The position numbers and the translations under genes are program-made. The notes below the pieces were generated by a model. It saw nothing but the letters and a program-made list of their open reading frames with translations, was not told the DNA's origin and made no database searches. DNA of 38,468 bases from Thermoplasmata archaeon (lineage in GTDB: Archaea > Thermoplasmatota > Thermoplasmata > Lutacidiplasmatales > UBA184), in assembly GCA_022750155.1 (NCBI GenBank), contig JAKIWG010000021.1:1-38468 (forward strand), given 5' to 3'. This document shows, one piece after another, positions 1-38,468 of this stretch (its first letter is position 1; each line of letters opens with the position of its first letter).

Positions 1-601
1 TCTCGCGGACGCGGCCGAGCTTCTCCTTCAGGCCGCCGATGTCCTCGTAGGAGACGCGGGGGGCGGCGACCTCGGTCTCGGTGACGGTCTCGTCCTTGAT
101 CGTGATGAGGGTGGTTGGGCCGACCTGGACCGTCCCCTTCGGCGCGGTCGCGACGACCATGAACGGGAGCGAACCCCCCATCAGGAACACCCCGGGGATG
201 ACGAATACATCGCCGCGAACGAACGGCCGCCGGGAAAGCGCCTTTGAGACGAACTGCTCGAGCCCCGGTCCCAGGTCCATCTTGGCCGAGCCCGAATAGA
301 TCGGGGCGATCGTGACCGATTCGGCGATGGGGCAGTCGATCCGCTGGACCAGGACGCGGTCGCCGATGCTGACGCCGGCGTTCCGGCGCACGACCGCCTC
401 GACCCGGATGAGGCCCTTCCCCTCGTCCTCCTGCTGGGCCCGGTTGACGACGGCCGCGGTGCCTTTGCGACCGCGGATCTCGACGATGTCCCCGACCCCG
501 ACCTTGAGGCGTTGGCGCGTGCCGACGTCCAGACGGGCGGTCCCGAGACCGATGTCCTGCTGGAACGCTTCGGCGACCCGCAGGGTGATGGTCTCCCCCA
601 T
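1..601 (-). CDS. CDC48/VAT-type AAA+ ATPase, N-terminal part (cut by window edge)
   Basis: This is the N-terminal 200 codons of a CDC48/p97/VAT family AAA+ unfoldase; the 3' part lies beyond base 1. Seen: a double-psi-barrel-like N domain starting MGETITLRVAEAF, then the linker and the hallmark ending VSYEDIGGL just before the first AAA module. The whole stretch reads closely like Thermoplasma VAT. The family unfolds substrates and feeds them to the proteasome, whose beta subunit is encoded at 15036-15719. An ATG at 613 is in frame 4 codons upstream, but it lies only about 19 nt from the TATA-like box at 629-636, so the ATG at 601 is preferred. Family assignment is secure; the exact paralogue is not. 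Confidence 0.93.
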   Translation of the reverse strand, partial: MGETITLRVAEAFQQDIGLGTARLDVGTRQRLKVGVGDIVEIRGRKGTAAVVNRAQQEDEGKGLIRVEAVVRRNAGVSIGDRVLVQRIDCPIAESVTIAPIYSGSAKMDLGPGLEQFVSKALSRRPFVRGDVFVIPGVFLMGGSLPFMVVATAPKGTVQVGPTTLITIKDETVTETEVAAPRVSYEDIGGLKEKLGRVRE

Positions 602-627
602 CTCAAGGACCATCGAGTCGGGGTTCG

Positions 628-637
628 CTTAAATAAG
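628..637 (-). promoter_or_regulatory. TATA-like box for the CDC48 gene
   Basis: The A/T island cttatttaag on the minus strand stands out in very GC-rich surroundings. Its centre is about 31 nt before the ATG at 601, placing a predicted transcript start within a few bases of that codon. Confidence 0.5.
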
Positions 638-750
638 TTCGGACGGGGCGGTAGTCCTCGGCGGGGGGAAGCGGGGGCGTTGGGCGGACCGGTGCGGCGC
701 GGGCACCCACCCAGAGGGGGGCGGGAGGCCCCGGGGCGTCGGTCGTTCGC

Positions 751-1635
751 CTAGGAGACGGTGATCGAGTTCAAGGTATACCCCAAACCCGACCCGAACG
801 ACATGTCGACCCGGCCCGACGCGGAGCTCCCGGCCATCCCGATCGCGGGTACGTTGTAGATGATCGAATGGACGTACGCGTCGATGTAGGTACCGACAGC
901 GTAGAGGTCCTTGTGCTTCAGCGTGGCGTTGATCCACCAGCCGTAGGTGATGGATCCGGCGCTGGCCATCGCCGTTCCCGTGGTGACATTGAAGAACGTG
1001 CAGTTGAAAAAAGCGCAGTGGGTCTGGTTGGTCATGTGCACCTCGACCGCCTGGGCGGCCAAGCCGTTCGACGCGAGATAGTACGTTCCAGTGGTGAGGT
1101 CAATGAGGAACACCCAGGTGCTCAAGACAGCCTGTGAGTCGATAGTGCAGATCTGGGCGCCATCCCCTCGGGAATTCAGGACCGGATGCGGACACGTCCC
1201 CGTCACGTGGATCGAGGCGGCCATCGAGAACGCGAAGGTCCAATTGACGACGACCGTCGTCGGGGTGGCGGAGCCCGGTAGAGTGCGGATCGGCACGAAC
1301 AGGTAGGAGTCTGCCCGGGTGAACGCGTTGCTCGAGACGCCGACGGCACCCAAGCTGCGGGCACAAGTGCTCGCCACGGCCGCCTGTGCGGACCCCCCGC
1401 TCCCGGTCCGGGGACTCCAGTGGGAATGGTGCAGGAGCGCATTGGTGCAGCCGGACACCGTCGACTCATCCAGATTCCTGACCGAGCTGTGCCGGTAAGG
1501 TGCCCCGTAGACTATCGACGGCGCGGCCTGGGCCTGGGTCACGGGGGTCAACAATACCATGAACACGATTGCCCCCACACTCGCGTCGACGGCCGCTCGG
1601 CTACCCCACCGAACTCTCCCACGCCGGGGCGCCAT
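751..1635 (-). CDS. Predicted secreted or surface-anchored protein, function unknown
   Basis: I do not recognise this protein. Seen: a basic N terminus (RRGRVRWGSR), one hydrophobic stretch (GAIVFMVLLTPV) and an AQA-A site resembling a signal peptide end. The mature part is rich in Ser, Thr, Gly and Val, with five N-x-S/T sequons (NWT, NQT, NCT, NVT, NAT) and six cysteines. This fits an exported, possibly N-glycosylated and disulfide-bonded beta-rich surface protein. The segment around SRAAVDASVGAIVF faintly resembles archaeal pilin signal regions, which is an alternative. Start choice is uncertain: in-frame ATGs also lie at 1665 and 1743, giving longer and less typical signal regions. The gene stands alone, with no further coding sequence visible up to 1927. 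Confidence 0.6.
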   Translation of the reverse strand: MAPRRGRVRWGSRAAVDASVGAIVFMVLLTPVTQAQAAPSIVYGAPYRHSSVRNLDESTVSGCTNALLHHSHWSPRTGSGGSAQAAVASTCARSLGAVGVSSNAFTRADSYLFVPIRTLPGSATPTTVVVNWTFAFSMAASIHVTGTCPHPVLNSRGDGAQICTIDSQAVLSTWVFLIDLTTGTYYLASNGLAAQAVEVHMTNQTHCAFFNCTFFNVTTGTAMASAGSITYGWWINATLKHKDLYAVGTYIDAYVHSIIYNVPAIGMAGSSASGRVDMSFGSGLGYTLNSITVS

Positions 1636-1926
1636 CCCCCCGGGGGCAGGTCTCGGCCGCCTCATGGAATGTGCCCACTCGCCTGGGGTACGGTCCCGAT
1701 GATTGCCGGGAGCACCCCATCCGCAGAATGCTTTCTGGGTCATAAATGCGGGGCGTTGTTAGCGGACCGCCCCGCTAGGTCCAGCCGGGGGGTACCGCGT
1801 CCTAGTAAGCGAGTCCACCGGCCCGAGGAGGCCGGCCGATCCGACGGACCCCGGGATCAGGAGCGCCCACCAGGCGGCCCGAGAGAATGAGGCCCGACGG
1901 GTCGCGGGAGTGCCACGCGGTGGAGC

Positions 1927-2769
1927 TCATCCGTCCGGTGCGGGACCCTTCGGGTCCGCAGGGAAATCCCCGAGCGCGAGCTGTCCCGCCTCTCGCGCCG
2001 CGGCCGACAGGTCGAGCGGGGGGAGGTCGAAGACCTCCCGCACGATCTGAGCGCTCCCCGGACCGAACCCCATGAAATGATTGTTCATGATCGCGTAGAC
2101 GTCCGTATCCGCGTCGGTCCGCCCCTCGATCCGGTCGCGCATCTCGGAGATCTGGGGTCGGTAATCGCGCTGGATCCGGTCGAATGTGGTGAGCGCACGG
2201 TCCCCGATGAACCGGACGTACACGAACGGCCCCGTCCGCTCGGGAGGCACGTGGACGAACGGGAGAACGCTCCAGACTAGGGCCGCTTGCCGTTCGCGGA
2301 GGAGCTCGTAGGTCCTCGGGTCCCACCAGGAACCGTGGCGAAGCTCGACCGCGAGCTGGTATTCCTCAGGGATGTCACGGAGGAGCTCCGCCAACCGCCC
2401 CTCTCCCTTCTCCCGTGAAAACGAAGGGGGAAACTGGGCGACGATCGGCCCCAACTTGCCCGCCGCCCGGATCGGCTCGATGTTCGAGAGGAACTCGCGG
2501 AGCGCCTCCTGCGGGTTCCCGCCCGCCTTGGGATGGGTCACGTCCTGGGGAATCTTGAGGGTGAAGCGGAAACCGGGTGGGGTGGTTGTGGCCCACCTTC
2601 TCGCGAGGAAGGGACTGGGAGCCCGGTAAAAGCTCGAGTCGACCTCGGTGACGTCGAAGACCCGGGAGTATCTGGAGAGGTACTCGCCCGGGGCCGCTCC
2701 CGTGGGGTAGAACACCCCCTTCCAGTCATCATACGCCCACCCGGCGGTCCCCACCCGGTACCGAGGCAT
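1927..2769 (-). CDS. DUF72 (YecE-like) family protein
   Basis: A 280-residue protein matching the DUF72/YecE family by its opening (VGTAGWAYDDWKGVFYP), the EVDSSFYRAP segment, FTLKIPQDVTHPK, AVELRHGSWW and the late NNHFMGFGPGSA stretch. The family has a TIM-barrel-like fold and no firmly established reaction. Length is typical. It is divergently placed from the gene at 2870, and about 290 nt without a convincing gene separate it from the surface protein downstream. Family assignment is confident; no cellular role can be deduced from the neighbours. Confidence 0.9.
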   Translation of the reverse strand: MPRYRVGTAGWAYDDWKGVFYPTGAAPGEYLSRYSRVFDVTEVDSSFYRAPSPFLARRWATTTPPGFRFTLKIPQDVTHPKAGGNPQEALREFLSNIEPIRAAGKLGPIVAQFPPSFSREKGEGRLAELLRDIPEEYQLAVELRHGSWWDPRTYELLRERQAALVWSVLPFVHVPPERTGPFVYVRFIGDRALTTFDRIQRDYRPQISEMRDRIEGRTDADTDVYAIMNNHFMGFGPGSAQIVREVFDLPPLDLSAAAREAGQLALGDFPADPKGPAPDG

Positions 2770-2838
2770 GGCCGGCGATGGACGCCGCGGGATTGAGGGT
2801 TTCGCGCGCGTTCCGGTGCGCGCCGGTCGGACGATAGG

Positions 2839-2848
2839 GAGATATCGC
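2839..2848 (+). promoter_or_regulatory. TATA-like box for the gene at 2870
   Basis: The element gagatatc is centred about 26 nt before the ATG at 2870, the same spacing seen at other genes here. It supports 2870 over the longer reading frame that opens at 2768. Confidence 0.4.
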
Positions 2849-2869
2849 GGGGCTTCGCTCCCGTGCCCG

Positions 2870-3781
2870 ATGGGCGACGAGGCGGCCCCGCTCCTCCGAC
2901 GTCTTCTCGAGGCGGCCGGTTACCGGCTCGAGGACCGGCCCGGAGGACTGCGGGGGATTCGCGCACGCGACCACCGCGCGGTCTTCGTCGTGGACGGACT
3001 CCGGTCGCCCGTCGAGCTGGAGCACGAGTTCCCGGCCGACTCGGTGCGCCGCACCCTGGTGTTCCCCGAGGACCCGGGAGCGGTCGCCCGCGGGTTCGCG
3101 GCGGAACGGGGGATCGAGGTCCTTGACCCCGCGACGCTCGGCCCGGGGCTGGGCGAGCTCCTGCTCTCTCCAGCCCCCGACACGACGGGGGGATCGACGG
3201 AGTCTACCCGGGGACTCTCTCCACCGGCGGCAGTGTTCCCCGACGGCGAGCGGACCATCCGGCCCCGTCTCGGCCCGGCGGATGCCCGCCGCCTGGCCGG
3301 CGTGGACGGCCCCCGCACCGTGCTGCGATGGGTCCCGTACTACGTGTTGGCCTACCGGGTGCGGCCCGCCTCCGCCCACGGGGGGACGGGTCGGGCGAGC
3401 GATCACCTGGCCGCCGTCAACGCCCTCTCCGGTCACGTCGAGTTCTGGGAGCCGGGGGAGCGGGAGCTCGTGTCGGACGTCGAGTTCATCGAACACCGAA
3501 TGTCCCCCCAGCTCGACTCCGCCGAGGCGCTGGCCCTCGCCGGCCCGGCGGTCCGCCGGATCCATACTATCAGCGTCGATCACATGGAGCAACACGGCGG
3601 CGCCCTGGTGATTGAGCGTCGCAAGGTACCCCCGGGGCCGGAGGACCTCGCCTTCGGCCCCCCGGTCCTGGTCCACGTACCTTACTGGTACATCGAAGGA
3701 CGGGAGGGGCGGGCGGTCATCGACGCCGTGAGCGGCGAAACGGCGATGCCGGAAGAGGCCGAGTTGCCTCTCGAACGCTGA
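2870..3781 (+). CDS. Hypothetical protein, possible degenerate restriction-endonuclease-like N domain
   Basis: A 303-residue protein that I cannot name. The N-terminal ~95 residues (LLRRLLEAAGYRLED, AVFVVDG, RTLVFPEDPG, ERGIEVLDPATL) have the alternating helix-strand pattern of Mrr-like or other PD-(D/E)XK-fold domains, but no clear E-x-K catalytic pair, so it may be a non-catalytic fold. A low-complexity linker (about residues 105-140) follows. The C-terminal region is rich in aromatic residues (VPYYVLAYRV, VPYWYIEGREG) and may be a second domain. The start is set by a TATA-like box 26 nt upstream. The frame also opens at 2768, but that extension overlaps the divergent DUF72 start and looks non-coding. 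It precedes the MBL gene by 42 nt. Confidence 0.75.
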   Translation: MGDEAAPLLRRLLEAAGYRLEDRPGGLRGIRARDHRAVFVVDGLRSPVELEHEFPADSVRRTLVFPEDPGAVARGFAAERGIEVLDPATLGPGLGELLLSPAPDTTGGSTESTRGLSPPAAVFPDGERTIRPRLGPADARRLAGVDGPRTVLRWVPYYVLAYRVRPASAHGGTGRASDHLAAVNALSGHVEFWEPGERELVSDVEFIEHRMSPQLDSAEALALAGPAVRRIHTISVDHMEQHGGALVIERRKVPPGPEDLAFGPPVLVHVPYWYIEGREGRAVIDAVSGETAMPEEAELPLER

Positions 3782-3793
3782 GCGCCCCTGCAC

Positions 3794-3803
3794 GGTAAAA
3801 TAG
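3794..3803 (+). promoter_or_regulatory. TATA-like box for the MBL-fold gene
   Basis: The sequence ggtaaaatag is centred about 25 nt before the GTG start at 3824 and fits leaderless initiation there. Confidence 0.5.
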
Positions 3804-3823
3804 ACCGGGCTGGTCGGTCCGGC

Positions 3824-4435
3824 GTGCTCCTCGAACAGTACTGCGTGGGCCCGCTGCAGAACTTCACCTACCTCGTGGCCGACGGCGAAGGCGGGGAAGG
3901 GGTGGTCATCGACCCGTCGTACGGGGTCGACCCCGTGTTGGCGGCAATCGACTCGCACTCGATCAAGGTGCGGCTGATCCTCAATACCCACAGCCACCGG
4001 GACCACGTCGCCGGGAATCAGGACGTCCGCCAGCGAACCGGTGCGAAGGTGGTCGCCCATCGCTCCGCGCCCCTCGGCCAGGACCTCTCGGTCGACGACG
4101 GCCAGCGATTCGAGGCCGGACGACTCCGATTCGAGGTGGCGCACACGCCCGGACATACTGCGGACAGCGTGCTGTACCTGTTCGAGGGCCAGGTCGCCAC
4201 CGGCGACACCCTGTTCGTGGGAGAATGCGGCCGCACCGACCTCCCGGGGGGGAGTCCCGAGCAGATGTTCGACTCGCTCCTGCGCCGCGTGGTCGCCCTC
4301 GATGACGCGCTCGTGGTCCTGCCCGGACATGACTACGGGGTGACTCCGACCTCGACCATGGGGCGGGAAAAGAAGGAGAACTACACACTCCAGCCCCGGA
4401 CCAAGGCCCAGTTCCTTCAGTTCCTGAGGGAGTGA
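3824..4435 (+). CDS. Metallo-beta-lactamase-fold hydrolase, glyoxalase II / persulfide dioxygenase-like
   Basis: A 203-residue MBL-fold enzyme starting with GTG. Metal ligands are visible in order: the HxHxDH motif in THSHRDHVAGN (about residues 56-66), TPGHTADS (about 110), GDTLFVGECGRTDLPGG with its metal-bridging Asp, and PGHDYG (about 168). This set is typical of the glyoxalase II, YcbL and ETHE1-like group, which hydrolyse thioesters or oxidise glutathione or other thiol persulfides. The substrate cannot be told from sequence, and archaea usually lack glutathione, so another thiol is likely. Length fits a compact single-domain member without the glyoxalase II helical extension. It ends 12 nt before cgi121 and is probably co-transcribed with it. 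Confidence 0.88.
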   Translation: MLLEQYCVGPLQNFTYLVADGEGGEGVVIDPSYGVDPVLAAIDSHSIKVRLILNTHSHRDHVAGNQDVRQRTGAKVVAHRSAPLGQDLSVDDGQRFEAGRLRFEVAHTPGHTADSVLYLFEGQVATGDTLFVGECGRTDLPGGSPEQMFDSLLRRVVALDDALVVLPGHDYGVTPTSTMGREKKENYTLQPRTKAQFLQFLRE

Positions 4436-4447
4436 CCGGACGTATCC

Positions 4448-5014
4448 ATGCCGCTCCCGGCTCCCGAGAATCGAGTGCTCCAGGCGGCCGGGGCGCGGCG
4501 GGCCGTACCGGGCCATCCGACTCGCCTCGAGCTGATCGCCACGCTACGGAGCGCCGGGGCCGGGTCGGAGGGCCTGCTCGCCGTCTACGACGCGCGGGCG
4601 ATCGCCGGGGAGCGCCACTTGCTCTCCGCCTGGGCTCATCTCGGGCGTTCCCGGGCGCGGGGCGAGGCGCGGCTACGCGACCGCGGGGCCGAGTTCGCCC
4701 TCTTCGTCGCGGGGGACGATCAGCTCCCCCGGGCGCTGGAGAAGGTCGGCGTGACCGAGGCGACCGAGCAGTTCGTGGTCGTCGCGGAGCGCCCCCGGGA
4801 CCTCGACGGGGCGATCGCCTCATTCGGGCTCGTGGCGGACCCGAGCGCGTACCCGCGGCCGGTGACCGAGGCGCTGCTCGACCGGCTCGGCATATCCGCG
4901 GCCGACCGCAGCGTCGTCCCGGTCGACGGCTGGGAAGGGCTCGTGCTCGAGCGCGTGGCGATGGTCGAGCTCAGCGCCCCCCATTCCCCGGCGAAGCCGG
5001 GGGCAAAGCATTAG
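4448..5014 (+). CDS. cgi121: KEOPS complex subunit Cgi121-like protein
   Basis: A 188-residue protein resembling the KEOPS subunit Cgi121. Visible family features are the early strand LLAVYDARAIAGERHLLSAW, in which a His follows the strand and begins the helix, then FALFVAGDDQLPRALEKVGV, corresponding to the conserved segment that predicts helix and ligand contacts, then EQFVVVAE. KEOPS, with Kae1 and Bud32, makes the universal t6A37 modification in tRNAs that read ANN codons. Cgi121 binds the tRNA 3' end and activates Bud32. Kae1-Bud32 is not in this window. The gene is followed 40 nt later by tRNA-Gly. The sequence is divergent, so confidence is moderate to good. Confidence 0.72.
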   Translation: MPLPAPENRVLQAAGARRAVPGHPTRLELIATLRSAGAGSEGLLAVYDARAIAGERHLLSAWAHLGRSRARGEARLRDRGAEFALFVAGDDQLPRALEKVGVTEATEQFVVVAERPRDLDGAIASFGLVADPSAYPRPVTEALLDRLGISAADRSVVPVDGWEGLVLERVAMVELSAPHSPAKPGAKH

Positions 5015-5054
5015 TCAGGGGAGACGGTCGGACGCGCCGGACCGGCGGCCGATT

Positions 5055-5156
5055 GCAGGTGTAATCTAGCGGTAGGATATCAGCCTTCCAAGCTGATCAC
5101 CCGGGTTCGAAACGGCGGGGGACCCTTCCCCCTCCCCGAGGCTCCCGGCGCCTGCA
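5055..5156 (+). tRNA. tRNA-Gly(UCC), interrupted by a T-loop intron
   Basis: Mature tRNA is exon 5055-5111 joined to 5143-5156 (71 nt, no encoded CCA). Acceptor GCAGGTG (5055-5061) pairs with CGCCTGC (5149-5155), with one U-G pair; A5156 is the discriminator. The D stem is ATCT/GGAT. The anticodon stem TCAGC/GCTGA is perfect, with loop CTTCCAA giving anticodon UCC (codon GGA). The T stem CCGGG (5101-5105) pairs with CCCGG (5144-5148) only after removing 31 nt, which also restores the consensus loop TTCGAAT. Read without splicing, the T and acceptor stems cannot form, so the gene would look truncated to a simple search. No clear TATA box precedes it; it may be read through from cgi121. Confidence 0.9.
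5112..5142 (+). other. tRNA-Gly intron (31 nt) at position 59/60 of the T-loop
   Basis: The flanking RNA forms a bulge-helix-bulge. The T stem is the outer helix. The T-loop bases TTCG (5106-5109) pair with CGAG (5137-5140) as the 4-bp central helix, with a U-G end. Three-base bulges AAA (5110-5112) and GCT (5141-5143) lie on opposite strands. The inner helix includes GGGGGA (5117-5122) with TCCCCC (5127-5132) and loop CCCT. Cutting after the second base of each bulge gives exactly the consensus T-loop after ligation. It is inferred from folding, not from RNA data. Confidence 0.85.
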
Positions 5157-5240
5157 CTTCCCGGGTCGGCTGCCGGTCCCGATGCCATGGTCTCGAAGGG
5201 ATTATGGCCGACGGTCCCGCTTCCCGGCCTCCGGGACGGT

Positions 5241-5324
5241 GCTGAGGTAGCCTAGCCTGGAAAGGCGCCAGCCTTGAAAGCTGGTGGCGTTCTCGCCTCG
5301 GGAGTTCAAATCTCCCCCTCAGCG
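5241..5324 (+). tRNA. tRNA-Ser(UGA)
   Basis: An uninterrupted 84-nt class II tRNA. Acceptor GCTGAGG pairs with CCTCAGC (5317-5323); G5324 is the discriminator. The D stem is GCC/GGC. Anticodon stem CCAGC/GCTGG carries loop CTTGAAA with anticodon UGA, reading UCA. The long variable arm has stem GGCG/CGCC with loop TTCT, as expected for serine. The T stem GGGAG/CTCCC carries loop TTCAAAT. No 3' CCA is encoded. An A/T-rich patch (gattatgg, about 5199-5206) lies about 38 nt upstream, consistent with a tRNA promoter. Unlike the other two tRNAs here it has no intron. Confidence 0.95.
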
Positions 5325-5354
5325 TTCCACGACCTCGCGTTGCGTTCGCCGAAC

Positions 5355-5363
5355 GATTATAAG
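5355..5363 (+). promoter_or_regulatory. TATA-like box for mutS
   Basis: The sequence gattataag is centred about 29 nt before the ATG at 5389. It supports that start over the frame opening at 5284, which would overlap tRNA-Ser. Confidence 0.5.
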
Positions 5364-5388
5364 CGACGGGCCGCTCGCTTTGCTCTCG

Positions 5389-8004
5389 ATGAGCGACGCC
5401 GGAGCCTCGACCCCCCTCATGGAGCAGTACGAGGGGGTGAAGGCCCGGTACCCGGGCCACCTCGTCCTGTTCCGAGTCGGGGACTTCTACGAGACGTTCG
5501 GCGACGATGCGCGCCTCCTCTCCCGAGAGCTGGAGGTCGTGCTGACCGCCCGGTCGGCGGACGCCCGCGGGGAGCGGACGCCGATGGCCGGCGTGCCCCA
5601 CCACGCCGTCGAGACGTACCTGGGACGCCTCGTCCGGAAGGGTTACAAGGTGGCGGTCTGCGACCAGGTCGAGGACGCGCGGTTCGCCAAGGGACTCGTC
5701 CGGCGGGAAGTGACTCGAGTCGTTACGCCGGGGACCGTGGTCGAGGAGCGGATCCTCGCCGGTCCCGACCACAGTTTCCTGGCCTGCGTCGCGTTGGGCA
5801 CGTCGGGCGTCGGCGCGCTCTCCGCCGTGGACATCACCACGGGCGAGTGGGTCCGAGACACAGCGGGCGAACCGGGGATCGACGGGCTCGTCTCCGCCCT
5901 CGCCGCGTTCTCTCCCCGGGAGATCCTGGTGGCCCCGGGGGACGAGGAGAGCGTGCGACGGACCCTCGAGGCCCAGTTGAAGCGCGAGTTCCCGCGGGTG
6001 CGCATCGAGCCCGCTCCACCGCCGATCGACGCCGTCGACCTACCGGCGGCCCTTAGCGGACCGACGACGACCGAGGTCGACCTCCGACTGGCGGCGTACG
6101 TCCGCGCGACCCAACCCCGACTCCTTCCGTTCCTGGAGCCGATCGACCGCGTCCCGGGCAACCGCCGCCTTCGCCTGGATTCGAAGACCCTTCGCCACCT
6201 CGAGATCTCCCGTCCGATGAACCCGGACGACCCGGGAGGAGTGACCCTGCTCAGCTCCTTCGGGGAGACCGCGACGGCGAGCGGGCACCGGACCCTCGAT
6301 TTCTGGCTGAAGAACCCCCTCGCCGACCCGGTGCGTATCTCCGAGCGCCAGGACCGGGTCGAGGCGTTGCGGCAGCGCGGGGCCGAGCTCGCGGTCCTGC
6401 GGGCGGAGCTGGGTCGGATCTCCGACCTCTCGCGGATCGCCGCGCGTCTCGCGAGCCGGCGGCTGCGCCCTCACGAGCTCCTCGCGGTGCGCGAGAGCCT
6501 CGCCGCCGTGGGACGCACGCGCGATTGGCTGCGGGCCTCGGAGGCCCCGGCCCTCGAGGAACTGTGGGCCCGGCTCGACCCGCTGCCCGCGCTCCAGGCG
6601 ACCCTCGCCGCCGCAGTGCCCGAGGATCTGAGCGCGAATCCCGCCGTGGGAGAGTGGCTCCGACCCGGGTTCAGTCCGGAGGTCGACGCCCTGGTATCGG
6701 TGGAGCGGTCCGGGGTCGGGGAGCTCGAGCGTCTGGAATCGGAGGAGCAGCGGGCGAGCGGGATCCGCACGCTGAAGATCGGGTACAACCAGGTGTTCGG
6801 CTACTACTTCGACGTCTCCCGCCCCAACCTGTCGAAGGTCCTGCCCCACTTCCGGCGGAAGCAGACCCTCTCGGGGGGGGAGCGGTACACCTCCGACGCG
6901 CTTTCGGCGATTGAGGAACGCATCCTCTCGGCTCGTGAGCAGCTCGGGGAGACCGAGTCCCGGGTGTACGAATCGTTCCTCGCCGAGGTGGAGCGGTCGA
7001 TCCCGGCGCTGCACCGGCTTTCCCGGGCCATCGGGGAGCTCGACACGCTGTCGACGTTCGCCCACATCGCGCGGACCCGGGGGCATCACCGGCCGACGGT
7101 CGATGCGGGCCGCCGGATCCAGATCCGGGACGGCCGGCACCCGGTCCTGGAGCGGGTCCTCTCCGATGGGTTCGTCCCGAACGACACGGACCTCGACGCG
7201 GACGGGGAGCGTCTGTGGGTCCTCACCGGCCCGAACATGTCCGGGAAATCGACGTACATGCGCCAGGTCGGCCTGTTCGTGGTCCTCGCCCAGGCCGGGG
7301 CGTTCGTCCCCGCCCGGTTCGCCCAGATCGGGGTCGTAAGCTCGCTGTTCACCCGGATGGGGTTCACCGACGAGATCGGTCGGGGCAAGTCGAGCTTCAT
7401 GGTCGAGATGACGGAGGTCGCGGAGATCCTTCGTTCGGCCGACGACCGCTCGCTGGTCCTGCTCGACGAGGTCGGACGGGGGACGAGCACCTTCGACGGC
7501 CTGGCCCTCGCGTGGGCGACGCTCGAGCACCTCCACGACCGCGTCGGCTGCCGGACCCTGCTCGCCACGCACTATCACCAGTTGACGGAACTCATCGAGC
7601 GTCTCCCCGGGGCTCGCAACGCCCACCTCGCTGTCCGCGAGGAGGGGGGAGAGGTGGTGTTTCTCCACCGCCTGGTCCCCGGCAGCACCGACCGAAGCTA
7701 CGGGCTCCACGTCGCCCGATTGGCCGGACTTCCCCCGGAGCTGTTGCGGGAGGCCCAGCGGATGTTGCAGAGGCTGGAGGCGGACGGCGTGGCGATCGCG
7801 CCCGGGGACCGAAAGGGGAGGCCCGCGCCCGCCCGGTACACCCAGGCGGTCCTGCTGTCGGCCGAAGCCCCCGCGGTCCCCTCTCCGGTGGAGGAGGCCC
7901 TACGCGAGCTCGACCCGGAGCGGTTGACCCCGATCGACGCGCTCCATTGGGTCGCGGAGTGGCGACGCCGGCTCGGACCGCCGGGCGCCGGAGCCCCGCC
8001 GTGA
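5389..8004 (+). CDS. mutS: DNA mismatch repair protein MutS
   Basis: An 871-residue MutS of the bacterial MutS1 type. Seen: N-terminal mismatch-reading domain with the F-Y-E motif in VGDFYETFGDD (residues 30-40); connector, lever and clamp regions; the ATPase with Walker A GPNMSGKST (about 614), LLDEVGRGTSTFDG (about 692) and ATHYHQL (about 727); and a helix-turn-helix tail in which ELDPERLTPIDALHWV matches the usual MutS C terminus. It recognises mismatches and small loops and recruits MutL. Length is typical. Stop and start overlap with mutL as GTGA, indicating translational coupling. MutS1-MutL pairs in archaea are patchy and generally viewed as acquired from bacteria. Confidence 0.97.
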   Translation: MSDAGASTPLMEQYEGVKARYPGHLVLFRVGDFYETFGDDARLLSRELEVVLTARSADARGERTPMAGVPHHAVETYLGRLVRKGYKVAVCDQVEDARFAKGLVRREVTRVVTPGTVVEERILAGPDHSFLACVALGTSGVGALSAVDITTGEWVRDTAGEPGIDGLVSALAAFSPREILVAPGDEESVRRTLEAQLKREFPRVRIEPAPPPIDAVDLPAALSGPTTTEVDLRLAAYVRATQPRLLPFLEPIDRVPGNRRLRLDSKTLRHLEISRPMNPDDPGGVTLLSSFGETATASGHRTLDFWLKNPLADPVRISERQDRVEALRQRGAELAVLRAELGRISDLSRIAARLASRRLRPHELLAVRESLAAVGRTRDWLRASEAPALEELWARLDPLPALQATLAAAVPEDLSANPAVGEWLRPGFSPEVDALVSVERSGVGELERLESEEQRASGIRTLKIGYNQVFGYYFDVSRPNLSKVLPHFRRKQTLSGGERYTSDALSAIEERILSAREQLGETESRVYESFLAEVERSIPALHRLSRAIGELDTLSTFAHIARTRGHHRPTVDAGRRIQIRDGRHPVLERVLSDGFVPNDTDLDADGERLWVLTGPNMSGKSTYMRQVGLFVVLAQAGAFVPARFAQIGVVSSLFTRMGFTDEIGRGKSSFMVEMTEVAEILRSADDRSLVLLDEVGRGTSTFDGLALAWATLEHLHDRVGCRTLLATHYHQLTELIERLPGARNAHLAVREEGGEVVFLHRLVPGSTDRSYGLHVARLAGLPPELLREAQRMLQRLEADGVAIAPGDRKGRPAPARYTQAVLLSAEAPAVPSPVEEALRELDPERLTPIDALHWVAEWRRRLGPPGAGAPP

Positions 8005-9773
8005 GCGTGGGCGGGCGCAGGCGGATCCACCGTCTGTCGGCCGCCACCGTCGAGCGGATCGCCGCCGGCGAGGTCGTGGAACGACCCGCGTCGGTCGTGA
8101 AAGAGCTCGTTGAGAATGCGATGGATGCCGGGGCCACCGAGGTCCGAATCCGCCTCGAGGCGGGCGGCCTCGAGCTCGTTGAGGTCTCGGACAACGGTAG
8201 CGGCATCCCCCCCGAGGAGCTGATGCTCGCGGTCGAGCGGCACGCGACGAGCAAGCTCGGAGCCGAGGAGGCGCTCGAGGGGGTCGACTCTCTCGGGTTC
8301 CGGGGGGAAGCGCTGGCGGCGATCGCCGCCGTCTCGCGGCTCCGATTGACCTCCCGTCCGTCCGAGAGCGACGAGGCGCACGGGGTCTCCCTCGTGGGCG
8401 GCCAGCTCGTCGGCGAGTTCGTCGCCGGCCGGGCCGTGGGAACGACCGTCGAGGTCTCCGACCTGTTCTTCAATACGCCCGCCCGCCGCAAGTTCATGGG
8501 CTCGGCCGCCGCCGAGCAGGTCGAGGTCACCGCCACGATCGAGCGGGCGTACCTCGCGAGGCCGTCGACCGGTTTGACCCTCATGAGCGGGGAGCGAGAG
8601 GTGGCGCGGTTCCCGCCTGCCGATCGGCTCGAGGACGCCGCGGCCGAGGTGCAGGGTCCGGAGTTCCTGCCCCAATCGTTCCGTGTCGACCGGAGCGGGA
8701 GCGACGGGGTGGGCATCGAGGCGGTGGTGGCACGCCCCGCGCTCCATCGCTCCACCTCCGAGGGGATCTTCCTCTCGGTGAACGGGCGCGCCATCCAGTC
8801 CCGCGCCCTCAGTCACGCGGTTCGGCTCGCTTTCATCGACCACCTCCCGAGGACGCGCTTTCCGCTCGGGGTCGTCCATCTCCACCTCGACGCGCGACGG
8901 GTCGACGTGAACGTGCACCCCACGAAGCGGGAGGTGCGGATCGCCAAGGAGCGCGAGGTCGCCGACCTCCTGCGTCGATCCATCCGCGAGTCGCTGCTCG
9001 CCACGCCCCAGGTCGCCGAGCTCGCGGGACCCGCTCTCCCCGCCCTGGCCCGCGGGGCCGAGGAGAGACGGCGCGCGCCGAGCATCGAACACCTGCCGCC
9101 CCTCGCGGGATCCTCCCTGTGGGCCGCACCGGCGGCCGTCCAGCGGCGGCTGCTCCCCGACGAGGAGTCCCCGACGGTGGCCGGGACCTCCCGCCACCCG
9201 TCCCTGCGATTGCTGGGCTCCCTGTTCTCCCTTTATTGGGTCGCCGAGGGCGACGACGGCCTGGTCCTCGTCGACCAGCACGCGGCCAGCGAGCGGGTCC
9301 TCTTCGATGCCCTCCTCCGCGACGGGCGCCTCGGTCGTCAGGCGCTCGTCGAGCCGGTCCGGGTGACCCTGACCTCTCGCCAGCGCGAGCTCCTCTCGAT
9401 GCACGCCGAGGAGGTGCGGTCCGCGGGGTTCGACGTCGAGCCGTTCGGCGGCGACCAGTTCCGGGTCCGCGCGGTCCCCTCGTACCGGGGTCGACGGGCA
9501 CGGCCGGACGCCCTGGCACCCCTACTGGACGAGCTGGCCGCGGGGGGACGTCCGACCGTGCCGAACGGGATGGCCGAGCGACGGGCGGCCACGGTCGCCT
9601 GCCACGCGGCGGTCCGTGGCGGCGACCGGATCTCCTCCGAGGAGATGGGCCGCATCCTCGAGGGACTCTACGGGTTGGCCGAGACGGCGTACGCCTGCCC
9701 TCACGGTCGGCCGATCCTGGTGAAGTTCCCCCGAGGACGGCTCGACCGGCTGTTCCTGCGGAGCGGGGCGTAG
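8001..9773 (+). CDS. mutL: DNA mismatch repair protein MutL
   Basis: A 590-residue MutL starting at the GTG that overlaps the mutS stop. The GHKL ATPase is complete: ERIAAGEVVERPASVVKEL, ENAMDAGA, DNGSGI, RHATSKL and GFRGEALAAI. A variable linker (about residues 330-400) precedes the dimerisation and endonuclease domain. There the family motif DQHA(x)2E(x)4E appears as DQHAASERVLFD, so the last Glu is Asp. Also visible are ACHAAVRGGD and CPHGRPILVKF, the other metal-site motifs. This suggests a nicking-type MutL, not the E. coli kind that needs MutH, though the E-to-D change may alter activity. The next gene, a predicted nuclease, starts one base after the stop. Confidence 0.96.
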   Translation: MSVGGRRRIHRLSAATVERIAAGEVVERPASVVKELVENAMDAGATEVRIRLEAGGLELVEVSDNGSGIPPEELMLAVERHATSKLGAEEALEGVDSLGFRGEALAAIAAVSRLRLTSRPSESDEAHGVSLVGGQLVGEFVAGRAVGTTVEVSDLFFNTPARRKFMGSAAAEQVEVTATIERAYLARPSTGLTLMSGEREVARFPPADRLEDAAAEVQGPEFLPQSFRVDRSGSDGVGIEAVVARPALHRSTSEGIFLSVNGRAIQSRALSHAVRLAFIDHLPRTRFPLGVVHLHLDARRVDVNVHPTKREVRIAKEREVADLLRRSIRESLLATPQVAELAGPALPALARGAEERRRAPSIEHLPPLAGSSLWAAPAAVQRRLLPDEESPTVAGTSRHPSLRLLGSLFSLYWVAEGDDGLVLVDQHAASERVLFDALLRDGRLGRQALVEPVRVTLTSRQRELLSMHAEEVRSAGFDVEPFGGDQFRVRAVPSYRGRRARPDALAPLLDELAAGGRPTVPNGMAERRAATVACHAAVRGGDRISSEEMGRILEGLYGLAETAYACPHGRPILVKFPRGRLDRLFLRSGA

Positions 9774-9774
9774 C

Positions 9775-10317
9775 GTGCGGGAGCACGACCTCGTCGCCCC
9801 CGTCGTCCGATTCCTCGAAGCCCAGGGGTACCGGGTCTGGCCGGACCCGGACGGCTCGGACTACTTCGACATCGTCTGCCGGCGGGGGAATGAGGTGGGC
9901 CTCGTCGAGCTCAAGCTCGCCGACTATCGGAAGCTCCTCGCGCAGGCGCACCGGCGCCGCGGCTACGCCGATTGGGTCTCCGTCGTGCTGCCCCGCGCCT
10001 CCCTGATCGACAAGCTGCTCGCGCTCCCCTCGACGGACCGGGGGCGCCGGGTGGGGGTTTGGCGGGTCGAGGGGGATACGGTCCAGGTCGTCCGCCCTCA
10101 CGCGCCGTTGCGGGCGCCGGAAGAAAGCGAGCCGTTTCCCGAGGCGCGATCGCGCCTCGTCGAGCTCCTGAACGCCCTCGAAGCCGGGCAGTTGCCGGTC
10201 GGGGTCCGGTGGGAGGGGATCGCCCAGGTCCCCGGGAGCGGGCGCCGTCGGAGGGCGACCCGCGATTGGCGACTCGACGAGTTCGACAACGCGCCCGCGG
10301 CGCCGCCGGCCCGCTAG
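9775..10317 (+). CDS. Predicted PD-(D/E)XK nuclease, co-encoded with mutSL
   Basis: A 180-residue protein with a restriction-endonuclease-like domain in its first ~75 residues. After an initial helix (E3, LVAPVVRFLEAQGYRVW) come D32 in YFDIV and E45-x-K47 in VELKL, the expected D...E-x-K metal site. A helix with Q57 (AQAHRRRGYADWV) and a strand VSVVLP follow, as in many such nucleases. The rest is a short strand pair and a basic tail (GRRRRATRD). The GTG start follows the mutL stop by one base, so it is almost certainly in the mutSL operon. A role as a repair nuclease is inference from fold and context. Its stop overlaps the convergent glycosyltransferase stop in the palindrome CTAG. Confidence 0.8.
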   Translation: MREHDLVAPVVRFLEAQGYRVWPDPDGSDYFDIVCRRGNEVGLVELKLADYRKLLAQAHRRRGYADWVSVVLPRASLIDKLLALPSTDRGRRVGVWRVEGDTVQVVRPHAPLRAPEESEPFPEARSRLVELLNALEAGQLPVGVRWEGIAQVPGSGRRRRATRDWRLDEFDNAPAAPPAR

Positions 10318-11474
10318 CCCGCCGGGCGACGCTCGAGGAGCGGTCCGAAGACCTCCTCGAACCGCTCGGCCATCCGGGCGTAGCTGAACCGGTCGGCGTA
10401 CTCGCGGCCCCTCGTCCCGATCTCGCGCCGCAGCGCCGGGTCGGCGAGCAGTTCGGCGAGGTCGCTCGCGAACTCCCCGGGGTCGTCCGAGGCCACCACT
10501 CGGCATGCCTCCTGATCGGGGAGCCCCTCCATCGGGACGTGCCGGCTCACGATCGTCGCGAGGCCGTATCGCATCGCCTCGCGCGGGGCGAGGCCGAAGC
10601 CCTCGTACTTGGCCGGGAATATGAAGACGTCGGCGGCGCGCAGGACCTTCGCCTTCGTCTCCTCGTCTACGACGCCGAGTCCCATCACGCCGGTCCCGGA
10701 GCGCACCGGGGATCCGACGACGAGGAACCGCGCGCCGGGGAAGAAGACCCGCACGCGCTTGAACGCCTCCAGGGCGACGGGGAGACCCTGCCGATCCGGG
10801 GTGCGGCCGATGAACGCGACCGTCGGCACGTCCACCGGCACGTTGAGCGACGTCCTGCACTCTTCACGGGTCCCCACGTCGAGCGGGTCCGGGACGCCGT
10901 GGGGCACGAGATGGACCCGCTCCGCCGGCATGGGGTAGTAGCGCTGCAGCAGCTCCCGGTTGTACGCCGAGGCGACGACGACGGCCGCCGCCGCCCGGAT
11001 CCCCTTTCCTTCGAGGCGCACCAGCGTGCGTCGGTCCACCCAGTTGCCGAGGGTCTGGCGGAGCCCCCGGCGCTCCTCGAGCGGGCGAAGCGTGTCGAAC
11101 GTGTGGAGCGCGATGTCGTGGACGAAGTAGCCGAACACGGGGGCCCGGGCGCCGGTGGGGAGTTCGAGCGCGCCCGCCTTCTCGTCGTTGGCGATGAGCA
11201 GGTCGGCCGAGCGGTCGAGGGCTCGGGAGGCATTCCGCCCGAACGCGATGTCGCGCCCGAACGGCCGTCGTCGCGTGCCGGTGAGCGGGACCGGGACGAC
11301 GGCTACGCCCCGGTGCTCGCGGGCCTGCGGACGGTGGTCGTCCGGATAGAGGACGCGGACCCGGTGGCCCCGGGCCGACAGCGACGCGGACAGCTCCCAG
11401 ACGGCCCGGCTGAGGCCGGAGGTCGGGTCGCCGGGAGGGGCGGTGGCGAAGAAATCGATCTTCCACGACGGCAT
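10314..11474 (-). CDS. GT4 family glycosyltransferase
   Basis: A 386-residue GT-B fold glycosyltransferase. The N-terminal half begins with KIDFFATAPPGDPTSGLSRAVWELSASLSARGH, split here as strand, glycine-rich turn and helix, as in acceptor-binding domains. The C-terminal half has TVAFIGRTPDRQGLPVALEAF and the EX7E motif in EGFGLAPRE (about residue 290), typical of nucleotide-sugar binding in GT4 enzymes. There are no membrane spans, so it is probably cytoplasmic or peripheral. It begins 8 nt after the AlkP-superfamily gene and likely shares its transcript. The pair may act in surface glycan or lipid-linked sugar assembly, but substrate and product cannot be read from sequence. Confidence 0.88.
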   Translation of the reverse strand: MPSWKIDFFATAPPGDPTSGLSRAVWELSASLSARGHRVRVLYPDDHRPQAREHRGVAVVPVPLTGTRRRPFGRDIAFGRNASRALDRSADLLIANDEKAGALELPTGARAPVFGYFVHDIALHTFDTLRPLEERRGLRQTLGNWVDRRTLVRLEGKGIRAAAAVVVASAYNRELLQRYYPMPAERVHLVPHGVPDPLDVGTREECRTSLNVPVDVPTVAFIGRTPDRQGLPVALEAFKRVRVFFPGARFLVVGSPVRSGTGVMGLGVVDEETKAKVLRAADVFIFPAKYEGFGLAPREAMRYGLATIVSRHVPMEGLPDQEACRVVASDDPGEFASDLAELLADPALRREIGTRGREYADRFSYARMAERFEEVFGPLLERRPAG

Positions 11475-11482
11475 CGCGCGCC

Positions 11483-12991
11483 CTAGCTGGCCGAAGGCCA
11501 CAGGCGGGAGCCGAACGTTCGGCCGGTCATGTGGGCGGGGGTCGGGACGCCCATGCCCTCGAGCACGGTGGGCGCGATGTCGAGCAGGGACAAGGCGTCG
11601 ACCGATCGCGCGCCGGGGACGCCGTCGCCGGAGGCGATGAGGATCCCGTTCATCCGGTGGACCCCGGAGCCGTAGAAGTAGGCGGGCCGGTGGCGGAGCA
11701 TCGGACGGGCGTAGCTGAAGTCCATCCTCAGCTCCGTCGCCATGTCGTCGACGCGCAGCAGCAGCGCGGGCGCCTGGTCGAGGTTCGTCCCCCGGTAGAT
11801 CGCCTTCGGGTCGAACACCTCGACGTGCGCCTCGGGGTATCGCTCGAGCTTCTGCCGGATCTCGTCGACGACGGCCGCCGTGCGCTCGGGGGTCAGTTCC
11901 GGGTTGTAGCGGTTGAGGTAGATCCCCTCGGGGACGGGGTAGGAGAAGGCGATGGTGCGCTTCCAGTCGATCTTCGAGGCCATCGCCTCGAAGCTCGACT
12001 CCCCGGCGAGGAGCCGCCCGACGCGCTCGCGCCGGGCCCCCCCGCGCAACCGGTCGGCGAGCGGGGTCAGGAGCCTCCGAAACGGCCCGATGCGATCGCT
12101 GGCGAGCAGGGCCCGGGATAGCACCCGGCGGCGCCAGGATTCCCCGCCGTGCCGCAGGGTGAGGTACTTCTCCTCGAGGAGCCAGCGGTTGGTGAAAAAG
12201 TCCGCGCACGCGGCCCCGTGGCCGTGGTCGGAGATGACGAGGGTGACGCACGGACCGCCGAGGGCGCGGAAGGCGTGGTCGGTCTGCGCGCAGGCGGAGT
12301 CGACCCCGCGCCAGAACGCGAGGAGGTCGGCGGGGATCTCGTCGTGGGGGCGGGCGAGCTGGGACCAGTGCTGGTGCTGGACCCGGTCGGTCTCGCGGAA
12401 CAGGACGAACATGAAGTCGGGGCGGTACTGGTCGCAGAGGATCTTCGCCGCGCGACCGCGCTGTTCCACCCCGCGGGTCGCCTGGCCGATCCACTCGCTG
12501 CGATCGGACTCGCGGTACGCGGGAAGTTCGGGGAGGTACGGTTCCCCGAGCTCGGTCTCGAGGGAGGCCTGCAGGTGCGCCGGGTAGGTCGGCGGGTGCT
12601 CGGAGAGCATGCCGGGGACGAAGAACCCGTTCAGAGGGTAGCCGGACCGCAGCGGAAAGTTGAGGACTCCGACGCGGAGCCCCCGCCGCGAAAGGAGGTC
12701 CCAGAACGCCTCGGCCGGACGGAACGTCTGGACGATCCGGCTCTTTCCCGGACCGCCGTCCGGTTCGGTGAACCCGAAGATCCCCAGGCTGCCAGGGTCC
12801 TGGCCGGTCGCGAAGGAGTACCATGCGGGGATCGTCTTCGGCGGGTAGACCGAGGCGAGCGGGGCCCGGAAGCCTCGCTGGACGAGGCTCTTGAGGAACG
12901 GCAGCTCGCCCGCCTCCATCAGCGGGTCGAGGAGGTCGAAGGTCCCCCCGTCGAGGCCGAGGACGAGGAAGCGGAGAGGAGGAGGGGTCAT
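11483..12991 (-). CDS. AlkP-superfamily phosphohydrolase / phosphodiesterase
   Basis: A 502-residue member of the alkaline phosphatase superfamily (type I phosphodiesterase/nucleotide pyrophosphatase-like). Seen: N-terminal metal Asp in LVLGLDGGTFDLL; the likely nucleophile Thr in PPKTIPAWYSFATGQDPGSLGIFGF, given here as two adjoining parts PPKTIPAW and YSFATGQDPG; VLFRETDRVQHQHW with metal Asp and His; and VISDHGHGA. There is no signal peptide or membrane segment, so it is probably cytoplasmic. Genes of this group often sit beside glycosyltransferases, as here (8 nt upstream of GT4), suggesting phosphorylated polyol or sugar-phosphate chemistry at the envelope. The exact reaction is unknown. 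Confidence 0.87.
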   Translation of the reverse strand: MTPPPLRFLVLGLDGGTFDLLDPLMEAGELPFLKSLVQRGFRAPLASVYPPKTIPAWYSFATGQDPGSLGIFGFTEPDGGPGKSRIVQTFRPAEAFWDLLSRRGLRVGVLNFPLRSGYPLNGFFVPGMLSEHPPTYPAHLQASLETELGEPYLPELPAYRESDRSEWIGQATRGVEQRGRAAKILCDQYRPDFMFVLFRETDRVQHQHWSQLARPHDEIPADLLAFWRGVDSACAQTDHAFRALGGPCVTLVISDHGHGAACADFFTNRWLLEEKYLTLRHGGESWRRRVLSRALLASDRIGPFRRLLTPLADRLRGGARRERVGRLLAGESSFEAMASKIDWKRTIAFSYPVPEGIYLNRYNPELTPERTAAVVDEIRQKLERYPEAHVEVFDPKAIYRGTNLDQAPALLLRVDDMATELRMDFSYARPMLRHRPAYFYGSGVHRMNGILIASGDGVPGARSVDALSLLDIAPTVLEGMGVPTPAHMTGRTFGSRLWPSAS

Positions 12992-13064
12992 CGGTACGGT
13001 ACCGGCACGGGTCCGGTGGTTCTCGGGACGGGCCGCGATTAATAACGATTCGCGAAATCCGGCT

Positions 13065-14969
13065 TCAGAGCAGCCGGACCGCCTCGAGGTTGTACGGGGC
13101 CCTCGTCTCGAGATTGAACCGTTTGTGGAGGCTCGTGGAGAGGTCGACGATCTTCGACTCCTCGCCGTGGTTGAGGAGGATCTTCTGGGGCCTCGGGTCG
13201 AGGGTCGCCACGTAGTTCATCAGCTGAACGCGGTCGGAGTGGCCGGAGAACCCCTCGATCGTGGCGACCTCGAGGCGCACGGGCACCGTGATCGTCCGAC
13301 CCCCGTCCATGAACGTCGCCTCGTTGAGCCCGCGCTGGAGGCGGCGGCCGAAGGTGCCGTCCGCCTGGTATCCGACGAAGAGGATGGCGGCCTTTTCGTC
13401 CGGCGCCCACGCCTTGAAGTATTCCATGACCGGGCCGCCGCTCATCATGCCGGACGTGGCGAGGATGATGCACGGGTCCTTCGAATCGAGCACGCTCATC
13501 CGCATCGACGAGGAATCGATCCGATGGAAGACATCGGAGAGGAACGGGTTGTCGCCCTGCTGGAAGATCTGGGTGCGGAGCTGGCTGTTGAGGTACTCCG
13601 GGTAGGCCGTGTGGATCGCCGTGGCCTCGAAGATCATCCCATCCAGGTAGACGGGGGCGCGCGGGATCTTACCCTCGCGCATGCGCTCCTCGAGCACAAG
13701 CATGACCTCCTGGGAGCGCCCGACGGCGAAGACCGGGACGATGAGCTTGCCGCCGCGGGAGAGGATCTTGGAGGCGAGGCCGGCGAAATCGTCGCTCGCC
13801 TGCTGGCGGCTTGGCTGGACGTCCCGGTAGCCGCCGTACGTCGACTCCAGGATCATCGCCTCCAGGCGGGGGAACCGGTTCGCGGCGGGGTTGAACAGCC
13901 AGCTCCGCTCGAACTTGATGTCCCCGGAGTAGGCGAGATTGTAGTCCCCGTCCCCCAGGTGGAAATGGCAGATCGACGACCCCAGGATATGCCCGGCGTT
14001 GTGCATGGTGAGGCGCATGTCCGGAGCGATGTCCGTCGTCTCGCCCCATCGCAGCGGGATCGTGCGCGTCATCAGGTCGCGCACGTGCGAGGAGTCGTAG
14101 AGGCCCTTGCGGGCCTCCTGGTTGGTGACCTTGATCGCGTCGAGCAGCATCAGCGCCATCAGGTCGCGCGTGGGCGCCGTGCAGTAGATCGGCCCATGGT
14201 AGCCGTACTTGAGGAGCACCGGCACGAGGCCGCAATGGTCGAGGTGCGCGTGGGTGATGACCACGGCGTCCAGCGAGTCGAGCGGGAGGAGCTCCGGAGC
14301 GTTGAAGAACGGGGTGCGGTCCGACCCCGGGTCGATGCCGCAATCGATGAGGACCTTCGAGTTCTGGGTCGTCAGCAGGTGGGCGGAGCGGCCGACCTCC
14401 CGGTAGCCGCCGAGGGCGGTGGTCCGGGACCAGATCTTCTCCGGAAGGCGGTCCCGGGCGATCCGGATCCCGACCTTCTTCAGGAACGTCCGCCGCTCGT
14501 CGAAGACGTTGCGGAGGTGGATCCGCACCTCCTCGACGGTCTTCGACGGGATGGGAGGGGTCCGGACGACCGTCGGGACCCAGCCGATCCGACGCTTGAG
14601 CTCGTTGAGGACCGCGCCCTGTCGGCCGATGGCGGCGCCGGGATTCGCTGCCTCGATCGTGACCTCTCCGGTCTCCGGCTCGAAGAACAGGGCGCTGATT
14701 TCCGCCTCGGTCGGGATGAGTTCGCGGATCGCGGCCTCGGCCTCCTTCGGGTCGATCAGCACGGCGGGGTCGCTGCGGACCAGCACCCGCCGGCGCAGGC
14801 GTTGGGCGATCTGCCTCAGCAGGTCCCCTCCGGAAAGGAACGCGTCGAGCTGCTTGGTGTACAGCACGATGTGCGGTCCCTCGAGCTCGATGTCGGTGAC
14901 CTCGATGGTGTCCGGAAGGATCTCCCGGAGCGCTTCTTTGGTTTGGTCGACGAGTGAGTCGAAACTCAT
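13065..14969 (-). CDS. fttA: KH-domain beta-CASP ribonuclease FttA (aCPSF1)
   Basis: A 634-residue archaeal CPSF-like nuclease, the factor that ends transcription by cutting nascent RNA. Seen: two N-terminal KH domains (first ~150 residues, second with GxxG in IGRQG near 114-118); an MBL domain with HxHxDH at 240-245 (THAHLDHCG); AGHILGSS and YSGDIKFE; a beta-CASP domain with PVFAVGRSQE and SGMMSGGP; and the late HSDR and LNHGE motifs. All metal-site residues appear present, so it should be active. Length is normal. It lies 66 nt after psmB on the same strand. The 73 nt beyond its stop contain a small A/T-rich patch (gattaataac, about 13037-13046) that could be a promoter for the AlkP gene. 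Confidence 0.97.
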   Translation of the reverse strand: MSFDSLVDQTKEALREILPDTIEVTDIELEGPHIVLYTKQLDAFLSGGDLLRQIAQRLRRRVLVRSDPAVLIDPKEAEAAIRELIPTEAEISALFFEPETGEVTIEAANPGAAIGRQGAVLNELKRRIGWVPTVVRTPPIPSKTVEEVRIHLRNVFDERRTFLKKVGIRIARDRLPEKIWSRTTALGGYREVGRSAHLLTTQNSKVLIDCGIDPGSDRTPFFNAPELLPLDSLDAVVITHAHLDHCGLVPVLLKYGYHGPIYCTAPTRDLMALMLLDAIKVTNQEARKGLYDSSHVRDLMTRTIPLRWGETTDIAPDMRLTMHNAGHILGSSICHFHLGDGDYNLAYSGDIKFERSWLFNPAANRFPRLEAMILESTYGGYRDVQPSRQQASDDFAGLASKILSRGGKLIVPVFAVGRSQEVMLVLEERMREGKIPRAPVYLDGMIFEATAIHTAYPEYLNSQLRTQIFQQGDNPFLSDVFHRIDSSSMRMSVLDSKDPCIILATSGMMSGGPVMEYFKAWAPDEKAAILFVGYQADGTFGRRLQRGLNEATFMDGGRTITVPVRLEVATIEGFSGHSDRVQLMNYVATLDPRPQKILLNHGEESKIVDLSTSLHKRFNLETRAPYNLEAVRLL

Positions 14970-15035
14970 TCCTACATGCGAAGGGGTTGCGGCGGGGCCG
15001 GTGGTCCGGACGAGGACAGGAATCGGAAGGAAACG

Positions 15036-15719
15036 CTAGGCGAGCACGGGGGGCAACGGAATCTTGAGCGCTTTCAAGCGTTTATTGATTTCGTCCTCGC
15101 TGAACTCGTGGTATTCCTTGGCGGTGATCGTGTGGATGATGTATCCGTCGCCGCTCGCGGAGTCGCGCTTCATCGCGACGGTGAGGCCGCGCAGGGCGAG
15201 GTCGACGCCGTCGGAGACGGACATGTCGCGGGAGTACCCCTCCTCGAGGACCCCGTAGGCGAAGGTCGAGCCGCTGCCGACGGAAACGAACCGGTCCTCG
15301 ATGGAGCCACCGGCCGGATCGATCGAGTAGACGTGGCCGCCCTTCCCGTCCACCCCGCCGAGGATGAGCCAAGCGTAGTAGGGGAACATCCGGTTCCCGT
15401 TGAGGATGTTCGCGAGGAGCGTGGCCGCCCCGTCCGCGCTCAGGAGCGCACTGCGGCGCAGTCGGTAGAGGGAGACCTCCGCCTTGAGGTAGCGCGCCAG
15501 CACCTGGGCGTCGCCGACGAGGCCCGCGACGGTGATCCCGATGTTGCTGTCGATTCGGAACAGCTTCTGGGTCATCTTGTTCGCGATGAGATTCCCGGCG
15601 GTCGCACGGCGCTCCGTGGCGAGGACGACTCCGTCCTTGCAGACCATCCCGATGGTGGTCGTACCCTTGAGCAGCCGCTCCTCGTCCCGGGCCCCGAGCG
15701 CGCGCATCTGAGTTCCCAT
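15036..15719 (-). CDS. psmB: Proteasome beta subunit
   Basis: A 227-residue archaeal 20S proteasome beta subunit. A 19-residue propeptide ends in LLKG, and autocleavage exposes Thr20 (T1 of mature TTTIG). Glu17 and Lys33 in mature numbering are present (ATERRATAGN, QKLF), as is GSGSTFAYGVLE and the RDSASGDG region with the Asp and Ser needed at the active site. It closely matches Thermoplasma acidophilum. The subunit forms the proteolytic inner rings; the alpha subunit is not in this window. A TATA-like box lies 37 nt before the ATG, implying a leader of about 10 nt. An alternative ATG at codon 5 is possible. Confidence 0.97.
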   Translation of the reverse strand: MGTQMRALGARDEERLLKGTTTIGMVCKDGVVLATERRATAGNLIANKMTQKLFRIDSNIGITVAGLVGDAQVLARYLKAEVSLYRLRRSALLSADGAATLLANILNGNRMFPYYAWLILGGVDGKGGHVYSIDPAGGSIEDRFVSVGSGSTFAYGVLEEGYSRDMSVSDGVDLALRGLTVAMKRDSASGDGYIIHTITAKEYHEFSEDEINKRLKALKIPLPPVLA

Positions 15720-15750
15720 AGGTCGGAAAACCAGGCGGGTGACCCGGGCT

Positions 15751-15760
15751 CGGTATATAA
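15751..15760 (-). promoter_or_regulatory. TATA box for psmB
   Basis: A clear ttatataccg on the minus strand, the strongest TATA-like element in this part of the window, centred 37 nt before the psmB ATG. Confidence 0.6.
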
Positions 15761-15857
15761 CCGCTCGTTCGGGGTTTCCTCGGAGTAACCACCTCGGCCC
15801 GCCCGCGCCGCCGGGGGCGGGCCACGGCGCTCGTTTCCGGGCGGCGCGCGCCGCGAA

Positions 15858-15866
15858 CCATTAAGC
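15858..15866 (+). promoter_or_regulatory. TATA-like box for the sdh operon
   Basis: The sequence ccattaagc lies about 38 nt before the sdhA ATG at 15900, similar to the psmB spacing. It makes the longer GTG start at 15873 unlikely. Confidence 0.4.
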
Positions 15867-15899
15867 ACAGGTGTGCGTCGGGGCGATGGGATTTTCGCG

Positions 15900-17573
15900 A
15901 TGCACCGTCACGATGTGGTGGTCGTCGGCGCGGGACTGGCCGGGCAGCGCGCCGCGCTGGCCGCCGTCGAAGCCGGTCGGGACGTCGCGATCGTTTCCAA
16001 GCTCCACCCCCTGCGATCGCATTCGGGAGCCGCCCAGGGTGGGATCAACGCCGCCGTCGGGGCGGAGGACTCCGTCGACACCCACATCTATGACACGGTC
16101 AAAGGCTCGGACTATCTCGGGGACCAGGACGCGATCGAGTTCTTCTGCCGGGAGGCCGGGCCGACCGTCGTCGAGATGGAACACTTTGGGACGATCTTCA
16201 GCCGGGGCTCGGACGGCAACCTCGCCCGCCGACCGTTCGGGGGGCAGGGATTCCCGAGGACGATCTATGCCGCCGACCGCACCGGGCTCGCGCTCCTCCA
16301 GGCGCTCTACGAGCGCCTCGGCACCGAGTCGTTCACCCTCTACGAAGAATGGGACCTGACCCGCATCGTGGTCCAGGATCGGCGCGTCCAGGGGATCGTG
16401 GCGTTCGACCGACGCCACGGTGACTTCGCGGGGATCGCCGCCAAGAGCGTGGTCGTCGCCACCGGACCGGCCGGGCGGATCTACGGCCGGACCACGAACG
16501 CGCACAGCTGCACGGGGGATGGCATCGCCGCCGCCTACCACGCCGGGGCGCAGCTGAAGGACATGGAGTTCGTCCAGTTCCACCCCACCGCGCTCCTCGA
16601 GAGCGGGATCCTCATCACCGAGGGGGCCCGGGGCGAGGGCGGGATCCTGAAGAACGTCGGGGGGGAGCGGTTCATGTCGCGGTACGCCCCTCACGTCCTC
16701 GACCTGGCCTCTCGCGACGTCGTGTCGCGCGCCATCTGGACCGAGGTGAAGGAGGGGCGGGGGTTCCCCGGGGGGTACGTTCATCTCGAGCTGATGCACC
16801 TCGGCCGGGAACGGATCGAGAGCCGCCTGCAGGAGATCTGCGATTTCTGCCGGAACTTCGCCGGCGTGGATCCGGTGACCGAGCCGATCCCGATCATGCC
16901 CGGCCAGCACTACATGATGGGCGGGATCGGCACGAACATCCGCGGGGAGACGAACATCGCGGGCCTATTCGCCGCCGGCGAGGCGGCGTGCGTGTCGATC
17001 CATGGGGCGAACCGCCTCGGGGGCAATTCGCTGTTGGAGACCCTCGTGTTCGGCAAGCAGGCGGGGAACGCGGCCGCCGCCTACTCCGACCGGGCCGCGC
17101 CGACGGACATCTCTGAGGAGGTCGTGGAGGGGGAGAGTCGAGCGGTCCACGCGATGACCGACCGCAAGGAGGGCGAGGAGCCCCAGCACCTGCGGACCGA
17201 GATGCAGGCGACGATGGACGAGCTCGTCGGGATCTACCGGCAGCCCCAAGAGCTCCTGGAAGCCCAACGGCGGATTGGGGCGCTGAAACTCCGCTTCGCG
17301 AGCGTCCGGGTCGTCGACCGGTCCTCGGTCTACAACATCAACCTGACCGACGCCCTCGAGACCGGGCACATGATCGACCTCGCCGAGGTGATCGTCGCCG
17401 GCGCGATCGCCCGCACGGAGAGCCGAGGCGCCCACGCGCGGGTCGACTTCCCCAAGCGGGACGACGCGAATTGGATGAAGCACACCTTGGCCCGGTTCAC
17501 CCCCGACGGCCCGGAACTGTCCTACGCTCCCGTGGCATTCACCCGCTGGGAACCGAAGGAGCGCGTGTACTGA
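15900..17573 (+). CDS. sdhA: Succinate dehydrogenase / fumarate reductase flavoprotein subunit
   Basis: A 557-residue SdhA/FrdA flavoprotein that oxidises succinate to fumarate. Seen: dinucleotide fold [14 protein letters not shown] right at the N terminus; [11 protein letters not shown] with the His that binds FAD covalently in this family; [16 protein letters not shown]; the [21 protein letters not shown] region, split here as HPTALLESG and TEGARGEGG, with substrate-site His and Arg; [10 protein letters not shown]; and [12 protein letters not shown]. The ATG at 15900 is preferred since the Rossmann strand begins at once. Its stop overlaps the sdhB start (TGATG). It acts with sdhB and the CCG-domain subunit at the membrane in the citric acid cycle and respiratory chain. 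Confidence 0.96.
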
Positions 17574-18547
17574 TGGAGGCGGAGTTCGTGAAGGCGCCGA
17601 TCGAGGTCTACCGGTACGACCCGGGGACCGACCGGGCGCCCCGGTACGACCGGTTCGAGCTCGAGCTCGCCCCGCACACCCCGGTCCTGACCGCGCTGCT
17701 GAAGATCCGGTCCGACCTCGACCCGTCCCTGACGATGCGCTACTCGTGCCGCAGCTCGATCTGCGGTTCGTGCGCCATGGTGATCAACTCGAAGAGCCGA
17801 CTCGCGTGCCAGACCCCGGTGGGACCGGAGCTGGAACGCCACGGACGGATCGTCATCGACCCGATGCGCAACATGCCCGTCCTCCGCGACCTGGTGGTGG
17901 AGATGGGCGGGTTCTGGGGGAACTACCGAAAGCTCGAACCCCATCTGGTCGAGAACCCGGACCGCCCGCTCCCGGAGGGGAAGACGAGCTCGATGTCGCC
18001 GGAGGAGGTCGATCGGTTCAAGGAGACGCCCCGGTGCATCGCATGCGGGGCCTGCTACTCGGCGTGCCCGGCCGTGGAGCACGACGCCGAGTTCCCCGGC
18101 CCGATGTCGCTCGCCAAGCTCTACCGGTTCGTCGTCGACCCTCGGGACGGAGCCCACCGGGAGCGCCTGCTGAAGATCCAGACCGGGGGACTGTGGCTGT
18201 GCATGCGATGCCACCTGTGCACGGAGGCCTGTCCGAAGGACGTCCGCCCGTCGGAGCGGATCCGGGACCTGAAGGAGATGGCGATCCGGCTCCAGGGAGC
18301 CACCGAGCACGGCTCCAAGCACGCCATCGGGTTCAAGGACAATATCCGGGAGAAGGGGGTCCTCAACGAGTTCAAGCTCGTCCGCCAGACCTACAACTCC
18401 CTCGAGATGCTCGCCCAGGTGCCGCAGGGCCTGAAGATCCGTCGAAAGAAGCCGGAACTGACCCAGACCCCGAAGGCGATCGAGGGGCTGGCCGAGGTCG
18501 AAAAGCTCTACCAGATCCTCGATGACGAGCCGGGGGATTCTCCGTGA
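17573..18547 (+). CDS. sdhB: Succinate dehydrogenase iron-sulfur subunit
   Basis: A 324-residue SdhB. Seen: [2Fe-2S] ligands CRSSICGSC plus a later Cys (RLAC) around residues 59-82; a [4Fe-4S] motif [12 protein letters not shown] (about 155-166); and a third motif [12 protein letters not shown] (about 208-219). The third motif has a Cys at the place where the classic [3Fe-4S] motif lacks one, so a second [4Fe-4S] cluster is expected. That is known for the archaeal (Sulfolobus-type, class E) enzymes. A C-terminal tail of about 100 residues follows, longer than in bacterial SdhB. The start overlaps the sdhA stop and the stop overlaps the next start (GTGA), giving a tightly coupled operon. Confidence 0.95.
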
Positions 18548-19431
18548 AGCTCGCCTACTACCCCGGGTGCGTCGCGCAGGAATCGGGCAAGGAGCTCGAC
18601 CTCGCCACCCGCTGGGTCTGCCGAGCGCTCGGGATCGAGCTCGTGGATTTCCCCAACTTCTCGTGCTGCGGAAGCGGATTCATCGACGAGGCGAACTCGA
18701 TCCTGAACGTGGCGATGAACGCCAGGAACCTCGCCATCGCCGAGCGCGCGGGGCTCGAGCTCCTCACGGTCTGCTCGACGTGCCAGGGGATGCTGACGCT
18801 CGCCAATCGGCGCCTGGAGGAGCCCGCGGTGAAGGCCAAGGTCGACTCCGCCCTCACGCAGATCGGGGTACAGTACCGGGGGACGACCCCCGTCCGCCAC
18901 CTCCTTCAGGTGCTGACGGAAACCGTCGGCGCGGAAGCGATCCGAAAGCGGGTCCGGCGTCCGCTCACGGGCCTCAAGGTCGGAGCGTTCTACGGATGCC
19001 ATCTCCTACGGCCCGCCGCCGAGATGCGCTCGGAGAGCGCAGAGGACCCGCACTCCTTCGAGGACCTGATCTCCGCTCTCGGGGCGACGCCGGTGATGTA
19101 CCGGGGTCGCGTCATGTGCTGCGGGTTCCCCATCCTATTCGTCAAGGAAGCCACCGCCAACCGGATCGCGGGCCACCAGATCGAGGACGCGAAGGCCCAC
19201 GGCGCCCACGCGATGGCGACGCCCTGTCCGCTCTGCCACATCTCCCTCGACTCCTTCCAGAACCAGGCCGCCAAGTCGGTCGGCCAGGAGCTCGACATGC
19301 CGATCTTCCACCTCCCGCAGCTGGTCGGGCTCGCCCTCGGGGCGACCCCGGAAGAGCTCGGGCTGCCCCGGCACCTCGTGTCGACGGACTCCGCGCTCCA
19401 GCGGATCGGCCAGGTCGCCGTTCCCACCTGA
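18544..19431 (+). CDS. Succinate dehydrogenase CCG-domain subunit (SdhC/SdhE, HdrB-like)
   Basis: A 295-residue protein with two CCG domains, as in heterodisulfide reductase subunit B. Seen: [16 protein letters not shown] and CSTCQG in the first half, and [15 protein letters not shown] and CPLCH in the second. In Sulfolobus-type (class E) succinate dehydrogenase this subunit replaces the usual cytochrome b membrane anchor, and its CCG domains hold unusual [4Fe-4S] or zinc sites and contact the membrane. Naming varies (SdhC or SdhE), so no symbol is given. It starts with GTG overlapping sdhB. No typical SdhD/SdhF partner follows; the next gene is a membrane protein 111 nt away that may be independent. 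Confidence 0.92.
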
Positions 19432-19542
19432 GCCCGGGGTCGATCTCCGGCGCAGGTTCGCTCCGGGGCCACCCCTGTGGCCCGGCGTGAGGTCTAATCG
19501 TCTCCGGAGGTGGGGGAGCCCCGCGCGGGAGATCGGGGGTGG

Positions 19543-20097
19543 ATGACGAACGGTACCGAGGCGGAGCTCCTGTTCGTGGGGCTCATCGCCGTGCTCCTCC
19601 TGCGTCGGGCGTATCTGATGATCCGGGGGACCGAGGTGAACATTCCCCGGCTTGCGGGGTTCACCGTCCTCTACATCTTCCTCTGGGGACTCGTGGTATT
19701 CGGAACTTCTCCCGCTCCCCCATGGTACTCGGCGCTTCTCGATGTGGTCATCGTCGTGGGCACCCCGTGGCTGACGCTCCCGTTCGTCGAGCGGCGCGTG
19801 GAGCTCTCCCGGACCCCGGCCGGGAGCTGGGAGTACCGACTCCCGCTCGGGGTCCCGCTCGCCTACGTGCTCCTGTTCGTGCTTCGGCTCGCCGTCAATC
19901 TCGTCGTGCTCGGGGAGAATCCGTTCATCTACCCGCCCCCCACGGTGACCCTGACGCCGTTCACCTCGGCGCTCGTGGCCACCGTGGACGCCCTGTTCTC
20001 GTTCAGCACGGGGCTGTTCGTCGCCCGGGGGGTCGCGGTCTACCGGGTCTACCGAACGCGCATCGCATCGCCCCCCACGCCCGACCCCGCCCGATGA
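19543..20097 (+). CDS. Predicted multi-pass membrane protein
   Basis: A 184-residue hydrophobic protein of unknown function with about five predicted spans: near LLFVGLIAVLLL, FTVLYIFLWGLVVFG, LLDVVIVVGTPWL, VPLAYVLLFVLRLAVNLVVL and FTSALVATVDALF. A charged loop (FVERRVELSRTPAGSWEYR) separates spans 3 and 4. The layout is vaguely like CcdC/DUF1453 proteins, but I cannot confirm it. The start is uncertain: an in-frame GTG lies at 19510, and a weak TATA-like patch (gtctaatc, about 19493-19500) lies upstream. It follows the sdh operon by 111 nt and could be part of the same transcript. Its stop is convergent with the small protein at 20131. Confidence 0.72.
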   Translation: MTNGTEAELLFVGLIAVLLLRRAYLMIRGTEVNIPRLAGFTVLYIFLWGLVVFGTSPAPPWYSALLDVVIVVGTPWLTLPFVERRVELSRTPAGSWEYRLPLGVPLAYVLLFVLRLAVNLVVLGENPFIYPPPTVTLTPFTSALVATVDALFSFSTGLFVARGVAVYRVYRTRIASPPTPDPAR

Positions 20098-20130
20098 CGG
20101 GAGAGCGGGGGTCGGATCGCGCGGCCCCGG

Positions 20131-20400
20131 TCAGAGGCGGTTCGGTGGTGCCGGACCCGGGGCGGTGAGGACGCGGGCGCCTTCCCCCTTGGTCACGTGG
20201 AGGTGGAGCCGGTCGCAGACCCCGCGAAAGTACTCCCCGGAGGGGCCGTTGAACGCGCTCGACAGGTGTTGCCCGAGGGCGGACTCGTCCAACCCCGGGT
20301 CGACGCGCGGGGTGAACATGCACCGGAAGACGAGGTACCGAGAGCCTTCCAGGTCGATACGGTCGGTCTCGGGAGCGCCGCAGAAGGGACACTGCTGCAC
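20131..20400 (-). CDS. Small protein with a CxxC zinc-ribbon-like N terminus
   Basis: An 89-residue protein beginning MQQCPFCGAPE. It has one CxxC knuckle (C4, C7), and C27 and C62 lie too far apart to complete a standard ribbon, so a zinc site is only possible. I do not recognise the family. A TATA-like box (gggtaaaagg on the plus strand) is centred 26 nt before the ATG, good support for a real gene with a leaderless mRNA. It ends 33 nt from the convergent membrane-protein stop. Confidence 0.68.
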   Translation of the reverse strand: MQQCPFCGAPETDRIDLEGSRYLVFRCMFTPRVDPGLDESALGQHLSSAFNGPSGEYFRGVCDRLHLHVTKGEGARVLTAPGPAPPNRL

Positions 20401-20419
20401 GGCCTCCCCCGAGCCGGAT

Positions 20420-20430
20420 GGGGTAAAAGG
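20420..20430 (-). promoter_or_regulatory. TATA-like box for the small zinc-ribbon-like gene
   Basis: The minus-strand sequence cccttttaccc is centred about 26 nt before the ATG at 20400. Confidence 0.45.
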
Positions 20431-20446
20431 GTTGTCGGTCGCAATC

Positions 20447-20710
20447 CTAGTCGATGTAGCCGAGGGACCGAAGACGCTCCCTCAACCGGCGCTCGTCCTC
20501 CTCGGAGAACGGGACGTCCGACGGCTCTTCGAGCAGCCGGGCGAGGACGAACTCGACGAACCCGTCGATGGACGTGAAGCCGCTCCCCGCGATCCGGGCG
20601 GCGATCTGCCTCGCGGTGTCTTCTGGGATATGGATCGTGCGCAACGGTGCGGCACCCGCGTCCTCGGCCAATTCGGAGCCCTCGACCCTCAACGACCCAA
20701 CTAGGGTCAT
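20447..20710 (-). CDS. Small CopG/ribbon-helix-helix-like protein
   Basis: An 87-residue protein. The middle part (RTIHIPEDTARQIAARI, then FTSIDGFVEFVLARLLEE) has the strand-helix-helix pattern of CopG-type DNA-binding or antitoxin-like proteins, followed by an acidic-basic tail ending RLRSLGYID. Similar tails are common in small archaeal and bacterial proteins of this type. No toxin gene is adjacent, so a toxin-antitoxin role is not supported. It lies 46 nt after guaAB on the same strand and may be co-transcribed. The start at 20710 excludes a 64-codon non-coding extension. Confidence 0.7.
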   Translation of the reverse strand: MTLVGSLRVEGSELAEDAGAAPLRTIHIPEDTARQIAARIAGSGFTSIDGFVEFVLARLLEEPSDVPFSEEDERRLRERLRSLGYID

Positions 20711-20756
20711 AGACTCTTCGCCCCGGCCGCGTGCACCGCGCCCTCTCTGGGTCGGT

Positions 20757-21704
20757 CTACTCCCATTCGATCGTCGCCGGAGGCTTGTCGGTGACATCGT
20801 ACAGGACCCGGGAGACCCGTCCGGTGAGCTCGCGAGTGATCCGTTCGGCGATGGTGCGGAGCATCTCCCACGGCACGGTGGTCGCCACCGCGGACATGGC
20901 ATCCACCGACTCGACGATCCGGACGCTGACGGCTTCGCCGTAGACCCGGTTGTCCCCGATCACCCCGACGGTCCGCACCGGCAGGAGGACGGCGAAGTAC
21001 TGCCAGGGACGCGTCATCCGGCCCGCCTCGATCGCCCGGTCGACCTCCTCCTCGACGATCGCGTTCGCGCGTCGGGCGACGGCGACCCGCTCGCGCGTCA
21101 CTTCCCCGCCGACCCGGACGGCGAGCCCCGGGCCGGGGAACGGCTGGCGGTCGAACTGGGGGATCTTCAGGTGGCGGGCGAGCTGGCGGACCTCGTCCTT
21201 GTACAGGTCCCTCAGCGGTTCGACGATCTGGAGCTTCAGGTCCTTCGGGAGCCCGCCGACGTTGTGGTGGGTCTTGATCGTGTCGCGCAGCGCCCCGCCG
21301 CTCTCGATCCAGTCCGGGGCGATCGTGCCCTGGACGAGGTGTGACGTCCCGAACATCTCCGCCTCCTCCTCGAAGACCCGGATGAATGCGGTCCCGATCC
21401 GACGCCGCTTCTCCTCCGGGTCCGTCACTCCCGCCAAGGCCCCGAGGAACCGATCGGCCGCCGGGAGGACGCTGATCGGTAGCCCGCTCTCTCGGAAGAA
21501 CGCGCTGACCTTCTCGACCTCGCCTTCGCGCAGGAGCCCCGTGTCGACGAAGATCGCCCGGGCCTTCTCGCCCAGCGCCTCCTGGGTGAGGATCGCCGCC
21601 ACCGTCGAGTCGATCCCGCCGCTCGCGGCGACGATCGTGCGTTCGGGAACGGCGGCCCGGATCCGTGCGACCGCCTCGACGCGGAACGCCTCGGGGTCCC
21701 TCAC
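20757..21704 (-). CDS. guaAB: GMP synthase ATP-pyrophosphatase subunit (GuaAB)
   Basis: A 315-residue stand-alone ATP-PPase/dimerisation half of GMP synthase, converting XMP to GMP with ammonia delivered by a separate glutaminase (GuaAA), as usual in archaea. Seen: PP-loop ASGGIDSTVAAI (about residue 28), FVDTGLLREGE, HHNVGGLP, KDEVRQLARHL, RQPFPGPGLAVR and the end VTDKPPATIEWE. The GTG start at 21704 overlaps the purE stop (GTGA) and puts RDPEAF at the position of MFDPKKF in the methanogen protein. An ATG at 21743 would extend it 13 residues and overlap purE more. It acts after purE in the same operon, in guanine nucleotide synthesis. Confidence 0.95.
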   Translation of the reverse strand: MRDPEAFRVEAVARIRAAVPERTIVAASGGIDSTVAAILTQEALGEKARAIFVDTGLLREGEVEKVSAFFRESGLPISVLPAADRFLGALAGVTDPEEKRRRIGTAFIRVFEEEAEMFGTSHLVQGTIAPDWIESGGALRDTIKTHHNVGGLPKDLKLQIVEPLRDLYKDEVRQLARHLKIPQFDRQPFPGPGLAVRVGGEVTRERVAVARRANAIVEEEVDRAIEAGRMTRPWQYFAVLLPVRTVGVIGDNRVYGEAVSVRIVESVDAMSAVATTVPWEMLRTIAERITRELTGRVSRVLYDVTDKPPATIEWE

Positions 21705-22162
21705 GTCGTCCTCGTCGGGGGAGCTCCCGGCTCCTCGCGCCATTTCGCGCGGTACCGGTCGATCGCGGCGGTGATCGTGGGATACTTGAGCGCCAGGATC
21801 GACGCGGCGAGCAGGGCGGCGTTCTCCGACGCATCGAGCCCGACGGCCGCGACGGGGATCCCGGGGGGCATCTGGACGACCGAGAGGAGGGAATCGAGAC
21901 CCAACCCCTTGTTGAGCGGCACGCCGATCACCGGGCGGGTGGTCCTGGCCGCCACCGCCCCCGGGAGGGCGGCGGAAAGGCCCGCCATCGCCACGAACAC
22001 GTCGGTCTCCGGGTCCGCCGCGAGGCGGTCGACCTTCTCCGGGGTGCGGTGCGCGGACGCGACGTGGACGTCGCAGGGGATGCCGAGCTCCTCGAGCCGG
22101 GCGCGCACCTTCTCGGCGGCGTCGAGGTCCGAGCGGCTCCCGACCAGCACCGTGACCTTCAT
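21701..22162 (-). CDS. purE: N5-carboxyaminoimidazole ribonucleotide mutase
   Basis: A 153-residue PurE, which interconverts N5-CAIR and CAIR (or carboxylates AIR directly) in purine synthesis. Seen: GSRSDLDAAEKV near the start, the ASAHRTPE loop with the catalytic His, AMAGLSAALPG, and NKGLGLDSLLSVVQMPPG. Length is typical. It is the first gene of a pair with guaAB, overlapping by 4 nt. The intergenic space to the divergent dolichol-kinase-like gene is 95 nt. The TATA-like element for purE is weak (gcttttctc on the minus strand near 22191). PurK is not seen here, so whether it is class I or II cannot be decided. Confidence 0.95.
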   Translation of the reverse strand: MKVTVLVGSRSDLDAAEKVRARLEELGIPCDVHVASAHRTPEKVDRLAADPETDVFVAMAGLSAALPGAVAARTTRPVIGVPLNKGLGLDSLLSVVQMPPGIPVAAVGLDASENAALLAASILALKYPTITAAIDRYRAKWREEPGAPPTRTT

Positions 22163-22227
22163 CGGGCGGAGCGAGTCCGGCCGGGAGAAAAGCCCTTCGC
22201 GCAGGGAACGGCCACCGATGGGAAAGC

Positions 22228-22237
22228 GCCTTTACGG
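22228..22237 (+). promoter_or_regulatory. Weak TATA-like box for the dolichol-kinase-like gene
   Basis: The sequence cctttacggg is centred about 25 nt before the ATG at 22258. Confidence 0.3.
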
Positions 22238-22257
22238 GAGGAGTTCCCGCGGGACCC

Positions 22258-22920
22258 ATGGGCTGGCGTCTGCACCGGGGCGGGCGGCTGAGGAGCTGGA
22301 TCGGGGCCCGGTTCGGGGGCGACGTCGTCCTCGGCGACCGGGTCTGGCGTCGCTGCCTCCACGTCCTCGGGGTCGCGGTCCTGCTGTACTACCTGCTCCC
22401 GGTCCGGCTGACCCCGTGGCTCACGACGGAGGAGGTCCTCCTCGCGGCCCTCGGCCTCGTCGTCGTGCTCGAGGCCGCGCGGCACGCGATCGGGGTGGAG
22501 CTCCCGACGATCCGCGAGCACGAGCAGCACCGGATCGCGAGCTACACCTGGTTCGCCGTCGGGCTCGTGGCGGCCGTCCTCCTGTTCCCGAAACCGGTCG
22601 CCGTCGCGGCCGTCCTAGGGACGGCGCTCGTCGACCCGCTGATCGGGGAGCTCCGACTCACCGAGACCCGTCGCCGTTGGTACCCGTACGCCCCCGCCGT
22701 CATCTACATCGCGCTGGCGGCGACCTCGTTCTCGGTGGTCGGGGGCTGGCACGTGCTGCCGACGGTGTTCGCCGCTGTGACAATGGCGGGGGTGGCCCTG
22801 CTCGTGGAGCGGCCCAAGCGGGCGTGGCTCGACGACGACATCACGATGACGCTCGTGCCCGGTCTGTTGTGGACCGTCGTCCTCGTGCTATCGCCGGGCG
22901 TGCCGACGTTCGGTCCGTGA
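22258..22920 (+). CDS. Dolichol kinase / CDP-diglyceride-synthase-like membrane protein
   Basis: A 220-residue protein with about six hydrophobic spans. Family-like features are ARHAIGVELPTIREHEQHRIASY, given here in parts ARHAIGVELP and EHEQHRIASY, a soluble loop between spans; GTALVDPLIGELR; and the C-terminal VERPKRAWLDDDITMTLVPG with the conserved Glu and Asp cluster. This arrangement recalls the SEC59/VTE5 kinases, which phosphorylate dolichol or phytol with CTP, and relatives. It could make a polyprenyl phosphate for protein glycosylation, but the family includes other lipids. It is divergent from purE and converges on the KaiC-like gene with 16 nt between stops. Confidence 0.72.
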   Translation: MGWRLHRGGRLRSWIGARFGGDVVLGDRVWRRCLHVLGVAVLLYYLLPVRLTPWLTTEEVLLAALGLVVVLEAARHAIGVELPTIREHEQHRIASYTWFAVGLVAAVLLFPKPVAVAAVLGTALVDPLIGELRLTETRRRWYPYAPAVIYIALAATSFSVVGGWHVLPTVFAAVTMAGVALLVERPKRAWLDDDITMTLVPGLLWTVVLVLSPGVPTFGP

Positions 22921-22936
22921 TCGGAACGCCGGGCGC

Positions 22937-24481
22937 CTACACGATCGGGGTCAGTCTTGCGTGGGGGGGGCCCTTCTCGCGGTCGATGGAAATCGAGTAG
23001 ATCGTCGTCCTCGGCCGGATCCCGTAGATGCATGGGGCGTTGTCGATGTTGATGATCCGGAAGTACGTGTCCATCATGTTCAGGATCTCGCTCGAGACGA
23101 GCAGGCCCGGCTTGAGCAGGCCGATCCCGAGGTTGCCGACCAGCTTGGTCCGCTGCACCCCGTGGAAGTACATCCGGATCGCCACCTGGTCGCCCATCAG
23201 GCTCTCGAGCGTATCGAAGGCGGTGTACTCCAGGAACGGCTTGTTCTCCGGGCCGCGCGCGGCCTTCTCGGCCGTCACCATCGCGCGCAGCGCCTCGTCG
23301 CGGCCGAAGCGGGCCATCGGGACGATATAGGAGAGCTCCGTCTCGTTGGCGGTGTAGTCGGCGATCCGCACCCGCGTGTCGAACACGTGGGGGGCGGTGT
23401 GCCGGCTGAGGGTCTCGCGCAGCTTCTCGTGGGACTCGCCCGCGGCGAGGACCGCGATGATCCCGCGCCCCTGCGAGAGGAAGTTCAGCAGCGTCGGCGT
23501 GAAGAGCATGTAGTAATCGTCGATGCCGACGTTCACGTCGACCTCGAACGCGTTGAAGCTCCCCCGTCGGAACCCGCCCCCGAGCAGACCGTCGAAGTCG
23601 GGGATCCCCGTCGAGTAGAACCGGTCGGGGTCCGCCACCGGCCGCCACGCCGGGGGCGTGGTGCCGACATGGTCGGGCTGCAGGAATCCCAAGGCCTCGA
23701 ACCGGCCCTCGTTGAGCGTGACGGCGTACCGGGGACGGCCGATGGCCGTGGCCCGGAGCTTTTCGAGCCGCATGTGGCGGACCCGGCGCTCGTCGAGCTC
23801 CTCGCGCTGGATCGAGATGAGCCCGTCGACGAGATACTCGATCCCGCCGGCCTCGGGCTTCTCGAGGATCATCACGACGTTCGTGTTGGACCCCTCGACG
23901 AGGTCCTTCTGGAGGGCCATCACGAACTCTTCCATTTCGAGCCCGTACTTGTGGGTCACTCCCTCGAGGGAATCGATGACCAGCAGCGACTTCTCCGGCA
24001 GCGCCTTCTCGACCCGGTTGTAGACGTTCTCGACCTCCGGCATCGGGTTGCGCTTGAGGAGGGCGTGGAGGTGCGTGCGGTCCACGCGCGTGGGCGGGCC
24101 GCGTTCCTCGCCGAAGGAGCGCATCATCTCGCGGGCCGCTGCGATCTTCTTCTGCTCGGCCTCGGGGAGCTCGGCGGTCGCGCTCTTGCCCCCGGCGCTC
24201 ACGGCGTCGAGGAACAGCTTCCCCGCGTCCAGGATGCGCGCGCGCATCTCCGTCGCCTTGAGCCAGGGGAACTGTCGGTAGAGCGCCTCGTCCCCGACTC
24301 GGGTGGAGAGGTAGTACGATTGCGCGGGTTTGCCCATGCGCTCCAGGAGCTCGAGCCCGAAGGTCGTCTTGCCGGTTCCGGCGCCGCCCTTGACGATGAG
24401 CGACCGGCCCCCGCGACCCGATAGAAATGCGATCACTTCCGGGGGAACGCCCCCGACCGATGCACCATCCTGAGTTGCCAA
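22937..24481 (-). CDS. KaiC/GvpD-like RecA-fold ATPase with degenerate second domain
   Basis: A 514-residue protein with two RecA-like halves. The first has Walker A GGAGTGKTTF (residues 32-41) and Walker B LLVIDSLEG (166-174). The second begins at YSTGIPDFDGLLGGGFRRG (289-307), exactly the KaiC entry motif, but the following Walker A is lost (FEVDVNVGIDD replaces GxxGxGKT), so it should not bind ATP normally. GvpD, a repressor of gas-vesicle genes, is a close match in overall type; similar proteins occur in archaea without gas vesicles. The start is a TTG at 24481, backed by a GGTGAGG ribosome-binding-like site about 5 nt upstream. A 16-nt palindrome precedes it. Role: probably signalling or regulation, unproven. 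Confidence 0.82.
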   Translation of the reverse strand: MATQDGASVGGVPPEVIAFLSGRGGRSLIVKGGAGTGKTTFGLELLERMGKPAQSYYLSTRVGDEALYRQFPWLKATEMRARILDAGKLFLDAVSAGGKSATAELPEAEQKKIAAAREMMRSFGEERGPPTRVDRTHLHALLKRNPMPEVENVYNRVEKALPEKSLLVIDSLEGVTHKYGLEMEEFVMALQKDLVEGSNTNVVMILEKPEAGGIEYLVDGLISIQREELDERRVRHMRLEKLRATAIGRPRYAVTLNEGRFEALGFLQPDHVGTTPPAWRPVADPDRFYSTGIPDFDGLLGGGFRRGSFNAFEVDVNVGIDDYYMLFTPTLLNFLSQGRGIIAVLAAGESHEKLRETLSRHTAPHVFDTRVRIADYTANETELSYIVPMARFGRDEALRAMVTAEKAARGPENKPFLEYTAFDTLESLMGDQVAIRMYFHGVQRTKLVGNLGIGLLKPGLLVSSEILNMMDTYFRIINIDNAPCIYGIRPRTTIYSISIDREKGPPHARLTPIV

Positions 24482-24494
24482 GAGACCTCACCAC

Positions 24495-24510
24495 CGGACC
24501 GAACGGTCCG
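24495..24510. promoter_or_regulatory. Perfect 16-nt palindrome upstream of the KaiC-like gene
   Basis: CGGACCG-AA-CGGTCCG style symmetry: 7-bp arms separated by AA, 14 nt before the TTG start. It could be an operator or an RNA hairpin near the ribosome-binding region. The surroundings are GC-rich, so chance is possible. The 113-nt gap 24482-24594 to alaS contains no gene. Confidence 0.35.
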
Positions 24511-24594
24511 TCTCCGGTGCTCGCCGCATTTGCGCTATACCGGGATGCTTGATGGTCGGAACCTGAACGTAAAGCTTTCGTCCCGGCGGAGCGG

Positions 24595-27174
24595 CTAGCT
24601 CGCCCCGACGGCCGGGGGAGCCGGCAGAAGGGCCGCTCGGACCGCGGCATCGACCGCGGCCCGCAGCGGGGCCCCCGGTTCCCCGATGGCACTGGCCGCG
24701 CTCGGGTTCCCGCCTCCCTTCCCCTCGAAGGCGCTCCTTCCCGCCTCCACGCAGGCGAGCGCGGAGACCCCCGGCGCCGACGAGCCGACGAACAGCAGTC
24801 CCCGACCCTCGGACTCGCCGGCCAGCACCGCGACACGACCGGGGAGCCTCGTCAACCGTCGGGAGAGCTCCATGAGCGACTTCCGGTCGAGGGCCGATAC
24901 GTGGTGGACCACGCTCACCGAACCGCCGGTACGGATCGCGGCGGGGTCGGTGAGAAGGCGCTCGGCGAGACGCGAGAGGTCCTCCTTTGTTCCGGCGCGC
25001 GCCTTCTGGCGGGACTCCTCCACCTCGCCCAGGAGCCGGTCGATCCCCTCCCCGACCTTCTCGGGGGGGACCCCCAGCTTGCGCGCGGCGTCCCTCAGAG
25101 CGTGCTCGTGGACCTCGCGGACATCGAGCGCGCGCTCGCCCGCCGCGTAGGTGAGCCGGACGATCCCGTCCTGGATGCGCTCGGTCCCGAGGATCTGCAC
25201 GGAACCGACCTCGCTCGTGTGCGTGCAGTGCGTCCCGCCGCACGCCTCGACATCGAAATTCTCGACCTCGACGATGCGCAGCTCCCGTCCGGGCACCGCA
25301 CCGCCCTGGTACAGCGTGAACCCAAAACGACGCTCGGCCTCCGAACGCGACTCGAAGTAGCTCTTCACGGCGCGGTCCTCACGGATCACCTCGTGGACCC
25401 GCCGCTCCACGCGGCGGACCTCCTCGGCGGTGAGCGGACGGAAATGGGTGATGTCGATGCGGGCCGATTCGAGCCCCTTGTACGCCCCGGCCTGCCAGAC
25501 GTGGGGCCCGAGGACCTCCCGAAGCGCGCCGTTCAGCAGGTGGGTGGCGGTGTGGTGCTGCATCAACTGCACCCGCCGGGCCGCGTCGATGTGACCGTGC
25601 ACCCGCTCCCCGACGTGGAGCGCGGTCGGCCGCTCCAGCCGGTGGAACACCCAGCGGCCCTTCCGGGCCACCTCCACGACCGCGACCTCTCCGATCCGAC
25701 CGGTGTCCGTGATCTGGCCCCCGCCGGTCGGGTAGAAAAAGGTCCGGTCGAGGACGACGAGCGGGCCCTCCGACCAGACGACGTGCGCCTCGAACGACAG
25801 CGTGTAGGGGTCGAGATAGTACTCGACCTTCGTCTCGGCCACGGCCGCGGGCAGCTCCGGCAACTCCGCGCCCTTCTCCGCATAGTCGGTCTCGCGGGCC
25901 TCCTGCTCGTGGCGGGCCGCGAGCCGCGCGTAGAAGTCCTCAGGGATCGCCGGCGGATGCCGGAGCTCCTCGACGGCGACCTCCGGAGGGACCCCGAGCG
26001 AATCGTACCATGCGACCAGGTCGTCCGAAGTCAGCGGCTTCCCCTCCCGCTCGGCGCGCTCCTCGTGGCGGTGGATCGCGGCGCGGGCGCGGACGAGCGC
26101 CTCGGCGTACCGTTCCACCTCCGCCTCCACCACCCGTCGCAGGTCGTCCCGGTGCGCCCCGACCTCGGGGAAGATTCGCGCGACCTCTCGTCCCACGCGG
26201 TCGAGCACGGCGGTGATCTCCGGCGCCTCCGGGACGCGCTGGAGGAGCCTGAGCATCCGGCGCAGGAGGAGCCGTGCGAAGTACCCGTCCTTGCTGTTGG
26301 ACGGCACGACCCCGTCGGTCAGCAGGAAGTTGAGCGCGCGCGAGTGGTCGATGAGCAGGGTGGCCTCGCGAGGAGGGAAGGTCACGCGGAGCTCGTCGTA
26401 CATCGACCCGAAGACCGCCTCGTAGGCGGTCTTGGTCCCCTGGGAGACCCACGTGAGCCGCTCGAGCCCATAGCCGGTGTCGACGACCGTGAGCGGCATC
26501 GGCTTCAGCGCCGCCCCGTCGCGGACGTACTCCATGAACACGAGCGTCGCGACCTCCGACCCCTTCAGGCCAACGCTGAGAGAGGGCCCGAGGTTGCCTC
26601 CCCCCTCCCACTCCTCCTCCTTGTACGTGATCGCCGCGGGGTCCGCGCCGAGCGTCGAGGTCAGGAGCTCGTGACACAGTTCGACGGTCCGCTCCTTGAA
26701 GTAGACCTCGTGGTCCGGCCGGTTGAACGCGTGGTGCGCGAGCATCTCGAACAAGGTCAGATGCCGACCGCTCCGTCCGACCTCCTCGAGGTCGATGAAC
26801 CTCAGGCACGGCTGGCTGATCGTGAGCGGGTTGGCCGGCGGAGGGATCGCACCGCTGGTCACCCAGGGCTGGAAGTCGTAGATGCTGGCCTGCGTGAAGA
26901 ACACGTCATTGCGCCATCGCGCGACGACCGGGTACCGACGGACCCTCTGGTGGCCCCGGGCCTCGAAGAAGGAGAGGTACGTCTCCCGCATGTCGTCCGG
27001 TGAGTACGCGCGGGCGAACCCGGGGTGTCCGATGAACGTGTACGGGCTGCAGGGAGCCTCCTGGCAACGGTCGTGTGCCCCTTGGCTCCAGAACGCGGAT
27101 CCGCACACCACGCAGGCCCTGCGGCGCATCCCGACCCGATGGAAGAACTGAAGGTCGTACTCGGCGGGGTCCAT
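24595..27174 (-). CDS. alaS: Alanyl-tRNA synthetase (archaeal type)
   Basis: An 859-residue AlaRS that charges tRNA-Ala. The N terminus has the archaeal zinc-binding opening CVVCGSAFW and a CxxxxC, then the class II catalytic core (FFEARGHQRVRRYPVVARW region, read here as FFEARGHQRV and YPVVARW; FMEYVRDG; TGYGLERL). The editing domain has the HxxxH site in HHTATHLLNG and CGGTHCTHTSEVG. The C-terminal DHH-like domain is shorter than usual, giving a length slightly below the roughly 890-915 of many archaea. It sits between the KaiC-like gene and nth. A weak TATA-like patch (cccttttccc on the minus strand near 27207) lies about 33 nt upstream. Confidence 0.96.
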   Translation of the reverse strand: MDPAEYDLQFFHRVGMRRRACVVCGSAFWSQGAHDRCQEAPCSPYTFIGHPGFARAYSPDDMRETYLSFFEARGHQRVRRYPVVARWRNDVFFTQASIYDFQPWVTSGAIPPPANPLTISQPCLRFIDLEEVGRSGRHLTLFEMLAHHAFNRPDHEVYFKERTVELCHELLTSTLGADPAAITYKEEEWEGGGNLGPSLSVGLKGSEVATLVFMEYVRDGAALKPMPLTVVDTGYGLERLTWVSQGTKTAYEAVFGSMYDELRVTFPPREATLLIDHSRALNFLLTDGVVPSNSKDGYFARLLLRRMLRLLQRVPEAPEITAVLDRVGREVARIFPEVGAHRDDLRRVVEAEVERYAEALVRARAAIHRHEERAEREGKPLTSDDLVAWYDSLGVPPEVAVEELRHPPAIPEDFYARLAARHEQEARETDYAEKGAELPELPAAVAETKVEYYLDPYTLSFEAHVVWSEGPLVVLDRTFFYPTGGGQITDTGRIGEVAVVEVARKGRWVFHRLERPTALHVGERVHGHIDAARRVQLMQHHTATHLLNGALREVLGPHVWQAGAYKGLESARIDITHFRPLTAEEVRRVERRVHEVIREDRAVKSYFESRSEAERRFGFTLYQGGAVPGRELRIVEVENFDVEACGGTHCTHTSEVGSVQILGTERIQDGIVRLTYAAGERALDVREVHEHALRDAARKLGVPPEKVGEGIDRLLGEVEESRQKARAGTKEDLSRLAERLLTDPAAIRTGGSVSVVHHVSALDRKSLMELSRRLTRLPGRVAVLAGESEGRGLLFVGSSAPGVSALACVEAGRSAFEGKGGGNPSAASAIGEPGAPLRAAVDAAVRAALLPAPPAVGAS

Positions 27175-27222
27175 CGGCGGGCAAGGCCGAGCGCTCTCGG
27201 GGGAAAAGGGCTTCGCCGGAGA

Positions 27223-27981
27223 CTACTTGCGGAGCGTGGAGCGCGTGCGCCGGGGGTGGGCCGGCCCTGCCGTGCCGTCCGCGGTACGCCGAGCCCGGTC
27301 CTCCGGCCTTGGAGTGGCGGTTCCCGCCCGGCGGGCGATGCCGGTCGCGCAGAGATCGAGGATCGGGCACTCGTGACACCGCGGGCCGCGAGGCCGGCAC
27401 AGGTTCTGCCCATGTTGGACGATGATCGGGTTGAGGGGGTTCCAGTAGGGTTGCGGGAGGATCCGCCTCAGCGCCGCCTCCGTATCCTCGGGGGTGCGGG
27501 TTCGGACGGCTCCCAGACGGTTCGCGATCCGGTGGACGTGCGTGTCCACGGGCATCCCGGGGATGCCGTAGCCGAAGACCAGGACGCAGTTGGCCGTCTT
27601 CGGTCCCACGCCCGGAAGCGTCAGCAGCTGCTCCAGGTCGCGCGGGACCTGCCCGTCGAAACGAGTCAGGAGTTCGCGGGCGCATTCGCGGATCTTGCGC
27701 GCTTTGACGTGGTAGAACCCGGTGGCATGGATCAGGCGCTCGACCTCCCGGGTCGGGGCCCGGGCGAGGGAGGCCGCGTCCGGGAACCGGGCGAACAGCT
27801 TGGCCGAGGCGGCGTCGGTGTTCGCGTCCTTGGTCCGCTGGGAGAGGATGGTCCCGATCAGGACCTGGAACGGGTCTTCGGCGTGATCGCGCAGGTACGG
27901 GACGCGCCAATCCCCGCTCCCGTAGAACCGGGACAGGCGGTCGAGGAGCTCCTCCCAATCGATGGGGACGGTGCGGGTCAC
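27223..27981 (-). CDS. nth: Endonuclease III (DNA glycosylase/AP lyase)
   Basis: A 252-residue Nth-family base-excision enzyme removing oxidised pyrimidines. Seen: the helix-hairpin-helix LPGVGPKTAN with catalytic Lys128, the catalytic Asp146 in PVDTHVHRIANRLG, and the four-Cys [4Fe-4S] loop C195-x6-C202-x2-C205-x5-C211. The C-terminal ~40 residues are a basic, Arg-rich extension (RRAGTATPRPEDRARR and on) absent from bacterial Nth. The GTG start at 27981 overlaps the folC stop (GTGA), so the two are translationally coupled. The long open frame upstream of the start is non-coding. Pairing with folC has no evident functional meaning. Confidence 0.94.
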   Translation of the reverse strand: MTRTVPIDWEELLDRLSRFYGSGDWRVPYLRDHAEDPFQVLIGTILSQRTKDANTDAASAKLFARFPDAASLARAPTREVERLIHATGFYHVKARKIRECARELLTRFDGQVPRDLEQLLTLPGVGPKTANCVLVFGYGIPGMPVDTHVHRIANRLGAVRTRTPEDTEAALRRILPQPYWNPLNPIIVQHGQNLCRPRGPRCHECPILDLCATGIARRAGTATPRPEDRARRTADGTAGPAHPRRTRSTLRK

Positions 27982-29405
27982 GCCTTCCTCGGACGACGCG
28001 TCGACCGGATCGATGCGGGCTTCTCGGAGGTCGCCGGGGCCGGCGCGGGAACGTCTGCCGGGTCCGAAAGGTCCGGAGCGGCCTCCCCGCCGCCGTCGAG
28101 CACGTCCAGGATCTCGCCCACGAGGTAGTCGCTCCCGAGCGCGAGCGTGAATCCGTCCGGGCCGGTCGCCACGCGCGCGAGGCGCAGCCCGGTCGGGACG
28201 TCCGGCGCCTGGACGATGCGTGGGAATCGTCCCTGGGCCGCCAGACGGAGCAACTCCAGGGGAGCGGTGCGTTCCGACCGTACCGGGACGAGGACCACGG
28301 TCTGCGCGACGGGGGACAGGCGGTCGAGCATCTGCTCGGCCTTCTTGTCCTTCAGGCATCCGAACATCACGACGTTCTCGGCCGGATCCTCGAACGGTTG
28401 GATCTCGGCGATCGACCGGGCGACGGCCGAAACGCTTTCCGGAGTATGCGCGACGTCGAGGTACAGGTCCGGGCGGCGTCGCACGAGCTCGAGCCGCCCG
28501 CGCCACCTCACGTGGGCGAGTCCGTCCCGGATGGCCCGGTCGCTCAGGGCGAACCCCGCGCTCTCGGCGTAGACTTCCGAGAGGGCGATGGCGACCGCCG
28601 CGTTGCCGGACTGGAAGTGCCCGAGCAGCCGCAGCTCCACCCGCTCGACCGTCCGGTGCGGCAGCGCGATCGACAGCGTTTGGCCCTTGGGGTGGAGGGT
28701 TCGGTCCACGACCTGGACCTCCTCCCCCAGGTGCCAAACGGCCACTCCGAGCTGGTCGGCGATCCGGTCGACGACCGACCTCGCCCCCGGCGGGAGCTCG
28801 CCGACCACGGTACGGGTTCCCGGGTGGAGGATGCCGGCCTTCTCGCGGGCCACGTCGGCGAGAGTCGGACCGAGGATGTCGGTGTGCTCGAGTTCGATGG
28901 TGACGATCCCGGTGGAGGGCGCGTCCAGCACGTTCGTCGAGTCGAGGCGTCCCCCGAGCCCGACCTCGATTACCCCCGTATCGACCCCGGTCCGCCGAAA
29001 GTGGTCGAACGCCAGCGCCGTGGTGACCTCGAAGAACGTCGGTTCCCGGTCGATGGAGCCTCTCGAAAGCAGTGCCTGCCCGGCCCGCGCGACGCGTTCG
29101 ACCCCCTCGACGACCTCCCGCTGGGAGATGGGCCGGTCCCCGACGTGGATCCGCTCCCGGTAGCTCTGCAGGTGGGGGGAGGTGAACCGGCCAACCGTGC
29201 GACCGCTTGCCCCGAGGATCCCGGCCACCATCGCCGCGACGGAGCCCTTTCCCTTGGAACCGGTGATGTGCACCGACGTGAAGCTTGCCTGGGGGTCGCC
29301 GAGGGCTCCGAGCAGGCTCCGCACCACCTCGAGGCCCGGACGCATCCCGAAGCGCCGCAGCGCAAAGAGCCGGTCGAGTGTTCGCCGGTATGCCTCGTCG
29401 GACAC
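27978..29405 (-). CDS. folC: Folylpolyglutamate/dihydrofolate synthase-like Mur ligase
   Basis: A 475-residue Mur-ligase-fold enzyme of the FolC type. Seen: P-loop HITGSKGKGSVAAM (residues 46-59), TSPHLQSYRERI, the EVGLGGRLDSTN motif, ELEHTDILG with REKAGI, GHFQSGNAAVAIAL and DVAHTPES with the C-terminal domain. It adds glutamate to folate-like cofactors; in archaea the acceptor may be a folate or a methanopterin-type pterin, which the sequence does not tell. The C-terminal ~45 residues (rich in Ala, Pro and Asp) look disordered. The GTG start at 29405 is chosen since VSDEAYRRTLDRLFALRRFG, trimmed here to SDEAYRRTLDRLFALRR, matches the family N terminus; an A/T patch (gttatctg, 29436-29443) lies 34 nt upstream. 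Confidence 0.92.
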   Translation of the reverse strand: MSDEAYRRTLDRLFALRRFGMRPGLEVVRSLLGALGDPQASFTSVHITGSKGKGSVAAMVAGILGASGRTVGRFTSPHLQSYRERIHVGDRPISQREVVEGVERVARAGQALLSRGSIDREPTFFEVTTALAFDHFRRTGVDTGVIEVGLGGRLDSTNVLDAPSTGIVTIELEHTDILGPTLADVAREKAGILHPGTRTVVGELPPGARSVVDRIADQLGVAVWHLGEEVQVVDRTLHPKGQTLSIALPHRTVERVELRLLGHFQSGNAAVAIALSEVYAESAGFALSDRAIRDGLAHVRWRGRLELVRRRPDLYLDVAHTPESVSAVARSIAEIQPFEDPAENVVMFGCLKDKKAEQMLDRLSPVAQTVVLVPVRSERTAPLELLRLAAQGRFPRIVQAPDVPTGLRLARVATGPDGFTLALGSDYLVGEILDVLDGGGEAAPDLSDPADVPAPAPATSEKPASIRSTRRPRKA

Positions 29406-29476
29406 GGACCGAATCCGCCCATCGACCCGGCCCGACAGATAACGAATGCTCCCGGCGCCCGGCCGGGGGCGGTCGC

Positions 29477-31204
<1,728 letters not shown>

Positions 31205-31228
31205 CTCCGACCTCGACGGCGCCGTGGG

Positions 31229-31235
31229 GTAAAGA
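31229..31235 (-). promoter_or_regulatory. TATA-like box for methylmalonyl-CoA mutase
   Basis: The minus-strand sequence tctttac is centred about 28 nt before the ATG at 31204. Confidence 0.45.
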
Positions 31236-31286
31236 CCCTTGCCGGGGTCGCCACGCGATACCGGGGAGCCGGCCGGGCGGGGTGCG

Positions 31287-32147
31287 CTACGCCGGGGAGC
31301 CACGACGGCGGGAGGCCGAGGGGCTCGCCGGCCGTTTCGCCCGCGCGATCTTCACGACCCTCTTCGCGGGGGCCGGCGACGTCGGGGGGCTCTGCGCGGC
31401 GGAAGAGCCGACCCTCAGCCCGACGAGGCCCGTGTCCCCGCGTCGAAGGACCGGCCGTCCAAGGCGGGCCGCGAACCGGTCGAACGACAATCCGGTCCAG
31501 TTCGTGTTGTCCGCCAGCACGATCGACCCGGCGGCGAGCTTCCCGGCGACGGTGTCGAGCTCGAAGGCGAGATGAGCCGGGGTGTGGAGGCTGTCGTGGA
31601 GGAACAGCTCGACGGAAGGCAGCTCGCCGACCAGCTTCGGGAGGAGCTCTTGACTCGGCCCGATGCGGAGGTCCCAGCGCCCCCGCAGGTACTCCGGGAC
31701 CGCCCACCCGGTCTCGCACCCGGGCGGGAGGCACACCGGGGACTCCTTTTCGGCGAGGAGCTCCGCCTTCTGGCGGGTGGGGAGGTCGATCGAGTGGAGC
31801 GTCCCGGTCCGGTTCTTCGCGAGCGCGAGCAGGATGTGCGCGGAGGAGACGCCCGAGGAGACCCCCGTCTCGATCACGTGGGCGGGTCGCAGCATCCGAA
31901 CGAGGGTGTACAGCTCGAACGGGGCCGCGAGCTGCGCGTAGAACTCCCGCCCCTTGGAGAGGTGACGACGCCGGATCTCGCTCTCGAACCCCCCATAATC
32001 GCCGACCTCGCGCAGGGTGCGCTCGATGTCCGATGCGGGCAGGTCGAGCAGACCCGCCAGCCACTCGAGGTCCGGCATCGAGCGGGTGTCGCCGAGGGCC
32101 TCGACGGCCAGGGCCACACTCGGGGGCGCCTTCGCTCGGGCCGGCAT
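31287..32147 (-). CDS. Class I SAM-dependent methyltransferase-like protein
   Basis: A 286-residue protein with a Rossmann methyltransferase core. Motif I is VIETGVSSGVSSAHIL (E-x-G-x-x-G), then LHSIDL after the next strand, LRIGPSQELLPKL, FLHDSLHTPAHLAFEL (acidic residue after strand 4) and GSIVLADNTNW. It resembles cephalosporin-hydroxylase or methyltransferase-24 type proteins, common in envelope and sugar gene groups; the substrate is unknown. The N-terminal 80 residues are helical. The C-terminal 40 are basic and rich in Ala, Ser and Pro, probably disordered. The ATG at 32147 lies 26 nt from a TATA-like box; the ATG at 32166 is too close to it. Confidence 0.8.
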   Translation of the reverse strand: MPARAKAPPSVALAVEALGDTRSMPDLEWLAGLLDLPASDIERTLREVGDYGGFESEIRRRHLSKGREFYAQLAAPFELYTLVRMLRPAHVIETGVSSGVSSAHILLALAKNRTGTLHSIDLPTRQKAELLAEKESPVCLPPGCETGWAVPEYLRGRWDLRIGPSQELLPKLVGELPSVELFLHDSLHTPAHLAFELDTVAGKLAAGSIVLADNTNWTGLSFDRFAARLGRPVLRRGDTGLVGLRVGSSAAQSPPTSPAPAKRVVKIARAKRPASPSASRRRGSPA

Positions 32148-32169
32148 CGCACCGAAACCCGGCATCGGG

Positions 32170-32177
32170 TGTATAGA
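32170..32177 (-). promoter_or_regulatory. TATA-like box for the methyltransferase gene
   Basis: The minus-strand element tctataca is centred about 26 nt before the ATG at 32147. Confidence 0.5.
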
Positions 32178-32281
32178 CTTTGGGGGAGCGGGTCGTGGGG
32201 GGAACCGGGTCCCCGCCGCCACCACCTCCCGCTGCGACGGGACGCGCCTGTGACGCCCCGCCCCTTCCCCGCGGGTTCCCG

Positions 32282-32986
32282 CTACGGTTGACGAGCGTCG
32301 TGGGGTACGAGCGTCGCCCGACGGACCGTGAGCGACGTCACGCTCGCCTCCCGGGTGATCTGCGTCTCGTCCAGTCCGATGCGGGACGACCAGAACGGTG
32401 CATCCACCACCAGGGTCTCGTACTCCCCTCCCTCGCCGGCGACGTGCAATCCACGGCCGTCGGTCGAACGGCGCTCCAGACGAGAGAGCATCGCCAGGTC
32501 CAGGCGCCGTCCGATGAGATCCGGGCCGAGGCCCTCGGCGGCGAGGTGCACGAGCCGGATGTCGAGGCCCGCTCCGACCTCCTCCCGCACCACCCGACCC
32601 GCCTCCTTCCCCCAAAGCGGGGCGAACAGCGGGCGCGACAGCTCGAAGCAGATCCGGCTGAGCCTCGCCCACTGGTAGGAGGAGGCAATGGCCCCCGCCG
32701 TGACCCACCCGCGGGAGCCGGCGAGCGCGGTCCTCAGGGCCGCCAGCTCTGCATCCTCGCCCGTGCCCTCCACGGAGACCTCCCGGTACCGCTTCCCCCA
32801 TGCTCTCGCCTGCAGCTCCACCATCGCGAGGTTCGGAGTGTGGAACATCCACGAGCTCGGGTCGGAGGGCTTGAGGGTGAGCAGCTCGTCGACCGACCCG
32901 CCCTGGGCGTCGAACAGGTACGCCGAGTAGAGCGAGTCCTTCCCGCCGGAGACCAGGGCCGTGACCCCAGTGTCCGGTTCGCTCAC
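32282..32986 (-). CDS. dph6: Diphthine-ammonia ligase (Dph6-like ATP-pyrophosphatase)
   Basis: A 234-residue ATP-PPase of the diphthamide synthetase type. Seen: PP-loop SGGKDS (residues 13-18), the segment SSWMFHTPN, LAALRTALAG and the family hallmark GEGGEYETLVVDAP (about 183-196). It amidates diphthine on elongation factor 2, the last step of diphthamide formation. It starts with GTG overlapping the purL stop (GTGA), so it belongs to the purS-purL transcript. Length is typical for the archaeal single-domain protein. The functional link with purine synthesis is not obvious. Confidence 0.9.
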   Translation of the reverse strand: MSEPDTGVTALVSGGKDSLYSAYLFDAQGGSVDELLTLKPSDPSSWMFHTPNLAMVELQARAWGKRYREVSVEGTGEDAELAALRTALAGSRGWVTAGAIASSYQWARLSRICFELSRPLFAPLWGKEAGRVVREEVGAGLDIRLVHLAAEGLGPDLIGRRLDLAMLSRLERRSTDGRGLHVAGEGGEYETLVVDAPFWSSRIGLDETQITREASVTSLTVRRATLVPHDARQP

Positions 32987-35316
32987 GGGATTCCGATGCC
33001 CGGCCGCCACCGCCCGTACAGCGGATCGAGGGGGACGCGCCCCACCTCGCCCCCCTTCCACAGGAGGACCCCCTCCGCGTCGGTCACGCGTCCCAGTCGG
33101 GCGATCGGGATTCCCCGCATCCCTCGCTCGAAGGCGGCGGATTCCTCCGCCGGGACCTCGGCGACCCATCTCGATCCTCCTTCGGCGACGAGTCCGATCC
33201 CGGCGTCGGGGAGCCCGGTCGCTGCGAGGTCGACCGAGAATCCGAGATGGCCCCCGAACGCCATCTCTGCGAGCGTCACGGCGAGGCCGCCGTCGGAGAG
33301 GTCGTGGACGGACCGGAGGAGCCCGCGCGTCCCCGCGCGAACGAGCGCCCCCCCGGCTCTCCGAAGGCGCTCCGGGGCCGGTGGGGGGACGGGGAGGCCC
33401 CGGATGCCTCGACGGCGCGCGTAGAGCGAGCCGCCGAGTTCTTGGCGGCTGGTGCCGACGAGGTACAGGGGGTTACCGGGATCCTTTAGGTCCGAAGTGA
33501 CCGCGGTCCGCAGGTCCGGCAGGAGCCCCGTCGCCATCAGCACCGGCGTGGGCGGGATCTCCGCGCCGAGCCCGCCGTTGTAGAAGCTCACGTTCCCGCC
33601 CGGTACGGCCATCCGCAGGGCGCGCGCGGCGCTGGCCAGCCCCCGGACCACGTCGGCGAAATCACCGAGCACCCGGGGGTCCTCCGGATTCCCGAAATTT
33701 AGGCAGTTGGTGAACGCGTCCGGGGTCGCCCCCACCGCGTAGAGGTTGCGCGCGGCTTCCTCCACGACGAGCGCGGCGCCGCGGCCCGGATCTTCCCGGC
33801 ACGCCCAGGGCTGAGCGGCGACGGTCACCGCGAGGGCGGCCCAGCTCTCGGTCCGGGGTCGGAGGATCGCCGCGTCGCCGTGGCTGGGGGAGGTCACCTT
33901 CCCATGGAGCGACTTGACGACGGTGCGACCCTGGACCTCGTGGTCGTAGACCCGGATGATCGGTTCGCGGGACAGCGAGTCCGGAGCGAGCACCATCTCC
34001 TCGAACAGCGCGGAGATCGACGGGGCCTGCACGCGGAGAGTGGGGGAGCGCTCCGGTCGGGTGCGACGCCGCGTCGGCCGCCGGAGGATCGGCGGGTCGA
34101 TCCGGAAGCTCAGCCGCAGGTGGCCGGCGGGGGAACCCCGGTAGAACAGCCGCTCGCGATCCTCCTTGATGACCTCCCCCACGTCGGTCGCCGGGACGTC
34201 GTATCGTCGGAAGATCGCGAGCAACGGGGCGAGGTCGCGGGGCCGGACGTCGAGGATCATCCGCTCCTGCGACTCGGAGATCCAGATCTCCCACGGCCGC
34301 AGGCCCTCCTCCCGTACTGGGACCCGGTCGAGGTCGATCCTGAGCCCGAACCCGCCGGAGTGGACCAATTCCCCGGAGGCGCTCGCGAGGCCTCCCCCCC
34401 CGAGGTCCTTCACCCCACGGACCAGGCGGCGGTCGAACGCCTCGAGGCACGCCCGGATCAACGGCTCCTTCATGATCGGATTGCCCAATTGGACCGCACC
34501 GCGCGACTCCTCCTCGCTCCGCTCGGTCAGTTCCTGCGAGGCGAACGCCACGCCCCCGATCCCGTCGCGGCCGGTGAGTCCGCCGACGAGCACCAACCGG
34601 TCGCCGGCCCGGTCGGCGCGGTTCGGCTGCAATCGGGAGGTCGGGAGGAATCCGACACAGCCCACGTTGACGAGCGGGTTCACCGTGTACGCTGGGTCGA
34701 AGTAGACCCCACCGGAGACCGTGGGCACCCCGACCCGGTTCCCGTAGTCGCGGATCCCCGCGACGACGCCGGACATCAGATATCGGGGGCTCTTCACGCC
34801 CGGAGGGATCGCCTCCGGTGCGGCATCCAACGGGCCGAAGAACAGCGGGTCCGCGAGGGCGATGGGCTTGCCCCCGACGGCCAGGACATCCCGGAGGATC
34901 CCGCCGATCCCGGTGGCCGCCCCGCCATACGGTTCCACCGCAGAGGGGTGGTTGTGGGACTCGATCCGGATCGCGTAGGCGTATCCGTCCTCGAACCGCA
35001 GGACTCCGGCGTCCCCCGTGCCCAGGACCTTCGGCCGGGCGTGAAGCCGGGCGAACCCCGATCTCAGGAAACGTCGGGAGCTCTTGTAGCTGCAATGCTC
35101 GCTCCAGCTCTGGGCGAGGCCGGCGAGCTCGACGTCCGTCGGCTCCCGATGTTCGGACCGGTAGTACGCTTGGATTCGGGCGAGTTCGGACGACGAGAAT
35201 CCGAGCCCGCGTTCGGCCGAGGTGGCCTCAAGCTGCTTCGCGGTCGAGCTTCGCACCGGGAGCTCGACGACTCCCTCGGCCCACGGCTCGGGGGTCGGCG
35301 TGGCTCGCGTCCCCAT
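32983..35316 (-). CDS. purL: Phosphoribosylformylglycinamidine synthase, PurL subunit
   Basis: A 777-residue small-type PurL that turns FGAR into FGAM with ATP and ammonia from the PurQ glutaminase (not in this window). Seen: the active-site His segment LAQSWSEHCSYKSS (residues 67-80); ESHNHPSAVEPYGGAATGIGG read in parts as SHNHPSAVEPYGGA (120-133); GGVYFD; LGGGGLASASGE; the second ATP-binding half with NCLNFGNPEDP; and SDGGLAVTLAEMAFGG. It is slightly longer than the usual ~720, mainly from an N-terminal extension of about 35 residues. It follows purS by 5 nt and overlaps dph6, forming purS-purL-dph6. Confidence 0.96.
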   Translation of the reverse strand: MGTRATPTPEPWAEGVVELPVRSSTAKQLEATSAERGLGFSSSELARIQAYYRSEHREPTDVELAGLAQSWSEHCSYKSSRRFLRSGFARLHARPKVLGTGDAGVLRFEDGYAYAIRIESHNHPSAVEPYGGAATGIGGILRDVLAVGGKPIALADPLFFGPLDAAPEAIPPGVKSPRYLMSGVVAGIRDYGNRVGVPTVSGGVYFDPAYTVNPLVNVGCVGFLPTSRLQPNRADRAGDRLVLVGGLTGRDGIGGVAFASQELTERSEEESRGAVQLGNPIMKEPLIRACLEAFDRRLVRGVKDLGGGGLASASGELVHSGGFGLRIDLDRVPVREEGLRPWEIWISESQERMILDVRPRDLAPLLAIFRRYDVPATDVGEVIKEDRERLFYRGSPAGHLRLSFRIDPPILRRPTRRRTRPERSPTLRVQAPSISALFEEMVLAPDSLSREPIIRVYDHEVQGRTVVKSLHGKVTSPSHGDAAILRPRTESWAALAVTVAAQPWACREDPGRGAALVVEEAARNLYAVGATPDAFTNCLNFGNPEDPRVLGDFADVVRGLASAARALRMAVPGGNVSFYNGGLGAEIPPTPVLMATGLLPDLRTAVTSDLKDPGNPLYLVGTSRQELGGSLYARRRGIRGLPVPPPAPERLRRAGGALVRAGTRGLLRSVHDLSDGGLAVTLAEMAFGGHLGFSVDLAATGLPDAGIGLVAEGGSRWVAEVPAEESAAFERGMRGIPIARLGRVTDAEGVLLWKGGEVGRVPLDPLYGRWRPGIGIP

Positions 35317-35321
35317 CGACC

Positions 35322-35567
35322 CTACCCGCTCACGGGTCCGACGGTCACCCGGTGGATCACGGGGTTCGCGAGCAACCGGTCGACGGCCGTGGCGGCGAGG
35401 CCCTCGGCAGTGGGAGCGTCCACCCCCTCGAAATCCAGCGTGAAGATGCGCGCGGTGTGGACCGCCGAGATCCCGTGCAGTCCGAGGAGCACCAACGATT
35501 TCTGGACGCTTTCGGCCTCGGCGTCCATGACCCCGGGCTTGAGCTCGACCCGGACCGCCACCGACAC
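35322..35567 (-). CDS. purS: Phosphoribosylformylglycinamidine synthase, PurS subunit
   Basis: An 81-residue PurS, the small scaffold that holds PurL and PurQ together. It begins SVAVRVELKPGVMDAEAESV, matching the family's first strand and helix, with FEGVD and PVIHRVTV later; length is normal. The start is a GTG at 35567, chosen by homology; other GTGs lie at 35561 and 35588. A weak A/T patch (gttaagaa on the minus strand near 35622) lies farther upstream. The divergent gap 35568-35776 (209 nt) contains no gene, only the TATA-like box listed for the 57-aa gene. Confidence 0.88.
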   Translation of the reverse strand: MSVAVRVELKPGVMDAEAESVQKSLVLLGLHGISAVHTARIFTLDFEGVDAPTAEGLAATAVDRLLANPVIHRVTVGPVSG

Positions 35568-35725
35568 CTTCCGGCCCGGCTCGCCCACGAAGATCCCCGC
35601 GGCCGCATCGAGCCGAGCGGCGTTCTTAACCCTGCGCCCGAGCCGGGGAGGCGCCTCGTCGGACGGGGGCTGGGAACGCCCTCCGCCCCGCCGTGGGGAG
35701 CGCGCGAATCCAGGCCACCTCAAAA

Positions 35726-35734
35726 CCTATATAG
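35726..35734 (+). promoter_or_regulatory. TATA box for the 57-aa protein gene
   Basis: A strong cctatatag is centred about 46 nt before the ATG at 35777, predicting a leader of about 20 nt. A T-run (tttttc) and a GGAGGG stretch follow in the leader. Confidence 0.5.
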
Positions 35735-35776
35735 TGGACCTTTTTCGGAGCGGCGGCGGAGGGCACTTAGTAGTAC

Positions 35777-35950
35777 ATGGAGGAGCTCATCTGCTCGGTC
35801 GAATTCCTTCGTAGCAACTCCGAATTGGTGGCCCGCGTCTCGAGCGAAGCGGGGGGGGTCCGGGAGTACCGCGGACCGTCCGCCGACCCGGTCATCGACC
35901 AAGTGATCAACGACCTCCAAGAGGAGTTCGAGAGCGCCCCGGCGAACTAG
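35777..35950 (+). CDS. Small acidic protein (57 aa), function unknown
   Basis: A short open frame beginning MEELICSVEFLRSNSELVAR and ending EEFESAPAN, with stop TAG at 35948. The composition is protein-like: a predicted helix (EELICSVEFLRSN), a short Gly-rich turn (SSEAGGVREY) and a second acidic helix (DPVIDQVINDLQEEFE). A strong TATA box stands upstream. It is first in a row with the RAM-domain and UPF0147 genes (70 nt to the next). I do not recognise a family. Being under 60 residues, it would be missed by common length cut-offs. Confidence 0.65.
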   Translation: MEELICSVEFLRSNSELVARVSSEAGGVREYRGPSADPVIDQVINDLQEEFESAPAN

Positions 35951-36019
35951 CCTAGGGTTCGCGGGGGCATAGCCGAGGTCGAGCGCGCCGCATCACCGTA
36001 CAAGGGAGAGTAGAGCAGC

Positions 36020-36361
36020 ATGGGGGGGCCATCCGAGGGGAAACCGCCGGTCAGCCGCGCCGTGGAGAGCGCGTTCACCAAGGTCTGGGGGGACGAACAC
36101 GTCGTGGCGCTCATCGCCTTGAAGGTCGAGACCGCCGAGGCGGACAACGTCGCGACGGAGGTCGCGCGCTTCTCCGAGGTCGACGACGTCTTCCTCGTCA
36201 CCGGGGACACCGACATCTTTCTCAAGGTCCGATTCCCCCACTACGAGGAGCTGAAGGAGTTCGTCCTCCACCGGCTCCCGGCCGTCAAGGGGATCCGCGA
36301 GACGAAGACCCTGCTCGTCGTCACCGCGTACAAGGAAGGCGGGGAGGCGCACCGCCAATGA
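36020..36361 (+). CDS. Stand-alone RAM (Lrp/AsnC ligand-binding) domain protein
   Basis: A 113-residue protein with the RAM fold of Lrp/AsnC regulators: ALIALKVETAEADNVATEVAR, shown in parts as ALIALKVETAEADN and VATEVARF, then DVFLVTGDTDIFLKVRFPHYEEL and GIRETKTLLVV. No helix-turn-helix precedes it, so it cannot bind DNA alone. Such proteins bind amino acids and form rings, and can modulate full-length Lrp proteins. The ATG follows a GGGAG-like site about 12 nt upstream. Its stop overlaps the UPF0147 start (ATGA), giving translational coupling. Confidence 0.9.
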   Translation: MGGPSEGKPPVSRAVESAFTKVWGDEHVVALIALKVETAEADNVATEVARFSEVDDVFLVTGDTDIFLKVRFPHYEELKEFVLHRLPAVKGIRETKTLLVVTAYKEGGEAHRQ

Positions 36362-36681
36362 CGGGCGTGACCGGTGCCGCGGCCCCTTCCGTCGGCGCGC
36401 CGCTTCCCGGAGGCCCCCTGCCGACGGAAGAGCGCTCGCAGAAGCTCGCGCGCATCGTCGACTCGCTCGACCAGCTCTCCGACGACACGTCGGTCCCCCG
36501 GAACGTCCGGCGGGGCGCCGCGTCGGCGAAGGGCGAGCTCGGCAAACCCCGCGTCGCGCTCGACGTGCGGATCGCGAGCGCGGTCTACGTCCTTGACGAC
36601 CTCGCGAACGACCCGAACCTGCCGACCCACGGTCGGACCGCCATCTGGTCGATCATCTCGAGCCTGGAGAGTTTCCAGTGA
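36358..36681 (+). CDS. UPF0147 family protein
   Basis: A 107-residue member of the archaeal UPF0147 family. The core is LARIVDSLDQLSDDTSVPRNVRR and AVYVLDDLANDPNLPTHGRT, which I quote in parts as LDQLSDDTSVPRNVRR and LDDLANDPNLPTHGRT. These are the two helical repeats with the conserved D-x-SVPRN and DPNLP signatures. It has an N-terminal extension of about 25 residues (Gly, Pro and Ala rich) beyond the usual ~90. No function is established. It overlaps the RAM-domain gene by 4 nt and lies 59 nt before tRNA-Lys. Confidence 0.92.
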   Translation: MTGVTGAAAPSVGAPLPGGPLPTEERSQKLARIVDSLDQLSDDTSVPRNVRRGAASAKGELGKPRVALDVRIASAVYVLDDLANDPNLPTHGRTAIWSIISSLESFQ

Positions 36682-36699
36682 GCCTGGGTACGCCAAACC

Positions 36700-36709
36700 T
36701 GAAATACGC
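36700..36709 (+). promoter_or_regulatory. TATA-like box for tRNA-Lys (and possibly rpoH-rpoB)
   Basis: The sequence tgaaatacgc is centred about 37 nt before the tRNA-Lys 5' end, the only A/T-rich element between UPF0147 and the tRNA. Confidence 0.4.
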
Positions 36710-36762
36710 ACCCCTCGTCCACGCCGGACGGAACGGGAGCGGGCCCGTAGCTCAGGTAGGTT

Positions 36763-36792
36763 GGTCGTCCGGCGACGCCGGCGGCCCTACAA
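36763..36792 (+). other. tRNA-Lys intron 1 (30 nt) in the D-loop
   Basis: GTAGG (36756-36760) pairs with CCTAC (36786-36790) as the central helix. Three-base bulges TTG (36761-36763) and AAA (36791-36793) lie on opposite strands. The inner helix GTCGTC (36764-36769) pairs with GGCGGC (36780-36785), capped by GGC/GCC with loop GAC. Cutting after base two of each bulge places the intron just before A21. The outer D stem does not stack directly on the central helix, so this is a relaxed bulge-helix-bulge. Confidence 0.82.
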
Positions 36793-36831
36793 AGAGCAGC
36801 TGGCTTTTAACCAGTTGGTCGGGGGTTCGAA

Positions 36832-36869
36832 CGGGAGCTCGACGGCGATCGTCCGCAGCTCCCCGGCAC
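36832..36869 (+). other. tRNA-Lys intron 2 (38 nt) at position 59/60 of the T-loop
   Basis: Bulges AAC (36830-36832) and ACT (36868-36870) flank a weak central helix of TTCG (36826-36829) with CGGC (36864-36867), which has two standard pairs, one U-G and one mismatch. The inner helix GGGAGCT (36833-36839) with AGCTCCC (36857-36863) is perfect, extended by GACG/CGTC (36841-36844 with 36850-36853). Splicing gives loop TTCGAAT. Confidence 0.83.
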
Positions 36870-36904
36870 TCCCCCCGGGCCCGTTCCGCTCCACCGGAGA
36901 ACCA

Positions 36905-37246
36905 ATGAGTCCCACGCGCGCACGGCGTCCGAAGTCCTCCAAACGCGCCGCGACCGACCCGGCGGCCCCGCCGCCTCGCACGTGGTCGACGCACCACCTC
37001 GTCCCTCCCCACGAGATCCTCACCGAGGAGGAAACGCAGAAGGTCCTGCAGACGCTGGGGGCGTCGATCGAGCGTCTCCCGAAGATCCTCGCGAACGATC
37101 CGGGCCTTCGGACCGACTCGAAGTACCAATCCTACAAGGACGCCCACGAGCCGCTTGCCGGGCGCCTCGTGCGCATCCGCCGGCCTTCCTCCACCGCGGG
37201 CGAATCGGTCGCCTACCGAGTCGTGATCGCCAACCTGGGGGACTAG
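36905..37246 (+). CDS. rpoH: DNA-directed RNA polymerase subunit H
   Basis: A 113-residue RpoH (RPB5 C-terminal domain homologue). The core begins THHLVPPHEILTEEETQKVL and continues LPKILANDPGLR, quoted here in two parts, and AYRVVI at the end. It has an unusual basic N-terminal tail of about 28 residues (MSPTRARRPKSSKRAATDP). It starts 21 nt after tRNA-Lys, too close for its own TATA box and leaderless start outside the tRNA, and 10 nt before rpoB. A GGAG-like site (ccggagaa, 36894-36901) lies about 5 nt before the ATG. The frame runs back to 36374 but that region is the UPF0147 gene and the tRNA. Confidence 0.94.
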   Translation: MSPTRARRPKSSKRAATDPAAPPPRTWSTHHLVPPHEILTEEETQKVLQTLGASIERLPKILANDPGLRTDSKYQSYKDAHEPLAGRLVRIRRPSSTAGESVAYRVVIANLGD

Positions 37247-37256
37247 ATCCGATCCA

Positions 37257-38468
37257 TGCGCGAAATCGTCGATGCGTTCTTCCGGGAGCGGTCCATCGTC
37301 AACCACCATCTCGCGAGCTTCAACGACTTCCTGCCGACGAACGACAATCCGAACTCGAGGATGCAGCGGATCGTCGACGATTCGCGCGTCTCCGAGGACT
37401 CCACCGAGCGCGGCGTCGTCCGGCTCGACGTCCAGAAGACGAAGAGCTCGATCTCGGTGCGCGTCGGCCGGCGCCGGGACCCCCGGACCGGGCAGGTCTC
37501 GCCGTCGAGCGAGCCCACGATCTTCGTCGGCCAGCCGTTCGTCAAGGAGCCGGTCGGGTCGAAGCCGACACTGACCCCGATGGAGGCCCGGCTAAGGAAC
37601 CTGACGTACCAGGCGCCCATCTACCTCAACGTCACCGTCGTCGAGAACGGCGTGGAGCGCGCCCCGGAGCAGGTGCACATCGGCGACCTGCCGATCATGG
37701 TCAAGAGCCGGCCGTGCAACCTCCACCGGGCGAACATCGAGCGGGACAGCGGCTTCCCGCTCTCCGACGAGGAGTACCGCGCCAAGCTCGTCGGGTACGG
37801 GGAGGACCCCCTCGACCCCGGCGGCTACGCCATCATCGGCGGGACCGAGCGGGTCATGATCAGCCTCGAGGACCTCGCCCCGAACCGGATCTTCGCCGAG
37901 TTCAACGAACGCTACGGCACCCCGATCGAGTCGGCGAAGGTGTTCAGCCAGCGGGGCGGGTACCGCTCCCTGACCGTCGTCGAGAAGAAGAAGGACGGGA
38001 TCCTCCAGGTCTCGGTCCCGACCGCCTCCGGCCAGATCCCGCTCGTCATCCTGATGAAGGCCCTCGGGATGAAGAACGACGAGGAGATCTTCCAGGCGGT
38101 GCTGGGCGAGCTCCTGCCGCTGGACGAGCCGTTCGTCCAGACGATGAAGCACCTGCTGAACGTCAACCTCGAGGAGTGCGTGAGCAAGAAGCTCTACCCC
38201 CCCGAAGGGATCCTCACCACCGAGGACGCGCTCCTCTACCTCGAGAAGAAGTTCGCGACCGGTCAGGCGAAGGAGTACCGGCAGCGGAAGGTCGACGGCA
38301 TCCTCGACCGGTCGCTGCTGCCGCACCTGGGGGACGCGAAGGACGACCGCCTGAAGAAGGCCCTCTACCTCGCACGCATGGCGAGGACGGTCCTCGAGCT
38401 GAACCTTAAGGTCCGGGGCGAGGACGACAAGGACCACTACGCGAACAAGCGCCTCAAGCTCGCCGGCG
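37257..38468 (+). CDS. rpoB: DNA-directed RNA polymerase subunit B, N-terminal part (cut by window edge)
   Basis: The first 404 codons of the second-largest RNA polymerase subunit, starting MREIVDAFFRERSIV with the typical HLASFNDFLP. Further segments are ARLRNLTYQAPIYLNV (clamp/protrusion region), GDLPIMVKSRPCNL, GGYAIIGGTERVMISLEDL trimmed as GGYAIIGGTERVMI, ERYGTPIESAKVF and the final DDKDHYANKRLKLAG, a family signature before the fork. The window ends inside the gene, so whether it is one RpoB or a split B''/B' pair is not visible. It lies 10 nt after rpoH, as in most archaeal RNA polymerase operons. Confidence 0.96.

Follow-up and report, generated by a model that had tools for sequence, protein, structure and literature searches.

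A tRNA-Lys(UUU) gene with introns at 20/21 and 59/60, and the T-loop introns that accompany it, in an uncultured Thermoplasmata archaeon

Archaeal tRNA introns described so far

BHB introns, and the two positions considered here (20/21 and 59/60), are already known according to the survey in PMC4090602. Thermoproteales and other Crenarchaeota are reported to carry small BHB introns outside 37/38, including at 20/21 and 59/60, with several per gene (PMC4090602, PMC3218864, PMC8450103), and are summarized as having mostly (alpha-beta)2 enzymes of broad specificity and introns at many positions; in contrast, most non-canonical introns in the tRNAs inspected in the present genome share a single T-loop site, others lie in the D-loop, and the genome's enzyme is alpha'-like and loop-less. 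Euryarchaeal tRNAs with more than one intron have been listed for Methanopyrus kandleri and Methanothermobacter thermautotrophicus (PMC4033280), but that listing covers two species, whereas here one double-intron gene recurs across several families of the class. In the eukaryote Cyanidioschyzon merolae, tRNA-Ile(UAU) likewise has introns in the D-arm and the T-arm (PMC9602550), although at positions 12/13, 37/38, and 53/54 and with a different enzyme. The Asgard Atabeyarchaeia and Freyarchaeia offer a parallel as non-Crenarchaeota from wetland soil with many non-canonical introns; however, 92-95% of their tRNA genes are reported to contain introns, over half of them several, and a single preferred T-loop site is not described in the consulted part of that report (PMC11291895). 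Finally, the alpha'2 enzymes of Archaeoglobus fulgidus (1RLV/2GJW) and Thermoplasma acidophilum (2OHC) resemble the enzyme described below in being a two-repeat single chain, and the alignment to the A. fulgidus chain has no gap over YG..LS. Such enzymes are summarized as narrow (PMC6379350), whereas here the only such gene detected sits beside many T-loop and some D-loop introns.

Against these published summaries the intron layout of the present gene is indeed unusual, as the initial annotation had proposed. What appears to be new, next to the known BHB introns and the two known positions, is the pair of Lys introns across families and orders, the multiplication of T-loop introns at a single site, and the loop-less alpha'-like enzyme. 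In the open-licence literature, searched through titles and the starts of abstracts, none of these three features was found described for Thermoplasmatota or Methanomassiliicoccales; the term "T-loop intron" led only to a red-alga case, and the main text of the Lutacidiplasmatales genome paper does not contain the word "intron." Some of these tRNA genes may already be listed by tRNAscan-SE 2.0 or GtRNAdb, the former being described as looking for such introns.

The tRNA-Lys(UUU) gene and its two introns

The stretch of DNA analysed here (the window, 38,468 nucleotides) comes from contig 21 of a 2.13-Mb assembly of an uncultured soil archaeon, in 51 contigs and 93.7% complete. Its relatives are named Candidatus Lutacidiplasmatales, an order that NCBI places in Thermoplasmatota, which bears out the membership that had been assumed provisionally. 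At 36741-36883 on the forward strand lies the sole tRNA-Lys(UUU) gene found in the genome; a pattern scan and tRNA scans of the assembly gave no second one. Its parts and its neighbours are as follows.

36358..36681, forward strand: gene for a UPF0147 family protein, upstream context (Pfam PF03685, E 8.2e-28)
36741..36761, forward strand: exon 1, positions 1-20, with the acceptor 5' strand, the D-stem 5' strand, and the start of the D-loop (sequence, comparison, ARAGORN)
36762..36792, forward strand: D-loop intron of 31 nt at 20/21 (104 distinct sequences, covariation, intronless relatives)
36756-36759 (GTAG) with 36787-36790 (CTAC), forward strand: central helix of the D-loop intron, bulges at 36760-36762 and 36791-36793
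36793..36831, forward strand: exon 2, positions 21-59, with the D-stem 3' strand, anticodon arm, variable loop, T-stem 5' strand, and TTCGAA (sequence, comparison, ARAGORN)
36832..36869, forward strand: T-loop intron of 38 nt at 59/60 (107 distinct sequences, pair counts, empty site in locus L069)
36826-36829 (TTCG) with 36864-36867 (CGGC), forward strand: central helix of the T-loop intron, bulges at 36830-36832 and 36868-36870
36870..36883, forward strand: exon 3, positions 60-73, with T60, the T-stem 3' strand, and the acceptor 3' strand (sequence, ARAGORN)
36905..37246, forward strand: RNA polymerase subunit H-like gene (Rpb5 C-terminal domain), downstream context (PF01191, E 6e-19)

The anticodon arm is uninterrupted (loop CTTTTAA), the discriminator is G, and CCA is not encoded; the exons lie in order inside 143 bases, so the gene is neither split nor permuted. 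In scans of the window, ARAGORN and the Rfam gathering score both miss it and report only a tRNA-Ser near 5240. After in silico splicing with the flanks included, tRNA-Lys(ttt) is recognized by ARAGORN only if both introns are out, and no call is made at the locus when neither or just one is removed; precise excision thus restores a standard tRNA-Lys, as judged both by ARAGORN and by the intronless loops of relatives. The expectation that such a gene is easily missed therefore holds for ARAGORN and Rfam, and for those tested programs only. Against dinucleotide shuffles, the fold z-score of the whole gene is -3.40, and the D-arm stretch (-1.71) and the T-arm stretch (-0.13) are unremarkable when taken alone; the main support for the introns comes from comparison with relatives. 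Among 119 distinct sequences with sufficient flank, 38 (10 intronless ones included) have an RpoH-like motif 3' of the tRNA-Lys, as counted with a simple regular expression so crude that its misses mean little. No relatives were found when the UPF0147 protein was used as a query against viral contigs.

The intron borders were examined in 126 distinct sequences from 193 loci, of which 104 have the D-loop intron and 107 the T-loop intron. For both introns, the exon edges are constant, the edge bases of the intron are variable, and the exon-intron pairs form and covary. In the D-loop, exon GTAG (16-18) pairs with CTAC in the 3' part of the intron, leaving the bulges GT|T and AA|A. With cleavage expected behind the second base of a bulge, the cut points are placed after 36761 and after 36792. 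The 5' bulge begins with GT in 101 of the 104 sequences, with A (49), T (46), or C (9) as its third base, and the 3' bulge ends in A in all 104. Because this third base is variable, and because 13 of 22 distinct intronless relatives have the D-loop AGCTAGGTA, the intron is assigned to 36762-36792. The initial annotation was thus right that a D-loop intron exists, but its 30 nt at 36763-36792 is better replaced by 31 nt, a length shared by 78 of the 104; ARAGORN accepts both versions. Of the central helices, 76 have 4 bp and 28 have 3 bp, and 23 exon/intron combinations occur (for example GTAG/CTAC, CTAG/CTAG, GCAG/CTGC, and CCCG/CGGG), with a mean of 3.73 pairs as against 2.95 with shuffled partners (maximum of 1000 shuffles, 3.17). 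In an alignment of 41 sequences, 95.7% of the cells of the named pairs are paired, compared with 32-43% when slid by 1-3 columns. Seven of 13 pairs are changed on both sides, a count as high in 4 of 500 shuffles; these 41 are the window copy and 40 others, picked from the 78 distinct sequences having a 31-nt intron so that helix types were well spread, a choice that raises this count.

In the T-loop, TTCG (54-57) pairs with CGGC, U54.C being a mismatch in the window genome, and from the bulges AA|C and AC|T the cuts would fall after 36831 and after 36869, so that the 38-nt intron keeps the position first given to it, 36832-36869. T60 is present in all 107 sequences, under a parser that gave a bonus for T. 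In 98 of them the helix has 4 bp, in the other 9 it has 3 bp, the partner strand being CGAA (37), CGGA (37), CGAG (19), CGGC (7), CGGG (5), or AGAA (2), and intron lengths among these 107 distinct Lys sequences run from 14 to 58. In an alignment of all 36 distinct sequences with a 38-nt intron, the named pairs form in 96.6% of cells, compared with 41-75% when slid by 1-3 columns. Among these 36, the U54 pair is missing from 3 (the window copy has 3 of its 4 pairs), and two pairs show double changes, a number reached by 301 of 500 shuffles; covariation here is modest and double changes are few because the exon half is nearly invariant. Intronless relatives have the T-loop TTCGAAT in 11 of 19 cases, as splicing would give, and L069, from the window's own family, lacks the T-loop intron only, its natural empty site reading TTCGAATCCCAG. 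With a 4-bp helix, two opposed 3-nt bulges, and stems on both sides (98 of 107), the T-loop intron is a strict BHB. The D-loop intron has the central helix and both 3-nt segments, but A14-G15 lie opposite its 3' bulge, and it is therefore a relaxed, bulge-helix-loop-like site rather than a strict BHB.

The gene is widely distributed. A BLAST match was obtained in 98 of 101 same-family genomes (own included, 7 genera), 8 of these being weak only (E > 1e-5). Both introns are present in 29 of the loci behind the best 30 BLAST matches (the remaining one, L022, runs off its contig), in 19 of the 20 loci taken from the family's other genera, and in 80 of 80 named GTDB loci, the latter drawn from 96 stretches with a search pattern that demanded the start of the T-loop insertion. 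These locus sets share species and hence overlap, so the distinct-sequence counts are the fair ones. A class survey of 56 loci from 14 other families found both introns in f2 (2/2), f3 (1/1), f7 (1/1), f11 (4/4), f22 (4/4), and f29 (4/4), and in 6 of 10 loci of f9, the other four of which carry the T-loop intron only; neither intron is present in f8 (9/9), f15 (5/5), f19 (9/9), or f31 (3/3), and the loci from f4, f13 (two), and f17 are not tRNA-Lys. Outside the tRNA-Lys tally stand L022 (contig end) and L180, L181, L226, and L227, which are pattern matches that do not parse as tRNA-Lys. Because the D-loop and T-loop introns have been lost separately, neither is indispensable. The Lys(UUU) pattern was unmatched in 98 of 250 class genomes, including every listed f5 and f25 genome, where it could be split or altered or have an interrupted anticodon arm.

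Named carriers include Candidatus Lutacidiplasma silvani AcS3-62 (L148) and many "Thermoplasmata archaeon" bins, and the Lys gene of G039, from the window genome's genus, is by eye the same as that of L148, so the window genome is probably a near relative of Candidatus Lutacidiplasma. Other carriers are titled Methanomassiliicoccales, Methanomassiliicoccaceae, or Methanomassiliicoccus (e.g., L094, L104, L116, L123, and L133; further, L144, L150, L151, L161, and L162), and some carrier relatives are recorded as methane producers. The introns are common to different orders and hence old; therefore, they give no evidence of the unusually active intron gain that had been read into them. Judged from these sequences, the pair is not a recent gain, and it may have been gained once and lost several times. 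A strict T-loop intron pattern matched 21 of 292 genomes, every one within the class, and 0 of 202 outside it (G306-G507); at least four genomes that have the intron in their Lys gene (G178, G185, G238, and G241) escaped it, so the absence outside the class carries little weight.

T-loop introns in other tRNA genes and in relatives

Past gain appears instead at 59/60, where 14 of the 43 tRNA genes identified in the window genome carry an intron, always at the same position as read: Lys(UUU), Arg(UCU), Arg(UCG), Ala(GGC), Ser(GGA), Ser(GCU), Ser(CGA), Gln(CUG), Leu(UAG), Asp(GUC), Gly(UCC), Asn(GUU), Glu(CUC), and His(GUG). Simple scans of the genome missed many isotypes, and these genes were found by reading weak matches and T-arm pattern hits and then by a covariance model, R1, with isotypes assigned from the anticodon arm; in Ser(GCU), Ser(CGA), and Gln(CUG) a contig edge cuts off the 5' end. 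Three of the six rows of R1 are T-intron genes of this same genome and match by construction, its E-values are rough, and intact tRNAs also matched; since 150 of 607 candidates were scored in the own-genome search, the counts are lower bounds. Two MAFFT alignments of mixed T-intron tRNAs, in which anticodon or T-loop columns had slipped, were not used for the model. In some tRNAs with A57, such as Arg(UCU), the central helix of the T-loop intron contains, by eye, a G.A mismatch.

A second T-intron tRNA lies in the window itself.

5055..5156, forward strand: tRNA-Gly(UCC), with a T-loop intron at 5112-5142 (31 nt) at 59/60

This gene, 84 bases upstream of an intact tRNA-Ser(UGA) at 5241, has a sub-threshold Rfam match and an R1 score of 62.1 bits; ARAGORN misses it unspliced and calls tRNA-Gly(tcc) once it is spliced. 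Removal of the T-loop intron likewise gives the expected ARAGORN call for Arg(UCU), Ala, Ser(GGA), Asp, Asn, Glu, His, and Arg(UCG), of which Arg(UCG), Asp, and Glu had already been called unspliced. Leu(UAG) passes only with an additional cut in the D-loop, and as 121 such cuts pass, the cut is not unique.

D-loop introns are carried by Lys(UUU) and, as read by eye, by Leu(UAG) and Arg(GCG). The Leu(UAG) locus, L266 (G000 C26:1-400, ~133-271), has apparent D-loop and T-loop introns in a double layout like that of Lys(UUU), and the tRNA-Arg(GCG) with a D-loop intron is L253 (G000 C26:70443-70803). Introns at 37/38 only are found in Tyr, Met, Leu(UAA), and Trp, where Leu(UAA) was called Ser(tga) by ARAGORN and re-read, and Trp was read by eye. 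The 24 intact genes include Ala(UGC), whose two parts sit at two contig ends.

Similar sets of T-loop introns occur in relatives. Among five same-family genomes, at least 13 tRNAs with such introns were parsed in G004 (with His taken from the first of two parses), 13 in G006, 9 in G007, 9 in G001, and 7 in G003; in other families there are at least 3 in G178 (f2), 5 in G222 (f3, introns of 13-26 nt), and 3 in G119 (f11), while in G250 (f22) and G136 (f9) Lys is the only T-intron tRNA among those parsed. All of these are lower bounds, because only the longer matches were fetched and candidates were partly scored in several genomes (150 in two of the five genomes in one batch and in four of the five in the other). 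The parsing scripts required about 3 central-helix pairs for a T-loop intron, so helix strength in the relatives is not independent evidence. A few loci depend on the parse: L410, L411, and L438 are unparsed; L342 is His with a T-loop intron in one parse and unparsed in the other; L309 and L311 parse as T-intron, and L324 as T-intact, in the second parse only; and L308 is read as a Met neighbour in one and as Asn in the other. Among the sampled genomes, the Lys T-loop intron is, as far as sequence can tell, the widely shared one, and the resemblance of the sets in five genera suggests that multiplication of the site preceded the split of these genera.

Very short T-loop introns of 13-15 nt were also seen in G222 (L311, L343, L346, and L349) and G119 (L309). 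Insertions in the D-loop were seen in G222 (L344, Thr(UGU); L345, Thr(CGU); L348, Arg(CCU)), G250 (L352, Thr(CGU)), and G119 (L359, Ala(CGC)), and D-loop introns therefore recur in the class too.

The splicing endonuclease, the choice of position, and the tRNA set

One endonuclease gene was detected in the window genome (353 aa, GTG start). It has two PF01974 and two PF02778 stretches and matches the A. fulgidus alpha'2 enzyme over residues 71-335 of 353; two N-type and two C-type units thus lie on one chain, which makes the protein two-repeat and alpha'-like. The presumed catalytic Tyr-His-Lys, assigned by eye, lies in the C-terminal unit. At what is presumably the site where the Crenarchaea-specific loop (CSL) would sit, YGSRVGARLELS aligns gap-free to the wild-type A. 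fulgidus enzyme, and no CSL/ASL loop insertion with a conserved Lys was found in the endonuclease of this genome. Nor was an insertion at the loop site seen by eye in 14 proteins extracted from 15 genomes (G136 left out). Two endonuclease hits in one frame are present in 14 of the 15 genomes (one of G112's below cut-off), and one in G147. Intron-bearing and intron-free families share this enzyme type, and therefore the enzyme alone does not explain who carries introns.

Published statements on homodimer specificity disagree. In a review from 2019, alpha'2 enzymes are listed as narrow and intron-rich tRNA sets are associated with CSL/ASL enzymes (PMC6379350). According to a 2014 review, euryarchaeal alpha4 and alpha2 enzymes cut canonical BHBs only, and Korarchaeum, with a loop-bearing enzyme, is the only archaeon with alpha2 and non-canonical introns (PMC4033280). 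Bulge-helix-loop-like sites are reported in both to be left uncut by narrow enzymes (PMC6379350, PMC4033280), whereas another account has homodimeric enzymes also cutting BHL-like motifs (PMC8707768). Substrates from the window genome and its relatives could decide between these statements, and several families with such introns and a loop-less enzyme would separate two ideas that have been bundled, non-canonical position and non-canonical motif.

Taken together, 36741-36883 is very probably a working gene for tRNA-Lys(UUU) whose two BHB introns, at 20/21 and 59/60, are old. In the mechanism that we propose, the alpha'-like endonuclease would act as a homodimer and cut each 3-nt bulge behind its second base, and the exons would be joined by a tRNA ligase, expected to be RtcB. 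The T-stem and U54-U55-C56-R57 are the same in nearly every tRNA. Directly abutting one another, they would offer a ready half of a strict BHB, and an intron with CGAA or something near it in its 3' part would complete the motif in most tRNAs. We tentatively suggest that this is why 59/60 is favoured, a site that would suit a narrow enzyme because half of the motif is already provided by conserved bases of the T-loop next to the T-stem. However, an account based purely on a narrow enzyme is weakest at the relaxed motif of the D-loop intron, the recurrence of D-loop introns counts against a T-loop preference, and that preference leaves the intact Thr, Val, Phe, Cys, and other tRNAs of the window genome unexplained. 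The two Lys BHBs would also hold G18, G19, U55, and C56, the bases of the D-loop/T-loop contact, and the tRNA elbow should therefore form only after both introns have left. A bolder reading, which may be correct but is somewhat more probably wrong, is that the T-loop of Lutacidiplasmatales is a universal docking site for introns, making a lineage with a narrow, loop-less alpha'2-type enzyme intron-rich, and that the Lys elbow introns serve as a folding checkpoint. If true, the docking-site idea would contradict the rule by which an abundance of non-canonical introns requires a broad enzyme with the loop, and the sites of intron accumulation would be predictable from enzyme type alone.

The alternatives differ in what they would have the introns be. 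That the locus is a tRNA pseudogene with two insertions, another Lys(UUU) gene doing the work, had been named at the outset as the case that would overturn the reading; it is extremely improbable. It is true that ARAGORN and Rfam are blind to the locus and that a second copy could have gone unseen in an assembly of this completeness, but the genome gives only one Lys(UUU) pattern match, the exons are conserved while the introns drift and keep their pairs over more than 100 distinct sequences, and both insertions take the BHB shape and correspond to empty sites seen in relatives. Recent spread of the T-loop introns by the copying of one intron among tRNAs, as reported in Thermoproteales, would fit the use of 59/60 in all 14 genes, and introns of different tRNAs do score above shuffled ones (0.12 within the window genome and 0.09 between genomes, versus -0.05), although shared helix constraints alone could raise the scores of unrelated introns. 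It is nevertheless improbable: for 8 of the 13 tRNAs shared with G004, introns of the same tRNA score 0.24 and those of different tRNAs 0.09, the observed mean is reached by 19 of 40320 permutations of the matching, and, by mean score, no near-identical introns at different tRNAs were seen among the 8 compared. Because same-tRNA introns are more alike than mismatched ones, the spread predates the split of the two genomes, in which the T-loop introns look inherited in place.

Two further explanations concern why functional, spliced introns would be kept. They might be retained because they disrupt integrase attachment sites, as in the protection idea of PMC3293823, and not by endonuclease preference; the 5' or 3' end of a tRNA gene is given there as a typical attachment site, the T-loop lies in the 3' part, and the intron pair has persisted in several families. 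However, 19 stretches resembling tRNA 3' ends share at most 15 bases with intact tRNAs, which lends no support to attachment-site remnants, and f8, f15, f19, and f31 manage without either intron in the Lys gene, so we regard this explanation as unlikely. Only slightly better placed, and still rather doubtful, is the proposal that the introns gate maturation or modification, the elbow bases being held in the BHBs until splicing and the order of modification and folding being set thereby. In its favour, the central helices use 16-18 and 54-57, the 5' bulge of the D-loop intron holds G19 and U20, and Pus4 of C. merolae is reported to have made no Psi55 in a pre-tRNA with a T-arm intron (PMC9602550); against it, 4 of 10 f9 loci lack the D-loop intron only, L069 lacks the T-loop intron only, and the sampled f8, f15, f19, and f31 loci lack both.

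In practice, the tRNA sets of these organisms will look incomplete to tools without T-loop intron models. Among the 43 tRNA genes identified in the 93.7% complete assembly, no Ile gene was found and Pro is represented only by CGG. Contigs C17, C25, C26, C29, and C44 of G000 end inside tRNA genes, and assembly breaks therefore hide part of the tRNA set. A tRNA-Trp(CCA) with a long anticodon-loop intron is present at L255 (G000 C29:86666-87026); tRNA-Trp introns of this size harbour box C/D RNA in other archaea.
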